Below, piece after piece: positions 1 to 64,000 of a stretch of DNA of 64,000 nucleotides. The stretch is from assembly GCF_946480385.1 (NCBI RefSeq), contig NZ_CAMLJP010000009.1, positions 1 through 64,000 on the forward strand, written 5' to 3'. Below the pieces are notes generated by a model. The model was not told where the DNA came from. It did not search any database and saw only the letters and a program-made list of their open reading frames with translations. The position numbers and the translations under genes are program-made. This DNA is from an uncultured Azospirillum sp. (lineage in GTDB: Bacteria > Pseudomonadota > Alphaproteobacteria > Azospirillales > Azospirillaceae). Positions within the stretch are counted from its first letter, which is position 1. Every line of letters begins with the position of its first letter.

Positions 1-1
1 G

Positions 2-358
2 TTCGAGGCGAATGCGCTGCAGCCGGCGGCGGAGCGGCATTTCGGGCAGAGGGTAGCGCGGGTCGAGCATCTCGGCAGCTATGCCTGCCGCAACGTCTAT
101 GGCCGGGAATCGGGTCGGCGCAGCGAGCATGCGACCGCCAACGCCATCGACCTCGCCGCCTTCGTGCTGGCCGACGGGACACGGGTGGGCGTGCTGAACG
201 ACTGGGAGGTGAAGCCGGACGGCCGCAAATCCGCCTTCCTGCGCGACGTGCGCGACGGCGCCTGCCGCTTCTTCGACGTGGTTCTGGGGCCGGACTACAA
301 CGAAGCCCACCGCAACCATTTCCACCTTGATATGGGGAGCTTTCACGCCTGCCGCTGA
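2..358 (+). CDS. Extensin-like C-terminal domain protein (5' truncated by window edge)
   Basis: Reading frame 2 is open from the first base and ends at TGA 356-358, giving the last 118 residues of a longer protein. The visible part carries an EHATANAIDLAAF segment, then VLNDW, and ends with a Cys-containing RDGACRFF stretch and NHFHLDMG. The spaced Asp/His pattern and paired cysteines fit the extensin-like C-terminal family (PF06904), exported proteins related to D-Ala-D-Ala metallopeptidases of the LAS type, with a likely role in cell-wall processing. In that family the HxxxxxxD and HxH residues would bind zinc, and EHATANAID and HFH match. The signal peptide and N-terminus lie outside the window. 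The family call is good; the enzymatic role is inferred. Confidence 0.8.
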   Translation, partial: FEANALQPAAERHFGQRVARVEHLGSYACRNVYGRESGRRSEHATANAIDLAAFVLADGTRVGVLNDWEVKPDGRKSAFLRDVRDGACRFFDVVLGPDYNEAHRNHFHLDMGSFHACR

Positions 359-471
359 GACCCATCCGGTTCGGGATATGCCCGGTGGCTGCGGCATCGG
401 TTCTACGAAAGAAAGGGTTACCACGCTCCCGTTGCCTCGCCATTTTCATAAGTAGAAATGGGAGGTGCGCC

Positions 472-963
472 ATGCTGACCCTGCTCTATCGCAGCGATGC
501 GGTCTCTCTGCTGCCTTTCTCGGCTTTGGCGGACATTTGTGTACGTAGTTCCACAAAGAATCGACGTCTGGGTATCACCGGATTCCTTATCGAACATGAG
601 GGCACGTTTCTTCAGGTGCTGGAGGGCGAGGCGGAGGCGGTGAACGGGCTGTTCGACCGCATCTCGCATGACGAGAGGCACTGCAACATCGCGGTGCTGG
701 GCCGGTGGGAGCGGATGGGGCGGTCCTTCGGCTTCTGGGCGATGAATTTCGGCCCGCTGGACGATCCATCCTTCTGGGAGGGCGAGTTCGCCGATCTGCG
801 CGACGGCGATGCCTTCCGGCGCAAGAGCGGCGATGCCGACACCGCGCTGGCGGTGCTGTGCCGCGCCTATGCCTTCGCCGGCATGGTCGCGGGGTCCGAT
901 CCGGTGATCGGCGGCTTCGTGATGGGATACCCGCGGCCCTTGCCGGGTCCGGCGAGCGTCTGA
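472..963 (+). CDS. BLUF-domain blue-light sensor protein
   Basis: A 163-residue protein starting at ATG 472, chosen because GGGAGG lies at 460-465 and the BLUF fold begins right at residue 2; the same frame is open upstream from 385. Residues 2-95 form a BLUF domain that would bind FAD. The expected flavin-site residues are present: Tyr6 (LLYRS), Asn30 (TKNRR), Gln48 (FLQVLEG), and Trp89/Met91 (FWAMNF). The remaining ~70 residues have no recognisable enzymatic output, so this is a short BLUF protein that probably signals by protein-protein contact. Such proteins usually switch c-di-GMP enzymes or regulators in trans. No partner is adjacent: the next gene is a mechanosensitive channel. Confidence 0.88.
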   Translation: MLTLLYRSDAVSLLPFSALADICVRSSTKNRRLGITGFLIEHEGTFLQVLEGEAEAVNGLFDRISHDERHCNIAVLGRWERMGRSFGFWAMNFGPLDDPSFWEGEFADLRDGDAFRRKSGDADTALAVLCRAYAFAGMVAGSDPVIGGFVMGYPRPLPGPASV

Positions 964-1072
964 ACCGTCAAGCATCTGATTCAATTGAGCCCTTGACGGG
1001 ACTGCGCGTGCTCGTGCCATCGTCGCTCCTCGCCCGGCCGTGGATGGCCGGCCGTCGAGGAGAAGCCCGTCG

Positions 1073-2509
1073 ATGAACGCCTTGCGGCGTCTGTCCGCCC
1101 CTGCCCTGGTTCTGGCCCTTCTGGCCGCGCTGGTCGCCGCCAAGCCCTGGCTGCACAGCCATCTGGAACCCTTCGTCGGGCTGTCGCTGAGCGGCGGCTT
1201 CGACATCGCGGTCGCGTCGGCCGCGTGGCTGGTCGCCGCCTGGGGCGGGGCGCGGGTGATCAACATGCTGGCCGCGGGCAACGGCGGCCGGCCACCGCGC
1301 ATCCCCCGGCTGCTGGCCGACCTGCTGCGCTTCTTCGTCTATGGCGTCGCGGTGCTGGCGATCCTGGCCTTCGTGCTGGAACAGCCGGTGACGGGGTTGC
1401 TGGCGACCTCGGGCGTCGCCATCGCCGTGCTGGGGTTCGCGCTGCGCAACATGATCGCCGACATCTTCGCCGGCATCGCCCTGAACATCGAACATCCCTA
1501 CCGGCTGGGCGACTGGCTGGAGCTGTCGCCCGGCGTGGCGGGGCGGGTGGACGAGATCAACTGGCGCGCAACCCGGCTGATCGCCAGCGACGGCACCGCC
1601 ATCGTCGTGCCGAACGGCATCGTCGCCGGCAGCCGTTTCGTCAATTACAGCCGCCCCAACCCGGCCTTCCGCGCCTCCGTCCCGATCCTGCTGGACCAGG
1701 AGGTGCCGGTGGAGCGGGCCAAGCGCATCCTGCTGTCGGCGATGCTCTGCGCCGACGGCGTGCTACCCACGCCGCGGCCGGACGTGATCGTCGAGGCGGT
1801 GACGCCCAACGGCGTCTCCTATCTGGCGCGCTTCTGGACCGACGACGGCGGCCGGGTGTCGATGGTGCGCGATGCCGTGCTGACGGCGGTGCTGGCCAAC
1901 CTCGCCCGCGCCGGGATCGAGCCGGCCCGTCCCAAGCAGGAGGTCCGCCGGCGCCAGCCGGGGGCGCCCGACACCGGCCTGCTGCGGCGCGGGCTGCTTC
2001 GCCAGCTGGAGCTGTTCGACGCCTTCGACGACAAGGAGGTCGACGCGCTGGCCCAGGCGATGCGCCAGTTCCACATCCCCGCCGGCACCGCCGCCGTGCG
2101 CCAGGGCGACGCCGGCGAATCGCTGTTCGTCATCGCCGAGGGGGTGTTCGACGTGCAGGCCGCCGCTCCCGCTTCGGCCGACGTGGAGGACGGGCAGCGC
2201 TCCGGCGTGGTCCATCTGACGCGGCTGCGGCCGGGCGACCTGTTCGGCGAGATGTCGCTGCTGACCGGGCAGCCGCGCAGCGCCTCGGTCGTCGCCTGCA
2301 CCGACGCCGTGGTGTTCGAGCTGTCCCGCGGCCATCTGGACCCGGTGCTGCGGCGCCGTCCGGAACTGGCGGAACGGCTGGCCGAGCTGATGGCCGAACG
2401 CCAGACCCGCAACGTCAGCCAGTCCATGCGCCAGCAGGGCGCCACCCCGCCGCCGCCCGCGGAATCGCAGGCACTGCTGGCACGGTTGCGGGGCTTTTTC
2501 GGGCTGTAG
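1073..2509 (+). CDS. MscS-family mechanosensitive channel with C-terminal cyclic-nucleotide-binding domain
   Basis: A 478-residue inner-membrane channel. ATG 1073 follows GAGGAG at 1057-1062. About four hydrophobic segments lie before residue 130. The last (VAIAVLGFALRNMIADIF, about 115-132) has the pattern of the MscS pore-lining helix. The MscS beta domain follows, with GDWLELSPGVAG, VDEINWRATRL and VVPNGIV typical of the family. A linker leads to a cNMP-binding domain at about 310-430, with LFGEMSLLTGQPRSASV as the phosphate-binding cassette and its conserved Glu and Arg. Family knowledge says such bCNG/MscS fusions are gated mainly by cyclic nucleotide and respond weakly to tension. It may act with the osmolyte operon that follows, but that link is only positional. 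Confidence 0.9.
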   Translation: MNALRRLSAPALVLALLAALVAAKPWLHSHLEPFVGLSLSGGFDIAVASAAWLVAAWGGARVINMLAAGNGGRPPRIPRLLADLLRFFVYGVAVLAILAFVLEQPVTGLLATSGVAIAVLGFALRNMIADIFAGIALNIEHPYRLGDWLELSPGVAGRVDEINWRATRLIASDGTAIVVPNGIVAGSRFVNYSRPNPAFRASVPILLDQEVPVERAKRILLSAMLCADGVLPTPRPDVIVEAVTPNGVSYLARFWTDDGGRVSMVRDAVLTAVLANLARAGIEPARPKQEVRRRQPGAPDTGLLRRGLLRQLELFDAFDDKEVDALAQAMRQFHIPAGTAAVRQGDAGESLFVIAEGVFDVQAAAPASADVEDGQRSGVVHLTRLRPGDLFGEMSLLTGQPRSASVVACTDAVVFELSRGHLDPVLRRRPELAERLAELMAERQTRNVSQSMRQQGATPPPPAESQALLARLRGFFGL

Positions 2510-2805
2510 CGGTGCAATTGCGACCTTCGGTTGCTGGCAATCCCCGGCTGTAATCCCTATCTTTTCGGCTCCGGCCATTATGAGGCCGGCTGCGAGCGGC
2601 GATGCCCGGCGGTCCTCAACATGGAACCTCGGGCGGTGCGGGCCGTTATGGCGCGCGGGTGCAGGCAATGATTTTGCGATCGGCGCATCGTCCATCGCTC
2701 GCAACGGGTGGCGGCCGCATTCCGCAGCCGGCGCCCCCGGTGTTTGGCCCTTCTTGCGGGTCGAGCGCCCCTTCGTCCTGAACCAACGAGGAGGCTCGAC
2801 AGCCG
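2510..2805. other. Intergenic region upstream of the NAGGN operon
   Basis: These 296 bases between the channel gene and asnO carry no convincing reading frame. A short hairpin (CCGGCC 2571-2576 with GGCCGG 2584-2589) lacks a T-tract. The operon promoter, presumably osmotically controlled, should lie here, but no clear -35/-10 pair is visible. AGGAGG at 2790-2795 is the ribosome-binding site of asnO. Confidence 0.4.
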
Positions 2806-4581
2806 ATGTGCGGACTGAGTGGTGAAATTCGTTTCAAGGCCGGCGAGGCGGCCAGCACGGTGGCGGTCCAGGCCATGTGCGACAGGCTGGCGCCGCGCGG
2901 GCCGGACGGCCACGGCCTGTTCGCCCATGGGCGCGTCGCCTTCGGGCACCGCCGGCTGAAGATCATCGATCTCAGCGAGGCATCGCAGCAGCCGATGGTG
3001 GATGCGGCCCTGGGGCTCGCCATCGTCTTCAACGGCTGCATCTACAATCACCGGGATTTGCGGGAAGAGCTGGTCGGGCTCGGCTACCGCTTCTTCTCGG
3101 AGGGCGACACCGAGGTCCTGATCAAGGCCTATCACGCCTGGGGGCCTGATTTCGTCAAGCGCCTGAACGGCATGTTCGCCTTCGCCATCCATGAGCGCGA
3201 CAGCGGCCGGGTGGTGCTGGGCCGCGACCGGCTGGGCATCAAGCCGCTGTATCTGGCCGATATTCCGGGCGGCCTGCGCTTCGCCTCCTCGCTGCCGGCG
3301 CTGGTGGCGTCGGGCGGCATCGACACCGACGTCGATCCGGTGGCGCTGCACCATTACATGAGCTTCCACGCCGTCGTCCCGGCGCCCTACACCATCCTGA
3401 AGGGCGTGCGGAAACTGCCGCCGGCCACGGTCATGATCCTGGAGCCGGACGGCACCCGGCGCGAGAACACCTATTGGTCCCTGACCTTCGGGCCGCAGTC
3501 CGGCGACGAGGGGCGCGACTTCGCCGACTGGCGCGAGCTGGTGCTGGAGACGCTGACCCGCGCGGTGCGCCGCCGGCTGGTCGCCGACGTTCCGGTGGGC
3601 GTGCTGCTGTCGGGCGGGCTGGACAGCTCGCTGATCACCGCGCTGCTGGCCGAGAATGGGCAGAGCGGGCTGAAGACCTTCTCCATCGGCTTCGAGACGG
3701 TGGGCGACGAGCGCGGCGACGAGTTCCAGTATTCCGACATCGTCGCCAAGCATTTCGACACCGACCACCACCGCATCTTCGTCGACAGCGCCCGCGCCCT
3801 GCCGGAGCTGACCGACTGCGTCCGCGCCATGTCGGAGCCGATGGTCAGCCACGACAACATCGGCTTCTTCCTGCTGTCGCAGGAGGTGGCGAAGCAGGTG
3901 AAGGTGGTGCAGTCGGGCCAGGGCGCCGACGAGGTGTTCGGCGGCTATCATTGGTATCCGCCGCTGCTGGAGAGCCGTGACGCCGCCGGCGACTACGCCC
4001 GCGTCTTCTTCGACCGCGATCAGGCGGAGATGGCGGAAGCGCTCGACCCGCGGCTGGTCGGCGAGGACCATTCCCGCCGCTGGCTGGAACAGCGCTTCGC
4101 CATGCCCGGCGCCGAGCGGCCGGTCGACAAGGCTCTGCGGCTCGACACCACCGTCATGCTGGTCGACGACCCGGTGAAGCGGGTCGACAACATGACCATG
4201 GCCGCCGGGCTGGAAGCGCGCGTGCCCTTCCTCGACCATGAGCTGGTGGAACTGGCCGCCCGCATCCCGGCGGAAATGAAGCTGCCGGAGGGCGGCAAAT
4301 ACGTCCTGAAAGAAGCGGCGCGGCGCGTGGTGCCGGCGGCGGTGATCGACCGGCCGAAGGGCTATTTCCCGGTGCCGGCGCTGAAATACCTGCGCGGCCC
4401 CTTCCTGGAGCGGGTGCGGGACGTGCTGAACGCACCGGCGGCGCGGGAGCGCAGCCTGTTCCGGCGCGAGTATCTCGACCGCCTGCTGGCCGATCCGGAA
4501 AGCCACATCACGCCGCTGCGCGGGTCGAAGCTGTGGCAGGTGGCTCTTCTGGAATTCTGGTTCCAGGAACAGGGCCTGTAA
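2806..4581 (+). CDS. asnO: N-acetylglutaminylglutamine amidotransferase (asparagine-synthetase-like)
   Basis: A 591-residue glutamine-dependent amidotransferase. Met1-Cys2-Gly is the class II glutamine amidotransferase start, with Cys2 as nucleophile after Met removal, which fixes the start; AGGAGG lies 10 bases upstream. Residues 2 to ~190 are the glutaminase half. The synthetase half follows, with the ATP pyrophosphatase loop SGGLDSS at 269-275. In Sinorhizobium meliloti and Pseudomonas aeruginosa the homologue converts the dipeptide made by Ngg into N-acetylglutaminylglutamine amide (NAGGN), a compatible solute made under osmotic stress. The next two genes are the usual partners in the usual order, which separates it from plain asparagine synthetase B. 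Confidence 0.93.
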   Translation: MCGLSGEIRFKAGEAASTVAVQAMCDRLAPRGPDGHGLFAHGRVAFGHRRLKIIDLSEASQQPMVDAALGLAIVFNGCIYNHRDLREELVGLGYRFFSEGDTEVLIKAYHAWGPDFVKRLNGMFAFAIHERDSGRVVLGRDRLGIKPLYLADIPGGLRFASSLPALVASGGIDTDVDPVALHHYMSFHAVVPAPYTILKGVRKLPPATVMILEPDGTRRENTYWSLTFGPQSGDEGRDFADWRELVLETLTRAVRRRLVADVPVGVLLSGGLDSSLITALLAENGQSGLKTFSIGFETVGDERGDEFQYSDIVAKHFDTDHHRIFVDSARALPELTDCVRAMSEPMVSHDNIGFFLLSQEVAKQVKVVQSGQGADEVFGGYHWYPPLLESRDAAGDYARVFFDRDQAEMAEALDPRLVGEDHSRRWLEQRFAMPGAERPVDKALRLDTTVMLVDDPVKRVDNMTMAAGLEARVPFLDHELVELAARIPAEMKLPEGGKYVLKEAARRVVPAAVIDRPKGYFPVPALKYLRGPFLERVRDVLNAPAARERSLFRREYLDRLLADPESHITPLRGSKLWQVALLEFWFQEQGL

Positions 4582-4619
4582 GCGGCCATTCCAAACGAAG
4601 AACGCTCCGCCGGCACCGA

Positions 4620-4654
4620 CCGGGCGCGGGACCGAACCGCGCCCGGCGGCGTTT
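4620..4654 (+). terminator. GC-rich hairpin between asnO and ngg
   Basis: A perfect 10-bp stem (CCGGGCGCGG 4620-4629, CCGCGCCCGG 4637-4646) with a 7-base loop is followed by CGGCGTTTT. It looks like a weak intrinsic terminator or a processing/attenuation hairpin inside the operon. It could set a lower level of ngg and peptidase mRNA relative to asnO. Confidence 0.5.
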
Positions 4655-4693
4655 TCCGAGCGAGGAGCCGCATCCGACGATCAGGGGGATTCC

Positions 4694-6454
4694 ATGAGCT
4701 ACGCCCGCGTGAAACCGCACCGGCTGGAACGCGCCGCCAGCGCCACCCTGCGCCACACCCGGCGCTATACCGGCCGCCCGCCGGCGGGAGAGACCGAGGC
4801 CGACGCGCCGCGCGCCGACGTGGTGGTGGATTGCGGCTGGGGCCGGCTGATCTTCGCCCACACCTTCGACGATCTCGACCGCATGATCGAGACGTTGCGG
4901 CAGGAGGCGCCGGGCACCCGCGACATCGTGTTCTATCTGCAGGATCCGCATGTCGCCCTGTCGCGCGCGCCGCAGGAGCTGTTCCTCGACCCCTCCCACA
5001 CCTTCCGCCTGTGGCTGACCGACTACCGGCCGTCGCGGCGGCGGCCGAAGGGCTACAGCGTCCGCCGGCTGCGCACGCGCGAGGACGCCGAGGGGGTGCA
5101 GCGCATCTATGCCCGGCGGCGGATGGTGCCGGTCTCCTCCTCCTTCCTGGTGGCGTCGCGCAACAGCCGGGTGCTGACCCATTTCGTCGCCTGCGACGAT
5201 TCCACCGGCGAGGTGATCGGCTCGGTGACGGCGGTCGACCACGCCCATGCCTATGGCGATCCGGAGAACGGCAGCTCGCTGTGGTGCCTGGCGGTGGATC
5301 CGCAGGCATCCTTTCCGGGAATCGGCGAGACGCTGGTCCGCACGGTGGCGGAGCATGTGCAGGCGCGCGGGCGGGCCTTCCTCGACCTGTCGGTGCTGCA
5401 TGACAACGAGAACGCCATCGCGCTGTACGAGAAGCTGAATTTCCGCCGGATTCCGACCTTCGCGCTGAAGACGAAGAACCCGATCAACGAGCGGCTGTTC
5501 ACCGGTCCGCAGCCGGGCGAGCGGCTGAATCCCTATGCCACCATCATCGTCAACGAGGCGCGGCGGCGCGGCATCGGCGTCGATGTGGTGGATGCCGAGG
5601 CCGGCTATTTCTGCCTGACCTGGGGCGGGCGCAGCGTGGTCTGCCGCGAATCCCTCAGCGAATTGACCAGCGCCGTCGCCATGAGCCGCTGCGACGACAA
5701 GGCGGTGACGCGGCGCGTGCTGGAGCGCGCCATGCTGAACGTGCCGGCCCAGGCGGTGGCGGGGAGCGCGGAGGAGAACGCCGCCTTCCTGGCGACGCAC
5801 GGCCGTATCGTGGTCAAGCCGGCACGCGGCGAGCAGGGACGCGGCATCACGGTGGACGTGCGCGACGCCGAGACGATGGAGCGCGCCGTCGCGGCGGCCC
5901 GCCAGCATTGCGACACGGTGCTGCTGGAGCAGTTCTGCGAGGGGCAGGATCTGCGGATCATCGTCATCGACAAGAAGGTGGTGGCCGCCGCGGTGCGCCG
6001 TCCGGCCGAGGTCACCGGCGACGGCACCCACAGCGTGCGCGAACTGATCGAGGCGCAGAGCCGCCGCCGCGCCGCCGCCACCGGCGGGGAAAGCCACATC
6101 CCGATGGACGCGGAGACCGACCGCTGCCTCGCCGCCGCCGGCAAGAGCCTGGACGACGTGCTGGCGGCCGGCGAGGTGCTGCCGGTGCGCAAGACGGCGA
6201 ACCTGCACACCGGCGGGACGATCCATGACGTGACCGACTGCCTGCACCCGGAACTGGTGGAGGTGGCGACGGTGGCCGCCCGCGCGCTGGACATCCCGGT
6301 TGTGGGGTTCGACCTGCTGGTGGAATCGCCCGACCGGCCGGGATACGTCTTCATCGAGGCGAACGAGCGGCCGGGCCTCGCCAACCACGAACCGCAGCCG
6401 ACGGCGGAACGTTTCGTCGACCTGCTGTTTCCCCAGACGCGGGGGGTGCTGTAG
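4694..6454 (+). CDS. ngg: N-acetylglutaminylglutamine synthetase (GNAT + ATP-grasp fusion)
   Basis: A 586-residue two-domain enzyme. The N-terminal half holds a GNAT acetyltransferase at about 115-260 (SLWCLAVDPQASFPGIGETL acetyl-CoA loop, then LDLSVLHDNENAIALYEKL). The C-terminal half is an ATP-grasp ligase at about 330-580 (IVVKPARGEQGRGITVDV; FIEANERPGL near the end). In S. meliloti Ngg acetylates glutamine and ligates a second glutamine, making the dipeptide that AsnO amidates. It starts at ATG 4694, after AGGGGG at 4682-4687, 112 bases past asnO with a hairpin between. The length and domain order match known Ngg proteins. Confidence 0.92.
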   Translation: MSYARVKPHRLERAASATLRHTRRYTGRPPAGETEADAPRADVVVDCGWGRLIFAHTFDDLDRMIETLRQEAPGTRDIVFYLQDPHVALSRAPQELFLDPSHTFRLWLTDYRPSRRRPKGYSVRRLRTREDAEGVQRIYARRRMVPVSSSFLVASRNSRVLTHFVACDDSTGEVIGSVTAVDHAHAYGDPENGSSLWCLAVDPQASFPGIGETLVRTVAEHVQARGRAFLDLSVLHDNENAIALYEKLNFRRIPTFALKTKNPINERLFTGPQPGERLNPYATIIVNEARRRGIGVDVVDAEAGYFCLTWGGRSVVCRESLSELTSAVAMSRCDDKAVTRRVLERAMLNVPAQAVAGSAEENAAFLATHGRIVVKPARGEQGRGITVDVRDAETMERAVAAARQHCDTVLLEQFCEGQDLRIIVIDKKVVAAAVRRPAEVTGDGTHSVRELIEAQSRRRAAATGGESHIPMDAETDRCLAAAGKSLDDVLAAGEVLPVRKTANLHTGGTIHDVTDCLHPELVEVATVAARALDIPVVGFDLLVESPDRPGYVFIEANERPGLANHEPQPTAERFVDLLFPQTRGVL

Positions 6455-6506
6455 GGGGCACCCGACGCACATTTCTCCCCGCCTTCAGCAGGAGGAAAAA
6501 CCGACC

Positions 6507-7565
6507 ATGGCCGTGCCGCTGCCCATCGACATGGGCTATGTCACCGACATCCTCTACCGGCTGCTAACCACGCCCAGCCCGACCGGATACACCACCGACG
6601 TGGTGCGGCTGTGCTGTGCCGAGCTGGAGCGGATGGGCATCCCCTATGAGCTGACGCGGCGCGGCGCCATCCGCGCCGACCTGAAGGGGGTGCGGGCCAG
6701 TCCGGACCGGGCGCTGGTCGCCCATGTCGACACGCTGGGCGCCCAGGTGAAGATGCTGAAGGACAATGGCCGGATGGAGCTGGTGCCCATCGGCCACTGG
6801 TCGTCCCGCTTCGCCGAGGGGGCGCGCTGCACCGTGCTGACCGACCGCGGCCCGTGGCGCGGTACCATCCTGCCGCTGAAGGCGTCGGGCCACACCTTCA
6901 ACAAGGAGGTCGACACCCAGCCGGTCACTTGGCAGCAGGTGGAACTGCGCGTCGACGCCCCCTGCCGCAACCGGGCGGAGCTGGAGGAGCACGGCTTCAA
7001 CATCGGCGACATCGTCGCCATCGACCCGCAGCCGGAATTCCTTGAGAATGGCTTCATCGTCTCGCGCCATCTCGACGACAAGGCCGGGGTGGCAGTGATG
7101 CTGGGCGCGGCGAAGGCGGTGGTCGATGCCGGAGCCGCCCTGCCGGTCGATTGCCACCTGCTGTTCACGATCTCAGAAGAGGTCGGGTCGGGCGCGTCAT
7201 CCATCCTGCATCAGGACGTGGCGGAGATGGTGACCATCGACAACGGCACCACCGCCCCAGGCCAGAACAGCAGCGAATTCGGCGTCACCATCGCCATGGC
7301 CGACAGCACCGGTCCCTTCGACATGGCGCTGACCCACTCGCTGTTGACCCTGTGCAAGGCGCAGAACATCCCGCACCAGCGCGACGTCTTCCGCTATTAC
7401 CGCTGCGACAGCGCATCGGCCATCGAGGCCGGCAACGACATCCGTACGGCGCTGGTCTGCTTCGGCATCGACGCCTCGCACGGCTATGAACGCATCCACG
7501 CGAACGCGCTGGAAAGCCTGGTGCGGCTGCTGGTGCTGTATCTGCAGAGCCCGCCGCGGGATTGA
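6507..7565 (+). CDS. Osmoprotectant NAGGN system M42-family peptidase
   Basis: A 352-residue cytoplasmic aminopeptidase of the M42/M20-like zinc family. ATG 6507 is preceded by AGGAGG at 6490-6495; the frame is open further upstream but overlaps ngg there. Likely metal ligands and catalytic residues are visible: VAHVDTLG, HLDDKAGVA, ISEEVGSG (the Glu-Glu pair), TIDNG and a late His in DASHGYERIH. Homologues sit third in NAGGN operons and are annotated as part of that system, presumably to break down or edit the dipeptide osmolyte when osmolarity falls. That role is inferred from gene neighbourhood; the peptidase family is clear from the sequence. Confidence 0.88.
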   Translation: MAVPLPIDMGYVTDILYRLLTTPSPTGYTTDVVRLCCAELERMGIPYELTRRGAIRADLKGVRASPDRALVAHVDTLGAQVKMLKDNGRMELVPIGHWSSRFAEGARCTVLTDRGPWRGTILPLKASGHTFNKEVDTQPVTWQQVELRVDAPCRNRAELEEHGFNIGDIVAIDPQPEFLENGFIVSRHLDDKAGVAVMLGAAKAVVDAGAALPVDCHLLFTISEEVGSGASSILHQDVAEMVTIDNGTTAPGQNSSEFGVTIAMADSTGPFDMALTHSLLTLCKAQNIPHQRDVFRYYRCDSASAIEAGNDIRTALVCFGIDASHGYERIHANALESLVRLLVLYLQSPPRD

Positions 7566-7586
7566 GGGGCGGGATTGAGCGGCCCC

Positions 7587-9257
7587 TCAGCAGCCGGCCG
7601 TCCCGTCCCGCCGCACCTCCTCCAGCACGCGGCGGAGGTCGTCGGGGTGGAGTGGCTTGTGCAGGAAGGCGCAGCCGCGGCGCTGGCCTTCCAGCAGGGA
7701 TTCGGGCGCGGTCTCGCCGGTCAGGACGACCGCCGGGATGTCGGCCTTGAACAGCTTGCGCACGCGGTCGATCACGTCGAAGCCGGAGACCTTGCCCGGC
7801 AGGCGCAGGTCGGTCAGGATGGCGTCGGGCGGGCCTTCCAGGCCGTCGACCGCCGCGAACACCTCGCGCATGTTGGACGCGGAGACGAAGGCGCAGCCCC
7901 AGCTTTCCAGGGTCAGCAGCAGGCCGGACAGCACCATGCTGTCGTCGTCCACCACCAGGATGCGCATGCCGTCCAATGGCACTGACGCCGCCGCCTGATC
8001 AGCCGAGGCCATCGCGGACGGAGTGTCGGCGAGCGCCCCCTCCCCCTCCAGCCGGTCGATGGTGACGGCGAAGACCGAGCCGCGGCCGGAGCGTGACCGC
8101 ACATCGATGGGCGCACTCAGCAGAACCGACAGGCGCCGCACGATGGCGAGGCCGAGGCCGAGGCCGCGCGTCGGGTCGCGGGCCGGGTTGGTCAGTTGGT
8201 GGAACTCGTCGAAGATGACGTCCAGCTTGTCCTGCGGAATGCCGAAGCCGGTGTCCCACACCTCGATCCGCCATTGGCCGTCGCGCTTGCGCAGTCCCAG
8301 CAGGATGCCGCCGCGCTGGGTATAGCGGATGGCGTTGGCCAGCAGGTTGCGGATGATGCGGCCGAGCAGGACCGGATCGCTGCGGGTGACCGCCCGGCAG
8401 GGCAGATGGACGCGCAGGCGCAGGCCCTTCTCCTCCGCCTGGGGACGGAATTCCTCGGCCAGCGACTGCAGCATCGCGTCGAGCGACACCGGCTGCAGGT
8501 CGGCCTCCACCGTGCCGGCGTCCAGCGTCGAGATGTCGAGCAGGGCGTTCAGCAGCTGCTCGCCCGCCGTCATCGCGTTGGCCAGCATGCCGGCGGTGCG
8601 GGTCGCCCGCGCGTTGCCCTCCACCTGGGTGGTCAGGGCGTCGAGGAACAGGCGCATCGCCTGGAAGGGCTGGCGCAGGTCGTGGCTGGCCGAGGCGAGG
8701 AAGCGGGAACGGGCCGCGGCGGTGCGCGCCACCTCCGCCCGCATCGCCTCCTCCAGCTTCGCGATGGCGCCGTCCAGCGTCGCCGTCGCCAGCACCCCGA
8801 CCACGCGGCCGTCGACCAGCAGCGGCGTGGCGCGCAGGCTCAGCGGCGGCTCGGTCGGCAGGGTCAGCATGATGCTGTCCGGAGGCGTGGCCGGATCGCC
8901 GCCGCCGCCCTCGTAGAGCGGGCGCAGCGCGTCGGCCACCGCCGGCCAGCCGCCGGCCAGCAGGGTCGGGCCGCTTTCGTCGCGGGTGGCGGCGCGCGGG
9001 TGGTTCAGCAGGGTGGCCAGCGCCTCGTTGCAGCGGACGGCGGCCATCTCCGGCCCGCCGATCACCAGCATGGTCGGCACCGTTCCGGCCTCACAGACAC
9101 GCCGCGCGTTGTCGAGACACTCGCGATAGCGCTGATCGGTCGGTGACATCTGGTTGGCCGAAGATCGGTGCATCGCGTCGGAATCTCTCGCGTCGGTGTC
9201 GCCGGTGGTCGGGGCGGGGATCGGGGTCTCGTGGAACGGCTGGAGGCTGATCGCCAT
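7587..9257 (-). CDS. Hybrid sensor histidine kinase of the Che3-type cluster (CheS3-like)
   Basis: About 556 residues if started at ATG 9257; ATG 9173 or 9149 are equally possible because no strong ribosome-binding site decides. An N-terminal PAS-like region (about 45-165) leads through a helix to a HisKA domain with phospho-acceptor His192 (SHDLRQP). The HATPase_c domain follows (NLLANAIRYT, DTGFGIP, GLGLGLAIV). The C-terminal receiver has Asp483 (TDLRLPG) and Lys534. No transmembrane segment is seen, so it is cytoplasmic. It closes the chemosensory operon, 106 bases after the double-receiver regulator. In R. centenum CheS3 holds the same place and phosphorylates CheY3 in control of encystment. 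Orthology is proposed from order, not tested. Confidence 0.82.
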   Translation of the reverse strand: MAISLQPFHETPIPAPTTGDTDARDSDAMHRSSANQMSPTDQRYRECLDNARRVCEAGTVPTMLVIGGPEMAAVRCNEALATLLNHPRAATRDESGPTLLAGGWPAVADALRPLYEGGGGDPATPPDSIMLTLPTEPPLSLRATPLLVDGRVVGVLATATLDGAIAKLEEAMRAEVARTAAARSRFLASASHDLRQPFQAMRLFLDALTTQVEGNARATRTAGMLANAMTAGEQLLNALLDISTLDAGTVEADLQPVSLDAMLQSLAEEFRPQAEEKGLRLRVHLPCRAVTRSDPVLLGRIIRNLLANAIRYTQRGGILLGLRKRDGQWRIEVWDTGFGIPQDKLDVIFDEFHQLTNPARDPTRGLGLGLAIVRRLSVLLSAPIDVRSRSGRGSVFAVTIDRLEGEGALADTPSAMASADQAAASVPLDGMRILVVDDDSMVLSGLLLTLESWGCAFVSASNMREVFAAVDGLEGPPDAILTDLRLPGKVSGFDVIDRVRKLFKADIPAVVLTGETAPESLLEGQRRGCAFLHKPLHPDDLRRVLEEVRRDGTAGC

Positions 9258-9363
9258 CGGAGTGGGCACCGGCACCGGTCGAACCGTCGGACAGATTAAA
9301 AAGCCCGCAGAGAATAAACGGACAAGCCGGCTTTCGAAATCACACGATGGCTCTACTCCCTTC

Positions 9364-10131
9364 CTATGCGGAAGGTGCAGGCCGCGGCCGCCGCATAAGA
9401 TGATCCTCCACAAAGTATTTGCGACGCAGAAGCGCCATCAGCCTGGTCTTCAGGACATCCATTTCCTGCGCCTTTCCAACGAAATCGTCGGCACCGGCAT
9501 TCAAACTGATCATCAGCTGTTCCTCGTCGTCCTGGCTGGTCAGGATGACGATTTGGAAGAACAGGCCGCGCTGCCGCCGGAACCTGTCGAATCTTTCGCA
9601 GAGCTGGGTGCCGCTGGTGCCCGGCATCACGAGGTCGAGGATGACGCAGTCGAGCCCGCCGCCGGCCAGCGCCGCCACCGCCTCGTCGGCGTTGCGCGCG
9701 GCGGTGACGGTGCAGCCCTCCTGCTCCAGTTCGGCGCGCAGAAACTCGCGGTAGGTCGCGCTGTCGTCGACGATCAGGATGCGGGCGCGGCTGAAGATCT
9801 CCGGCACGGTCGGCGGGGCGCTGCGCCGCTCCAGCAGCGCGCAGGCCTCCTCCACCAGCGCCTTGGGATCGGAGGGGTCGTGCTCGCCCTCGCCACGGCC
9901 GAGCACCATGACGGCCGCGTCGCTGCGCGCGCGCAGGTCGGCAAGGCCGGTGGGACCGGCAAGGTCGCCCTCGACGATCAGCAGGTCCTGCGGGTTGCCG
10001 GCGATCTCGGCCAAGGCCTGCTCCACGCCTTCGACGCAGACGGTCTCGACGCCGCGTTCCTCCAGCAGAAGCTTCAGCAGAAGCCCCTGCGTCTGGGAAC
10101 CCATGACCACAAGGCTGCGGAGTCCGTTCAT
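9364..10131 (-). CDS. Double-receiver response regulator (CheY3-like, no output domain)
   Basis: 255 residues: a degenerate N-terminal receiver (about 5-105) and an intact one (about 116-245). The second has acidic Asp122-Asp123, phospho-acceptor Asp166 (ILDLVMP), Thr198 and Lys220. In the first, the acidic pair is replaced (SLVVMGSQTQ) and the acceptor region reads IVEGDLAG. The tail is basic, with no DNA-binding or GGDEF domain. The ATG at 10131 overlaps the cheB stop (ATGA), so the two are translationally coupled. Its place matches WspR in Wsp operons, but the cyclase is absent; R. centenum CheY3 is also described as having two receivers. The output partner must be elsewhere. Confidence 0.85.
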   Translation of the reverse strand: MNGLRSLVVMGSQTQGLLLKLLLEERGVETVCVEGVEQALAEIAGNPQDLLIVEGDLAGPTGLADLRARSDAAVMVLGRGEGEHDPSDPKALVEEACALLERRSAPPTVPEIFSRARILIVDDSATYREFLRAELEQEGCTVTAARNADEAVAALAGGGLDCVILDLVMPGTSGTQLCERFDRFRRQRGLFFQIVILTSQDDEEQLMISLNAGADDFVGKAQEMDVLKTRLMALLRRKYFVEDHLMRRPRPAPSA

Positions 10132-11273
10132 GGCGCCATCTTATCGTCGGAGGTCAGTTGCAGCAGCCGTCCGGCCACCCGGTCGAGAGGCAGTTCCTCC
10201 ACGGCGCCGCCCAAGCGTACGGCGGTGCCCGGCATGCTGTGGATCACCGCCGTGGAGGCGTGTTCGGCTATGGTGTAGGCCCCCACCCGATGCATGTCCA
10301 CCAGTCCCCGCGCTCCGTCCTCTCCCATGCCGGTCAGCAGCACGCCGATGCCGGAGGCGCCATAGGCGCGCGCCATCGACTGGAACAGCACCTCGCCCGA
10401 CGGGCGCTGGCCGCACACCATCGGGTCGCCGGACAGGCGGATGGCGCCGTTGTCCACCAGCATGTGCCGGTCGCCGGGCGCCACATAGACCGTGCCGGGG
10501 CGCGGCTTCACCCCCGCCTCCCCCAGCTGCACCGGCAGCGGGGAGACGGTGCCGAGCCAATTGGCGAAGCCCTCCATGAAGGGGGCCCCCATATGCTGGA
10601 CCACGAAGACCGGCAGCGGAAAGCCGGCCGGCAGTTCCCTCAGGACTTTGGACAGCGCTGCCGGCCCGCCGGTGGAGGCGACGAGACCCAGCCCGCGGAA
10701 GCGGCGGATGCGGCCGTCGGCGGTCACCGCCGCCTCGGGCAAACCGCCGTCCGGGGATGCGGTTTCGCCGTTTGCACCGGGCGTGCGGGCGGCCCGCGCC
10801 GTGATGCGGTGGCGGATGACCTTCACCTGACTCATGATGACCAGCTGGGTGCAGAGATGGTGCGCCACCGTCTGGTAGTCGGCGCGCGCCATGCTGCCCG
10901 GCTTTTCCACCACCGCCAGGGCGCCGGCCTGCAGCGCCCGCATCGGGATGTCGAGGTCGCGCACGTCGGACGCCACCACGACGATCGGCAGCGGGGTCTG
11001 CCGCATGATGCGGCTGGTCACCTCGAAGCCGTCGATGCCCGGCAGGCGGATGTCGAGCGACACCACGTCGGGGGCGTTCTTCTCGATCATGCGCAGGGCC
11101 TGCTCGCCGCTGGAGGCGATGCCCGCCACCTCCAGCCGCGGATCGGCGCCGATGACATGGCTGAGCAGTTGCTGGATAACCGGACTGTCCTCCACCACCA
11201 GCACGCGGATACGACGGTGTCCGACGGTGGGATTTCCGACGGCGGGAGGTCCGGAGTGCGCCGCCCCGCTCAC
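10128..11273 (-). CDS. cheB: Chemotaxis-type protein-glutamate methylesterase CheB
   Basis: A 381-residue protein: receiver domain with Asp74 (SLDIRLPG), a linker rich in Ala/Pro, and a CheB methylesterase domain. The catalytic Ser is in VASTGGP, the His in VVQHMGAPF and the Asp in GMGEDGA. It would demethylate and deamidate glutamates of the neighbouring chemoreceptor, opposing CheR. I chose GTG 11273 because it overlaps the cheA TGA as GTGA and brings the receiver within 20 residues of the start; no ATG exists between the cheA stop and the receiver. The frame is open further upstream only as an overlap with cheA. Confidence 0.92.
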   Translation of the reverse strand: MSGAAHSGPPAVGNPTVGHRRIRVLVVEDSPVIQQLLSHVIGADPRLEVAGIASSGEQALRMIEKNAPDVVSLDIRLPGIDGFEVTSRIMRQTPLPIVVVASDVRDLDIPMRALQAGALAVVEKPGSMARADYQTVAHHLCTQLVIMSQVKVIRHRITARAARTPGANGETASPDGGLPEAAVTADGRIRRFRGLGLVASTGGPAALSKVLRELPAGFPLPVFVVQHMGAPFMEGFANWLGTVSPLPVQLGEAGVKPRPGTVYVAPGDRHMLVDNGAIRLSGDPMVCGQRPSGEVLFQSMARAYGASGIGVLLTGMGEDGARGLVDMHRVGAYTIAEHASTAVIHSMPGTAVRLGGAVEELPLDRVAGRLLQLTSDDKMAP

Positions 11274-13522
11274 AGCAGCCGCCGGATGCCGGCCAGAAGC
11301 TCGTTCTGGTCGAACCGCGTCTTGACGATGTAGGCGTCCGCCCCCAGCCGCAGGCCGCGCTCGCGGTCCTCGTCGCTGGCGCGCGAGGTGACGAGGATCA
11401 CCGGGATCTCCTCCAGCCGCTTGTCGGCCTTCACCGCCTGCAGCAGGGCGAAACCGTCCATCCGGGGCATCTCGACGTCGCTGATGATCAGGCCAACCTC
11501 CATCCCTTCCGAAAGGCGCTCCAGGGCCTCGCGCCCGTCCACGCACAGCGTCACCCGATAACCATGGGCTTCGAGGATGCTCTTTTCCAGCGTGCGGGTG
11601 GTGATGCTGTCATCGACGACCAGGATATGCGCCCGGGCAGGGGTAACCTCTTCCGCCGGGCGTGCCGGGGGCGGCAGGACGCTGCCGGGCAGCGGCATCA
11701 GGCCGGAGATGTTCAGCACCAGCGCCGGCCCGCCATCGTCCATCAGCACGGTGCCGAGATAGCGGCCGCTGTCGAGCCCGGTCTCCTCCGCCGCCGTCAC
11801 CACCGTCTCGCGCGTCGCGACGAAGCGGTCGACCGCCAGCGCCAGCCGCCGGTCGGCCGCGCGGACGACGACGAGCGACAGCGAACGCTCGGCGGTGGGC
11901 ACCACCGGCGCCTCCATGCCCAGCAGGGCGGCCAGCGAGGTGACGGGAATTTCCTCCTCGGCGATGCGGATCATCGGGGTGCCGACGCCGGAAAACAGCG
12001 TCTCGGCGGTGGCGGTGCGCAGCCGGACCACGTCGGCGGACGGGATCGCCAGGATCTGGTCCTGCACGGCGACAAAGACCAGACGCTGGCTGAGCAGGCT
12101 GAGCGGCACCTCGATGGTGACGGCGGTGCCGCCCTCCGGCCGGTCGGCGATGGTCAGGTTGCCCTGCAGCCGCTCCACCTCCCGCCGGGCGATGGCGAGG
12201 CCCATGCCGCGCCCGGCCAGTTCGGTGGTGCGCAACGCGGTGGAAAAGCCGGGGTGGAACAGGAACTCGGTCAGCCGCTCCAGCGGTATCTCTTCGGCGC
12301 CCGACAGCTCGTCGGCGTCGATCAGGCCGCGTTCGGCCGCCTTGCGCAGGATCGCCGCGCGGTCCAGCCCGCGGCCGTCATCCTCGATGCGCAGGCGCAG
12401 GCGGGAGCCTTCCACCGACGCGGCGATGGTGACGCGCGCCGCCGGCCGCTTGCCCAGCGCCAGCCGGTCCGCCGGCGTCTCGATGCCGTGGCTGATGGCG
12501 TTGCGGGCGATGTGGAGGATCGGGTCCTTCAGCCGCTGCAGGACGTTGCGGTCGGCCTCCACCTCCAGGCCGCGGACGTCGACCTCGACCTCCTTGCCCT
12601 CCGCCCGGCTGATGTCGCGCACCATGCGGCCGAGGCCGCTCAGTTGGTTTTCCGCCGGCAGCATGCGCAGGCGCCGCATGTCCTGCTGGAAGCCGCCGCC
12701 CCAGCGCCGCATCGACCACAGCAGCCGGTCATGGCTGCGGTGCGCGCTGTCGAGCGCGCCGCCCAGCGACCGGAAGCGGCGCTCGAAAGCCATCAGGGCG
12801 GGCAGCGCGCCGCGGCCGTCCAGCGCGTCGGCTCCATCCTCCGGCCGGACCTCCAGCCGGGCGCCGCGGCCGAGCTGCACGCGCAGATGCCGCCATGCGC
12901 GGTCGAGCGCCCGCCATTCCTGGCGCATCGCGCGGAGCTGCTCGCCGAGGCCGGCCTGCGCCTCCACCTCCGGCAGCAGGGCCGAGGCGGTTTCCGACAA
13001 ACGCTCCAGCCCCTGGGCGGCGATGCGGACCAGGGCTGCGGAATCGGCGTCGCCGGCGGGCTCGCGCTGGCGGGACGGACGGCTGCCGGCGGCGCGGGGG
13101 GGCGATGCCGGAGCGGGAGCGGGGGCCGGAGAGGGGCCGCCGCGACCGCCGGTGGCCAGCGCTTCGAGGTCGGCGAGCACGCCGGCCGTCTCCACCGCGC
13201 CGCCCCCCTGGAGCAACCAGGCGACCAGATCCTCGATGGCGTCGAGCGCGCGGCGGAACACGCCGACATTGGCGGCGTCGAGCGGGATTTCCCCCTTCTG
13301 CACGGCGATGAAGGCGGCTTCCAGCCGGTGGGAGATCGCCTCCACCTCCGGCAGGTCGACGGCGCGGGCGGCGCCCTTCAGGCTGTGGGCGCGCCGGTGA
13401 ATGTCGACGAGATCGGGCGCGTCGCCCGTCGCCTCCGCATCGCGAAGCGCGTTGCGGATCGCGGCGAGATGGTCCTTGTGCTCCAGGTCGAAGGCGGCGA
13501 GCAGGCGCTGGCGGATGTCCAT
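11270..13522 (-). CDS. cheA: Hybrid chemotaxis-type histidine kinase CheA-REC
   Basis: A 750-residue kinase with an HPt domain at the N-terminus (His46 in RRAHSLKGAAR), an Ala/Pro-rich linker near 130-155, dimerisation and HATPase domains (ILHIARNAISHGIE, EDDGRGLD, GRGMGLAI), a CheW-like domain, and a C-terminal receiver with Asp682 (ISDVEMPRMDG) and Lys at IVKT. CheA with a fused receiver is typical of Wsp/ACF and Che3 systems and not of the flagellar CheA-CheY pair; the receiver is often a phosphate sink. It lies 13 bases after the receptor gene and overlaps cheB. Receptor, couplers, methylation enzymes and regulator are all in the same operon. Confidence 0.93.
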   Translation of the reverse strand: MDIRQRLLAAFDLEHKDHLAAIRNALRDAEATGDAPDLVDIHRRAHSLKGAARAVDLPEVEAISHRLEAAFIAVQKGEIPLDAANVGVFRRALDAIEDLVAWLLQGGGAVETAGVLADLEALATGGRGGPSPAPAPAPASPPRAAGSRPSRQREPAGDADSAALVRIAAQGLERLSETASALLPEVEAQAGLGEQLRAMRQEWRALDRAWRHLRVQLGRGARLEVRPEDGADALDGRGALPALMAFERRFRSLGGALDSAHRSHDRLLWSMRRWGGGFQQDMRRLRMLPAENQLSGLGRMVRDISRAEGKEVEVDVRGLEVEADRNVLQRLKDPILHIARNAISHGIETPADRLALGKRPAARVTIAASVEGSRLRLRIEDDGRGLDRAAILRKAAERGLIDADELSGAEEIPLERLTEFLFHPGFSTALRTTELAGRGMGLAIARREVERLQGNLTIADRPEGGTAVTIEVPLSLLSQRLVFVAVQDQILAIPSADVVRLRTATAETLFSGVGTPMIRIAEEEIPVTSLAALLGMEAPVVPTAERSLSLVVVRAADRRLALAVDRFVATRETVVTAAEETGLDSGRYLGTVLMDDGGPALVLNISGLMPLPGSVLPPPARPAEEVTPARAHILVVDDSITTRTLEKSILEAHGYRVTLCVDGREALERLSEGMEVGLIISDVEMPRMDGFALLQAVKADKRLEEIPVILVTSRASDEDRERGLRLGADAYIVKTRFDQNELLAGIRRLL

Positions 13523-13535
13523 CAGGGGCTCCGCA

Positions 13536-15224
13536 TCACACCTGATAGTTCCGCACCGCCTCGACCAGCCCCTGGCCGAGGTTGTTCAGATTGGCGGCGG
13601 CGCCTTCCAGCTGGCGGGTGCCGGCGGCGGTCTGGCTGCTGGCCTCGCGGATGTTCTGCAACGCCTGGATCACCTGCTCCAGGCCGATCTGCTGCTGGTT
13701 GGTGCCGGCGACGATCTGCTGGAAGGCGAGCACGCTCTCCTGGATGTTCTCCGCCATGGTGCGGATGGTCGACTGGGTGGCGTCGGTCTGGCGCTTGCCG
13801 GCGGCGACGCGCTTCACCGCCTCCTCCGTCAGCATGACCGAGGCGTTGATGCCGTGCTGGATCTCCGACAGGTTGGAGCGGACCTGGGCGGTCGCCTCCT
13901 TCGACTGGTCGGCGAGGCTCTTGATCTCGCCCGCCACGATGGAGAAGGTGCGGCCATGCTCGCCCGCCGCCGCCGCCTCGATGGCGGCGTTCAGCGCCAG
14001 CAGGTGGCAGCGCTCGGCGATGTCGTTGACCGTCACGATGATCTCGCCGATCGCCTGGGTGCGCTCCGACAGCATGACGATGTTCTCGGCCACCGCCTCC
14101 GCCTGTTCGCGGATGGCGTCCATCGCCTGGATGGTGTCGTCCACCGCCTTCATGCCGGAATGGCTGGAGGCCGCCACCGTCTGGGCGCCGTGCGAGACGT
14201 CCTGGGCGCGGCGGTTGATCTGGGCGCCGGATTCGGTGATCTCCGACAGGGTCGCCGTGGTCTGCTCCACCGCCGCCAGCTGTTCGGCGACGCTGGCCGA
14301 CTGCTGCTGGGTCGAAGCGCGGATCTGGGCGGTGGCGGCGTGGACGCTCTCCGCCGTCTCGCGGGTGGTGCGGGCCATCGACTTCAGCCGGCCGGCCATC
14401 TCGTTCAGATGCTGGCCGAGGATCGCCAGCTCGTCCTTGCCGGCGATGGCGATCTCCTGGGTCAGGTCGCCGTGGCCGACCCTGGTGACGAAGTCGATGG
14501 CGCGGCCGAGCCGCCGGGTGATCGAGCTGCCGATCAGATAGGCGACCCCCACCGCGATCAGGAAGACGACGACCAGCGCGATGATCGAGGACTGGATGGC
14601 GGAGTTGTAGATCGACCGGATGTCGGCGCGGCCGGCCTTGGTCAGGTGGTCGATGGCGGTCTGGGCCTGATCGATCCGCGCCTCCATGTTCTTGCGCAGT
14701 TCGTCCACCCGCTGGCGGCGCAACAGCGCCTCGGCGATCTGGTTGCGTTCGAGCATGGTGTAGATCGTCCGCGCCTCGTCACCGACCATGGTGATGGCGC
14801 GGGACATCTCGTTCACCGCGGTGTCCAGCTCGACCCAGCCCCGGCGGCGGCTGTCGGTGACGCCGGTGGAGGAGCGCTCCGCCACCATCGCCCGCAGCTG
14901 GCCCAGCCGGTCGCGCAATTGGGCGCCGACCTCGTCGTAATGGCGGCGCAGCGGTGCCAGCAGCGCCGGGATTTCGGCGACCCGGCCTTCGGCATTGGCG
15001 ATGGACACGGCGTTCAGCGCCGTCTCGCGCGTGCTGCGCAGCTCCGCCTGCATGTTGCCGACGTCCGTCACCATGTCGGCGGCCTCGTTGTCGTAGGTCG
15101 ACACCGCCATGATGACGTCCAGCGCATCGGAAAAGCGCGACATCTGATAGAGCGCCAGCAGCGCCGTCAGGACACAGACGACGCCGAATCCCAGGACCAG
15201 CTTGTGCGCGACTTTCATGTTCAT
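13536..15224 (-). CDS. Methyl-accepting chemotaxis-type receptor (MCP)
   Basis: A 562-residue membrane receptor. A transmembrane helix at about 8-30 starts right after a basic Lys-Val-Ala-His-Lys, and a second is near 190-210. The ~160 residues between form a periplasmic helical (four-helix-bundle-like) sensor. A HAMP domain follows (RRLGRAIDFVTRVGHGDLTQ), then a long MCP signalling coiled coil with the hairpin tip near NDIAERCHLLALNAAIEAA and AGEHGRTFSIVAGEIKSLA. No C-terminal pentapeptide tether is visible. The start could be ATG 15224 or 15218 (MNMK). It sits between the cheW and cheA genes, so it is the dedicated input of this chemosensory array; the signal is unknown. Confidence 0.92.
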   Translation of the reverse strand: MNMKVAHKLVLGFGVVCVLTALLALYQMSRFSDALDVIMAVSTYDNEAADMVTDVGNMQAELRSTRETALNAVSIANAEGRVAEIPALLAPLRRHYDEVGAQLRDRLGQLRAMVAERSSTGVTDSRRRGWVELDTAVNEMSRAITMVGDEARTIYTMLERNQIAEALLRRQRVDELRKNMEARIDQAQTAIDHLTKAGRADIRSIYNSAIQSSIIALVVVFLIAVGVAYLIGSSITRRLGRAIDFVTRVGHGDLTQEIAIAGKDELAILGQHLNEMAGRLKSMARTTRETAESVHAATAQIRASTQQQSASVAEQLAAVEQTTATLSEITESGAQINRRAQDVSHGAQTVAASSHSGMKAVDDTIQAMDAIREQAEAVAENIVMLSERTQAIGEIIVTVNDIAERCHLLALNAAIEAAAAGEHGRTFSIVAGEIKSLADQSKEATAQVRSNLSEIQHGINASVMLTEEAVKRVAAGKRQTDATQSTIRTMAENIQESVLAFQQIVAGTNQQQIGLEQVIQALQNIREASSQTAAGTRQLEGAAANLNNLGQGLVEAVRNYQV

Positions 15225-15270
15225 TCTTGGACTCCAGCCCCGGACGGCTCTTCAGGTGGATCGGTCGATG

Positions 15271-15963
15271 TCAGGTCTTCACGAGGTCGAGCAGTGCCGC
15301 CATGTCCAGGATCGCCATGCGGTCGGCGGCGATGGCCCTGACCAACGGCCCGGCCTCCGCCGGGGCGGAGCCGCGCGGCGGCACGATGTCGGACACCCGC
15401 TCCACCTCCCGCACGCGCAGGGCCGCCGGGCGGCCGGCGCCGGTGCGCAGCACGATGGCGTAGCCGGACGGATCGGGCTCGGCAGCGGCCCCGGAAAGAG
15501 CGGCGGATACACTGGCCGCCGGGCCATTGCACAGCCGGTCGAGGTCGAACAGCCGCATCACCCGGCCGGCGACGGCGATCACCCCCAGCACGGCGGGCGG
15601 CGCCCCCGGCACGCGGGCCAGCCGCGGCATCGGTACGATATGGCCGAGATGGCGCAGTTCCAGCCCATAGAGCGTTTCGGCCCCGCGGGCGACCAGCATC
15701 GGGACGCCGGCGCTCTCCTCCCCGTGGAGTTGCGGGATTTCGGCCAGATCCTCGGCACGGTGGGCCAGCACCGCGTCGGCCCAGGGGCCGCGCCCGGCGA
15801 AGGTCGCCTCCAGGTCGGCGTTGCGGCGTGCCAGCTTCCTGTGGACATCGTTCCAGTCGATGGAAGCACGGGCGGCGGCGCGCTCGGGGGAAGCGCTTTC
15901 AAGGGCGGCGATCAGCGGTGCGGCACCTGCTCCACTTCCCGCACCGGCAAGCGTGTCGTCCAT
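15271..15963 (-). CDS. cheW: CheW-type coupling protein (second copy)
   Basis: A 230-residue protein with an N-terminal extension of ~80 residues, then a CheW/SH3-like domain (VPMLVARGAETLYGLELRHL, PAVLGVIAVAGRVMRLFDL, PAALRVREVERVSDIV). It would link the receptor to the CheA hybrid. The ATG at 15963 overlaps the cheR stop as TGATG, so it is translated right after CheR. Wsp-type systems carry two CheW proteins (WspB and WspD), and this cluster has two as well. The N-terminal extension is unusual for CheW and may bring a further contact; its fold is not recognised. Confidence 0.85.
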   Translation of the reverse strand: MDDTLAGAGSGAGAAPLIAALESASPERAAARASIDWNDVHRKLARRNADLEATFAGRGPWADAVLAHRAEDLAEIPQLHGEESAGVPMLVARGAETLYGLELRHLGHIVPMPRLARVPGAPPAVLGVIAVAGRVMRLFDLDRLCNGPAASVSAALSGAAAEPDPSGYAIVLRTGAGRPAALRVREVERVSDIVPPRGSAPAEAGPLVRAIAADRMAILDMAALLDLVKT

Positions 15964-17390
15964 CAGCCCTCCTCACCGGTCAGCCAGAGGTCGAGCATGC
16001 CGCGCAGTTCCTGCACGGTCAGGCCGCCGCCCTCCGCCACCGCCTCGTCGTCGGGACGGTTCTCCAGCGCCTCGCGCGCATTGCGGAAATGGCGCTGGGC
16101 CGGGACCAGCCGGCCGCGCCGCCAATAGGCCAGCGCCAGATGATAGTCGGCCAGAACGAAGCGCGGGTCGAGATACAGCGCGCGCTTGAAAGCCGCCACC
16201 GGGTCGCCGACGCCCAGCTCCTCCTCCACCAGACCCAGCTGGTAATGGGCGCCGGGGTCCAGCCGGTTCGCCTCCACCTGGGCCAGACAGGTTTCCAGAA
16301 CGGTCGAGCGCTCGTTGGTCTCGGCGGTGTCCGGCGGGGTCGGCGCGGCGGGAGGCGTCGCGGCCGGCGCGACTTTGCGGGAGCGCGGAGCGGGGCGGAC
16401 GGCGGGATCGGGCGCGGCGTCCGGCGCCGGGCCAAGCGCGCGGCGGGACTTGAACATGGGTGCCGCCGCCGCCGGGCCGGGGGGCGTGCCACGATCCGCC
16501 GCAGCCGGGGCCGCCTGTTCGGCCTGCTTGCGGTAGAGGGTGGCGCCGGGAACCGAGACCGGAATGAACAGCTCGTTCATCTGCGGACCGGCCTCGGCAT
16601 GGCCGACCACCAGCCAGCCGCCGTCGGCCAGCGCCTTGTGCAGGTTGCCCAGCAGCCGGTGCCGCGTCGCCTCGTCGAAATAGATCATGACGTTGCGGCA
16701 CAGGATGATGTCGAAATGCCCGATCCCGTGCGGATAGGAGGGGATCGCCCCGTCCACGAGGTTGAAGGGCATGAAGCTGGTCCATTGCCGGAATTTCGGC
16801 TTTACCGACCACAGCTTGTCCTGGCGGTCGAAGCAGGCCTCCAGCGTTTCCGGCGACAGGCCGCGCACCGCCCAGTCGCCATAGGCGCCGCGCCGCGCCT
16901 GTTCCAGGAAGGCGCCGTTGATGTCGGTGCCGACGATGTGGACCTGCCAGCCTTCCAGCTGGGCGGCGAAATGCTGCTTCAGCAGGATTTCGAGCGTGTA
17001 GGCCTCCGGCCCGATGGAGCAGCCGGCGCTCCAGACCCGCAGCAGGCGGCTCGACTGGTTGCGGCGCAGGCATTCGGGGATGGCGACGGCGCGCAGCGCG
17101 TCGAACTGCTCGATGTAGCGGAAGAAGAAGGTCTCTCCTACCGCCAGCTCGTTGATGAGGCCCTGATACTCGGTGCCGGTCGGGCCTTCCGCCTCCAGGG
17201 CCGCGAGATAGCCGGCGACCGTGGTGATGCGGCCGAAGGGCAGCCGGCGGTTGATCCGCTCGGCGAAGGCGGAATCCTTGTCGGCGTAATAGGCGAGCCC
17301 GGTGGCGTCGATCACCATCGCCTTCAGGCGCGGGAAATTCGGATCGCGGCGGATCGCCTCGATCCCGGCGGCGGCGGCGTTCGGCATCAT
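15963..17390 (-). CDS. cheR: CheR-type methyltransferase with TPR C-terminus (WspC-like)
   Basis: 475 residues. The N-terminal ~275 residues are a CheR S-adenosylmethionine methyltransferase: VGETFFFR, the SAM-binding SAGCSIGPEAYTLEI, and FDIILCRNVMIYFD. A low-complexity Ala/Pro-rich linker follows (about 285-375), and the C-terminus holds helical TPR-like repeats (HYQLGLVEEELG, ADYHLALAYWRRG). CheR fused to TPRs is the WspC/FrzF arrangement. The start at ATG 17390 overlaps the upstream cheW stop (ATGA). The enzyme would methylate the cluster's receptor to set its sensitivity. A longer reading from 17435 is open but would overlap cheW. Confidence 0.9.
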   Translation of the reverse strand: MMPNAAAAGIEAIRRDPNFPRLKAMVIDATGLAYYADKDSAFAERINRRLPFGRITTVAGYLAALEAEGPTGTEYQGLINELAVGETFFFRYIEQFDALRAVAIPECLRRNQSSRLLRVWSAGCSIGPEAYTLEILLKQHFAAQLEGWQVHIVGTDINGAFLEQARRGAYGDWAVRGLSPETLEACFDRQDKLWSVKPKFRQWTSFMPFNLVDGAIPSYPHGIGHFDIILCRNVMIYFDEATRHRLLGNLHKALADGGWLVVGHAEAGPQMNELFIPVSVPGATLYRKQAEQAAPAAADRGTPPGPAAAAPMFKSRRALGPAPDAAPDPAVRPAPRSRKVAPAATPPAAPTPPDTAETNERSTVLETCLAQVEANRLDPGAHYQLGLVEEELGVGDPVAAFKRALYLDPRFVLADYHLALAYWRRGRLVPAQRHFRNAREALENRPDDEAVAEGGGLTVQELRGMLDLWLTGEEG

Positions 17391-17992
17391 GCGGCACCGT
17401 CCCCGGAGGGGGCCGCGTCCCGGGAGTGCTGCCACTGCGCCAGCCTGCGCTCCGCCACGGCACGGAAGGCGTCGAGCAGCCGGCCTTCCGCCTCGCTGAG
17501 CAGCCGGTCGGGGTCGAGCAGGGTCACCGTGCCGCCGCGGCCGGTCATCCGGTCCGGAAAGGCGCCGGCGGCACAGCCGTTGAAGGTCAGCGACGGGTCG
17601 GAGGGGGTGCGCTCGGCAGGATCGACCACGGTGTCGCCATGGACCCGGTCGGCCAGCAGCGCCGTCGGCCGGCCCTGCCAGGTGACGAGAAACAGCGGCG
17701 AATAGAGGTTCGGCTCGGCGGCCTCAGCGGCAAGATCCAGCAGCACGTCCAGGCGCAGGACCGGCACCACCTCCCCCTGATAGCGGAAAACGCCCTCCAC
17801 CGGCAGCGGCGCCGTCGGCAGCCGGTCGAGACGCGGCAACGGCAAAAAACGCCGCACGGACTCCACCGGCAGCGCCAGCGCCCGGCCGGCAACCGAAAAC
17901 ACGACGCAACGGAATGGCGACGGGGTGGAGGCAGTTTGCGCAGGGTTTGGTGACATCCGTCCGTCGATGGTCTGGAATCCGACCGGGAACAT
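17387..17992 (-). CDS. cheW: CheW-type coupling protein (first gene of the chemosensory operon)
   Basis: About 201 residues from ATG 17992, or 189 from ATG 17956; neither start has a strong ribosome-binding site. A CheW domain runs from CVVFSVAGRALALPVESV to the middle (EGVFRYQGEVVPVLRLDVL, WQGRPTALLADRVHGDTVV), followed by a short helical tail. It is the first gene of the minus-strand operon and is divergent from the MaoC gene, so the operon promoter should lie in 17993-18140. The N-terminal MFPVGF... segment before the CheW fold is short and probably unstructured. Confidence 0.85.
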   Translation of the reverse strand: MFPVGFQTIDGRMSPNPAQTASTPSPFRCVVFSVAGRALALPVESVRRFLPLPRLDRLPTAPLPVEGVFRYQGEVVPVLRLDVLLDLAAEAAEPNLYSPLFLVTWQGRPTALLADRVHGDTVVDPAERTPSDPSLTFNGCAAGAFPDRMTGRGGTVTLLDPDRLLSEAEGRLLDAFRAVAERRLAQWQHSRDAAPSGDGAA

Positions 17993-18142
17993 GCCCCATC
18001 AGGACCGGAATGCGAATTACGCCAATGGTTTACGCCGTAGGGCCTATGCCTCCGCCGTGCCCGTCCCTGCCCTTTGCCGGATGGACCGGGCGGGCTACTC
18101 TCCTGCGGCAAGGATAAACCGGGACCAGGGAGAATCGATACG

Positions 18143-18607
18143 ATGGCCGGCCGCTATTTCGAGGATTTCCGCATCGGCGACGTGATCGAATCGGAAGGGG
18201 CGACCCTGACCGACAGCCAGATCATGGATTTCGCCCTGCGCTTCGACCCGCAGCCCTTCCACATGGATGCGGCGGCGGCGGCCGACGGGCCGTTCCAGGG
18301 GCTGATCGCCAGCGGCTTCCACACCCTGTCGCTGACCTTCCGGCTGATCCGCGACACCGGCATCATCACCGGCACCAGCCTGGGCGGCTCCGGCATGGAC
18401 GAGCTGCGCTGGCTGCGGCCGGTGCGGCCCGGCGACACCATCCGCGTCCGGGTGGAGGTGGTGGAGACCATCCCGTCGCGCCGCGGCGGGCGCGGCACGG
18501 TGCGGCTGGCCTACACCACGGTGAACCAGCGCGGCGAGCCGGTGATGACCTGCATCATGAACCACATCATCGCCGGACGGGGCGGCCCGCAGACCGTCGA
18601 GGTCTGA
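18143..18607 (+). CDS. MaoC-family (hot-dog fold) dehydratase
   Basis: A 154-residue protein starting at ATG 18143 with AGGGAGA at 18127-18133. The hydratase 2 motif is visible: FALRFDPQPFHMD with its Asp and His, then GLIASGFHTLSL. This fits MaoC-like (R)-enoyl-CoA hydratases, single-domain enzymes that hydrate trans-2-enoyl-CoA in beta-oxidation or polyhydroxyalkanoate supply, or C4 branched acids. The exact acyl substrate cannot be read from the sequence. The gene stands alone, divergent from the chemosensory operon and convergent with a LuxR-type regulator. Confidence 0.87.
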   Translation: MAGRYFEDFRIGDVIESEGATLTDSQIMDFALRFDPQPFHMDAAAAADGPFQGLIASGFHTLSLTFRLIRDTGIITGTSLGGSGMDELRWLRPVRPGDTIRVRVEVVETIPSRRGGRGTVRLAYTTVNQRGEPVMTCIMNHIIAGRGGPQTVEV

Positions 18608-18627
18608 ACGCCTTTCCGCCGCCGCCC

Positions 18628-19560
18628 TCAGGCCCGCGCAGCCAGGGTGCGGATCGCCAGCGCGGCGGCGGAGGCGCGGTTTTCCACCCCCAGCTTGGCG
18701 AAGACCTGTTCCAGGTGCTTGTTCACCGTGCGCGGACTGATGCCCAGGATCTCGCCGATGTCGCGGTTGGGCTTGCCGTTGGCGATCCACAGCAGAACCT
18801 CCGCCTCGCGCGCGGTCAGGCCGAGGGCGTCGCGCAGGACCGCCTCCTGCCGGCCGGCCGTCGGCTCGCTGAGGCGGAACAGGTATTCGTCGGGGTTGGC
18901 CGGGCTGAGATAGGTGAACTCCAGCCGCCGCACGCCCTCGCCGTCCGGCAGGTCCAGCGTGAAGGTCTCCGCCGAGGCGCCGGGGGACGAGGACTGCCGC
19001 AGCCGGACCAGCCCGGCGGCCAGGGACGACGCCGCTTCGGGGCGCACGCCGTCGGGGCCGGGCAGCAGGCCGCTCAACAGCCGCTCCGCCTGCGGGGTGC
19101 ACCACAGCAGCCTGCCCTCCCCGTCCGTCGCCAGCAGGAAGCGGCCGGTGGCGTCGAGCGCGGCGCGGGCGCCGTAGGCGACGCGGGCGTTGGTCAGGTG
19201 GACGCGGATGCGGGCGATCAGCTCGTCCACCACGATCGGCTTGGTGACGTAATCGACGCCGCCGGCCTCCAGCCCCTTCACCACATGCTCGGTGTCGCTG
19301 AGGCCGGTCATGAAGATGACGGGGATGTGCGACAGGTGGGGGATCTGCTTCAGTCGCCGGCAGGTCTCGAAGCCGTCCAGGCCGGGCATCACCGCGTCCA
19401 TCAGGATCAGGTCCGGCGTGATCTGGCCGACGAGGTCAAGCGCGCTCTCGCCGTCGACGGCGACCAGCACGGTCAGGTCGGCCTGTTCGATGGCCTCCGT
19501 CAGGAATCCCAGCGTGTCGGGGGTGTCGTCCACCACCAGGATCATGTCGCGGCGCTTCAT
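18628..19560 (-). CDS. LuxR/NarL-type response regulator paired with the permease kinase
   Basis: 310 residues: a receiver domain (Asp11-Asp12, phospho-acceptor Asp55 in LILMDAVMPG), a middle PAS-like segment (about 135-230, FLLATDGEGRLLWCT), and a C-terminal LuxR helix-turn-helix (LTAREAEVLLWIANGK, SPRTVNKHLEQVF). The ATG overlaps the kinase stop (ATGA, 19557-19560), which makes it the cognate partner of the NCS1-permease histidine kinase. It should bind DNA as a phosphorylated dimer. Targets are unknown; the divergent DUF1636 gene upstream of the kinase is the nearest candidate. Confidence 0.92.
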   Translation of the reverse strand: MKRRDMILVVDDTPDTLGFLTEAIEQADLTVLVAVDGESALDLVGQITPDLILMDAVMPGLDGFETCRRLKQIPHLSHIPVIFMTGLSDTEHVVKGLEAGGVDYVTKPIVVDELIARIRVHLTNARVAYGARAALDATGRFLLATDGEGRLLWCTPQAERLLSGLLPGPDGVRPEAASSLAAGLVRLRQSSSPGASAETFTLDLPDGEGVRRLEFTYLSPANPDEYLFRLSEPTAGRQEAVLRDALGLTAREAEVLLWIANGKPNRDIGEILGISPRTVNKHLEQVFAKLGVENRASAAALAIRTLAARA

Positions 19561-22500
19561 CCCGTCACGGCCCCATCTTCCGCCAGATCATCTTCCGCTC
19601 GATCATTGTCGCTCTGCGCGGCGTCGCGCTGCGCCGCCGCCTCTTCCACCACACGCATATAGCCTTTCAGGTCGAAGGCGCGCACCAGCGTTCGCAGCCG
19701 CTCGACGAATGGCAGGGCGGCGACGTCCTCCGCCTCGATCTCGCGCAGCTTGGCCTCGATCCCGCGAATATAGCCGATCCGGCCAAGCTGGCGCAGGTCG
19801 TCGAGATGACGCAGCGCCGACTCCGGCGGGTGATTGGACGGCTGGGGTGCTTGATCGGCCGGCGCGGGCGGCGGGGCAAGCGGTTCCGCAGCTTTTTCCT
19901 GCTTTTCCGGCGCGTGGATCCATTCCAGCCCGGTCAGCGCCTGCAAACGGTCGAGCAGCGCATGGATTTCGATGGGCTTGGCGACGAAGGCGTCGTGCGG
20001 CGCCCGGCCGTCGCCCGGTCCCTGCGCCTCGTAGGCGTTGGCGGAGACCATGATGATGCGGATGCGGTCGGCGAACTGCCGGCGCAGTTCCTCCGCCACG
20101 TCCCAGCCGCTCTCGCCGGGCATCGAGATGTCGAGCATGGCGACGTCGGGCTTGCACTGTGCCGCCAGCTCCAGGCAGGTGGCGGCGTCGGACGCGGTGA
20201 ACAGCACGAACCCCAGCGGGCGCAGGATGTCGGTCATCAGCGCCAGATGATCGCGGTCGTCGTCGGCCAGCAGGATGGTGATCTGCGGCCCGGCATAGCC
20301 GGTGATGGCGCGGCGCTCCACCTGCTCACCCGGCCGGTGCATCGCCTCCGACAGCAGCAGGCGGACGGTGAAGACGCTGCCCCGCCCGGCTTCGCTGCGC
20401 ACCGCGATGTCGCCGCCCATGATCCGGGTCAGCACCCGCGTGATGGTCAGGCCGAGACCGGTGCCGGCCACCGCCCGCACCGCCGCGCCCCGCCCGCGCT
20501 CGAACGGTTCGAAGACGCGGTCGAGGTCCTCCGCCCGGATGCCGATGCCGCTGTCGGCGATCTCGAACTCGGCGATCTGGCTGCGGTAGCGGACGGTCAG
20601 GGCGACATGGCCGCTCTCGGTGTATTTTACCGCGTTGGACAGCAGGTTGATGAGAATCTGGCGCAGGATCTTGCTGTCGGTGTGGACCCAGGCCGGCAGA
20701 TGCGGCACGCGGGCATAGCGGAACTCCAGCCCCTTGGCCGTGGCCTGGATGCGGAACATGTCGGCCAGCTGGTCGAGGAAGTCGATCAGCTGCACCTTGT
20801 CGCGGCTGAGCCGGCGCAGGCCCGATTCGATCTTGGAGATGTCGAGCAGCCCGTCGATCAGGTTCGACAGATGCTCCGCGCTGCGGCGGATGACGCGGAC
20901 GGCGTCCTGCGGGCGCTGGGTGCTGTTGCTCTCCAGAAGCTGGGCATAGCCGGAGATGGCGTTCAAGGGCGCGCGGATCTCGTGGCTGACACCGATGATG
21001 TAGCGGCTCTTGGCGGCGTTGGCGGCCTCCGCCACCTCCTTGGCCTTCTGGAGCGCGGCGTCGGTGCGTTCGTGGGCGGCGATCTCGTCCATCAGCATGG
21101 CGGTCTGGCGGCCGGTCTCCTCCTCCGCCTTGCGGCGGCTTTCATGGGCCAGCACCAGGAGCCAGGCGGCGACGCCGGACAGGATGAACAGGCAGACGAA
21201 GACGGTGACCAGCGCCGTGTGGATCGCTGCCCGCTCCACCGCCTCGGCATTGGCGTACTGGAAGTCGATGACCAGCAGCACCCCGCCCAGCACCAGCGAG
21301 AACAGCGTCATCACCCCGATGAAATGGCCGGTGCGGGTGTGGACCCCGGCGGCCATGCGCTTGGGCAGGACCCGTTGCAGGCTGTGGGCGATCTGGTCGG
21401 CGAAGCGGCTGTCGGTCTTGCACAGATCGTGGCAGCGCGCCTCCAGCGTGCAGCAGAGCGAGCAGATCGGCGCGTCATAGGCCGGGCAGAAGGCCATGTC
21501 CGGCCGTTCGAAATGGTTCTCGCAGATCGAACAGCGGACGGTCGCGCCCTCGCCGGGCAGGGGATCGGACTTGCGGGCGATGTAATAGCGGCCCCCGGTC
21601 CGCCAGGCGATCAGCGGGGCGGTGGCGAAGGCGACGACCAGCCCGATGAAGGGGGCCAGCGCCTGGGCCACCGGGCCGAGAAGCCCGAAGAAGGCGGTGG
21701 TGGAACACAGCACCGACAGCCCCATGGCGCCGGTGCCGACCGGGTTGATGTCGTAGAGGTGGGCGCGCTTGAACTCGATCCCCGGCGGGCTGAAGCCGAG
21801 AGGCTTGTTGACCGCCAGATCGGCGGCGACGGCGCCCAGCCAGCCCACCGCGACGTTGGCGTAGAGGCCGAGGATGCTCTCGATCACGCCGAGGATGCCG
21901 ATTTCCATCAGCAGCAGGGCCAGCAGCACGTTGAACACCAGCCAGACGACGCGGCCCGGATGGCTGCGGGTCAGGCGGGAGAAGAAGTTCGACCAGGCGA
22001 TGGAGCCGGCATAGGCGTTGGTGACGTTGATCTTCATCTGGCAGACGACGACGAAGATGCCGGTCAGCGCCAGCGCCGCGGCGGGGGAGCCGAACACGTC
22101 GAGGAAGGCCATGTGGTACATGCCGTTGGGCTGCACCGCATCCTCCGCCGGCATGCCGTGCTTAATGGCGAGAAAGGCCAGCAGCGACCCCGCCGCCAGT
22201 TTCAGGCTGCCGATCACCACCCAGCCCGGCCCGCCGGCCAGCAGCGCCGCCCACCAGCGCACCTTGCCGATGCGGGACTGCGAGGGCAGGAAGCGCAGAT
22301 AGTCCACCTGCTCGCCGATCTGCGGCAGCAGCGAGAGCAGGACCGAGGCGGCCATGCCGAAGGGCAGCAGCGACAGCCCGCCGTCGGGGGCGTAGACGCC
22401 GGGCAGCGAGGTCCATTGCGCCAGGGTGTCGCGGTCGAGCAGGAAGAAATAGGCCAGCGGCACGCATTGCAGCAGGATCCACACCGGCTGCGTCGCCCAT

Positions 22501-23024
22501 TGCATGCGGCTGATGAAGCGGATGCCATAGACGGCGATGGGGATCACCGCCAGCGAACTGATGACATGGGCGACAGAGGCCGGGATGCCCAGCACCATGG
22601 TCAGCCCGGCCGACATGATGCTGGCCTCGATCGAGAACAGGATGAAGGTGAAGGAGGCGTAGACCAGCGAGGTGATGGTGGAGCCGAGATAGCCGAAGCC
22701 GGCGCCGCGGGCCAGCAGGTCGATGTCCACCCCGGCCTTGGCCGCGTGATAGGTGATCGGCAGCCCGACGATGATGCTGAGAACCGCCACCGCCAGGATG
22801 GCGGCCATGGCGTTCTCGAAGCCGTAGGTCAGGGTGACGGCGGCGCCCAGCGCCTCGCAGGCCAGGAAGGAGATGGCGCCGAGCGCGGTGTTGGCGACCC
22901 GCCACGCGCTCCAGCGCCGCGCCCGCTCCGCCGTGTAGCGGAGCGCATAGTCCTCCAGCGTCTGGTCGGCGGCGAGCTGGTTGTATTGCCGGCGTTCACG
23001 GACGATCCGTTGCCTCGCGCTCAT
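19557..23024 (-). CDS. NCS1-permease-like membrane domain fused to hybrid histidine kinase
   Basis: About 1155 residues. Residues ~40-490 are a multi-pass membrane domain resembling the cytosine/purine NCS1 transporters (about 12 hydrophobic segments; GFGYLGSTITSLVYASFTF, VNVTNAYAGS-like KINVTNAYAGSIAWSNFF). A Cys-rich segment at 497-536 (CSICENHF, CPAYDAPICSLCC, CHDLCK) could hold zinc or an Fe-S cluster. Two more transmembrane helices (~565-630), a coiled linker and HisKA with His681 (SHEIRAP) follow, then HATPase_c (LINLLSNAVKYT, GLGLTITRV), a receiver with Asp965 (LDISMPG) and a C-terminal helical tail of ~145 residues. ATG 23024 is preferred; 23066 is possible. It probably senses the import or binding of a nucleobase-like or related small molecule (inferred by analogy with transporter-kinase fusions such as CbrA). 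Confidence 0.88.
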   Translation of the reverse strand: MSARQRIVRERRQYNQLAADQTLEDYALRYTAERARRWSAWRVANTALGAISFLACEALGAAVTLTYGFENAMAAILAVAVLSIIVGLPITYHAAKAGVDIDLLARGAGFGYLGSTITSLVYASFTFILFSIEASIMSAGLTMVLGIPASVAHVISSLAVIPIAVYGIRFISRMQWATQPVWILLQCVPLAYFFLLDRDTLAQWTSLPGVYAPDGGLSLLPFGMAASVLLSLLPQIGEQVDYLRFLPSQSRIGKVRWWAALLAGGPGWVVIGSLKLAAGSLLAFLAIKHGMPAEDAVQPNGMYHMAFLDVFGSPAAALALTGIFVVVCQMKINVTNAYAGSIAWSNFFSRLTRSHPGRVVWLVFNVLLALLLMEIGILGVIESILGLYANVAVGWLGAVAADLAVNKPLGFSPPGIEFKRAHLYDINPVGTGAMGLSVLCSTTAFFGLLGPVAQALAPFIGLVVAFATAPLIAWRTGGRYYIARKSDPLPGEGATVRCSICENHFERPDMAFCPAYDAPICSLCCTLEARCHDLCKTDSRFADQIAHSLQRVLPKRMAAGVHTRTGHFIGVMTLFSLVLGGVLLVIDFQYANAEAVERAAIHTALVTVFVCLFILSGVAAWLLVLAHESRRKAEEETGRQTAMLMDEIAAHERTDAALQKAKEVAEAANAAKSRYIIGVSHEIRAPLNAISGYAQLLESNSTQRPQDAVRVIRRSAEHLSNLIDGLLDISKIESGLRRLSRDKVQLIDFLDQLADMFRIQATAKGLEFRYARVPHLPAWVHTDSKILRQILINLLSNAVKYTESGHVALTVRYRSQIAEFEIADSGIGIRAEDLDRVFEPFERGRGAAVRAVAGTGLGLTITRVLTRIMGGDIAVRSEAGRGSVFTVRLLLSEAMHRPGEQVERRAITGYAGPQITILLADDDRDHLALMTDILRPLGFVLFTASDAATCLELAAQCKPDVAMLDISMPGESGWDVAEELRRQFADRIRIIMVSANAYEAQGPGDGRAPHDAFVAKPIEIHALLDRLQALTGLEWIHAPEKQEKAAEPLAPPPAPADQAPQPSNHPPESALRHLDDLRQLGRIGYIRGIEAKLREIEAEDVAALPFVERLRTLVRAFDLKGYMRVVEEAAAQRDAAQSDNDRAEDDLAEDGAVTG

Positions 23025-23173
23025 GCCCGTCCGCCGTTCCCGCCCATCGCCTGTGGTGGCCCGCATCGTCGGGAGTTTCGTGGGGCTTGGCAAGGTGCAA
23101 GCGCGTTGACAGCGCCCGAACCGGCCTCTAGCTGTCGGTTCGCACGAACCGGAAAATCTGTGAAAGCCCAAGC

Positions 23174-23563
23174 ATGACCGTCGAGCTTGTCGTTTGCGAA
23201 ACCTGCCGCCGGCCGGAGGACCCGCCCGAAGCCACGCGGCCGGGGGCGGAGCTGGTGGCGCTGATGGAGCGGGCGCTGGCCGACCAGCCCGATCTGGCCG
23301 CGCAGGTGCGGCTGCGGCCGATGCGCTGCCTGATGAGCTGTCGGCGCCCTTGTGCCATCGCCGTGCGCTCCGCCGCCCGGATGAGCTATGTGCTGGGCGA
23401 TTTCGCCCCGGACGAGATGACGGTGGAGACGCTGACCGCCTACCTGCGCGCCTATGCCGCCACCGATGACGGGATCGTTCCGTTCAAGCAATGGCCGCAG
23501 GGCGTCAAGGGTCGTTTCGTTTCCCGACTCCCGCCAATGGAGGAGCCGGACGGACGGGTTTGA
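23174..23563 (+). CDS. DUF1636 small cysteine-rich protein
   Basis: 129 residues from ATG 23174. Five cysteines are arranged as Cys8-x2-Cys11 (VCETCR) near the start and Cys52-x3-Cys56-x3-Cys60 (RCLMSCRRPC) in the middle, fitting the DUF1636 family. This looks like a ferredoxin-like/thioredoxin-like small metal-binding protein. Family members are often found near cobalamin or metal-homeostasis genes, but none are visible here. It is divergent from the permease-kinase gene with 149 bases between, so the two may share a regulatory region. Function is not known. Confidence 0.82.
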   Translation: MTVELVVCETCRRPEDPPEATRPGAELVALMERALADQPDLAAQVRLRPMRCLMSCRRPCAIAVRSAARMSYVLGDFAPDEMTVETLTAYLRAYAATDDGIVPFKQWPQGVKGRFVSRLPPMEEPDGRV

Positions 23564-23587
23564 CACGCCGGAGCAACGGTCCAAATA

Positions 23588-23611
23588 TTGTTGGCATGGC
23601 CAACGATTTTT
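23588..23611 (+). terminator. Candidate intrinsic terminator after the DUF1636 gene
   Basis: An 8-bp stem (TTGTTGGC 23588-23595, GCCAACGA 23599-23606, one T.G pair) with a 3-base loop is followed by TTTTT at 23607-23611. It lies 25 bases past the DUF1636 stop and before the next gene. Confidence 0.5.
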
Positions 23612-23639
23612 CGCCCTTACGGGCGGGGAGGAGCGCCCG

Positions 23640-23906
23640 ATGAAGGTCGACCCCGAGGTCCTGAACTGCGCCACCGGCCTGCTGCACATGGCGCGCGAGG
23701 CCGAACGCTCCAACGGCTGGGAAGCCGGCGACCTGTTGCGCACCACGCTGCGCCTGCTGGTGGTTGCCGGCGCCGACGGCCATGGCTGGGACGCCGACGA
23801 CCTATCGGAGGAAGTCCGCGATCTGGTCGAGGCGGTGCGAACGACGAATGCGGACGAGGGGGAGTTCGGAGGCGCGTTCGGGGATGGGGAGATGGTGGTG
23901 CATTGA
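23640..23906 (+). CDS. Small protein of unknown function
   Basis: 88 residues from ATG 23640, chosen for the strong GGGGAGGAG at 23625-23633. A predicted helical N-terminal half (DPEVLNCATGLLHMAREAER) and an acidic, Gly-rich C-terminus are visible. It has no signal peptide, no transmembrane segment and only one Cys. I do not recognise a family. Coding is supported by the ribosome-binding site and GC-rich third positions. It follows a probable terminator, so it may have its own promoter. Confidence 0.55.
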   Translation: MKVDPEVLNCATGLLHMAREAERSNGWEAGDLLRTTLRLLVVAGADGHGWDADDLSEEVRDLVEAVRTTNADEGEFGGAFGDGEMVVH

Positions 23907-23924
23907 GGGAGCGCTTGTCCCTAT

Positions 23925-24108
23925 TTGCCCCCTCAGACCTATTGCCCCCTCCCTAACCCTCCCCCGCTCGCGCGGGAGAGGGGACTGCCGCCGCTTCGCG
24001 ATTCAGTTCACTCGGACAAGCGTCCTGCCCCCTCTCCCGCGATCGGACCGGCCTTCGGCCGGCCGAGGGGGGAGGGATGGGGAGGGGGCAATAGGTCTGA
24101 GGGGGCAA
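23925..24108. repeat. Large intergenic inverted-repeat element
   Basis: A perfect 29-bp inverted repeat frames the element: left arm 23925-23953, right arm 24080-24108 (core CAGACCTATTG and its complement). Inside lie shorter nested dyads: CGCGGGAGAGGGG near 23971-23983 pairs with CCCCTCTCCCGCG near 24029-24041, plus a GGCCGGCCTTCGGCCGGCC-type hairpin near 24050. The two genes flanking it converge, so transcripts from both sides would form long stem-loops. Similar CCCTCCCTAACCCTCCCC-type intergenic repeats are common in Azospirillum-like genomes. The last bases of this window (63978-64000) look like the beginning of another copy. Confidence 0.85.
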
Positions 24109-24125
24109 GCAGACCCGGCTCAAAC

Positions 24126-25430
24126 TCACCCCTCCGAAACCTCCGGGTTCAGCTGGATCAGCACCTTGTCGATGCGGCGGCCGTCCATGTCGACGACCTC
24201 GAAACGGATGCCGTTCCAGTGGAAATGCTCCGCCGCGGTCGGAACATGGCCGAAATGATCGAGCAGGAAGCCGGCGATGGTGTGGAAATCGCCCTCCCCC
24301 TTCATGTTCTTGACGCCGACCAGCGCCTCGACCTCCTCGACCGGGGTCATGCCGTCGACCAGCCAGCTGCCATCCTCGCGCTGGACGGCTCCGGCATCGC
24401 CTTCGTGGCTGCTGTCGGGCAGTTCGCCGGCGATCGCCTCCAGGATGTCGGTCATGGTGACCAGACCCTCGACGCTGCCGTACTCGTCCACCACAATCGC
24501 CATGTGGACGCTGGCCTGCTTGAACAGGTCGAGCAGGCGGAAGACCGGCGTGCCGTCATGGACGACCAGCGGCTGGACCATCGCCGCCCGCACGTCGAAG
24601 GAAACCCCCTTCAGCGACTGGTCGAGCAGCGCCTTGGCCGCGACGATGCCCTGCAGTTCGTCGACGTCGCCGCGGCAGACCGGGAAGCGGGAATAACCGC
24701 TTTCGCAGATCTCGCGGCCGATGGCATCGGGGCTGTCGTCTATGTCGAGCCAGATCAGGTCGGGGCGCGGCGTCATGATCGACCGCACCGTGCGGTCGGA
24801 CAGGTGCATCACCCCCTCGATCATCTGGCGTTCGGCCGGCTCGAAGACGCCGCTCTGGGTGCCTTCGGCGATCAGGGTCTTGACCTCCTCCTCCGTCACC
24901 GTCTGCTCGCGCGAGGTCGGCAGGCGCAGAAGCTTCAGCACCGCGTCGCTCGACACGCCGAGAAGCCAGACCACCGGGGCCGACAGGCGCGACACCGTCC
25001 GCATCGGGGCGGCGACCAGCGCGGCGATCCGCTCCGACGAGATCAGGGCGACGCGCTTGGGCACCAGTTCGCCGATGATGAGGGAGAAATAGGTGATGGC
25101 GGCGACCACCAGCGCGAACGCGACGGTGTGGCCGTAGGGGGCGATCCAGGCGACCTGTTCGTCCAGCACCCCGCCCAGCCGTTCGGCCAGGGTGGAGCCG
25201 CCATAGGCGCCGGCGATGATGCCGGTCAGGCTGATGCCGACCTGCACGGTGGACAGGAAGCGGCTGGGGTCTTCCGACAGCTCCAGCGCGGCGCGGGCGC
25301 CGGCGCCGCCTTTCTCCTCGGCCATCTGCTGAAGCCGGGCGCGGCGCGCCGACACCAGCGCCATCTCCGACATCGCGAAGAAGGCGTTGAGCAGGATCAG
25401 CAGGACGATGACCAACAATTCCCAAATCAT
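24126..25430 (-). CDS. CNNM/CorC (hemolysin-C-like) family membrane protein
   Basis: 434 residues. The N-terminal DUF21/CNNM transmembrane domain has about four helices (MIWELLVIVLLILLNAFF, then LTGIIAGAYGGS). A cytoplasmic CBS pair follows (about 205-330; IMTPRPDLIWLDID, MAIVVDEYGSVEGLVTMTDI). The CorC_HlyC transporter-associated domain closes the protein (GSWLVDGMTPVEEVEALVG). Members are linked to Mg2+/Co2+ efflux or export, and the CBS pair probably senses nucleotide. The older 'hemolysin' name is a misnomer. It ends next to the inverted-repeat element and starts 27 bases downstream of the exoD-like gene's stop. Confidence 0.9.
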   Translation of the reverse strand: MIWELLVIVLLILLNAFFAMSEMALVSARRARLQQMAEEKGGAGARAALELSEDPSRFLSTVQVGISLTGIIAGAYGGSTLAERLGGVLDEQVAWIAPYGHTVAFALVVAAITYFSLIIGELVPKRVALISSERIAALVAAPMRTVSRLSAPVVWLLGVSSDAVLKLLRLPTSREQTVTEEEVKTLIAEGTQSGVFEPAERQMIEGVMHLSDRTVRSIMTPRPDLIWLDIDDSPDAIGREICESGYSRFPVCRGDVDELQGIVAAKALLDQSLKGVSFDVRAAMVQPLVVHDGTPVFRLLDLFKQASVHMAIVVDEYGSVEGLVTMTDILEAIAGELPDSSHEGDAGAVQREDGSWLVDGMTPVEEVEALVGVKNMKGEGDFHTIAGFLLDHFGHVPTAAEHFHWNGIRFEVVDMDGRRIDKVLIQLNPEVSEG

Positions 25431-25457
25431 GGCTTTGTGCCCTTTGGGGGCGCTCCC

Positions 25458-26177
25458 TCAACCGATCAATTGTTGCGCCACGGCGACCGCCGCCTGCCCG
25501 AGACCGAGCAGGACGGCGGCGACGATGGCGATGGACAGAAGGCCGGCGATCAGGCCGGCCGAGACGAAGGCACCGTCGGATTCCATCAGCCCCAGCGCGA
25601 TCAGCGCGATGGCGAAGGCCGGAGGCTGGTTTCCGAAGACGATGGGAAGGGACAGGATGCCGGCCAGCACCATCACCGCCAGCCCCAGCAGCCGTTCGGC
25701 GGTGGGACCGGCCAGCGCCGGCATGCGCGGCCGCAGGTGCCGCTCCACCCGCTCCGCCCACGGCTTGGCCCGGTGGATCACGCCCAGGAAGGCTTGGCGG
25801 TCGAAGGTGACCGCCAGCATGCGGCGCGGCAGCCAGGGGCCATGCCGGCCCAGCGCCATCTGGGCGCCGAGCAGGATCATCGGCACGCCGGTGGCGGTCG
25901 ACAGGCCGGGAACCGGCAGCACGTTGGGAATAGAGAGGATCAGCAGCAGCGCGCCGAAGGCACGGTCGCCCAGCGCATCCATGATTTCGCCGAGCGAGAT
26001 GCGGGACGGGACGGCCGGATCGTTGAAAAGGGGATCGCCGGTAGCGGCCCCGGTGGCGGCGCCGCGCGTCAGGAAGTCGTCCAGCAGGTCCGAAACGCGC
26101 GCACAAGTCCCTTCCGCACTGGGATGGTGTGCGTCGTACGACCTGGGGGACGACCCGGGAGGTCGGTCTTTGCTCAC
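25458..26177 (-). CDS. ExoD-family membrane protein
   Basis: 239 residues starting at GTG 26177; GGGGAGA sits 6 bases upstream and there is no ATG nearer than the first conserved segment. The ExoD family pattern is clear (SLGEIMDALGDRAFGALLLI, NVLPVPGLSTATGVPMILLG, three further hydrophobic stretches near 150-235). ExoD of Sinorhizobium is linked to exopolysaccharide synthesis and alkaline tolerance, but the biochemical role is unknown. It is followed by the CNNM gene 27 bases later, so the two probably form an operon of envelope proteins. Confidence 0.85.
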   Translation of the reverse strand: MSKDRPPGSSPRSYDAHHPSAEGTCARVSDLLDDFLTRGAATGAATGDPLFNDPAVPSRISLGEIMDALGDRAFGALLLILSIPNVLPVPGLSTATGVPMILLGAQMALGRHGPWLPRRMLAVTFDRQAFLGVIHRAKPWAERVERHLRPRMPALAGPTAERLLGLAVMVLAGILSLPIVFGNQPPAFAIALIALGLMESDGAFVSAGLIAGLLSIAIVAAVLLGLGQAAVAVAQQLIG

Positions 26178-26377
26178 GGCTCTCCCCGATTCCGGAAACG
26201 GGATCGGAGCGGGCCGGGCGAAGGATGGCAGGAACCCATGGACCTTTCGCGTCGCGGCGGCAGTGATTTCCCTTCTACAGGAAGGGCAGCGAAAGCGCCA
26301 GCACCGGTTGAGCCCCGGTGGGAAATGGAAAGGAGAGTGGCCCCCGCCTGTCCCCCCATTCCCTATCCCTATCCGGG

Positions 26378-26812
26378 CTATTGCCGTTTCTGCATGACGA
26401 AGGTCAGGCGCTTCATCAGGTCGGCCTTCGACACCGGCTTCACCAGATAGCCGGAGATGCCGTAGGCGATGGCGCGCTTCACCACATCCGCCTCGCGGTG
26501 GCCGGTCAGCACCAGCACCGGCAAGTCGGCCAGCGGGTTGCCGGTGGCGGTGCGCAGGGCGTGCAGCAGGTCCAGCCCGGTCATCCGCGGCATTTCCAGG
26601 TCGCAGATCACCACGTCGACGTCCTCGCCGTTCTTGCGCAGGATGTCGAGCGCCTGGACGCCGTCCGCAGCCTCGAACACCGTCCGCAGCCCGATGTCGT
26701 GCAGCAGCCGGTAGATCAGCTTGCGGGTGAAGTCGTCGTCCTCGACCAGAAGCACACCGAGATCGTGTATCGTCCGGACCTGGCGGGTCCGTCCGCCTGC
26801 CTCCACCACCAT
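26378..26812 (-). CDS. Stand-alone CheY-like receiver protein
   Basis: 144 residues, a single receiver domain with a short N-terminal extension. Asp25-Asp26 and neighbouring acidic residues, phospho-acceptor Asp71 (VICDLEMPRMTG), Thr in LVLTGH and Lys in LVKPVS are all present. It has no output domain. It is divergent from a large hybrid histidine kinase with an HPt domain across 222 bases containing a 13-bp inverted repeat, and is probably that kinase's phosphorelay partner. The pairing is inferred from position. Confidence 0.88.
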   Translation of the reverse strand: MVVEAGGRTRQVRTIHDLGVLLVEDDDFTRKLIYRLLHDIGLRTVFEAADGVQALDILRKNGEDVDVVICDLEMPRMTGLDLLHALRTATGNPLADLPVLVLTGHREADVVKRAIAYGISGYLVKPVSKADLMKRLTFVMQKRQ

Positions 26813-26830
26813 GACGCTCTCCGCTCAACC

Positions 26831-26871
26831 TGTGTTCATCCGGACGCCGCCCGCGCGGCCGGATGAACACA
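26831..26871. promoter_or_regulatory. 13-bp perfect inverted repeat between divergent signalling genes
   Basis: TGTGTTCATCCGG (26831-26843) and CCGGATGAACACA (26859-26871) form a perfect 13-bp dyad with a 15-base GC-rich spacer. It lies 19 bases upstream of the receiver start and ~165 bases upstream of the kinase start. It is either a repressor/activator operator shared by both genes or a hairpin: a TTTT follows on the plus strand at 26873-26876, so an attenuator is a second reading. Confidence 0.65.
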
Positions 26872-27034
26872 GTTTTCTGGATGTATTGTTGCGCAGTCGT
26901 TAACGGAATCGCCATTGCCGGACCGCAGGCACACGGATCCCGCCGTCGGGGAATGGCAATCGGGCACACAACGGCCTATCCTTGCCATCCGCCGCAAGGC
27001 CGGCCCCACCGAACCGATCAGGACCGTTCCCCCC

Positions 27035-29173
27035 GTGACCGCGTCACCCGCCGCTCCCCTGTCCCCCTTCGGCAGTTCGCCCGATGCGGCGATGCTCGCC
27101 GCCGTGGTGGAGGCCAGCGGCGGCGGCATCGCCGTGTCCGACGCCACCCTTCCCAACCACCCCATCGTCTATTGCAACCGCGCCTTCCTGGAGATGGTCG
27201 GCTATGCGTCCGACGAGGTGATCGGCCAGGACGGCAGCTTCCTGCAGGGGCCGGGCACCGATCCGGAAACGGCGGCGGCGATCCGCACCGCCCTGGCCGA
27301 GGTCAGGCCCCTGTCGGTGGAGGTGCTGAATTACCGCAAGGACGGCACCGCCTTCTGGAACGCGCTGAGCCTGCGGCCGGTGCCGGGGCCAGGGGAAGGG
27401 TCCGATGGGCAGGCGCGCTGGATCGCCGCCTCCTGCGCCGACGTCACCCACAGCCGCCGGTCGCAGGAGGAGCTGCGCGCCGCCGAGGAGCAGCTGACCA
27501 GGCTGGCGGCCGAGACCTTCGCCCTGGCCGAGAAGCTGGACGGCGCGCGGGAGGAGGCGGAGGCCGCCCGCATCGCGGCGGAGAACGCCAGCCGCGCCAA
27601 GTCGCGGTTCCTGGCGATGATGAGCCACGAGCTGCGCACGCCGATGAACGCGGTGATCGGCATGGGCGACCTGCTGATGGGCACCGGGCTGAACGACCAG
27701 CAGAAGGCCTTCGTCAAGACGCTGCGCTCGTCGGCCGACACGCTGATGACGATCCTGAACGACGTGCTCGACTTCTCCAAGATCGAGGCGGGGCAGTTGA
27801 CGCTGGAGGAGATCGACTTTTCGCTGCCCCGGCTGGTGGAGGACGTGGTCCAGCTGTTCCTGGTGCGGGCGGCGGCCAAGGGACTGAGCCTGTCCGCCTC
27901 CATCGCCGAGGACACGCCGCGCCACATCCGCGGCGACCCGACCCGGCTGCGGCAGGTGCTGTTCAATCTGGTGTCCAACGCCATCAAGTTCACCGACCGC
28001 GGCGCCATCGAGATCGCCGTGTGGTCGCCGGATCCTCCCGCTGGCCCTCCGGCCGACTCGGCGGACGCCCCGGCCGCGCCGGATGGCCCCGTCACCCTGC
28101 GGTTCGAGGTGCAGGACAACGGCATCGGCATGACGGCCGAGCAGCGCGCCCGTCTGTTCGACGCCTTCGTCCAGGCCGACGTGTCGACCAGCCGAAAATA
28201 TGGCGGCACCGGCCTGGGGCTGGCGATCTGCAAGCGGCTGGTGGAGGCGATGGGCGGCGAGATCACCGTCGCCAGCATGCCGGGCCGCGGCTCCACCTTC
28301 CGCTTCTCGATCCGCAGCCGGCTGGCGGAGGCGCAGCCGGCCCCCGACCTCGGTTCCCGGCCGGCCCTGTCGGCGGCGGAGATGCCGGAACCGACGCGGG
28401 TGCCGCTGCGGCTTCTGCTGGCCGAGGACAACGACATCAACCGCATGCTGATCGTCGCCATGATGACCCGCATCGGCCACCAGATCGACGCGGTGACCGA
28501 TGGGCGGGCGGCGCTGGCCACGGTCACGGCGGCCGATTACGACGCGCTGATCCTGGACATGGAAATGCCGGTGCTGGACGGCCGGTCGACGGCGCGGGCG
28601 ATCCGCCGGATGGACGGGCCGGTGGCGCGCATCCCCATCGTCGGCCTGTCGGCCGACGCCCTGCCGGAGCATCGCGACGGCCACATGGCCGCCGGGCTGG
28701 ACGCCTATCTGACCAAGCCGATCGACTGGGACCAGCTGAACGCCGTGCTGATCGATCTGGCGACCCGGCCGCAGGACGGGCGCGTCGTGCCGATGCCCAG
28801 CCGCCCGGCGCTGGAAGGCAGCCAGTTCTCGGCATTGCCGCTGGTCGACCGGGTCAAGCTGGCGGAGCTGCGGCTGGCGCTGGGCGGCGAGGCCTTGGAC
28901 GGCATGCTGCTGCTGCTGCCGGAGACGGCCCTGCGCGAGCTGACGGCGATCCGCTCCGCCCTGCAGGCCGGCCGGCCGAAGGAGCTGAAGCAGGCGGCCC
29001 ACACGCTGACCGGGCTGGCCGCCAATTTCGGCGCCCCCCGCATGGCCGCCATCGCCCGTGCCATCAACGACAGCCCGGCCGACACCGAGAAGGTCGCGGC
29101 ATTGCTGCCGCTTCTGGAAACCACCGTCGCCGCCACCAGCAGCTTGGTGCGCGAACCGGCAGGAGGGGATTGA
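27035..29173 (+). CDS. Hybrid histidine kinase with LOV-like sensor lacking the photoactive cysteine
   Basis: About 712 residues from GTG 27035 (AGGA at 27020-27023); TTG 26915 would add 40 residues. The order is a LOV-type PAS (about 20-130), a coiled coil, HisKA with His198 (MMSHELRTP), HATPase_c (LVSNAIKFT, DNGIGM, GTGLGLAI), a receiver with Asp508 (LILDMEMPVLDG), and a C-terminal HPt with His656 (AAHTLTGLAA). The sensor keeps the LOV hallmarks FLQGP, LNYRKDG and FWN, but the GRNCRFLQ motif reads GQDGSFLQ, so Gly67 replaces the cysteine that forms the flavin adduct. It is soluble. It probably binds flavin but cannot run the usual photocycle; redox or semiquinone signalling is possible. Confidence 0.88.
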   Translation: MTASPAAPLSPFGSSPDAAMLAAVVEASGGGIAVSDATLPNHPIVYCNRAFLEMVGYASDEVIGQDGSFLQGPGTDPETAAAIRTALAEVRPLSVEVLNYRKDGTAFWNALSLRPVPGPGEGSDGQARWIAASCADVTHSRRSQEELRAAEEQLTRLAAETFALAEKLDGAREEAEAARIAAENASRAKSRFLAMMSHELRTPMNAVIGMGDLLMGTGLNDQQKAFVKTLRSSADTLMTILNDVLDFSKIEAGQLTLEEIDFSLPRLVEDVVQLFLVRAAAKGLSLSASIAEDTPRHIRGDPTRLRQVLFNLVSNAIKFTDRGAIEIAVWSPDPPAGPPADSADAPAAPDGPVTLRFEVQDNGIGMTAEQRARLFDAFVQADVSTSRKYGGTGLGLAICKRLVEAMGGEITVASMPGRGSTFRFSIRSRLAEAQPAPDLGSRPALSAAEMPEPTRVPLRLLLAEDNDINRMLIVAMMTRIGHQIDAVTDGRAALATVTAADYDALILDMEMPVLDGRSTARAIRRMDGPVARIPIVGLSADALPEHRDGHMAAGLDAYLTKPIDWDQLNAVLIDLATRPQDGRVVPMPSRPALEGSQFSALPLVDRVKLAELRLALGGEALDGMLLLLPETALRELTAIRSALQAGRPKELKQAAHTLTGLAANFGAPRMAAIARAINDSPADTEKVAALLPLLETTVAATSSLVREPAGGD

Positions 29174-29243
29174 GTGCGCTCAATGGATTTCCGCCGGACG
29201 CGCGGTTGAGCGGCGCGGGACCGATCTGCTAGAGACTCGAGGC

Positions 29244-29852
29244 ATGAAGAAAGCAGCGCCGAAGCGGCGCGGCGGGTCGCCGCGCGTCACCCATCCCGAC
29301 CAGTTCGATCTGCTCGACGTGCCCGAGCCGACGGCGGTGATGATCACCTATTCGGGCCGCACCGTCGATCTGGAGCGCCCGGATTTCGGCCCCTTCGACA
29401 TCGAGGACATCGCCCGGCCGCTGGCCTACCAGTGCCGCTTCGTCGGCAACACCCAACGCTTCTTCAGCGTGGCCCAGCACTGCGTCCTGGCCAGCCGGCT
29501 GGCGCCACAGGGCTATGCCTACGACGCGCTGATGCATGACTGCGAGGAGGCCTTCACCGGCGACTGGCCGACTCCGTGGAAGGTGCGGATCGGCCGCGAC
29601 GCCATCCGGCAGGCGGTGGAGCCGATCAAGAGCGCGCTCGCCCTGCGCTTCGGCTTCCGCCATCCGGAGCCGAAGGCGGTCAAGCTGGCCGACCAGCGGG
29701 CGCTGGCGACCGAGCTGCGCGACCTCTGCGCGCCGCACCGCGTCAACTGGCGCGACCTGCCCGACCCGGACGAGGCCACCATCGTGCCGCTCGGCCCGGA
29801 AGAGGCGCTGGCCGATTTCCTGGAGCATTACCGACGGCTGAAGCAGGCCTGA
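29244..29852 (+). CDS. HD-domain phosphohydrolase (YfbR-like)
   Basis: 202 residues starting at ATG 29244. An HD fold is visible: SVAQHCVLAS holds the first His, ALMHDCEEAFTGD the His-Asp pair, and a late Asp lies in KLADQRALATE. This resembles the 5'-deoxynucleotidase YfbR group and similar phage/bacterial HD nucleotidases, which need divalent metal. The basic N-terminus (KKAAPKRRGG) looks unstructured. It stands 70 bases after the LOV-like kinase on the same strand but has no obvious functional link with it. The substrate is not determined by the sequence. Confidence 0.78.
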   Translation: MKKAAPKRRGGSPRVTHPDQFDLLDVPEPTAVMITYSGRTVDLERPDFGPFDIEDIARPLAYQCRFVGNTQRFFSVAQHCVLASRLAPQGYAYDALMHDCEEAFTGDWPTPWKVRIGRDAIRQAVEPIKSALALRFGFRHPEPKAVKLADQRALATELRDLCAPHRVNWRDLPDPDEATIVPLGPEEALADFLEHYRRLKQA

Positions 29853-29881
29853 GACCGCGGGGCCAAGTCAGGCGACAGGCG

Positions 29882-30385
29882 TCAGGCGTGGCCGCCCTGC
29901 TCCGCCCGGCGGCCACGGCCGCGCTTGGGCGCCGGTGCCGCGCCGGAGGAGGCACCGTCGGCCTGCTGCTCGGCGCAGCGCTCGGCAAGCTCGCGGATGG
30001 CGGCGCGGATCTGCGGATCGCGGATGCTCTGGAAATAGCGCGCCAGCATCAGCGCCTCGCGCGATTGCAGCGTGTTCTCCTGCTCCTCGCCGCCGGCCGC
30101 CGCCGGCATCTCGCCGCCCTCGCCCGCCTGCTGGCGATTCTCCAGCCCCTCGAAGAAGACGGAGACCGGCACGCGGAAGAACTGGCCCAGCTTGAACAGG
30201 CGGCTGGAGGACACGCGGTTGAAGCCGCGCTCGTACTTCTGCAATTGCTGGAAGGTCAGCCCCAGCGCCGCGGCAACATCGCTCTGGCTGAGGCCGGCGA
30301 GCATGCGCAGCTCCCGCAGGCGCTGGCCGACGAACACATCGACCTCGTTCAGGCCTTCCTTCTTTTCGCGCCCACGCCGTTTCAT
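29882..30385 (-). CDS. XRE-family transcriptional regulator
   Basis: 167 residues from ATG 30385, with a GGGGAAAA ribosome-binding region upstream. A Cro/CI helix-turn-helix occupies about residues 15-70 (LRELRMLAGLSQSDVAAALG, FQQLQKYERGFNRV). The C-terminal part is acidic then helical (LARYFQSIRDPQIRAAIREL) and ends in a basic tail. The type is common in Rhodospirillales and Caulobacterales. It is divergent from the flagellar operon with ~585 bases between the coding starts, so it may or may not control it. Confidence 0.87.
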   Translation of the reverse strand: MKRRGREKKEGLNEVDVFVGQRLRELRMLAGLSQSDVAAALGLTFQQLQKYERGFNRVSSSRLFKLGQFFRVPVSVFFEGLENRQQAGEGGEMPAAAGGEEQENTLQSREALMLARYFQSIRDPQIRAAIRELAERCAEQQADGASSGAAPAPKRGRGRRAEQGGHA

Positions 30386-30791
30386 GGCTTTTCCCCTTCG
30401 ATCCTGTACTGGCCCGTACCGGTCCCGGCAGCCGAATCCTCCCGCCGCCATCCGGAACGCCCGCATTGGCGCCGAAGCTTAGGAACACGTCGCCGGGCAG
30501 ACGAATCGGCCGGTCGCGGGGACGGAATGCAACTCAGCTATGACCGCGACCTGCCGATGTCAACCTTGGCTGGACCAGCTACCTCTTTTGGGCAGGGCGG
30601 TTTTCGCGGGAATCGGCCGGTTGGTCATAGAACCGCACTCTTTTCGCGCATTGGACGGTATCGTCCTACCCACAGTCGCGTCTGGCGGACGGCTCCGCTC
30701 ACGCCCGGAACCGGCTGCGGCATTGTGACCCAAGGTTGCGGCCGAAGCCGTTGCACAGCCGCCGCAGGGCTGCAACATTTGCGGGGCACTA
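30386..30791. other. Long intergenic region between the XRE gene and the flagellar control sites
   Basis: About 400 bases with no convincing gene. A short hairpin (GGACG 30653-30657, CGTCC 30662-30666) is visible. The XRE promoter must lie near its left end. Nothing else was recognised. Confidence 0.4.
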
Positions 30792-30825
30792 GGCATATTT
30801 TGCCGGGCGCCCGGCAAAAACTGCC
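30792..30825. promoter_or_regulatory. flbD site: Two divergent FlbD-type (ftr-like) sites forming a 34-bp dyad
   Basis: Two 16-base elements face away from each other: on the plus strand CCCGGCAAAAACTGCC at 30810-30825 and on the minus strand CCCGGCAAAATATGCC at 30807-30792. They agree at 14 of 16 positions, and the centre is the 14-bp palindrome GCCGGGCGCCCGGC at 30802-30815. The core resembles the Caulobacter ftr enhancer (C-CGGC...GC-G) that FlbD binds. The pair lies 58-91 bases upstream of the sigma-54-like promoter of the fliF operon, whose fifth gene is flbD. Autoregulation is inferred. Confidence 0.55.
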
Positions 30826-30830
30826 GCCGA

Positions 30831-30845
30831 TTAACCCTCTCTTCA
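30831..30845 (+). promoter_or_regulatory. CtrA-like half-match (TTAA-N7-TTCA)
   Basis: TTAA at 30831-30834 and TTCA at 30842-30845 are 7 bases apart. The CtrA consensus is TTAA-N7-TTAA, so one base differs. It lies between the FlbD-like dyad and the sigma-54-like promoter. A match of this quality occurs by chance fairly often in longer sequence. Confidence 0.25.
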
Positions 30846-30880
30846 TCAAGACACCGCAGCATGCCCCAACATAGGCATGC

Positions 30881-30897
30881 CCGGCGCGGAACTTGCA
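30881..30897 (+). promoter_or_regulatory. Sigma-54-type promoter of the fliF operon
   Basis: CCGGCGCGGAACTTGCA has GG at 30883-30884 and GC at 30895-30896 with exactly 10 bases between, the -24/-12 spacing, and a TTGCA -12 element. The -24 element (CGGCGCG) differs from TGGCACG at two bases. Transcription would start near 30908, leaving a 63-base leader to GTG 30971. A GCATGCC-N8-GGCATGC inverted repeat (30859-30880) lies just upstream. Confidence 0.55.
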
Positions 30898-30970
30898 CAA
30901 ACCGTCTCGCATTCGCGAAACGGAGATGTGTGGAGAGTATGCCGGGAAGACTTCCGATCGGGGACCGCGC

Positions 30971-32632
30971 GTGAACAACCTGCTGCAGACCTTGCGCAAT
31001 CTCGGACCCGCACGCCTTGCGGCGATCGGCGGCGTCGGGCTGTTGCTGATCGGATTCTTCGTCTATCTGACCACCCGGCTGTCCACGCCGGAAATGGAGC
31101 TGCTCTATTCCGACCTCCAGCAGACGGAGGCGGCGGCCATCGCCAAGAAGCTGGACGAGGCCAAGGTCCCCTACAGCGTCGACAAGTCCGGCACCAAGAT
31201 CATGGTCCCGGCCGATCAGGTCGGGCCGATGCGCATGCGCATGGCGGCCCAGGGCCTGCCGTCCGGCGGATCGGTGGGCTACGAGCTGTTCGACAAGGGC
31301 GAAGGGTTCGGCGCCACCAGCTTCATGCAGAACATCAACCACCTGCGCGCGCTGGAAGGCGAGATGGCGCGCACGGTGCAGACGCTGAACGGCGTCATGC
31401 AGGCCCGCGTGCATCTGGTGCTGCCCAAGCGCGAGCTGTTCGCCCGCCAGCAGAATCCGGCGACCGCCAGCGTCTTCCTGAAGCTGCGCCCCGGCGCCAA
31501 GCTGAGCCGTGAGAACATCCAGGCGATCCAGCAGCTGATCGCCGCCTCCGTCCCCAACCTGGATCCCAACCGCATCTCCATCGTCGACGACAAGGGCAAC
31601 CTGCTGGCGCGCGGCACCGGCAGCGACACCGCCGAAGCGATGATGGCGAGCGCGGAGGAGAAGAAGCAGGCCTATGAGGGGCGGATGGCCCGCACCATCG
31701 AGGATCTGCTGGGCCGGACGCTGGGCTACGGCAAGGTCCGGGCGGAGGTGTCGGCCGACCTCGATTTCGACCGCATCACCACCCAGTCGGAAATCTTCGA
31801 TCCGGACAGCCAGGTCGTCCGCTCGACCCAGACCGTCAACGAATCGAACGAGAGCAGCGACCGCGACCCGCTGGCCCCGGTGACGGTGGACCAGAATCTG
31901 CCGACCTCGCAGGCCAGCAGCAGCGCCAGCCCGCTGTCCTCCAACAAATCGTCCCGCGCCGAAGAGACGATCAACTACGAGATCACCAAGACCACCAAGT
32001 CCCATGTCCGCGAGGCGGGACAGGTGCGCCGGATGTCGGTCGCCGTGCTGGTCGACGGCACCTATCAGAACAACAAGGACGGGGCGCCGACCTACCAGCC
32101 GCGCAGCGAGCAAGAGATCGAGAGCATCAAGGCGCTGGTGCGGTCCGCCGTGGGGCTGGACGCCGTGCGCGGCGACTCGCTGGAAGTGGTGAACATGCGC
32201 TTCTGGTCGCCCGAGGACGACATCCAGAAGCCGGAAGAGCTGTTCATGGGCATGACCAAGGACGACCTGTTCCGCATCGCGGAGATGGTGGTCCTGGGCA
32301 TCGTCGCCGTCCTCATCATCCTGCTGGTCATCCGCCCGCTGATCTCCCGTGCCTTCGAAAAGGCGGAGATGCAGGAAGAGGACGAGATGGACCGCCTGCT
32401 GACCGACCAGGCCGGCATGCCGGCCGCGCTCGCCGCCCCCACCGGCGCGCTGGCCCAGGATCTGGCGCTGGAAGCGGCGCAGGCCGACGAGGAGCTGGAG
32501 CAGATGATCGACATCAACCGGGTGGAGGGCCGCGTCCGCGCGTCCTCCCTGCGCAAGGTCGGCGAGATCGTCGACAAGCATCCGGAAGAGGCGGTCTCCA
32601 TCCTGCGCAACTGGCTGTATCAGGAGAGCTGA
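30971..32632 (+). CDS. fliF: Flagellar MS-ring protein FliF
   Basis: About 553 residues from GTG 30971 (VNNLLQT), preceded by GGGGA at 30960-30964; ATG 30926 would add 15 residues. A transmembrane helix at about 16-36 (AAIGGVGLLLIGFFVYLT) and a second near 435-455 (VLGIVAVLIILLVIRPLI) flank the periplasmic ring-building region (YSVDKSGTKIMVP; RVHLVLPKRELF). The cytoplasmic tail ends GEIVDKHPEEAVSILRNWL, the part that binds FliG. It is the base of the rotor and export gate housing. No fliG follows in this operon; the next gene is fliH-like. Confidence 0.95.
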   Translation: MNNLLQTLRNLGPARLAAIGGVGLLLIGFFVYLTTRLSTPEMELLYSDLQQTEAAAIAKKLDEAKVPYSVDKSGTKIMVPADQVGPMRMRMAAQGLPSGGSVGYELFDKGEGFGATSFMQNINHLRALEGEMARTVQTLNGVMQARVHLVLPKRELFARQQNPATASVFLKLRPGAKLSRENIQAIQQLIAASVPNLDPNRISIVDDKGNLLARGTGSDTAEAMMASAEEKKQAYEGRMARTIEDLLGRTLGYGKVRAEVSADLDFDRITTQSEIFDPDSQVVRSTQTVNESNESSDRDPLAPVTVDQNLPTSQASSSASPLSSNKSSRAEETINYEITKTTKSHVREAGQVRRMSVAVLVDGTYQNNKDGAPTYQPRSEQEIESIKALVRSAVGLDAVRGDSLEVVNMRFWSPEDDIQKPEELFMGMTKDDLFRIAEMVVLGIVAVLIILLVIRPLISRAFEKAEMQEEDEMDRLLTDQAGMPAALAAPTGALAQDLALEAAQADEELEQMIDINRVEGRVRASSLRKVGEIVDKHPEEAVSILRNWLYQES

Positions 32633-32679
32633 GCGATGCCGGCCTCCGTTTCCATACCGTTTGAGGGAGGGTCGCGGCG

Positions 32680-33456
32680 ATGAGCGTGCGCAAATTCCTC
32701 TTCGACGAGTCCTTCGACGTGGACGCCGTCCCCCGCATGACCCATGTGGAGGACGACGACCTGCTGCCCGAGGACGAGCTGTCGGCCCATCCGGAACCCG
32801 AGCCGGAGCCGGAACTGCCGCCCGCCCCGACCTTCGGCGAGGAGGAGCTGGCCGCCGCCCGCGCGCAGGGCTACGAGGAGGGCATGGCCGCCGGCAAGTC
32901 GGCCGGCACCTCCGAGGGCTACGGCAAGGGCTTCACCGACGGCATGGCCGCCGGCCAGAACACCGGCTACGAGCGTGGCAAGGCGGAGATCGAGGCGACG
33001 GTGAACAACCGCATCGCCAACGCCCTGTCGCAGATCGCCGACGGGGTGCAGCGGCTGCTGGCGGAGCGCGAGGCGGGCAACGCCGCGCGCAGCGAACAGC
33101 CGGTCCATCTGGCGCTGGCCATCGTCCGCAAGCTGCTGCCGGAATGGGCGCGGCGCGGCGGCATGGTCGAGGTCGAGGGCATGGTCCGCGCCTGCCTGAC
33201 CGACCTGATCGACGAGCCGCGGCTGGTCATCCGGGTGGCTGAGGACACGATGGGTCTGGTGCGCGACCATCTGGACGAAACGGTGGGCGCCCGCGGCTTC
33301 GGCGCCAAGCTGATGGTGATCGGCGATCCGTCGGTAGCCCCCGGCGGCTGCCGCATCGAATGGGCCGAAGGCGGCATGGAGCGGGACACCGCCCAGCTGC
33401 TGGCCGAGATCGAACGCCGTGCCGCGCACATGCTGGAGGCTCCGGCCCCCGTCTAA
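32680..33456 (+). CDS. fliH: FliH-like export regulator (FlbE-type)
   Basis: 258 residues from ATG 32680, with GGGAGGG at 32664-32670. The N-terminus is acidic and Pro-rich (EPEPEPELPP), followed by glycine-spaced repeats of the FliH GxxxG kind (GYEEGMAAGKSAG, GYGKGFTDGMAAG), then a helical region and a compact C-terminal domain. FliH binds the export ATPase FliI and helps dock it at the C-ring. In Caulobacter the gene at this place is flbE, between fliG and fliN. Sequence divergence is normal for FliH, so the call rests on the glycine repeats and on gene order. Confidence 0.78.
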   Translation: MSVRKFLFDESFDVDAVPRMTHVEDDDLLPEDELSAHPEPEPEPELPPAPTFGEEELAAARAQGYEEGMAAGKSAGTSEGYGKGFTDGMAAGQNTGYERGKAEIEATVNNRIANALSQIADGVQRLLAEREAGNAARSEQPVHLALAIVRKLLPEWARRGGMVEVEGMVRACLTDLIDEPRLVIRVAEDTMGLVRDHLDETVGARGFGAKLMVIGDPSVAPGGCRIEWAEGGMERDTAQLLAEIERRAAHMLEAPAPV

Positions 33457-33490
33457 GGGGTGTCCGGAATGAAGGAGGTCCGAGACCGAC

Positions 33491-33808
33491 ATGCCGAGCG
33501 ACAATTTCTCGCTGAACGATCTGCAGGGTGGCGATGGCGACGAATACGCCAGCCCCGGTATCACCAAGGATCTGGAGGCGGTGTACGACATCCCCGTCCA
33601 GATCTCCGCGGTGCTGGGCAAATCGACCATGCAGGTGGCGCAGCTGCTGAAGCTGGGCCGCGGCGCCGTGGTCGAGCTGGACCGCAAGGTCGGCGAGGCC
33701 ATCGACATCTACGTCAACAACCGCCTGGTCGCCCGCGGCGAGGTGGTGGTGGTGGAAGACCGGCTGGGCGTGACCATGACGGAAATCATCAAGTCGGACC
33801 GGGGATGA
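33491..33808 (+). CDS. fliN: Flagellar C-ring switch protein FliN
   Basis: 105 residues. A SpoA/FliN domain covers about 28-102: YDIPVQISAVLGKSTMQVAQLL, LGRGAVVELDRKVGEAIDIYV, NNRLVARGEVVVVEDRLGVTMTEI. AAGGAGG lies at 33472-33478. FliN tails form the lower part of the C-ring and bind phosphorylated CheY and FliH. The stop overlaps the next start (ATGA at 33805-33808). Confidence 0.94.
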   Translation: MPSDNFSLNDLQGGDGDEYASPGITKDLEAVYDIPVQISAVLGKSTMQVAQLLKLGRGAVVELDRKVGEAIDIYVNNRLVARGEVVVVEDRLGVTMTEIIKSDRG

Positions 33809-34743
33809 TGGCGATTTCGTCCGACAGCACCGCGTCCCGCGCGAAGGCCACCCCGGCCGGCGGTCCCCGTGCCGCCGCGGCCCAGGGCGAGCCGGCTGCC
33901 GCCCAAACCGGCGCGACCGCGCCGGGGCGGAGCGTGCGGCTGCGCGGCGGGCTGGACGTGGCGACGCTGGTCGGGCTGGCAGCCGCCGCCGCGGTGATCC
34001 TGATCGCCATCACCACCGGCGGGTCGGCCCGCGCCTTCCTCGATCCGCCGTCGCTGCTGATCGTGCTGGGCGGGACGCTGGCGGTCACCACCGCCTCCTT
34101 CTCGCTGGGCGACGTGGCGGTGGCCTGGAGGAACGCGGCGGCGGTGCTGGTCCACCAGACGCTCGACCCCAAGGGCGTGGCCCGGCAGGTGATCCTCCTG
34201 GCCGAGGCTGCCCGCCGGGCCGGGCCGGAGACCCTGCGCAACGTCCTGCCGGAACTGCGCGGCGAACCCTTCCTGCACCGCAGCGTCACCCTCATCACCG
34301 AAGGGCTGCCGCCCGACGCCATCGAGCGGATGCTGACCGGCGAGGTCGAGGCGACCGCCGGCGGCCACGGCAAGAGCGCCGGCGTGCTGCGCCGGGCGTC
34401 GGAAGTGGCGCCGGCCATGGGGCTGATCGGCACGCTGGTCGGTCTGGTGCAGATGCTGGGCAGCCTGAGCGACCCGTCGGCCATCGGGCCGGCGATGGCG
34501 TTGGCGCTGCTGACGACCTTCTACGGGGCCGTGCTCGGCAACGTCGTCCTCGCCCCGCTCGCCGCCAAGGTGGAGCGGGCGGCGGAGGAGGACGCGCTGG
34601 TCAAGACCCTCTACACCATTGGCGCCGTGTCCATCGCGCGCCAGGAGAATCCGCGGCGTCTGGAGATGCTCCTGAACGCCGTCCTGCCGCCTGGAAAGCG
34701 GATCCAGTATTTCGACCGGGAAGCCCCGAGAGTGGGAGCGTAA
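33805..34743 (+). CDS. MotA/TolQ/ExbB-family proton-channel protein
   Basis: 312 residues starting at ATG 33805 on the fliN stop. An Ala/Pro/Gly-rich cytoplasmic N-terminus of ~45 residues is followed by transmembrane helices ([34 protein letters not shown]) and, after a cytoplasmic loop, two more with the MotA/ExbB signature ([40 protein letters not shown]). This is the MotA class of stator proteins. No MotB-like partner is adjacent. It may be a true motor stator, or another energised channel tied to flagellar assembly. The insertion between fliN and flbD differs from Caulobacter order. Confidence 0.85.
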
Positions 34744-34747
34744 GGCT

Positions 34748-36307
<1,560 letters not shown>

Positions 36308-36347
36308 CGGCCCGTCCGGTACGGAGCCTTGAGCGGCGGGAGCATCG

Positions 36348-38531
36348 ATGGCGCTGACGGAGCAGAATAGCGGCGGGGGCGGGCCCGGTGGCGGGGGCGG
36401 CCCCGGCAACATGGCCGCCTTCGGCGAGATGTGGTCGGTCGCCAAGTCGTCGCTGAAGCGCGGCGACGTGGCGATGGCCATCGGCATCCTGATCGTCGTG
36501 GTCGGGCTGATCATGCCGCTGCCCAGCGTCATGCTCGACATGATGCTGGGGCTGAACGTCACCATCTCCATCCTGATCCTGATGGTGGTGCTGTTCATCT
36601 CCAAGCCGCTGGAGCTGTCGTCCTACCCGACGATCCTGCTGATCACCACGCTGTTGCGCCTGTCGCTCAACATGGCGTCCACGCGCCTGATCCTGACGCA
36701 TGGACATGAGGGCACGTCGGCCGCCGGCCATGTGATCGAGGCCTTCGCCAGCCTGGTCATGGGCGGCGATTTCGTCATCGGCGTGATCATCTACGCCATC
36801 CTGACCATCGTGAACTTCAAGGTCATCACCGCCGGTTCGGGCCGCATCGCCGAAGTGGCGGCGCGCTTCACCCTGGACGCCATGCCCGGCAAGCAGATGG
36901 CGATCGACGCCGACCTGTCGGCCGGCATGATCGACGAGGGCACGGCGCGGGCGCGCCGCAAGGAGCTGGAGGACGAAAGCGCCTTCTTCGGCTCGATGGA
37001 CGGTGCGTCGAAGTTCGTGAAGGGTGACGCCGTCGCCGGCTTGATGATCATGTTCATCAACATCCTCGGCGGCGTGACCATCGCGGTGCTGCGCCACGAC
37101 ATGCCGGTGATGACGGCGCTGGACACCTTCACCAAGCTGACCATCGGTGACGGTCTGGTGTCGCAGATCCCGGCGCTGGTGATCTCGATCTCCGCCGGCT
37201 TCCTGGTGTCGAAGGCGGGCATGGGCGGCTCGACCGACAAGGCGGTGGTCGGGCAGCTGACCGGCCACAGCCAGGCGCTGGCCCTGGCGGCCGGCGCCGT
37301 CGGCGTGCTGGCCCTGCTGCCGGGCATGCCGATCCTGACGCTGGCCCCGGTCATCGTCGCCGTCGGCGCCGCCGCCTGGTACATGCCGCGCCTGCGCGCC
37401 AGGAAGGAGGCGGAAGAGGCCGCGGCAGCGGAGGAAGCGGCGGCGGCCGGCGGCGCGGGCGGCGGCATGCCGGGTGCCGGCCCGGCGCCGGACGAACCGA
37501 TCTCCACCGCGCTGTCCATCGACCTGATCCGGCTGGAGCTGGGCTATGGCCTCCTGTCGCTGATCAACCAGCCGCAGGCGGGCAGCCACCGGCTGACCGA
37601 CCAGATCAAGGGCCTGCGCCGGCAGATCGCCGGCGAGGTCGGCTTCGTCATGCCGGCGGTGCGCATCCAGGACAACCTGCAGCTTCCGCCCAACACCTAC
37701 ATCATCCGCGTGAAGGAGATCGAGGCCGGGCGCGGCGACATCCGGCCCAACATGCTGCTGGTGATGGACCCGCGCGGCGACGCCATGAGCCTGCCCGGCG
37801 AACAGACGGTGGAGCCGACCTTCGGCCTGCCCGCCATCTGGATCGAGCCCGGCTATCGCGAGGAGGCGCTGTTCAAGGGCTATACCGTCGTCGACCCGTC
37901 GACCGTGGTGACCACCCACCTGACCGAGCTGATCAAGGACAACATGCCGGAGCTGCTGTCCTTCACCGAGACGCAGAAGCTGCTGGACGAGACCGACAAG
38001 GAACACCAGAAGCTGATCGCCGATGTGGTGCCCGGACAGATCACTGTGGGCGGATTGCAACGGGTGTTGCAGAATCTCCTTGCCGAACGGGTCTCGATCC
38101 GGGATCTTCCCACCATATTGGAAGGGGTATCCGAAGCGACCAGCCAGACCCGCAGCATCACCCAGATCACCGAGCATGTGCGGTCCCGCCTTGCCCGGCA
38201 GATTTGCGACGCGAACACGAACGAGATGGGCTTCATCCCGCTCGTCACCCTGTCGCCCGAATGGGAGCAGGGGTTCGCCGAATCGCTGGTGGGCGACGGC
38301 GACGACCGGCAGCTGACGATGGCTCCGTCCCGCCTGCAGCAGTTCATCACCTCCGTCCGTCAAACCTTCGAGCGACATGCCATGATGGGCGAGAGCCCCG
38401 TTCTATTGACCAGCCCGCTGATCCGGCCCTTCGTCCGCTCCATCGTCGAGCGGTTCCGGCCGGCGACCGTGGTCATGTCGCAGAACGAGATCCACCCGAA
38501 GGCCCGCATCAAGACCCTGGGGCAGATCTGA
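36348..38531 (+). CDS. flhA: Flagellar export gate protein FlhA
   Basis: 727 residues. After a Gly-rich N-terminus (GGGGPGGGGGPG) come about eight transmembrane helices and the conserved FHIPEP-type features (TLLRLSLNMASTRLIL; MPGKQMAIDADLSAGMID; FGSMDGASKFVKGDA). The cytoplasmic domain from about 365 includes the linker and the nonameric ring (LRRQIAGEVGFVMPAVRIQD). It starts 41 bases after flbD. FlhA is the proton-driven export gate of the flagellar type III system. The Ala/Glu-rich linker around 350-365 is longer than usual. Confidence 0.96.
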   Translation: MALTEQNSGGGGPGGGGGPGNMAAFGEMWSVAKSSLKRGDVAMAIGILIVVVGLIMPLPSVMLDMMLGLNVTISILILMVVLFISKPLELSSYPTILLITTLLRLSLNMASTRLILTHGHEGTSAAGHVIEAFASLVMGGDFVIGVIIYAILTIVNFKVITAGSGRIAEVAARFTLDAMPGKQMAIDADLSAGMIDEGTARARRKELEDESAFFGSMDGASKFVKGDAVAGLMIMFINILGGVTIAVLRHDMPVMTALDTFTKLTIGDGLVSQIPALVISISAGFLVSKAGMGGSTDKAVVGQLTGHSQALALAAGAVGVLALLPGMPILTLAPVIVAVGAAAWYMPRLRARKEAEEAAAAEEAAAAGGAGGGMPGAGPAPDEPISTALSIDLIRLELGYGLLSLINQPQAGSHRLTDQIKGLRRQIAGEVGFVMPAVRIQDNLQLPPNTYIIRVKEIEAGRGDIRPNMLLVMDPRGDAMSLPGEQTVEPTFGLPAIWIEPGYREEALFKGYTVVDPSTVVTTHLTELIKDNMPELLSFTETQKLLDETDKEHQKLIADVVPGQITVGGLQRVLQNLLAERVSIRDLPTILEGVSEATSQTRSITQITEHVRSRLARQICDANTNEMGFIPLVTLSPEWEQGFAESLVGDGDDRQLTMAPSRLQQFITSVRQTFERHAMMGESPVLLTSPLIRPFVRSIVERFRPATVVMSQNEIHPKARIKTLGQI

Positions 38532-38577
38532 TGGTGCGTGCCGTTCCCTCCTCCTTAGCTGACGGAAGGCGCTGCCG

Positions 38578-39867
38578 ATGCGGCTGAAGTCCTTCCATGC
38601 CAAGACCATGTCCGACGCCATGCGGATGGTGCGCCAGTCGCTGGGCGACGACGCCATCATCGTCGCCACGCGCGAGGAGGAAGGCGGCGGCGTGCGCGTC
38701 ACGGCGGCGGTGGAAGAGGACGACCTGCCGCCGGCCCAATCCTCCGGCACCGCGCGCGGCGGCCGGGGCAAGGCGCCGCCCAAGCCGGTGGAACCCGAGA
38801 TCGACGTGGGCGAGGTGGTGGCCGACGCCCTGCAGCGCCATGGCGTTCCGGCGGCGCTGGCCGAGCAGCTGATCGACGCGGCGTCGGGGCTGGACACCGA
38901 GGATCCGCGGCTGGCGCTGGGCTCGGCGCTCGATTCCTTCTTCACCTTCAATCCGCTGCCCGACGGCCGGTCGCCGGTGAAGCCGCTGGCGCTGGTCGGG
39001 CCGCCGGGGTCGGGCAAGACGCTGGTCGCCGCCAAGCTGGCGGCACGCGCCGTGTTCAGGAAATGCTCGGTCGGCGTCATCACCACCGACACGGTGCGGG
39101 CCGGCGGCGTCGACCAACTGGCCGCCTTCACCCGGCTGATGAAGCTGAAGCTGGCGACGGTGGAGGACCCCGACGCGCTGGCCGGCGCCTTCGAGGTGCA
39201 TCGGCGCACCGACCTCGTGCTGGTCGACACCGCCGGGCGCAACCCGTTCGACGCCGACGACATGCAGGATCTGCGCGCCATGCTGTCCGCCGGTGACGTC
39301 GAGCCGGTGCTGGTGCTGCCGGCCGGGCTGGACGCGATGGAGGCCGCCGACATGGCGCTGGCCTTCAAGGCGGTCGGCGTGCGCCGCATGCTGGTGACCC
39401 GGCTGGACATCGCGCGCCGGCTGGGCAGCGTGCTGGCCATCGCCGCGCGCGCCCGGCTGTCCTTCTGCGACGCCAGCATCTCGTCCAAGGTGGCGGAGGG
39501 GCTGACGGCATTGAACCCGCTGGCGCTTGCCCGCATGATGATCCCGGCCGAGGAGAAGGCCCCCGCCGTCAAGGAACCCGCGCCGCGCCGTGCCGCCCGC
39601 ACCCCGGCGTGGGACGAGGACGACGACATCGGCGAAGACGGCCAACCCGATCACGAGCCGGATCATGAGCCGGCCCATCGGCCTGAGCGCAAACCGAAGT
39701 TCGGACGGGGCTATGAGCCGGAGGACGACGAGCCGGAGATGGAGCCGGCGCCACCGCCACCGCCACCGCGCAGGGCCGCCGCCGCGAAGCCGACCAAACC
39801 CGCATCTGCAAAACCCGCAACCAAGGCTAAGGCCGCCAGTTCCCCCTCGTCGAGGACCCTGCCATGA
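38578..39867 (+). CDS. flhF: SRP-type GTPase FlhF
   Basis: 429 residues. The N-terminal B-domain (MRLKSFHAKTMSDAMRMV) leads to an SRP-type NG GTPase: P-loop GPPGSGKTLVAAKLA near 141-155, DTVRAGGVDQLAAF, G3 DTAGRNP and a late TRLDIARR. A long C-terminal Pro/Lys-rich tail from ~320 is low-complexity and acidic, then basic. FlhF sets where and how many polar flagella are built. The start is ATG 38578, and its stop overlaps flhG (ATGA). Classic FlhF proteins do not carry this tail, so it is probably lineage-specific. Confidence 0.93.
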   Translation: MRLKSFHAKTMSDAMRMVRQSLGDDAIIVATREEEGGGVRVTAAVEEDDLPPAQSSGTARGGRGKAPPKPVEPEIDVGEVVADALQRHGVPAALAEQLIDAASGLDTEDPRLALGSALDSFFTFNPLPDGRSPVKPLALVGPPGSGKTLVAAKLAARAVFRKCSVGVITTDTVRAGGVDQLAAFTRLMKLKLATVEDPDALAGAFEVHRRTDLVLVDTAGRNPFDADDMQDLRAMLSAGDVEPVLVLPAGLDAMEAADMALAFKAVGVRRMLVTRLDIARRLGSVLAIAARARLSFCDASISSKVAEGLTALNPLALARMMIPAEEKAPAVKEPAPRRAARTPAWDEDDDIGEDGQPDHEPDHEPAHRPERKPKFGRGYEPEDDEPEMEPAPPPPPPRRAAAAKPTKPASAKPATKAKAASSPSSRTLP

Positions 39868-40661
39868 CCGATCCGGTGTTCCCGGCCGCCCTCAAGAACG
39901 TTCGCCCGCTGCGCGGCGCCAACGTCATCGCCGTGGCCAGCGGGAAGGGCGGCGTCGGCAAGACGTGGTTCTCCATCACGCTGAGCCATGCCCTCACCAA
40001 GGCGGGTATGAACACCCTGCTGTTCGACGGCGATCTGGGCCTCGCCAACGTCGACATCCAACTGGGCTTCTCGCCCAAGAACGATCTGGGCGCCGTCATC
40101 AACGGCGAGGTGACGCTGGCCAAGGCGGCGCAGCGCTTCCCCGACACCGGGTTCGACATCATCGCCGGCCGGTCGGGATCCGGCACGTTGGCGCAGCTGC
40201 CGAGCCAGCGGCTGTCCGGCCTGCGCAACGACCTGCTGGAACTGGCGAAGAGCTATGACCGGGTGGTGATGGACATGGGCGCCGGCGTCGACCGCACGGT
40301 GCGCACCCTGTCGGGTCCGGCCGGCACCACGCTGGTGGTGACAACGGACGAGCCGACCTCGCTGACCGACGCCTATGCCTTCATCAAGCTGACCCACGCC
40401 ACCAACCCGTCGGCCGATTTGCGGATCGTGGTGAACATGGCGCAGAGCGTGAAGGACGGCGAGCGCACCTACGGCACCATCCTGAAGGCCTGCCAGAACT
40501 TCCTGAAATACAAGCCGGCGCTGGCGGGCATCATCCGCCGCGACCTGAAGGTGCGCGACGCCATCCGCAACCAGACCCCGCTGCTGACCCGCTCACCCTC
40601 CAGCGACGCGGCCCGCGACGTCGAGGCGATCGTGCAGCGGCTGCTCGCCAGCGCCAAGTAA
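39864..40661 (+). CDS. flhG: MinD/ParA-like ATPase FlhG
   Basis: 265 residues. A deviant Walker A (ASGKGGVGKTWFS at about 29-41) and FDGDLGLANVDIQLG identify the MinD/FlhG subgroup; VVMDMGAGVDRTV is the Walker B region. It counteracts FlhF and limits flagellar number. The start overlaps the flhF stop. The C-terminus (DVEAIVQRLLAS) has a short amphipathic helix that could contact membrane. Confidence 0.93.
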   Translation: MTDPVFPAALKNVRPLRGANVIAVASGKGGVGKTWFSITLSHALTKAGMNTLLFDGDLGLANVDIQLGFSPKNDLGAVINGEVTLAKAAQRFPDTGFDIIAGRSGSGTLAQLPSQRLSGLRNDLLELAKSYDRVVMDMGAGVDRTVRTLSGPAGTTLVVTTDEPTSLTDAYAFIKLTHATNPSADLRIVVNMAQSVKDGERTYGTILKACQNFLKYKPALAGIIRRDLKVRDAIRNQTPLLTRSPSSDAARDVEAIVQRLLASAK

Positions 40662-40670
40662 CGGCCGGGT

Positions 40671-42527
40671 ATGGGCGGGGCGATCCCACCGTCAGTCACG
40701 CCTACCGCCGCCACCGCCGCGGCAGCCCCCACCGCGCCCGCCCCTGTTACGGCCGAGGCCACGGTCGTCCAGCTTCCCGAACGGCTGCCGGAGGTCACCC
40801 GCCCGGTGGTGCTGACCGGCACCGTCGCCGGCCAGACGCCGGAGGGGCTGACCCGCGTGCGCACCGCGGCGGGTGAACTGCTGCTGGACAGCGCGGCGGA
40901 GCTGCCGACGGACAAGCAGGTCACGGTGCAGATCACGCCGGGCAACACGCCCTCGACGGGAACGCCCACCACCGCCCTGCCGGCCAAGCCGACGGCGCTG
41001 ATCCTGCTGCAGTCCTTGGGGAATCCGGCCGCGCCGCAGACCGGCGTGACGACGCCGACCCCGGCGGCCGGAAGCGGAGCGGCGCCCGCCGTCCTGCTGC
41101 CCACCCCTACGGGGGCGACGGTCCCGACCAACCTGCCGCCGCTGATGCCGGGCACCGTCGTGCCGGCGCTGGTTCTGGCCGGCGGGTCGGGCGCCAAGCC
41201 GTTGACCCCGGCCGCGACGGCGACGCAGGGTGCGCCCGCCACGCCGGCTGCGGGAACGCCAGGCCCGGCCGGTTCGACGAAGCCCGAGGCTCCGGCTGCC
41301 GGGGCGCCAGCCGCGCCGACGGCCGGTTCGCCGACGGCCAATTCGCCGATGGCCGCCCCGACGATGGGCGGCGGCAGCGCCACCTTCGGCACGCCGGTCC
41401 AACTGGGCGGCGACGCGGCCCATCCCGGCGCTGAAACGCCGACGATGCCGAACCAGCCCGGCGAGACCGCCGGCAACGCCGAGCCACCCGACCTGCCACG
41501 CGGCGCCACGGTGGCGCTGAAGATCCTGACCGTCACCCCACCGCCGCAACAGCCTCGCCCGCCCGGCGATCCAGAGGCCGGCGGACGCAACGGGCAGGCC
41601 GGGAACCAGTCCGGCCAGCAATCCGGCGGGCAGCCTGCTCCTCAGCCGGACGAGGCCGCGCTGCCGTCCGACACGCCCATCCTGCGCGGCACGGTGGCCG
41701 GCAGCACACCGCAGGGGCAGCCGATCCTGGCGACCAAACAGGGCATGCTGGCGCTGAACGTCCCGGCAAGCCTGCCGCCGGGGGCCAAGGTGACGGCGGC
41801 GCTGGCCGACCTCGCCCAGGCGATGCAGGCGGCGGCCCCCACCCTGCCCGGCCCGCCGGGTCCGCTGGACGGGCGCGACTGGCCGGCGATGCGGCAGCTG
41901 ATGGCGACGCTGGCGGCGGCCGATCCGGCGCTCGCCAAGTCGATGCTGGCGACGATGCCGCAACCGAACCGCAAGCTGACCGCCGCGATCGGCTTCTTCC
42001 TGGCGGCGATGCGCGGCGGCGACGCGGCTGGCTGGCTGGGTGACGATGCGGCAAGCGCCCTGGACAAGGCGGGCCGCCGTGACCTGCTGGAGCGGCTGGA
42101 GAAGGATTTCGACGGTCTGCGCCGCGAGGCGGCGGAAACGCTGCCCGGTGACTGGCGCAGCTACACCATCCCGCTGATGGACGCCAACGGGCCGAAGCCG
42201 ATCAAGCTGCATGTCCATCCGCTGAAGGAGGACGAGGAGAGCGGCGGCAAGGAACGGTCCAAGCCGGGCAGCCGCTTCGTCATCGATCTGGACCTCAGCC
42301 GTTTCGGGCCGATGCAGCTGGACGGGCTGGTGCGGCCCAACCATTTCGACCTGATCCTGCGCAGCCACACCGCCCTGCCGCCGGAACTGCGGGTGGAGCT
42401 GATCCAGGTCTTCGCCGACAGCGTGCGGGCCGTCGGCTATAGCGGCGGACTGTCCTTCCAATCGGGGGCGCGCAGCTGGGTGAAGCTGACCCGCGCCGGC
42501 CAAGCGGGCCTGGGGGTGTCGGCATGA
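40671..42527 (+). CDS. FliK-like hook-length control protein
   Basis: 618 residues, very rich in Ala, Pro, Gly and Thr over the first ~400 positions, so mostly disordered. The C-terminal ~90 residues have the Flg_hook/FliK C-terminal pattern (RFVIDLDLSRFGPMQLDGLV, FDLILRSHTALPPELR, ADSVRAVGYSGGLSF). FliK secretes as a ruler and switches FlhB specificity from hook to filament. Its place right after flhG fits that role, but the low-complexity N-terminus makes a family name uncertain. Start is ATG 40671, 9 bases after flhG; its stop overlaps the next gene by 4 bases. Confidence 0.72.
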   Translation: MGGAIPPSVTPTAATAAAAPTAPAPVTAEATVVQLPERLPEVTRPVVLTGTVAGQTPEGLTRVRTAAGELLLDSAAELPTDKQVTVQITPGNTPSTGTPTTALPAKPTALILLQSLGNPAAPQTGVTTPTPAAGSGAAPAVLLPTPTGATVPTNLPPLMPGTVVPALVLAGGSGAKPLTPAATATQGAPATPAAGTPGPAGSTKPEAPAAGAPAAPTAGSPTANSPMAAPTMGGGSATFGTPVQLGGDAAHPGAETPTMPNQPGETAGNAEPPDLPRGATVALKILTVTPPPQQPRPPGDPEAGGRNGQAGNQSGQQSGGQPAPQPDEAALPSDTPILRGTVAGSTPQGQPILATKQGMLALNVPASLPPGAKVTAALADLAQAMQAAAPTLPGPPGPLDGRDWPAMRQLMATLAAADPALAKSMLATMPQPNRKLTAAIGFFLAAMRGGDAAGWLGDDAASALDKAGRRDLLERLEKDFDGLRREAAETLPGDWRSYTIPLMDANGPKPIKLHVHPLKEDEESGGKERSKPGSRFVIDLDLSRFGPMQLDGLVRPNHFDLILRSHTALPPELRVELIQVFADSVRAVGYSGGLSFQSGARSWVKLTRAGQAGLGVSA

Positions 42528-42877
42528 GGCGCGAGCGGCTGACCACCCGCCCCTCCCCCGACGCCCGCCACGACTTTCTGGTCGAACTGCGTGGCGAGCC
42601 GCTGCCGGGGGTGCGGCTGACCCTGCGGCTGGTGCCGGACCTGCTGGTGCCCGATCCGGCGTCGGTGGTGGCCTATCTGGCGGAGTTCGCCGGTTTTGCG
42701 GATGGGCTGGAGTCGCTGGCCGTCGCCATCCTGGACGACGTCAACAACGAGCTGGTCCCCCGCTGGGTCGAGGTGGCGGTGGAGAGCGACACGCCCCTGC
42801 CCCACCGCGTGGTGATCGAGGACCGGCAGCCGACCTGGGACAATCCGCGGCTGATCGGGCGGCTGCGTCCGCTGTAA
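42524..42877 (+). CDS. QueF-like T-fold protein without catalytic cysteine
   Basis: 117 residues with no Cys at all. Positions 37-84 look like the second half of a unimodular QueF nitrile reductase: VPDLLVPDPASVVAYLAEF compares with the IPDxKMVESKSLKLYLFSF region, a Glu63 follows, and ILDD (69-72) then VPRWVEV (78-84) compare with NDLIELMDPRYIEV. The conserved FTSLCPxTGQPDF active site of QueF is absent; the N-terminus reads DARHDFLVELRGEPLPG. So it is probably a T-fold protein with a new job. Start overlaps the fliK-like stop (ATGA), so it belongs to the flagellar operon. Confidence 0.6.
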   Translation: MRRERLTTRPSPDARHDFLVELRGEPLPGVRLTLRLVPDLLVPDPASVVAYLAEFAGFADGLESLAVAILDDVNNELVPRWVEVAVESDTPLPHRVVIEDRQPTWDNPRLIGRLRPL

Positions 42878-42883
42878 GCGGGC

Positions 42884-43333
42884 TCAGTCGTCCTCGTAGA
42901 GCCCCTGCGCGGCGGTGCGGTGGCAGGCTTCGCAGTTGCTCTTGGCGCCGACCGACTTGCGCGTCCAGATCGACGGTGAGAAATCGTGCTTGTGCAGCCA
43001 CCAGCGCTGTTCGGTGATGCGGATCAGGCGACCGTCGCCGCTGCCGGCATTCTGCGTCAGATAGTTGCGGATGGCCGCGGCGGTGTCGGCCGGCAGGTTG
43101 GCATTCTCGCCGAAATGGTCCTGCAGATTGTCCATAATGCGATTCCAGGACGCCGCCGGCAGCAGGCCCGGCTGAAAGACCATGTGGCACTCGCCGCATT
43201 CCTTCTGGGTGGCGGCGTGGGTGACCGGCCGGACCCGTTCGAACTCGCTGGCAAAGGCCGCACCGGCGGTCACGGCCAGTATGGCGAGCGCGGCGATGCC
43301 GGTGAGCGGGCGGAGGCTGCGGTTGGGGGACAT
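42884..43333 (-). CDS. Diheme cytochrome c (DHC family)
   Basis: 149 residues from ATG 43333, with a signal peptide of about 29 residues (RPLTGIAALAILAVTAGAAFAS). Two heme c motifs are visible: CGECH at 46-50 and CEACH at 134-138, near the ends as in the DHC family. In Rhodobacter sphaeroides DHC is the electron donor of SHP, and the two genes sit with a membrane cytochrome b, as here. The protein would be periplasmic. It starts 10 bases after the SHP stop and ends 6 bases from the convergent flagellar operon. Confidence 0.88.
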   Translation of the reverse strand: MSPNRSLRPLTGIAALAILAVTAGAAFASEFERVRPVTHAATQKECGECHMVFQPGLLPAASWNRIMDNLQDHFGENANLPADTAAAIRNYLTQNAGSGDGRLIRITEQRWWLHKHDFSPSIWTRKSVGAKSNCEACHRTAAQGLYEDD

Positions 43334-43343
43334 TGGCGGCTCG

Positions 43344-43790
43344 CTATTGGTTCGACAGGAAGGTGATGAAGTCGCCCTTTTCCTGTGCCGTGCAGGCGCG
43401 GCCGAGGACGTTGACGCAGTCGCGCTCGAACCGCTTTTCGACCTCGGCGGGATCGGTGAAGCGCTTGGGATTGGCGGACACCGCCATCGGCAGGATGTCG
43501 CGGCCGGTCTTGTAATGGCGGCCGGTTCCGGCTGGATCGCGGGTGTGGCAGCTGGCGCAGCCGGGAGTGTCGGCGACCTTGCCGCCGGTGTGCGGCCCGA
43601 GATAGAGCGCGCGCCCACGCTCTGCCGAGAAGCCGGCGAAGCCGGGAGCCTGCGCCTTGGCCTGGGCGGCATAGCCGTCGAGGATGCGGGCACGCTCCGG
43701 ATTGCCGGAGGCCGCCAGGGCGACGCCGGCGCCCAGGGACAGCGCGGCGGCGAGCAGGAGAATCGGTCTGGTCGGTCTGGTCGGATTCAT
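43344..43790 (-). CDS. Sphaeroides heme protein (SHP, DUF1924)
   Basis: 148 residues from ATG 43790, with a signal peptide of about 27 residues. One heme c motif (CASCH, 78-82) follows, and a second Cys pair is near the C-terminus (CVNVLGRAC). SHP is a class of high-spin cytochrome c that binds oxygen and nitric oxide through an unusual Asn axial ligand; Asn107 in VSANPKRF is the likely equivalent, based on the R. sphaeroides protein. The start overlaps the cytochrome b stop (ATGA). It would receive electrons from the DHC encoded next. Confidence 0.88.
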   Translation of the reverse strand: MNPTRPTRPILLLAAALSLGAGVALAASGNPERARILDGYAAQAKAQAPGFAGFSAERGRALYLGPHTGGKVADTPGCASCHTRDPAGTGRHYKTGRDILPMAVSANPKRFTDPAEVEKRFERDCVNVLGRACTAQEKGDFITFLSNQ

Positions 43791-44323
43791 GGGATCACCC
43801 GGTTGGAAATGGTGGACAGCCACGCGGTGCAGCGGGACGCGACGCCGGACGGAATCCGCTTCAGGCCGTGCAGCGCGAAGACCAGGGCGATGTGCGCCAG
43901 GATGAGGAAGAGGGAGGCCTCGCCGATCTCCTTGTGCAGATGTTCGACCTTGACGAAGAAGTCGGCGACGGCGCCGGTCGCCGCCGCGATCCCGACGCCG
44001 ATCAGCAGGGCGGCGGCCATCCAGGCGGTCAGCGGGCTGCGCTCCGCCCTCGCCTTGACATCGCCGGTGACCAGACGGCGGAGCCATCCGGCGACCGCCG
44101 CCACGGAGGGGCGTGGAAGGCGCAGCGGGCTTCCCGCCGGGGCCAGCGCCCCCGCCGCCACCCGCAGGCCGATGGCGCCGAGGACGGCATAGCCGGAAAA
44201 GACATGCATGCCGTAGGTGTCCTCGTCGCCGGTGAGGTAGGCGACAATGAAGGCGCCCGAGACGATAGCGTGGAAGGCCAGCAGGGCGGTCATCTCGGCG
44301 GCGGAAGGCTTGCGGGCGGACAT
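43787..44323 (-). CDS. Cytochrome b561-type membrane protein
   Basis: 178 residues with four hydrophobic helices (about 10-32, 45-62, 95-120, 135-158) and paired His residues for two b hemes (FHAIVSG; MHVFSGYAVLGA; EHLHKEIGEASLFLILAHI). It would pass electrons from quinol or another membrane donor to DHC and SHP. It heads the minus-strand group and starts at ATG 44323. The type fits the cytochrome b subunit seen with SHP in Rhodobacter. Confidence 0.85.
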   Translation of the reverse strand: MSARKPSAAEMTALLAFHAIVSGAFIVAYLTGDEDTYGMHVFSGYAVLGAIGLRVAAGALAPAGSPLRLPRPSVAAVAGWLRRLVTGDVKARAERSPLTAWMAAALLIGVGIAAATGAVADFFVKVEHLHKEIGEASLFLILAHIALVFALHGLKRIPSGVASRCTAWLSTISNRVIP

Positions 44324-44348
44324 GATGGTCTCCCTTTCCGAAGGCGGC

Positions 44349-44498
44349 TCAGTCGTCGTGGCCGGCGTCGCGATTGAGGCCGCCGGTCAGAAGGGCGGCG
44401 ATGCCGGCGACGCCGTCCGCCCTGGCCTGATAGGCGGTGGCGAGGGCGCCGACGACGACCGCCATCAGCAGGGTGTGGAGGATCATCTTCTTCAGCAT
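44349..44498 (-). CDS. Small exported or membrane protein
   Basis: 49 residues: KK then a hydrophobic helix (MILHTLLMAVVVGALATA) and ARADGVAGIAALLTGGLNR. The helix reads as a signal peptide with a possible ATAYQARA cleavage. It lies between the cytochrome b gene and the OB-fold protein gene, in the same direction. I do not recognise a family; it may be a small subunit of the heme system. The start ATG 44498 is supported by GGAGCC upstream only weakly. Confidence 0.5.
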   Translation of the reverse strand: MLKKMILHTLLMAVVVGALATAYQARADGVAGIAALLTGGLNRDAGHDD

Positions 44499-44511
44499 GG
44501 CGCGGCTCCGG

Positions 44512-44916
44512 TCAGTCGTCGTAGCGGTCACTGTCATGACCGTGGCGGCGTCCCTCATGCTTGCCCATGGCGTCGCGGCCGAAGACGGTGCCGTCCTGGC
44601 GGATGATCTGGCCGGCCTGGATCGCGCCCTGGCGGACGCCGCCGACGACGGTGATCTGGTCGCCGGTCTGGATGCCGTCGGGCAGGAAGCCGCGGCTGGC
44701 GACGTCAATGCGGTCGCTGCCGTCGGTCATGACGAACCAGTTGGCCGCGACCTTCTCCACGGTGCCGGTTACGGTGCCGCCGCCGGCCTTCACCACAGCG
44801 GCGATCGGCTGCGGGCTGGCCGGCTGGAAGGCGGCGCCGCGGTGGTGGTCGCCGGCAAAAGCGGCGGTGGCGAGGGTGGCGGTCAGGAGGGTGGCGAGGG
44901 AAACGGCTTTCAGCAT
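44512..44916 (-). CDS. Exported OB-fold-like small protein
   Basis: 134 residues from ATG 44916, with a signal peptide (MLKAVSLATLLTATLATAAFAG). The middle 40-110 looks like an OB-fold (GTVTGTVEKVAANWFVMTD, DQITVVGGV), similar in outline to periplasmic stress proteins of the YgiW/BOF kind. The C-terminus is His/Asp/Arg rich (GKHEGRRHGHDSDRYDD), which could bind metal. It is the first gene of the minus arm, facing the PepSY/two-component arm across the region with direct repeats. It may be a target of the response regulator. Confidence 0.6.
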   Translation of the reverse strand: MLKAVSLATLLTATLATAAFAGDHHRGAAFQPASPQPIAAVVKAGGGTVTGTVEKVAANWFVMTDGSDRIDVASRGFLPDGIQTGDQITVVGGVRQGAIQAGQIIRQDGTVFGRDAMGKHEGRRHGHDSDRYDD

Positions 44917-45001
44917 GGCATCACCTGTGGTGCGGGGTTGAGCGTCGAAGCGCCCGATGAACCGCACACTGCTCCACGCTGGCTGAGCCGAGCCTGAACG
45001 G

Positions 45002-45072
45002 GCCGTTCATCCGCCGTTCAGGATGGAAAAATCTGGTGGCCCATCATTGAGGGGCCATTCAGCGGCGGTTCA
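45002..45072. promoter_or_regulatory. Two pairs of 11-bp-spaced direct repeats (OmpR-type site candidate)
   Basis: GCCGTTCA occurs at 45002-45009 and 45013-45020, exactly 11 bases apart. A second pair, GCCATTCA at 45054-45061 and GCGGTTCA at 45065-45072, has the same spacing and lies 52 bases from the first. An overlapping TGAACGG-G-CCGTTCA dyad is at 44995-45009. Tandem sites at one helical turn are typical of OmpR/PhoB-type regulators. One encoded 404 bases downstream is the obvious candidate. The region sits between the divergent DHC/SHP and PepSY/two-component arms. Confidence 0.65.
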
Positions 45073-45144
45073 GGGATGCGACGATATGCTGGTTCGATCG
45101 CGCGGCCCCGGTGCGCGATGCTGTTCCAGGCTGAGAGGTCGATC

Positions 45145-45471
45145 ATGAGGACCGGTCCCGCACTGCTTCTTCTCCCCATCCTGCTGTTCGCGGCCGGGCC
45201 GGAGGCTCGTGCCGACGACGACCACGAGCGCGCTCGCAGCGCGCTGCGCGATGGGCGCATCCTGCCGCTGGAGCGCATCGTCGAAAGCGCGCGGCAGCGG
45301 TTCGGCGGCGACGTGCTCGACGTCGATCTGGAGGATGAGGAGGACGGCTTCCGTTACGAGCTGAAGCTGATCGCGCCGGACGGCCGGATCCTGAAGCTGG
45401 ACTATGACGCCGCCACGGGGGAACTGCTGCGGACCAGGGGCCGCCACCGGTCCCACGGCGACGGGAGGTGA
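45145..45471 (+). CDS. PepSY-domain exported protein
   Basis: 108 residues from ATG 45145 (GAGAGG at 45133-45138), with a signal peptide of ~22 residues. The PepSY-type fold covers about 35-95: ILPLERIVESARQRFGGDVLDVDLEDEEDG, then RILKLDYDAATGELL. Proteins like this are commonly encoded beside PhoQ-like kinases, where they may modulate the sensor. The stop lies 4 bases before the response regulator's start, so it belongs to that operon. Confidence 0.82.
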   Translation: MRTGPALLLLPILLFAAGPEARADDDHERARSALRDGRILPLERIVESARQRFGGDVLDVDLEDEEDGFRYELKLIAPDGRILKLDYDAATGELLRTRGRHRSHGDGR

Positions 45472-45475
45472 GGCC

Positions 45476-46135
45476 ATGCGCGTGCTGGTGGTCGAGGACA
45501 CGCCGGAACTGGCCCGGCAGCTGAAACAGCGGCTGGAGGGCGAAGGCTATGCCGTCGACACCGCCGCCGACGGCGAGGAGGGCCGCTTCCTGGGCGAGAC
45601 CGAGCCTTATGACGCGGTGATCCTGGATCTGGGGCTGCCGAAGATCGACGGGCTGACGGTGCTGCGGTCGTGGCGGCGGGCCGGCATGGCCGTGCCGGTG
45701 CTGATCCTGACCGCGCGCGACGCCTGGAACGAGAAGGTGCAGGGCATCGACGCCGGCGCCGACGATTATCTGGCGAAGCCCTTCAGCATGGAGGAGCTGC
45801 TGGCCCGCGTGCGCGCGCTGATCCGCCGCGCCAAGGGCCACGCCACCGCCGAGATCGCCTGCGGCGGGGTCGTGCTCGACACCCGCAGCGGACGGGTCAC
45901 GGTGGATGGCGAGCCGATCGAGCTGACCGCCTTCGAATACCGGGTGCTGTCCTACCTGATGCACCGCAAGGGGCAGGTGGTGTCGCGCACCGAACTGATC
46001 GAGCATGTCTATGCCCAGGATTTCGACCGCGACTCCAACACCATCGAGGTCTTCGTCGGGCGCCTGCGCCGCAAGCTGGGGACCGACATCATCAAGACGG
46101 TGCGCGGGCTGGGATACCGGGCGGACGAGCCGTAA
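45476..46135 (+). CDS. OmpR-family response regulator
   Basis: 219 residues. Receiver with Glu7-Asp8, Asp51 (VILDLGLPKIDG), Thr in ILTARD and Lys in YLAKPF. The winged helix-turn-helix follows (GEPIELTAFEYRVLSYLMHRKGQ, TIEVFVGRLRRKLG). The start is ATG 45476 with GGGAGGTGAGG just upstream. It pairs with the histidine kinase 22 bases downstream. The direct repeats at 45002-45072 have the right spacing for a dimer of this kind of regulator. Confidence 0.94.
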   Translation: MRVLVVEDTPELARQLKQRLEGEGYAVDTAADGEEGRFLGETEPYDAVILDLGLPKIDGLTVLRSWRRAGMAVPVLILTARDAWNEKVQGIDAGADDYLAKPFSMEELLARVRALIRRAKGHATAEIACGGVVLDTRSGRVTVDGEPIELTAFEYRVLSYLMHRKGQVVSRTELIEHVYAQDFDRDSNTIEVFVGRLRRKLGTDIIKTVRGLGYRADEP

Positions 46136-46157
46136 GGACTGGGCATAGGAACCGGCG

Positions 46158-47516
46158 ATGAGATGGACGGACTCGCTGCGCTTCCGGCTGCTGGCCGGCG
46201 CGGCCGTTTGGGTGGCGCTGGCGCTGATGTTGGCGGGCTGGATCATCGCCGACCTGTTCCAGACCCAGGTCCGCCAGCGTTTCGAGGCGGAACTGGCCAA
46301 CCATCTGGAACAGCTGGCCGCGGTGCTGGAGATCGGTCCGGACGGCAGGCCGGCGCTGCGCCAGCCCTTGAGCGACCCGCGTTTCCGCCGGCCGCTGTCG
46401 GGCCTGTACTGGCAGGTCGGGGAGAGCGGGGATGCGCCGCTGCGCTCGCGATCGCTGTGGGACAGCGTGCTGACCCTGCCCGACGACCGGGTGGAGGACG
46501 GGTCGCTGCACCGGCATGAAGCGGCGGGGCCAGCGAACCAGTCGCTGTTCGTGCTGGAGCGCTTCGTCCTGTTGCCGGAGCGGGCGGAGCCGATCCGCAT
46601 CGCCGTGGCCGCCGACCGGGCCGAGCTGGCCGGCGTCACCCGCGCCTTCAACAGGACGCTGGCCCTGTCGCTGACCGTGCTGGCCGCGGCGCTGATCGTC
46701 GCGGCGCTGATCCAGGTGCAGATCGGGCTGAGGCCACTCTCCCGCCTGCGCGGCGCGCTGGCCGAGGTGCGGGCCGGGCGGAAGAAACGGTTCGACGTGG
46801 CGATGCCGACGGAGATCCGGCCGCTGGTGGAGGATCTGAACGCGCTGCTGGCCCATGCGGAGGAAATTGTCGGGCGCGGACGGCTGCAGGCCGGCAATCT
46901 GGCCCACGCGCTGAAAACCAACCTCGCCGTGCTGGCCAACGAAGCCGCCACGCTGGACGAGCGCAACGCGCGCGAGGTGGGGGCGACGATGGTCCGGCAG
47001 GTGGAGTTGATGCGTCGCCACGTCGATCATCACATGGCCCGCGCCCGCGCCGCCGCCGCCCGCGGCGTGCCGGGCATCAGCACGCCGGTGCCGGACTGCG
47101 TCGCGGCACTGGCACGGGTGATGCGCAAGCTGCATTCGGACAAGGGGCTGGACATCCGCGCCGATGTCGCCGACGGCCTGCTGTTCGCCGGCGAGCGCGA
47201 GGATCTCGACGAAATGCTGGGCAACTTGCTGGACAACGCCTGCAAATGGGCGCGCGGCAGGGTCGAGGTGATTGGCCGAGTAGAAGACGGCGCCATGCTG
47301 TCCATCACGCTGGACGACGACGGACCCGGCCTGCCCGACGACTGCCGCGAAGCGGCACTGGAGCCGGGGGTGCGGCTGGACGAGAGCACACCCGGGACCG
47401 GACTTGGCCTTGCAGTGGTGCGGGATGTGGCGCGGCTCTATGGCGGCGACATCCAGCTCGGCGCCTCGCCGCTGGGCGGGCTGCGCGCGACGCTGCGGCT
47501 GCCGGCGGCGGCGTGA
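46158..47516 (+). CDS. PhoQ-like sensor histidine kinase
   Basis: 452 residues. A transmembrane helix is near 10-33 and a second near 168-192; the ~130-residue loop between is periplasmic. HAMP follows (LRGALAEVRAGRKKRFDVA), then HisKA with His250 (NLAHALKTNLAVL) and HATPase_c (NLLDNACKWARGRVEV, DDDGPGLP, GTGLGLAVV). The HALKT box is the PhoQ/PmrB-like variant. It probably senses a periplasmic signal such as cation, pH or redox state; the nearby heme and PepSY proteins suggest redox. Ends 16 bases before the thioredoxin-like gene on the opposite strand. Confidence 0.93.
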   Translation: MRWTDSLRFRLLAGAAVWVALALMLAGWIIADLFQTQVRQRFEAELANHLEQLAAVLEIGPDGRPALRQPLSDPRFRRPLSGLYWQVGESGDAPLRSRSLWDSVLTLPDDRVEDGSLHRHEAAGPANQSLFVLERFVLLPERAEPIRIAVAADRAELAGVTRAFNRTLALSLTVLAAALIVAALIQVQIGLRPLSRLRGALAEVRAGRKKRFDVAMPTEIRPLVEDLNALLAHAEEIVGRGRLQAGNLAHALKTNLAVLANEAATLDERNAREVGATMVRQVELMRRHVDHHMARARAAAARGVPGISTPVPDCVAALARVMRKLHSDKGLDIRADVADGLLFAGEREDLDEMLGNLLDNACKWARGRVEVIGRVEDGAMLSITLDDDGPGLPDDCREAALEPGVRLDESTPGTGLGLAVVRDVARLYGGDIQLGASPLGGLRATLRLPAAA

Positions 47517-47532
47517 CGGGGCTTGGCCGGCC

Positions 47533-47769
47533 TTACGCCGTCAGCCAGCGCGCGATGTCCTCCGCCTTCGGTACGCCGCCGGCATGGACGAGCTTGCCGT
47601 CCACCACCACGCCCGGCGTCGACATCACGCCATAGCCGGCAATCGCCGCATAGTCGGTGATCTTGTCGATCCGGACCGGCACGCCGAGGCGGTCGGCCTC
47701 GGCCCGGACCAAGTCCTCCGTCGTCTGGCACCGCTTGCAGCCGGGGCCGAGCACCTTCACGTCCTTCAT
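47533..47769 (-). CDS. Small thioredoxin/glutaredoxin-like protein
   Basis: 78 residues with a CxxC redox pair (Cys11-Lys-Arg-Cys14 in GPGCKRCQTT) and the thioredoxin-fold cis-Pro motif (MSTPGVVVDGKLVHAG). It matches the small 'redox-active disulfide protein 2' group. It follows the permease gene by 14 bases on the same strand, an arrangement known for ArsP-like permeases, where a redox protein may handle a thiol-bound metal or metalloid. Confidence 0.84.
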   Translation of the reverse strand: MKDVKVLGPGCKRCQTTEDLVRAEADRLGVPVRIDKITDYAAIAGYGVMSTPGVVVDGKLVHAGGVPKAEDIARWLTA

Positions 47770-47783
47770 CGCGTCCTCCACGG

Positions 47784-48836
47784 TCAGGCAAACAGGGCGT
47801 TGAACAGGAAGCCGACGGCGAGGATCCCGAGCCCCACCACCCCGGCGAACAGGGCAATCAGTCGGACGGTCAGCACCTTGCGCAGGATGATCATCTCCGG
47901 CAGCGACAGGGCGATGACCGACATCATGAAGGCCAGCACCGTGCCGATGGCCGCACCCTTGCCGATCAGCGCCTCCACCACCGGAATGATGCCGGCGGCA
48001 TTCGAATACATCGGGATCCCGAGCAGGACGGCGGCCGGAACCGACCACCAGGCATCCCGCCCCATGATCGCCGCCAGCAGGTCCGCCGGGGCGTAACCGT
48101 GGATCAGGGCGCCGACGGCGATGCCGGCGACGATCCACGTCCAAACCCGGCCGACGATGTCGCGCACCGCCTCGATGCCCGCACGGATGCGGTCGACGGG
48201 GGACGGCGTCTCCTTCGGCGCGGTCGCACCGCCGCTGCGCACGGCCAGAACCCAGGGCTCCAGCCAGCCTTCCAGATGCAGCCGGCCGATCACCCAACCG
48301 GCGACGATGGCGACCGCCAGCCCGAAGCCGAGATAGGCCAGCGCCACCTGCCAGCCCACCAGGGCGAACAGCAGGCCGAGCGCCACCTCGTTGACCATCG
48401 GCGCCGCGATCAGGAAGGAGAAGGTCACGCCCAGCGGCACGCCGGCCGACACGAAGCCGATGAACAGCGGCACCGCGGAGCAGGAGCAGAAGGGCGTCAC
48501 GATGCCCAGCCCGGCGGCGGCGACGTTGCCGATGCCCTCGCGCCGGCCGGCGAGCAGCGCCCGCGTCCGCTCCGGCGAGAAGAAGCTGCGGACGACGCCC
48601 ATGGCGAAGACCACCAGCGTCAGCAACATCAGCACCTTCGGCGTGTCATAGACGAAGAAGCGCACGGACTCGGCGGCCCCGCTGCCGGAAACCAGCGGCA
48701 GATGCGAGACCACCCAGCCGGACAGGGGAACGAGCTGGCTGTAAAGCGCCGCCCAGGCCGCCAGTGCCGCCAGGGTGGCCGCGAACCACAGGCCCGTGTT
48801 CGGGGGTCGGGAGTTCGCCGACGATGCAATGGTCAT
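47784..48836 (-). CDS. ArsP-like permease (DUF318)
   Basis: 350 residues from ATG 48836. The family has about eight transmembrane helices and a CxC motif, here PFCSCSAVPLFIGFVSAG, with PMVNEVALG shortly after. Such permeases export trivalent organoarsenicals (ArsP) or other metals and thiols, depending on the branch. A second, longer start at 48914 is open but has no better ribosome-binding site. The small CxxC redox protein follows. Without an arsR or arsenic enzyme adjacent the substrate is not settled. Confidence 0.85.
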   Translation of the reverse strand: MTIASSANSRPPNTGLWFAATLAALAAWAALYSQLVPLSGWVVSHLPLVSGSGAAESVRFFVYDTPKVLMLLTLVVFAMGVVRSFFSPERTRALLAGRREGIGNVAAAGLGIVTPFCSCSAVPLFIGFVSAGVPLGVTFSFLIAAPMVNEVALGLLFALVGWQVALAYLGFGLAVAIVAGWVIGRLHLEGWLEPWVLAVRSGGATAPKETPSPVDRIRAGIEAVRDIVGRVWTWIVAGIAVGALIHGYAPADLLAAIMGRDAWWSVPAAVLLGIPMYSNAAGIIPVVEALIGKGAAIGTVLAFMMSVIALSLPEMIILRKVLTVRLIALFAGVVGLGILAVGFLFNALFA

Positions 48837-49142
48837 GGCCGTCACCCGCCATAGTGCATCAGAGTATTCTAATGCCAACGCCATGCCGACGGCAATCGCC
48901 GGGCGGTATGGCATGTCGTCACATTCGGACGCAGAACTGCGCGGATGACATCACGGCCATGCGTCCGTCTACAGCGCTGCGCCAGGGAATCTAGGCAGCG
49001 CAGGACGTTGCGCTGCGTGTTGGGCGCATTCCACATACCAGGCCACGCCCGCTCCGGATCTGCGACAAGCTGGCGCGCTCGCCCTTTTATCAGAAGGGGC
49101 TAATATCGCTGTGGGGGTGCTGATTTCCGACGGGAGGTTCCG
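48837..49142. other. Intergenic region between divergent permease and EF-hand genes
   Basis: About 300 bases with no convincing gene. Visible items are a hairpin at 49081-49100 (GCCCTT with AAGGGGC) followed by TAATAT, which could be a -10 for the EF-hand gene. GGGAGG at 49131-49136 is its ribosome-binding site. The permease promoter must lie near the left end. Confidence 0.4.
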
Positions 49143-49487
49143 ATGAAACGCTTCCTCATTGCTGCGTTGTGCACCGGGTTGCTGGTTGGCGGCTCCGCTC
49201 TTGCCCAGACCGGGCCGGGTCCCGGCATGGGCCAGGGCATGGGACCGGGTAAGGGCATGGGCGGCACCGGTGCGATGCACCAGCAGATGTTCGACCAGCT
49301 CGATGCGGACAAGGACGGCGTCATCAGCCGGAAGGAGTTCGTCGATGCGCCGCGCGGCGGTCCCGGTTCAATGACCGACGTCGCCAAGTCGCGCCGCAAC
49401 ACCCGATTCGACCGATTCGACAAGAACAAGGACGGCAAGCTGTCGCCTGAAGAATGGGGCGCCTGGACGCCGACCAAGACCAAGTAA
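49143..49487 (+). CDS. Secreted EF-hand calcium-binding protein
   Basis: 114 residues. A signal peptide covers about 1-22 (AALCTGLLVGGSALAQ), followed by a Gly/Met-rich repeat (GPGMGQGMGPGKGMGG). Two EF-hand loops are visible: DADKDGVISRKE and DKNKDGKLSPEE. The protein would be periplasmic or secreted and bind calcium. Small EF-hand proteins of this build are common in Azospirillum-like genomes; the specific function is unknown. It reads away from the permease. Confidence 0.85.
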   Translation: MKRFLIAALCTGLLVGGSALAQTGPGPGMGQGMGPGKGMGGTGAMHQQMFDQLDADKDGVISRKEFVDAPRGGPGSMTDVAKSRRNTRFDRFDKNKDGKLSPEEWGAWTPTKTK

Positions 49488-49520
49488 GCCCTACCAAACA
49501 AGCACATCGGCAGGAACCCG

Positions 49521-49580
49521 GCCAACGCCCCTCCACTGCCATTTCCGCCCTCTTGGAAATGACGGCGGAGGGGTATTGGC
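49521..49580. other. Long imperfect hairpin downstream of the EF-hand gene
   Basis: CCCCTCC (49528-49534) pairs with GGAGGGG (49567-49573), the flanking GCCAA/TTGGC (49521-49525, 49576-49580) extend it, and ATTTCC/GGAAAT pair inside. No T-tract follows, so it is a possible RNA 3'-end stabiliser or weak terminator. Confidence 0.4.
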
Positions 49581-49651
49581 GTTTCCGCGTCATGCACGGC
49601 CCCCCGGCCTGCGGCAAACTGTCCGGCGGGAGTTAGGAGTGCCGATGCGGT

Positions 49652-49681
49652 TTGCCTTTCACGCTAATATATTAGTATAAT
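49652..49681 (+). promoter_or_regulatory. Strong sigma-70 promoter with an internal palindrome
   Basis: TTGCCT (49652-49657), an 18-base spacer and a perfect TATAAT (49676-49681). The AT-rich spacer ends with the 12-bp palindrome CTAATATATTAG at 49664-49675, placed directly before the -10, as expected for a repressor operator. The stretch is unlike the GC-rich surroundings. Transcription would start near 49688 and read the micropeptide gene and then galM. Confidence 0.7.
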
Positions 49682-49712
49682 ACGCCTACGATCCATCCGG
49701 TGAGGCCTCATC

Positions 49713-49793
49713 ATGACCGCCGACCCATTTGAGACGGCGCTGCTCCTGCGTGTGGTGATGGTTCTGGGGCTGCTGCTTCTCGGTTTCTACTAA
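49713..49793 (+). CDS. 26-residue membrane micropeptide upstream of galM
   Basis: ATG 49713 to TAA 49791-49793 encodes MTADPFETALLLRVVMVLGL and then six hydrophobic/aromatic residues. One transmembrane helix spans about residues 9-25, and the N-terminus is acidic. GGTGAGG at 49699-49705 is a plausible ribosome-binding site, and the gene begins ~25 bases after the probable transcription start. It ends 25 bases before galM. Its coding nature is inferred from the promoter, the ribosome-binding site and the neat hydrophobic profile; it could alternatively be a leader peptide. Confidence 0.5.
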   Translation: MTADPFETALLLRVVMVLGLLLLGFY

Positions 49794-49818
49794 CCTCTTC
49801 CACAGGGATGCCTGCACC

Positions 49819-50907
49819 ATGGCAACCGACCTCAAGCGTGAGAATTTCTCCGCCACCATCGACGGCAAGCCGGTGGATCTGTTCACCCTGCGCAACCGCC
49901 GCGGCATGGTGGTGCGCATCACCAATTACGGCGCCAAGATCGAGCAGGTCCTGGTCCCCGACCGCGACGGCACGTTGGGCGACGTCGTCCAGGGCTATGA
50001 CGGGATCGAGGGCGCGATGGGCGGGCAGGCGTCCATGGGGTCCTTCATCGGGCGCTATTGCGGGCGCATCCCCGACGGGCGCTTCACGCTGGACGGCGTC
50101 GCCCATCAGGCCGCGGTGAACAGCCCGCCCAACACCCTGCATGGCGGCCAGCGCGGCTCGCGTTTCCGCGTCTTCGACGCCCGGCAGCTGGATGAGGCCA
50201 GCCTGGAACTGACCTATGTCTTCCAGGATGGCGAGGAGGGGTTTCCCGGCACCCTGCCCTTGCGGCTGGTCTATACGGTCGGCGACGACAACGCCCTGAC
50301 CATCTCCTGGACCGCGGTGGCGGCCGACAAGACCACCATCGCCAACTTCACCGACCACACCTTCTTTAACCTGTCGGGCGATCTGGGATCGTCAATCCTC
50401 GACCATGTCGCCACAATCCATGCCGGCCACTATCTGGCGCTCGGCGAGATGGCGGTGCCGACGGGGGAGATGGTGGACGTCGCCGGCACCCCGCACGACT
50501 TCCGCACCCCGGCGGCGCTGGGCGCCCGCATCGACGCCGACGACCCCATGCTGGCGCTCGGCAAGGGCTATGACCTGCATTACGTGATCGACAAGCCGGC
50601 GAACGGGCCGGCGCCGGTCCTCCTTGCCCGCTTCCTGCACCCCGGCAGCGGCCGGACGCTGGAGGTGCTGTCCACCGAACCCGGCCTGCAGCTCTACACC
50701 GGCAATTTCCTGGAGGGCAAAGCCCCGCGGGACGTCGGCAAGGGCGGCATCCTCTACACGAAGCACAGCGCCTTCTGCGCCGAGCCGTCGAAATTCCCCA
50801 ACGCCGTCAATATCCCCTCCTTCCCGTCGACGGTGCTGCGTCCCGGCCAATGGTCCGCCGGGTCCATCGTTTATCAGTTTGGCGTCTACCGGTTCGGGGA
50901 CGCCTGA
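49819..50907 (+). CDS. galM: Aldose 1-epimerase (galactose mutarotase)
   Basis: 362 residues. The GalM fold is clear: LRNRRGMVVRITNYGAKI, YCGRIPDGRFTLDG, NTLHGGQRGSRFRVF, NFTDHTFFNLSG (catalytic His), KGYDLHYVID and the late Glu-containing LSTEPGLQLYTGNF. It interconverts alpha and beta anomers of aldoses such as galactose or glucose. It lies between the micropeptide gene and pyk and may share the strong promoter at 49652-49681. Confidence 0.94.
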   Translation: MATDLKRENFSATIDGKPVDLFTLRNRRGMVVRITNYGAKIEQVLVPDRDGTLGDVVQGYDGIEGAMGGQASMGSFIGRYCGRIPDGRFTLDGVAHQAAVNSPPNTLHGGQRGSRFRVFDARQLDEASLELTYVFQDGEEGFPGTLPLRLVYTVGDDNALTISWTAVAADKTTIANFTDHTFFNLSGDLGSSILDHVATIHAGHYLALGEMAVPTGEMVDVAGTPHDFRTPAALGARIDADDPMLALGKGYDLHYVIDKPANGPAPVLLARFLHPGSGRTLEVLSTEPGLQLYTGNFLEGKAPRDVGKGGILYTKHSAFCAEPSKFPNAVNIPSFPSTVLRPGQWSAGSIVYQFGVYRFGDA

Positions 50908-50957
50908 GGCGGCGCCATGCCGCCCGCCCCCATCCTCCCCTCGGAGTCCCTATCGCC

Positions 50958-52457
<1,500 letters not shown>

Positions 52458-52476
52458 GCCGGGGCCAAGTCCGACC

Positions 52477-52508
52477 GGGGCAGTGCGGCTTTACGGCCGC
52501 TCTGCCCC
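52477..52508 (+). terminator. Stem-loop after pyk
   Basis: GGGGCAGTGCGGC (52477-52489) pairs with GCCGCTCTGCCCC (52496-52508), 12 of 13 base pairs, with a 6-base loop. No T-run follows, so it may be a factor-dependent or RNA-stabilising structure 19 bases past the pyk stop. Confidence 0.5.
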
Positions 52509-52788
52509 ATGGTTCGAATCGCACGTTTCGCATACCGCCAAGCTTCCGATCCGAACAATGGGCGGCTTGTCAAAGTATCAAACGCAAGACCGGTCGGCCT
52601 TGCAGCCTATCGACTTCTATGCTCTTGACACCGGTCAAATAAAGATAGCTTTTTAGCTAACTACCGGACGTTGTCGGGTGCCGACCGGCGCCCGACCACC
52701 GCAGTCGGGGTTTCCCCCTTCTTGAAGCTGCCCGGTGGAGCGGGCAATCAGGAAGACCGGCGGTCGGGTGTTGCAGGAGAGCTGTTGG
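52509..52788. other. Intergenic region before the MHYT-HD-GYP gene
   Basis: This AT-richer stretch holds TTGACA at 52625-52630 within a TTGAC-N4-GTCAA dyad (52625-52638), and TAGCTTTTTAGCTA near 52646-52659. A promoter for the c-di-GMP gene is likely here, but its -10 is unclear. A GGTTCGAATC at 52511-52520 resembles a tRNA T-loop, but no tRNA folds around it. Confidence 0.4.
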
Positions 52789-54264
52789 ATGTCGATCGAA
52801 CTGGCCGGGCTTTGTTTCACGTCGGCGTCCGGCCTGCCGTTCTCCCACGACCATTGGCTGGTGGCGCTGTCCTATGCCGTCGCCGCCTTCGCCTCCTATT
52901 CCGCGCTCGACATGGCGGAGCGGATGCACCGGACCACCGGCATCACCCGCATCATGTGGCAGGGCTGTGCCGCGGCGGCGCTGGGCGGCGGCATCTGGGC
53001 GATGCATTTCATCGCCATGCTGGCGCTGACCATCGACACGCCCATCACCTATGACCCGGCAATTACCCTTGTGTCGCTGGTGACCTCGGTCGCCTTCGTC
53101 GCCATCGGCTTCCGCATCATCCAGAGCCGCCGGTCGCCGGCCGCGATCGTGGCGGCCGGCAGCATTGTCGGGCTGGGGGTGGCGGCGATGCATTATCTCG
53201 GCATGGCGGCGATGGTGCTGCCGGCCCGCATCGCCTACCAGCCCGGTCTGTGGATCCTGTCGGTCGCCATCGCCGTGGCGGCGGCGACCGCGGGGCTGTG
53301 GCTGTCCACCCGTGTCCACCACCGTCTGCGCGACCGCGTGCTGGCCGCCCTGGTGATGGCGGTCGCCGTCTGTGGCATGCACTACACCGGCATGGCCGCC
53401 CTGGTGGTGCAGGTCGATCCCATGCTGATGCCGGCGGACGGCGGGCTGGGGGATGGGGTCTCCAGCGGTCCGCTGGCCGCCGTCGTCGCGGTGGCGGCGT
53501 TCGGCCTCCTGCTGCTGGCGCTGGTCTCCACCACCGCCGACCGCAGGATCTCCGCCACCGCCGAGCGCGAGGCCGCCGCCCTGCGCATCGCCAACATGGA
53601 GTTGCAGGCCACCCGCCTGCAGCTGGAGGCGACCCAGCGCGAGATCATCCGCCGCCTGTGCAGCGCCGGGGAGTTCCGTGACAACGAGACCGGCCAGCAT
53701 GTAGCGCGCATGGCGCAGATCGCCCACCAGCTTGCCCTGTCGGCCGGCTGCGCGCCGGGCTTCGCCGCGCAGCTGCTGGAGGCGGCGCCCCTGCACGACA
53801 TCGGCAAGATCGGCATCCCCGATTATGTCCTGCTGAAGCCCGGCCGGCTCGACGGCCCGGAATGGATGACCATGCGCCAGCATGCGGTCATCGGGCAGCG
53901 GCTGCTGGGCGGCAGCGGATTGCCCCTGCTCGACCTTGCCGCGGAGATCGCCGGCACCCACCACGAGAAATGGGATGGCACCGGCTATCCCGTCGGCCTG
54001 CGCGGCACCGACATCCCGCTGTCCGGCCGCATCGTCGCCATCGCCGACGTGTTCGACGCCCTGCTGTCCGCACGCCCCTATAAGGAACCCTGGCCGCTGG
54101 AGTCCGTCGTCGCTCACATGCGCGAGCAGTCCGGCCGCCATTTCGACCCGGAGTTGGTGGAGGTCTTCCTCGGCCGGCTCGACGCCATGCTGGAGATCCG
54201 CAGCCGCTTCCTCGACGAAGGGACCGCCCCGCAGCTTTTGTCACAGTCCGACGCGGCCGAGTGA
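52789..54264 (+). CDS. MHYT-sensor HD-GYP c-di-GMP phosphodiesterase
   Basis: 491 residues from ATG 52789 (CAGGAGA at 52774-52780). The N-terminal seven-helix membrane MHYT domain has three motif copies: MHFIAM (72-77), MHYLGM (134-139) and MHYTGM (197-202). This fold is thought to bind copper and sense O2, CO or NO. A coiled coil leads to an HD-GYP domain with His304, His336-Asp337 (LHDIGKIGIPD), His391-His392-Glu393 and DGTGYP (396-401). HD-GYP enzymes hydrolyse c-di-GMP to GMP. MHYT is more often fused to GGDEF/EAL; fusion to HD-GYP is less usual. Confidence 0.92.
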   Translation: MSIELAGLCFTSASGLPFSHDHWLVALSYAVAAFASYSALDMAERMHRTTGITRIMWQGCAAAALGGGIWAMHFIAMLALTIDTPITYDPAITLVSLVTSVAFVAIGFRIIQSRRSPAAIVAAGSIVGLGVAAMHYLGMAAMVLPARIAYQPGLWILSVAIAVAAATAGLWLSTRVHHRLRDRVLAALVMAVAVCGMHYTGMAALVVQVDPMLMPADGGLGDGVSSGPLAAVVAVAAFGLLLLALVSTTADRRISATAEREAAALRIANMELQATRLQLEATQREIIRRLCSAGEFRDNETGQHVARMAQIAHQLALSAGCAPGFAAQLLEAAPLHDIGKIGIPDYVLLKPGRLDGPEWMTMRQHAVIGQRLLGGSGLPLLDLAAEIAGTHHEKWDGTGYPVGLRGTDIPLSGRIVAIADVFDALLSARPYKEPWPLESVVAHMREQSGRHFDPELVEVFLGRLDAMLEIRSRFLDEGTAPQLLSQSDAAE

Positions 54265-54266
54265 GT

Positions 54267-54284
54267 ATCGGGGTTTTCCCCGAT
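54267..54284 (+). terminator. Perfect hairpin just after the HD-GYP gene
   Basis: ATCGGGG-TTTT-CCCCGAT, a 7-bp stem with a 4-base loop, begins 2 bases after the stop codon. No T-run follows, so it may be a terminator that needs help, or an RNA-stabilising element. Confidence 0.45.
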
Positions 54285-54463
54285 GGAATCCCTTGAAAAC
54301 AGCCGATCCCGGTCGTCGATGTTCTTGAAATGCTTCACAATTACCGCGCTTGGATTGGTAGGAACCACCAGGCTCCATTAACTTTTTCTTCGGCGATACA
54401 GGCATAATCGTGTGATCCGGCCTTTTCCACGCCGGCAACTGCCATCCTTATCGATCCGGGACA

Positions 54464-57289
54464 ATGCATCAGACGCTGACCGCCGAGTTCGACTGGCTCC
54501 CGGACCGCAAGCCCGCGCGGATCAATGCCTTGTACGACGCGATCCCGGTGGGGATTGCGTTCCTCGACCGCCAGCTCCGCTGCCTGAGGATGAACCGGCG
54601 CATGGGGTCGCTGGCGGGACTTCCCTCCACCACCGCGACGGGACTGCCCTTCACCGATGTCTGGCCGGAGGCGGAGGACGCGCTGCTGGCCGCCGCAGCG
54701 CTGGCCCTGGCCGGCACGGTGGTGGAGGACATCGTCTTGACCGGTCCGCTCACCGGTCCGGAGCGGGCGCTGGTCGCCAGCCTGCATCCGCACGGGGATG
54801 GGGACGGGGCCGCCCTGCTCTGCATCGTGGAGGACCGGACCGCGCTGCGGCGGTGCGAGGCCGAGCTTCGCCATTTCAAGGACTTGCACCGCCACACGCT
54901 GGAACTGAGCGACCTGTATCCATGGTACAGCGCGCCGGACGGCATGCCGCGCACCACCCGGCGCTGGCGCGAGCGTACCGGCCTCGGCGCGGCCGACATC
55001 GCGACGCCGCAGGACTGGATCGCGACGCTCCACCCCGACGACCGCGCTCCCTTCGAGGCCGCCTGGACCCTCAGCCTGATCAGTGGCGCCGCTCTGGAGA
55101 TCGACCTGCGCCTGCGCGTCGCCGGCGACGGAGCGCCGGGCAGCGAGTATCGCTGGTTCCGCCGCCGCGCCGCCGCCCAGCGCGACGAGGAGGGGCGCAT
55201 CGTCCAGTGGCACGGCACCGACGAGGACATCCACGAACGCCGGATCGCCGAAGACGCCCTGCGCGAGAGCGAGTCCTTCGCCCGCCAGATCCTGGACAAC
55301 AGTCCGGAATGCGTGAAGGTGCTGGACATGGAGGGGCGGCTGACCTTCATGAACATCCCCGGCATCCGGCTGATGGAACTGGACGGCTTCGACTGCCTGA
55401 AGGACCAGCTTTGGGAGGCATTTTGGCCGGAGGAGCGGCGGCCGCAACTGCGCGCCACGATCGACATCGCGAAGCGGGGCGGCACCGGCCGTTTCCTCGG
55501 CTTCTGCCCGACGGCCAAGGGCACGCCGAAATGGTGGGACAATCTGGTCTGTCCCCTGCCCGGCCCGGACGGACGGCCGCTGCGGCTGCTCGCCATCTCC
55601 CGCGATGTCACCGACATCCAGCTCGCCCGGCAGGCACTGGAGGAGACCACCGCGCTGCTGTCGGGCGTGCTGGAAAGCACCACCGACAGCGTGGTGTTCG
55701 TCGACCGCGACTGGCGCATCACCTACCGCAACCCGGCCGCCACCGCCATCCATGAGGGCCGCGGCATCCGGCTGGGCGACGACTTCTTCGGTATTTTCCC
55801 GCAGCAGACCGAGAGCCGAAGCCTGTTCCGCAAGGCGATGGCCGACCAGACGCCCGTCGTCTTCGAGGAATTCGTCGCGGCTCTCGGCCAATGGACGGAA
55901 ATCCACGCCTTCCCGACCGGGCAGGGACTGTCCGTCTTCTTCCGCAACGTCACCGAACGCCGGCGGGTGGAGGAGGAGCGGCACGCCGCCCAGGAGAAGA
56001 TCGCCCACCTCGCCCGGCTGGATTCGCTGACCGGCCTGTCGAACCGGCTCTATTTCCTGGAGCGGCTGGAGCAGGCGCTGCGCGAGGCGCCCAAGGACGG
56101 CGTGATGGCGGTCCATTACATCGATCTCGACCAGTTCAAGGCCGTCAACGACACGCTGGGCCACCATGCCGGCGACGCGTTGCTGCGGCAGGTCGCCGAC
56201 CGGCTGCGCGGCTGCATCGGCGCCGCCGATCTCGTTTCCCGCTTCGGCGGCGACGAGTTCGCCATCCTGCAGCCCAACCTGTGGGGACCGGCGGAGGCGG
56301 AGGACCTCGCCCGCTGCATCATTTCGGCGCTGGCCGAGCCGATCGAGATCGACGGCGCCCAGGTCCGGACCGGCACCAGCATCGGCATCGCCCTGTCCCG
56401 GCGCGACGGCGTCGAGGCCGATGCGCTGCTGAAGGCGGCTGACATCGCGCTCTACCGCGCCAAGGCCGACGGCCGCAACACCCACCGCTTCTTCGCGCCC
56501 GAGATGGCGGAGCGGCTGAAATCCTTCCACGACCTAAAGCTGGGCCTGCACGAGGCACTGCGGCAGGGCGAGTTCGAGCTGCATTACCAGCCGCTGGTCT
56601 GCACCGGCGAGTCCGGCATCCGCGGGTTCGAGGCGCTGATCCGCTGGCGCCGTCCCGGCCGCGGCCTGATCCGCCCGGCCGACTTCATCCCCGTCGCGGA
56701 GGAAACCGGGCTGATCGGCCCGATCGGCGACTGGGCCCTGCGCGAGGCCTGCCGCGAGGCGACGCGCTGGCCCGACGGCATCGGCATCAGCGTCAACGTG
56801 TCCTCCGTCCAGTTCCGCGACAAGGGGCTGGTGGAGTCGGTGCGCCAGGCGCTGGCCGACACCGGACTGGCGCCGGACCGGCTGGAGCTGGAGATCACCG
56901 AATCCGTCCTGCTGCAGGATGACGACGCCAATCTCGGCACCCTGCGCGAGTTGCGGGCGCTGGGTGCGCGGATCGTCATGGACGATTTCGGCACCGGCTA
57001 TTCGGCGCTGGGCTATCTGTGCCGCTTCCGCTTCGACAAGGTGAAGATCGACCGCAGCTTCGTCGCCAACCTGCCGCGCTGCGACGGCTCCACCGCCGTG
57101 GTGCAGGCGGTGGCCGGGATGGGCCGCAACCTGGGCATCGTCATCACTGCCGAGGGGGTGGAGGAACAATCCCAGCTCGACACCGTCCGCCGGCTGGGTT
57201 GCCACGAGGCGCAAGGCTATCTGTTCTCGCGCCCGGTCCCGGCGGCGGAAGTACCGGCGCTGATCGCGCGGCTGCGGGAGGGAGGCTGA
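54464..57289 (+). CDS. PAS-GGDEF-EAL bifunctional c-di-GMP protein
   Basis: 941 residues with no transmembrane segment. Several PAS domains fill residues 20-520 (ALYDAIPVGIAFLDRQLRCL; ILDNSPECVKVLDMEG; VLESTTDSVVFVDRDW). The GGDEF active site is at 595-599. The allosteric I-site (RxxD) reads GAAD at 586-589, so feedback inhibition is probably lost. The EAL motif is at 723-725, and further EAL residues look intact (NVSSVQFRD, ITESVLLQDD, DDFGTGYSAL, KIDRSFVANL, ITAEGVEEQ). Both activities look possible. It follows the HD-GYP gene by 200 bases. Start is ATG 54464. Confidence 0.94.
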   Translation: MHQTLTAEFDWLPDRKPARINALYDAIPVGIAFLDRQLRCLRMNRRMGSLAGLPSTTATGLPFTDVWPEAEDALLAAAALALAGTVVEDIVLTGPLTGPERALVASLHPHGDGDGAALLCIVEDRTALRRCEAELRHFKDLHRHTLELSDLYPWYSAPDGMPRTTRRWRERTGLGAADIATPQDWIATLHPDDRAPFEAAWTLSLISGAALEIDLRLRVAGDGAPGSEYRWFRRRAAAQRDEEGRIVQWHGTDEDIHERRIAEDALRESESFARQILDNSPECVKVLDMEGRLTFMNIPGIRLMELDGFDCLKDQLWEAFWPEERRPQLRATIDIAKRGGTGRFLGFCPTAKGTPKWWDNLVCPLPGPDGRPLRLLAISRDVTDIQLARQALEETTALLSGVLESTTDSVVFVDRDWRITYRNPAATAIHEGRGIRLGDDFFGIFPQQTESRSLFRKAMADQTPVVFEEFVAALGQWTEIHAFPTGQGLSVFFRNVTERRRVEEERHAAQEKIAHLARLDSLTGLSNRLYFLERLEQALREAPKDGVMAVHYIDLDQFKAVNDTLGHHAGDALLRQVADRLRGCIGAADLVSRFGGDEFAILQPNLWGPAEAEDLARCIISALAEPIEIDGAQVRTGTSIGIALSRRDGVEADALLKAADIALYRAKADGRNTHRFFAPEMAERLKSFHDLKLGLHEALRQGEFELHYQPLVCTGESGIRGFEALIRWRRPGRGLIRPADFIPVAEETGLIGPIGDWALREACREATRWPDGIGISVNVSSVQFRDKGLVESVRQALADTGLAPDRLELEITESVLLQDDDANLGTLRELRALGARIVMDDFGTGYSALGYLCRFRFDKVKIDRSFVANLPRCDGSTAVVQAVAGMGRNLGIVITAEGVEEQSQLDTVRRLGCHEAQGYLFSRPVPAAEVPALIARLREGG

Positions 57290-57414
57290 GGGAGGTCGGC
57301 TTAGTCGTTCGGGAGTCCGGGTGAAACGCAACGCCTTCCGGTGGCGGCTGTTCTGGTACGGGAACGCATCCTGCCGGGACACCGACCCGCCAGGATACCG
57401 ATCCGGAGGACCAC

Positions 57415-57747
57415 ATGGCCAAGACCACCACCGACCACGACGAGATCCGCCGCTGGGCCGAAAGCCACGGCGGCAAGCCGGCCGTCGTCCGCAGCACCCA
57501 TGACGAGGAGCACGGCGGCGGCAAAAGCCGCAAGACAGGCGTCGGCCTGCTGCGCCTGATGTTCCCCAAGGCCCGCCAGTCCGACCATGGCGAACTGGAG
57601 GAAATCGACTGGAACGAGTTCTTCCAGCAGTTCGAGGACTCCAAGCTGGCGCTGCTCTATGAGGAAGGCTCCAACTTCAACAAGCTGATCGGCCGCGACA
57701 CCGCCGAGAAGCGCGAGCATGGCGACCACAAGGCGGCGCGCCATTGA
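57415..57747 (+). CDS. Small conserved soluble protein
   Basis: 110 residues from ATG 57415 (GGAGG at 57405-57409). It has a charged N-terminus (DHDEIRRWAESHGGKPAVV), then a basic Gly-rich loop and helices (LLRLMFPKARQ; DWNEFFQQFEDSKLALLYE). I do not assign a domain. The pattern is conserved enough in my memory of proteobacterial small proteins to treat as a real gene, often near stress genes. It ends before an intrinsic terminator, ~135 bases upstream of the formate/nitrite-type transporter. Confidence 0.72.
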   Translation: MAKTTTDHDEIRRWAESHGGKPAVVRSTHDEEHGGGKSRKTGVGLLRLMFPKARQSDHGELEEIDWNEFFQQFEDSKLALLYEEGSNFNKLIGRDTAEKREHGDHKAARH

Positions 57748-57818
57748 CCCATGCGAGATCGACCGGCATGCGACCGGCCGGCCGGCCCGTCTCCCACCCA
57801 AGCGCGTAATCGATCTGG

Positions 57819-57849
57819 AAGGGAACGCCCCCGCGGGACGTTCCCTTTT
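57819..57849 (+). terminator. Intrinsic terminator
   Basis: AAGGGAACG (57819-57827) pairs perfectly with CGTTCCCTT (57839-57847) around an 11-base loop and ends in TTTT (57846-57849). It would end the transcript of the 110-residue protein gene and precede the transporter gene. Confidence 0.75.
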
Positions 57850-57883
57850 CTCTTTCGTCAGCCCTTTACCGGAGGTTCCGCCC

Positions 57884-58702
57884 GTGCCCGACGCCAGCGA
57901 TACCCGTCTGAACCAGGACGAGCGGGACGAGGTCAAGGAACGCTCCAACCCGCCGGCGCTGATCCTGCACGAAGCCATCCGCCTGGAGGGCAAGGAGGAA
58001 CTGAAGCGCCCGACCTCCTCCCTGCTGTGGTCGGGGCTGGCGGCCGGGCTGTCGATGGGCTTCTCGATGGTTGGCGAGGCGCTGCTGACGACCCACCTGC
58101 CGGACGAGCCGTGGCGGCCGCTGATCGCCAGCTTCGGTTATTGCTTCGGCTTCCTGATCGTCATTCTGGGGCGCCAGCAGCTGTTCACCGAGAACACGTT
58201 GACGGTGATCCTGCCGCTTCTGCACCGCTGGTCGACCGATACCCTGATGGGGGTGGTGCGGCTGTGGACGCTGGTCTTCGCCGCGAACATCGTCGGCACG
58301 CTGCTGTTCTCCGCCTTCGCCGCCGGGACGGAGGCCTTTTCCCCGGAACTGCGCGCCGCCTTCGTGGAACTGGGCACCACGGCAGCGCGGTCGGGATTCA
58401 CGACGACGCTGCTGCACGGGGTGCTGGCCGGCTGGCTGATCGCCCTGCTGGTCTGGATCACGCCGTCGGTTGGGCCGGCGCGCTTCTTCGTCATCGTCGC
58501 CCTGACCTGGCTGATCGCGCTGGGCAAGTTCGCCCACGTCATCGCCGGATCGGTCGAGGTGTCCTTCGCCGCCATGTCCGGCGAGATCGGCTGGGACCGC
58601 TACGCCTTCGGCTTCCTGCTGCCGTCGCTGATCGGCAACGTGCTGGGCGGCGTCGGGATGGTGGCGCTGATCAACCACGCGCAGGTGCGGCAGGACCAGT
58701 GA
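57884..58702 (+). CDS. Formate/nitrite transporter (FNT) family protein
   Basis: 272 residues from GTG 57884, chosen because GGAGG lies at 57871-57875; the frame is open upstream with no good start. About six transmembrane segments (SSLLWSGLAAGLSMGFSM; FGYCFGFLIVILGRQQLFTENT; NIVGTLLFSAFAAG; LLHGVLAGWLIALLVW; FVIVALTWLIALGKFAHVI; FLLPSLIGNVLGGVGMVA) match FNT channels, with GxxxN-type and LFTEN signatures. The N-terminus is acidic and soluble, as in the YfdC-like branch. The exact anion (formate, nitrite, hydrosulfide or other) is unknown. Confidence 0.88.
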   Translation: MPDASDTRLNQDERDEVKERSNPPALILHEAIRLEGKEELKRPTSSLLWSGLAAGLSMGFSMVGEALLTTHLPDEPWRPLIASFGYCFGFLIVILGRQQLFTENTLTVILPLLHRWSTDTLMGVVRLWTLVFAANIVGTLLFSAFAAGTEAFSPELRAAFVELGTTAARSGFTTTLLHGVLAGWLIALLVWITPSVGPARFFVIVALTWLIALGKFAHVIAGSVEVSFAAMSGEIGWDRYAFGFLLPSLIGNVLGGVGMVALINHAQVRQDQ

Positions 58703-58727
58703 GGGGGGAAGTTAAAACGCACCAAAC

Positions 58728-58762
58728 GAAAAGGGCCTAGCCGCTGAAACGGCTAAGCCCTT
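58728..58762 (-). terminator. Terminator hairpin for tRNA-Arg (bidirectional candidate)
   Basis: AAGGGCCTAGCCG (58731-58743) pairs with CGGCTAAGCCCTT (58750-58762), 12 of 13 base pairs. On the minus strand it is followed by TTTCGTTT, so it fits as terminator of the tRNA gene. On the plus strand it also lies just after the FNT gene stop. Confidence 0.6.
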
Positions 58763-58769
58763 GAATTCG

Positions 58770-58846
<77 letters not shown>

Positions 58847-58941
58847 ATCGCTGGTGGAGGCGCAACATAGCCCAAGGTCTGCGGCGACGCAAACACTAAA
58901 ATCGCGATTTTTCGACGGCTTGCAGAGGCCGTTTCCAGCCC

Positions 58942-58971
58942 CATGACCTCTGCCTTCGGAGGGCAGCGCTC
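58942..58971 (-). repeat. 30-bp partial copy of the tRNA-Arg anticodon region
   Basis: The 30 bases at 58942-58971 are identical to 58795-58824 inside the tRNA-Arg gene, covering the anticodon arm and variable-loop side. The flanks do not match and no folded tRNA is possible here. Such a fragment is what remains at an attachment site after integration or excision of a mobile element, or a short duplication. No integrase gene is in the window. Confidence 0.85.
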
Positions 58972-58985
58972 CCCCATAAAGCCGG

Positions 58986-59020
58986 ATGGAAACGTTTCCA
59001 TTCTTCACGAAACCGTTTTC
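58986..59020. promoter_or_regulatory. LacI-type operator pair upstream of lacI-like gene
   Basis: ATGGAAACGTTTCCAT at 58986-59001 is a perfect 16-bp palindrome with the LacI-family GAAACG-type core. A second, shorter GAAACCGTTTTC at 59009-59020 lies 7 bases further. They are 120-155 bases upstream of the repressor start at 59140, so autoregulation of the transport operon is likely. Confidence 0.75.
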
Positions 59021-59139
59021 ACGGCGTCATGCGATTGCAACACGCCATCGCCACTCTGCGCCCACGCCGGATCGGCCGGTTCTGGGAACAAGGGTTGCGG
59101 ATGGTGCGGGGCGGCATGAGGGTTACGGACGGCAGAGCC

Positions 59140-60159
59140 ATGGACCGCGTGGTGACGATCCGCGATGTGGCGGCGCGGGCCGGGGTGTCCATCGCCACCG
59201 TGTCGCGCGTCCTCAACGGCAGCGGAAACGCCACGCCGGAAACCATGGAGAAGGTGCGCGCCGCCGCCTCCGACCTGTCCTTCCGGCCCAGCACCATCGG
59301 GCGCAGCTTGAAGGCAGCACGCACCCGCACCGTCGGCGTGCTGGTGCCGTCGCTGACCAATCCCGTCTTCGCAGAAAGTGTCGCCGGCATCCAGGACGCG
59401 GCGGCGGAGGCCGGATACAGCGTGCTGATCGCCTCCACCGACTATGACCCGGCCCGCGAATCGCGCGCCATCGAAGGGCTGCTGTCCAACCGGGTCGAGG
59501 GGCTGGTGCTGACCGTCGCCGATGCCGACCGCAGCGGGTCGCTCGACACGCTGGACGAGGTGCGGCTGCCCTATGTGCTGGCGTACAACCAGCCGGAACG
59601 GGCACCGCGCGCCCATGTGTCGGTCGACAATGTCGCCGCCTCCCGCGCGGTGGTGGAGCGGATGGCGGCGCTGGGGCACCGGCGCATCGGCATGATCGCC
59701 GGGCGCTTCCGCCAGTCCGACCGCTCGCGCCGGCGCCATGCCGGCTGGCAGGCGGCGCTGGCCGACGCCGGTTTGCCGCCGGGGCCGGTGGTGGAGGTCG
59801 ATTTCAACGAATTGCGGCTGGCCCACCGGCTGGCTCCCCATCTGGAAGGGCCGGAGCGGCCGACCGCGCTGTTCGCCTCCAACGACATGCTTGCGCTCGC
59901 CACCATCCGGGCGCTGCGCGACCTCGGCCTGAGGGTGCCCGACGACGTGTCGGTCTGCGGATTCGACGGCATCGAGGTCGGGCGGCTGATGGCGCCCAGC
60001 CTCGCCACGCTGGTGCAGCCCGCCCGCGCCATGGGCGCCACCGCCTTCGAATGTCTGCGCACCGGCTTTTCCGGCGAGCTGCAAGGCCGCGCCGTGATGA
60101 TGCCCTTCACCCTGCGTCCGGGCGAATCGCTCGGCGCCGCGCCGTCTGAATCGACCTAA
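59140..60159 (+). CDS. LacI-family transcriptional repressor
   Basis: 339 residues from ATG 59140, where the helix-turn-helix begins (VTIRDVAARAGVSIATVSRV); ATG 59116 is possible. The hinge and a periplasmic-binding-protein-like core follow (VGVLVPSLTNPVFAESVAG; LFASNDMLALATIRALR; VSVCGFDGIEVGRLM). It would bind the palindromes just upstream and respond to a sugar-like ligand. It heads the ABC transporter genes and is 29 bases upstream of the binding-protein gene, so it probably controls that operon and itself. Confidence 0.93.
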   Translation: MDRVVTIRDVAARAGVSIATVSRVLNGSGNATPETMEKVRAAASDLSFRPSTIGRSLKAARTRTVGVLVPSLTNPVFAESVAGIQDAAAEAGYSVLIASTDYDPARESRAIEGLLSNRVEGLVLTVADADRSGSLDTLDEVRLPYVLAYNQPERAPRAHVSVDNVAASRAVVERMAALGHRRIGMIAGRFRQSDRSRRRHAGWQAALADAGLPPGPVVEVDFNELRLAHRLAPHLEGPERPTALFASNDMLALATIRALRDLGLRVPDDVSVCGFDGIEVGRLMAPSLATLVQPARAMGATAFECLRTGFSGELQGRAVMMPFTLRPGESLGAAPSEST

Positions 60160-60188
60160 GCGCTTCCCGAACGGAGACACACGCGATC

Positions 60189-61205
60189 ATGTTCAAGCCG
60201 TTCCTTCTTGGCGCCGCCACACTGGCCGCCGCCTTCACCGCCACAGTCGCTCCCGCTATGGCGGCGGAGCAGACCGCCATCTGCTACAACTGCCCGCCGG
60301 AATGGGCCGACTGGGCGTCGCAGCTGAAGGCGATCAAGGCCGATCTCGGCATCACCGTGCCGTTCGACAACAAGAATTCCGGCCAGTCGCTCGCCGCCAT
60401 GCTGGCGGAAAAGGACAAGCCGGTGGCCGACGTCGTCTATCTTGGCGGGCCGGTCGGCATCCAGGCCAAGGCGGCCGGCGTCGTCACCCCCTACAAGCCG
60501 GCGGGCTGGGCCGGCATCCCCGACGGGATGAAGGACGCCGACGGCAACTGGTTCGCCATCCACAGCGGCACGCTGGGCTTCTTCGTCAACACCGAGGCGC
60601 TGGGCGGCAAGCCGGTGCCGCAGAGCTGGGCCGACCTGCTGAAGCCCGACTATTCGGGCATGGTCGGCTATCTCGACCCGACCAGCGCCGCCGTCGGTTA
60701 TGTCGGCGCGGTGGCGGTCAACCAGGCGCTGGGCGGCGATTACGGCAGCTTCGACAAGGCCATCGGCTGGTTCAAGGATCTGCAGAAGAACCAGCCCATC
60801 GTTCCGAAGCAGACCTCCTACGCCCGCGTGCTGTCGGGCGAGATTCCGATCCTGATCGACTACGACTTCAACGCCTACCGCGCCAAATACACCGACAAGG
60901 CGCCGGTCGCCTTCGTCATCCCGACGGAAGGCACGGTGTCCGTCCCCTATGTGATGGCGCTGGTCAAGAACGGCCCGAACCCGGAGAACGGCAAGAAGGT
61001 GCTGGACTACGTCCTGTCGGACAAGGGCCAGACCCTGTGGGCCAACGCCTTCATGCGCCCGGTCCGCGCCGAGGCGATGTCGCCGGAGACCGCCGCCAAG
61101 TTCCTGCCGGCCGCCGACTACGCCCGCGCCAAGCCGGTCGACATGGTGCGCATGGCCGAGGCGCAGAAGGGCTTCATGGACCGCTATCAGGCGGAGGTGA
61201 AGTGA
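60189..61205 (+). CDS. ABC transporter substrate-binding protein (FbpA/AfuA-like)
   Basis: 338 residues with a signal peptide of ~25 residues (AATLAAAFTATVAPAMA). The type-2 periplasmic binding fold resembles the Fe3+/2-aminoethylphosphonate/hexose-phosphate class (VADVVYLGGPVGIQAKAAG; WFAIHSGTLGFFVN; PDYSGMVGYLDPTSAA). A pair of cysteines is near the N-terminus of the mature protein (ICYNC). A LacI repressor in front argues for a carbohydrate or sugar-phosphate ligand over iron. The exact ligand is not readable. The stop overlaps the permease start (GTGA). Confidence 0.88.
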   Translation: MFKPFLLGAATLAAAFTATVAPAMAAEQTAICYNCPPEWADWASQLKAIKADLGITVPFDNKNSGQSLAAMLAEKDKPVADVVYLGGPVGIQAKAAGVVTPYKPAGWAGIPDGMKDADGNWFAIHSGTLGFFVNTEALGGKPVPQSWADLLKPDYSGMVGYLDPTSAAVGYVGAVAVNQALGGDYGSFDKAIGWFKDLQKNQPIVPKQTSYARVLSGEIPILIDYDFNAYRAKYTDKAPVAFVIPTEGTVSVPYVMALVKNGPNPENGKKVLDYVLSDKGQTLWANAFMRPVRAEAMSPETAAKFLPAADYARAKPVDMVRMAEAQKGFMDRYQAEVK

Positions 61206-62089
61206 GCGCCTGCGTGCAGGACGCTCCCCTCCCCCACCGGCCGGCGGCGCGTCCGTCGGCCGGGCCGGGGTGGATGGGCGAGCCGCTGCGGCTGGCCGCC
61301 CTGCTGGCGCCGGCGGCGGCGGTGTTCGCGGCCTTCTTCCTGCTGCCGCTGGTCCGCCTGATCCTGATCGGCGCCGGCGGGGTGGAGGGATGGTCCGCCT
61401 ATGTGACCACGCTGGCCGACCCCGGCCATCTCGACAGCCTGATCTCCACACTGGCTCTGTCGGCGGGGGTGACGTTGGTGACGCTGGCGGTGTCCACCGT
61501 CGCCGGGCTGTTCCTGGTGCGGCACCGCTTTCCCGGTCATGCCCTGCTGGTGGCGCTGCTGACCTTCCCGCTGGCCTTTCCCGGCGTGGTCATCGGCTTC
61601 ATGGTCATCATGCTGGCCGGGCGGCAGGGGCTGATCGGCACGATCACCCAGGCGCTGACCGGGGGGAAGCTGGTTTTCGCATATTCCATGGCCGGGCTAT
61701 TCCTGGGCTACGTCTATTTCTCGATCCCGCGCGTGATCCTGACGGTGATGGCGGCGGCGGAGAAGCTGGATCCCCGGCTGGAGGAAGCGGCGCGCTCGCT
61801 GGGGGCCGCCCCCTGGCGGGTGGTGGCCGACGTGATCCTGCCGGCGCTGAAGCCGGCGCTGATCTCGGCCGGCGCCTTGTGCTTCGCGACCTCGATGGGT
61901 GCGTTCGGCACCGCCTTCACGCTCGCCACCCGGATCAATGTGCTGCCGATGACGATCTATACCGAATTCACACTGCAGGCGAACATCGCGGCGGCGGCGG
62001 CGCTCAGCGTCCTGCTCGGCGTCATCACCTGGGCGGCGCTGGCGGTGGCACGTAGCGTCGCCGGCACCTCCGTCGCGGCGGCGGGGTGA
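61202..62089 (+). CDS. ABC transporter permease (first)
   Basis: 295 residues from GTG 61202, which overlaps the binding-protein stop and has GGAGGTGAA directly upstream. About six transmembrane helices and the EAA loop (EEAARSLGAAPWRVVADVILPAL) are visible. It belongs to the FbpB/PotB-like permease class. The frame is open far upstream but only as an overlap with the binding-protein gene. Confidence 0.9.
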   Translation: MSACVQDAPLPHRPAARPSAGPGWMGEPLRLAALLAPAAAVFAAFFLLPLVRLILIGAGGVEGWSAYVTTLADPGHLDSLISTLALSAGVTLVTLAVSTVAGLFLVRHRFPGHALLVALLTFPLAFPGVVIGFMVIMLAGRQGLIGTITQALTGGKLVFAYSMAGLFLGYVYFSIPRVILTVMAAAEKLDPRLEEAARSLGAAPWRVVADVILPALKPALISAGALCFATSMGAFGTAFTLATRINVLPMTIYTEFTLQANIAAAAALSVLLGVITWAALAVARSVAGTSVAAAG

Positions 62090-62095
62090 CGGGAC

Positions 62096-62899
62096 ATGCA
62101 AAGTCTCTCTCATCGCCGGGGCTGGGGGTTCTGGCTGCAATTGGGCTTCACCCTGCTGGTCTGCGCCCTGCTGACCGTGCCGATGGTGATGTCGATGCTG
62201 GCCGGGCTGACCGCCAACTATTTCGTCGGGCTGAAGAGCGGCCTGACTTTGCGCTGGGTCGATGAGGTGCTGCGGGTCTATTCCGGCACCATCCTCTTGT
62301 CCTTGCAGATCGCCTTCGCCTGTCTGGCCTGCACGCTGGTGCTGGGCGTGCCGGCTGCCTATGCGCTGGCACGCCGCCCCGGCCGCTTCGCCCGGCTGGT
62401 GGAGGAGTTGTTGATGATGCCGGTCGCCATTCCCGGCCTCGCCACCGCGCTGGCGCTGATCATCACCTATGGCGGCGTGGGGAATCTGCGCAGCAGCTGG
62501 CTGTTCATCCTGATCGGCCATGTGCTGTTCACCCTGCCCTTCATGGTTCGCGCCGTGCTGGCGGTGATGGGCGCCATCGATTTGACGACGCTGGAGGAAG
62601 GGGCGGCCAGCCTCGGCGCCGGTTTCCTGCGCCGCTTCGCCACGGTGGTGCTGCCCAACTGCCGCTCCGGCATCCTGGCCGGGTCGCTGATGGTGCTGAC
62701 CCTGTCGGTGGGCGAGTTCAACCTGACCTGGCTGCTGCACACGCCGCTGACCAAGACACTGCCGGTCGGGCTGGCCGACAGCTATGCCTCGCTGCGGATC
62801 GAGATCGGCAGCGCCTACACCCTCGTCTTCTTCGTGATGATCGTGCCCAGCCTGATCCTGCTGCAGGGTCTGGCCAAGCGCGGCCGTCCGTCCGTTTGA
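62096..62899 (+). CDS. ABC transporter permease (second)
   Basis: 267 residues, six transmembrane helices, with the EAA-like loop EEGAASLGAGFLRRFATVVLP. It is the PotC/PhnV-like partner of the first permease and lies 6 bases after it. Together they form the membrane channel of the importer. Confidence 0.9.
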   Translation: MQSLSHRRGWGFWLQLGFTLLVCALLTVPMVMSMLAGLTANYFVGLKSGLTLRWVDEVLRVYSGTILLSLQIAFACLACTLVLGVPAAYALARRPGRFARLVEELLMMPVAIPGLATALALIITYGGVGNLRSSWLFILIGHVLFTLPFMVRAVLAVMGAIDLTTLEEGAASLGAGFLRRFATVVLPNCRSGILAGSLMVLTLSVGEFNLTWLLHTPLTKTLPVGLADSYASLRIEIGSAYTLVFFVMIVPSLILLQGLAKRGRPSV

Positions 62900-62910
62900 G
62901 AGCGCCACCC

Positions 62911-63960
62911 ATGCCCGACAGCTTCCACCTCGACGCCGTGCCGATCCGCCTGGAGCGCTGCGGCAAGACCTTCGCCGGCAGCACCCGCGCGCTGGAGCCG
63001 CTGGACCTGACCATCCGCGGCGGCGAGACCGTCGTCTTCCTGGGCCCAAGCGGCTGCGGCAAGACCACCACCCTGCGCATCATCGCCGGGTTGGAGAGCC
63101 CCGATCCGGGCGGCCGCGTGCTGTTCGGCGAGGAGGACGTCACCGCCCTGCCGATCGAGCGGCGCAACGTCGGCATGGTGTTCCAGAGCTACGCCCTGTT
63201 CCCCAATATGTCGGTGGCGGAGAACGTCGCCTATGGCCTGAAGGTCCGCAAGCTGCCCCGGCCCGAGCGCGCCCGCCGGGTGGAGGAGATGCTGGACCTG
63301 ATGCATCTCGGCGAGTTCGCCGGGCGGCGGATCGACCAGCTGTCCGGCGGGCAGCGGCAGCGGGTGGCGCTGGCCCGCGCCCTGGTGGTGCGTCCGCGCG
63401 TGCTGCTGCTGGACGAGCCGTTGACGGCGCTCGACGCCAAGCTGCGCGACAGTTTGCGGCTGGAGATCGACCGGCTGCTGCGCGGGCTGGGCATCACCGC
63501 CGTCTACGTCACCCACGACCAGGGCGAGGCGATGGCGCTGGGCGACCGCATCGTGGTGATGGCCAAGGGGCGAGTGGCGCAGGTCGGGACACCGCGCGAG
63601 ATCTATTATCAGCCGGCCGACGGCTTCGTCGCCGACTTCATCGGCACGATGAACCGGCTGGGCGGTTTGGCGCGCAGCGGGACGCTGAGCATCGGGGCGG
63701 CGTCGCTGCCCTGGTCGGGGGCGGACGGTGCGGTGGAGCTGCTGGTGCGGCCGGAGGATCTGGCGCTGGCCGGCGAGGCCGACGGGCATCTGGGCGGGAC
63801 CGTCGCCGCCGCGGTGTTCCTGGGCGACCGCACCCGGCTGGTGGTGGAGCCGACGGACGGGCCGGCGCTGACGGTGGACACACTGGGGCGGAACGAGCTG
63901 GTGCGCGGCGACCGGGTGTGGCTGCGCGTCGATCCGGCGCGGGTGCTGGCGGTGCCGTGA
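62911..63960 (+). CDS. ABC transporter ATP-binding protein
   Basis: 349 residues from ATG 62911 (GAGAG at 62899-62903). Walker A GPSGCGKTTT, Q-loop VFQSYALFPNM, signature LSGGQRQRVALARAL, Walker B VLLLDEPLTALD and H-loop VTHDQGEAM are all present. The C-terminal ~110 residues form a TOBE-like domain (LLVRPEDLAL). It is of the PotA/FbpC/UgpC class and energises the two permeases. It is the last gene in the window. Confidence 0.94.
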   Translation: MPDSFHLDAVPIRLERCGKTFAGSTRALEPLDLTIRGGETVVFLGPSGCGKTTTLRIIAGLESPDPGGRVLFGEEDVTALPIERRNVGMVFQSYALFPNMSVAENVAYGLKVRKLPRPERARRVEEMLDLMHLGEFAGRRIDQLSGGQRQRVALARALVVRPRVLLLDEPLTALDAKLRDSLRLEIDRLLRGLGITAVYVTHDQGEAMALGDRIVVMAKGRVAQVGTPREIYYQPADGFVADFIGTMNRLGGLARSGTLSIGAASLPWSGADGAVELLVRPEDLALAGEADGHLGGTVAAAVFLGDRTRLVVEPTDGPALTVDTLGRNELVRGDRVWLRVDPARVLAVP

Positions 63961-64000
63961 GGTCTTTCGATGTGGAGTTAGACCCCCACCTAACCTCCCC
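63961..64000. other. Start of next intergenic region
   Basis: The last 23 bases (ACCCCCACCTAACCTCCCC) resemble the left part of the inverted-repeat element at 23925-24108, so another copy of that repeat may begin here. It is cut by the window edge. Confidence 0.35.

Follow-up and report, generated by a model that had tools for sequence, protein, structure and literature searches.

A hybrid histidine kinase with an NCS1-fold input domain, a predicted sensor of urea and short-chain amides in Proteobacteria

Introduction

What does a permease do at the front of a histidine kinase? The question is raised by a gene on a 64,000-nucleotide stretch of DNA from an uncultured Azospirillum sp. (assembly GCF_946480385.1, contig NZ_CAMLJP010000009.1, positions 1 to 64,000), which is referred to here as the window. 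To our knowledge, only a few transporter–kinase fusions are known, and how they signal is not settled. The original prediction, made from the sequence and its open reading frames, saw in this gene an NCS1-type permease and a hybrid histidine kinase joined by a cluster of cysteines, considered the combination unusual, and suggested nucleobases or hydantoins as ligands to be tried, together with a possible redox or metal input at the cysteines. The comparisons described below bear out the architecture and point to a different ligand: judged from sequence and gene context, the protein is probably the sensor kinase of a two-component system that responds to urea and short-chain amides, its permease domain having presumably turned receptor. 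Statements taken from the literature refer to the passages of the cited papers that were available.

Results

Domain architecture and partner regulator

The features of the locus are collected in Table 1. The kinase reading frame, on the minus strand, opens with an ATG at 23024 and closes with a stop at 19557, and the ATG of the regulator gene overlaps this stop by four bases (ATGA); the two genes are therefore very likely co-transcribed. HisKA, HATPase_c and receiver domains were found with their motifs (Pfam and motif check), which places the protein among the hybrid sensor histidine kinases. The Pfam scan gave no PAS or other cytoplasmic sensor domain in the kinase, and no match at all in its first 495 residues even at E 10. 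Against named kinase families, the kinase and receiver part scored 255.1 bits with TorS (TIGR02956; cut-off 676.5) and 217.7 bits with the NahK/ErcS type (NF041832; cut-off 400), below the cut-off in both cases and with the NCS1 half unmatched. Elsewhere in the window, a DUF1636 gene (23174–23563, plus strand) is divergent from the kinase, and a stand-alone receiver (26378–26812, minus strand) lies beside a PAS-HisKA-HATPase-receiver-Hpt hybrid kinase (26915–29173, plus strand).

Table 1. Features of the kinase–regulator locus; positions are those of the window.
Feature	Position	Strand	Basis
Hybrid sensor histidine kinase with NCS1-fold input domain, 1155 aa	19557..23024	-	ORF, Pfam, profile and fold comparison
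NCS1-fold permease/receptor domain, residues ~22-480	21585..22961	-	AF2 model, Foldseek against CodB and Mhp1, hhalign, residue map
Lys331, invariant, at the Na2 position of the NCS1-fold domain	22032-22034	-	hhalign and residue map
Eight-cysteine module, residues 498-535, CxxC-x11-C-x7-CxxCC-x5-CxxxC	21420..21533	-	47/47 invariant
Two extra helices between cysteine module and kinase, residues ~564-625	21150..21335	-	AF2 secondary structure, conservation
HisKA dimerisation/phosphoacceptor domain, residues 673-735, SHEIR motif from 680	20820..21008	-	Pfam PF00512, motif
HATPase_c catalytic domain, residues 783-891, N/G1/F/G2 boxes all found	20352..20678	-	Pfam PF02518, motifs
Receiver domain, C-terminal, residues 917-1027	19944..20276	-	Pfam PF00072, motifs
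Partner response regulator, receiver and LuxR-type HTH, 310 aa	18628..19560	-	Pfam, junction

NCS1 fold of the N-terminal half

Identification of the N-terminal half as an NCS1 domain required profile–profile and fold comparison. The kinase gave no direct match to PF02133 (NCS1) at E values up to 10, and a profile of 31 relatives retrieved no NCS1 chain from the PDB sequences, with weak matches only (CRIPT, E 0.64; zinc finger protein, E 3.3). By hhalign, homology to NCS1 transporters extended across the full domain (E 8.1e-27 over 375 columns), the stand-alone permease of locus L044 served as a bridging intermediate, and the AF2 model was found by Foldseek to have the Mhp1/CodB fold, a comparison that the original prediction had proposed. 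Together with the Pfam assignments, these results confirm the predicted fusion through a cysteine-rich module, and also its distinctness from SSS-type transporter–kinase fusions, the transporter part being of the NCS1 type.

Residues were mapped onto CodB with hhalign, and their roles in CodB were taken from PMC9379551. In 47 relatives the position of the stacking residue Trp108 is occupied by Phe (34) or Leu (13) and that of its partner Phe204 by Leu (46) or Met (1), and the position of Gln105 is Thr. The Na2 ligands Thr278/Thr279 are replaced by Lys331/Ile332, invariant in 47/47. Stand-alone NCS1 permeases were compared in 28 rows, after seven of 35 had been removed as wrong reading frames: Trp occurs at 108 in 25, an aromatic residue at 204 in 16 and Thr at 279 in 13, so that this last feature varies across the NCS1 family, and the nearest stand-alone permeases also carry a basic residue at the Na2 position (Arg in L044, L046 and L047; Lys in L045). 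Since both the Na2 and the stacking positions vary among stand-alone permeases, their replacement is no mark of sensing. The Arg216/Tyr285 pair of CodB is retained as R244/Y338 and Asp213 as D241, all invariant (47/47), and Asn280 of CodB TM8 is retained as N333. The kinase family consequently shares fold and full-length profile alignment with Mhp1 and CodB, and differs from them in the replaced stacking aromatics and Na2 threonines, in the fused kinase and in its clustering with urea and amide genes.

The closest stand-alone relative of the permease half (28% identity) is encoded at L044:5784-7439 (+), and may resemble the transporter ancestral to the sensor. Downstream of it lies a gene for an UrtA-like binding protein, which scored 225.8 bits with TIGR03407, below the cut-off of 492.75.

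Distribution of the family

The search for the same domain order across genomes showed that the architecture recurs across Pseudomonadota, and the fusion, which had been thought unusual, is instead widespread. In the protein search, 7997 of 8000 scored candidates passed E 1e-3; among the 120 matches listed, identity over the first 640 residues was 63–95%, the closest named relative among them being an Azospirillum protein (95%). A set of 299 evenly drawn Pseudomonadota genomes yielded matches in 42, of which 38 were counted as kinase carriers after exclusion of three genomes with weak matches to the NCS1 part only (G195, G039, G223) and one with a fragment (G237). In named genomes 578 places were confirmed, and the best 80 of them are spread over alpha-, beta- and gammaproteobacteria; alignment A2 took 46 of these 80 loci and alignment A3 took 39. 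The nearest genome compared, G001, carries an ortholog at 98% and, at locus L032, an fmdA-type paralog at 57%. Shorter relatives, with frames of 894 and 899 aa, occur at L040:6502-9183 and L042:6666-9362 without a LuxR neighbour; they lie near fmdA, have no urt match and form a separate long branch in the tree.

Cysteine module

The eight cysteines are invariant in the alignment of 47 relatives. In a 124-row alignment all eight were present in 122 rows; the two misses (L043, L130) are alignment faults, because the set is complete for L043 in alignment A1 and for L130 in alignment A2. The module itself gave 43 matches in 38 of the 299 genomes, the same 38 that carry the kinase, and among the genomes sampled it is confined to this kinase family. 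Comparison with zinc fingers (treble clef/cross-brace) gave a weak likeness. A redox or Fe–S cluster was also considered and found no support in the sequence comparisons; with eight invariant and weakly zinc-finger-like cysteines, nothing found here points to the redox input that had been envisaged.

Gene neighbourhoods and co-occurrence

Neighbour clusters were first obtained with a greedy gene caller and the counts were repeated with named seeds; identification covered the most frequent clusters. The 299-genome sample provided 43 full-strength loci, drawn regardless of context, and these contained the regulator (41), urtA (33), fmdA (30), amiE (15) and ureC (5), with any of urt, ureC or fmdA near the kinase in 39. 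The four others were L036, L048, L050 and L135, of which L050 and L135 are truncated by contig ends and L036 has a UrtA match at the extreme edge of the stretch examined. The 80 named loci contained the regulator in 77 cases and urt, ureC or fmdA in 73; several of the seven misses are short contigs, and L051 (22 kb) is a true miss, from an Azospirillum like the window. The loci include many near relatives (Bradyrhizobium), and the 43- and 80-locus sets may share species.

The usual order is urtABCDE-fmdA(-amiE), divergent from kinase and regulator, and urease genes accompany the kinase in sphingomonads, Hydrocarboniphaga and some others. The LuxR-type regulator is downstream on the same strand wherever it was counted (41/43 and 77/80 loci), in L099 at a distance of 1.3 kb. 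NCBIfam names assigned in representative loci were UrtA, UrtB, UrtC, UrtE, FmdA, aliphatic amidase and urease alpha. In the 299-genome set, FmdA exceeded its cut-off in 31, 30 of which are among the 38 kinase carriers (Fisher 9e-33), and matched at E 1e-3 in 52; UrtA exceeded its cut-off in 92, including 36 of the 38. Computationally, a regulatory link between the kinase system and the urt, ure and fmd genes is well supported.

Two further neighbours were observed. A gene family of about 430–473 aa without Pfam match often lies between urtA and the kinase (L053:2011-3429, L054, L055, L101, L112), and a gene for an RPWMISH/zinc-ribbon small protein (L109:2628-3068, -) is present in 21/43 and 47/80 loci, usually alongside fmdA.

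Palindrome upstream of urtA, kinase and fmdA

An 18-bp palindrome, ATACGTCA-NN-TGACGTAT, marks the urtA/kinase and fmdA promoters; its variant in Azospirillum is ATGKGKCA-NN-TGACGTAG. A symmetric weight matrix was trained on the regions upstream of the kinase in 79 loci with divergent urtA, 31 of which contain the dyad ATACG-N8-CGTAT (commonest dyad per shuffle at most 4, five shuffles). With this matrix 127 sites of at least 16 bits were found in 124 stretches (2.41 Mb, window included), and 2 when the 124 stretches were shuffled once; 75 of the 79 training loci have a site. Within 450 bp of gene starts, 54 sites were nearest to urtA and 47 to the kinase (101 together), and 16 were nearest to fmdA, these last being outside the training regions. 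The recognition helix of the regulator, SPRTVnKHLEqi, is conserved in 119 regulators including that of the window, and ATACGTCA-NN-TGACGTAT and ATGTGTCATTTGACGTAG are candidate sequences for its binding.

What carries the argument is the placing of sites ahead of urtA, ureA and fmdA, together with their weight-matrix scores. Pattern matches alone define no regulon, because whole-genome counts are near or below those of controls: G001 gave 52 matches per strand against 37 for the reversed pattern, the clade variant with up to three mismatches gave 102 places on both strands against 75, and the counts in eight further genomes were partly at or below control. With up to two mismatches the clade variant occurs at four places in G001, one of which is the site in the promoter of its second UrtA gene.

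Position 129 and pocket specificity

Residue 129, which occupies the place of CodB Trp108, is Phe in all 79 of the 79 fmdA-linked loci. Leu takes its place in 22 loci, all without a link to fmdA; among these are the whole window clade (17/17) and a group apart from it (L034, L036, L082, L157, L158). Among the positions that best separate the window clade, 56, 129, 328, 234 and 230 are at or beside pocket or helix-break positions of the CodB map, and 163, 164 and 153 are outside them. This correlation, which comprises few independent changes, suggests that the ligand binds in the permease pocket.

The window copy and other Azospirillum genomes

In the tree, for which 87 of 124 rows were used after near-copies had been dropped, the window copy is one of 16 rows that form a supported clade, in which the context is urease, urt or neither, and never fmdA. 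No match to urt, ureC or fmdA was found in the 64-kb window, nor any palindrome better than chance (the best scored 8.2 bits, and shuffled sequence reached 12.0), and the Azospirillum orthologs L048, L051 and L052 likewise have neither. Chemosensory-type genes, namely a CheA-like protein with receiver, MCP, CheR and CheW, are located close downstream (window 11270–17992, minus strand).

In G001 a 17.6-bit site stops 90 bp short of the start codon of a second UrtA gene, which shares a contig with the kinase at a distance of about 554 kb, and a 17.5-bit site ends 67 bp before the start of the urease gamma gene (ureA) on another contig; the gene preceding ureA had no NCBIfam match. Forty-five Azospirillum genomes were compared, all with this urtA and 25 with a window-type kinase. 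The urtA site is present in 25/25 genomes with this kinase (11.9–19.6 bits) and in 0/20 without it (best 3.9 bits), and it was unlinked to the presence of the fmdA-type kinase. The co-variation amounts to about one event, because it is a single state change on the urtA tree, and the stronger argument is that the site has been retained in the whole of the kinase-bearing clade. The kinase adjoins that urtA divergently in G302 and G349 and lies 4.5 kb away in G337, and the positions of kinase and urtA have therefore changed within the genus. In one Azospirillum locus (L302, G302:C3:476664-478578) the kinase gene was matched in three pieces, possibly by decay or assembly error.

Discussion

On the reading that we favour, an NCS1 permease was converted into a receptor that may still transport slowly. 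Urea from outside would settle in the old substrate pocket at the TM1 and TM6 breaks and shift the permease between states; in sister subfamilies formamide or acetamide would be the ligand instead of urea. The eight-cysteine module, the two helices and a coiled coil would relay the movement to the HisKA dimer, with a change in kinase activity, and phosphate would be transferred to the LuxR-type partner, which would bind the palindrome and switch on urtABCDE and urease, or urtABCDE and formamidase/amidase. The window copy, as a member of the urease/urt-type clade, would act in trans on target operons elsewhere in the genome.

The permease half need not be the sensor, because the transporter half of CbrA is reported to be non-essential for signal perception (PMC9100948). 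The urea and amide genes might be controlled by a kinase that reads nitrogen/carbon status or an internal cytoplasmic cue, its permease being an anchor or an independent transporter, and the coiled segment before the kinase domains is well enough conserved (0.67, as mean share of the commonest residue) to carry other inputs. However, permease half (0.71) and cysteine module (0.76) both exceed the following helices (0.45), where conservation is lowest among the segments compared, the residue at pocket position 129 varies with the linked enzyme, and the Pfam scan offers no cytoplasmic domain for such a cue, so that we hold this alternative to be unlikely. More weight, although still well below that of the favoured reading, with which it is compatible, can be given to a true transceptor whose NCS1 domain imports urea or amides usefully and signals by flux, as proposed for CbrA and histidine. 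Parts for alternating access appear to be retained in R244/Y338 and D241, and CbrA is reported to take up histidine (PMC13022988); yet the Na2 hydroxyls are lost, uptake by the sensor is unneeded because most loci encode a dedicated ABC urea importer next door, and in Ks-Amt5 a fused transporter is reported to bind without efficient transport (PMC8534201).

The absence of urt, ureC, fmdA and palindrome from the window, together with the chemotaxis-type genes nearby, would fit a copy that is remote from the urt genes and now serves another regulon, for example the chemosensory one; the unchanged recognition helix of the regulator and the distribution of the urtA site among Azospirillum genomes with and without the window copy make this quite improbable. 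Least credible of all is the nucleobase or hydantoin sensor with redox or metal input. It has the NCS1 fold and the eight invariant cysteines in its favour, but neither aromatic of the CodB base sandwich is kept (W108 is F/L, F204 is L), Gln105 is Thr, the most frequent identified conserved neighbours are urea and amide genes, and the cysteine module is weakly zinc-finger-like.

The urea/amide reading may be extended, tentatively, to the whole group: a Proteobacterial receptor family would have arisen from an NCS1 permease and become a urea and short-chain-amide sensor, with a lysine in the Na2 site, loss of the pocket aromatics and gain of an invariant Glu/Gln set. The eight-cysteine domain, specific to the family in the genomes sampled and probably binding two zincs, would be the piece that couples permease and kinase, and Phe or Leu at 129 would separate amide-type from urea-type members, ligand preference and regulated enzyme (formamidase or urease) changing together.

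The nearest known systems are the SLC5/STAC kinases CbrA, CrbS/MxtR and RpuS, which likewise join a LeuT-fold transporter domain to a (hybrid) histidine kinase and control uptake or use of a small nutrient, reported as acetate, histidine and pyruvate (PMC9100948; PMC5715377), in place of the urea and amide genes here. The partner regulator of CrbS and RpuS is LuxR-type (PMC9100948), as in the present family. They differ in having an SLC5/SSS transporter and a STAC linker, whereas the present kinase, whose transporter domain is not of the SLC5 type, has NCS1, the eight-cysteine module and two extra helices; the Pfam scan names no STAC domain (Pfam may hold no STAC model), and the cysteine module occupies its place. 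In Ks-Amt5 a transporter domain also serves as receptor before a histidine kinase for a reduced-nitrogen signal; this domain is Amt, not NCS1, and the cited passages mention no cysteine module (PMC5764959; PMC8534201). WelA of Sphingomonas was considered as a described member and ruled out, since it is given as 794 aa with two PAS domains and two transmembrane regions (PMC8921679).

The same locus, to go by the descriptions, appears in a Dechloromonas aromatica table that lists, in the part available, a 1131-aa histidine kinase, a 308-aa receiver and UrtA with no function (PMC2907700), and in Ectopseudomonas guguanensis, where urtABCDE is reported with LuxR-type two-component genes (PMC13296017). 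A search of the open-licence literature, a scope outside which most subscription papers lie, found no functional description of the NCS1–kinase family.

The family is common across Pseudomonadota and has been missed by Pfam. If the interpretation given here is true, a further fold, after SLC5 and Amt, is used for sensing in transporter–kinase fusions. Testable predictions follow for the ligand (urea, formamide, acetamide), for the regulon (urt, ure, fmdA, amiE) and an operator of 18 bp, for a residue that sets specificity and for a coupling domain of a new kind, and nitrogen-cycling bacteria of soil and sea would have a dedicated sensor for the use of environmental urea.
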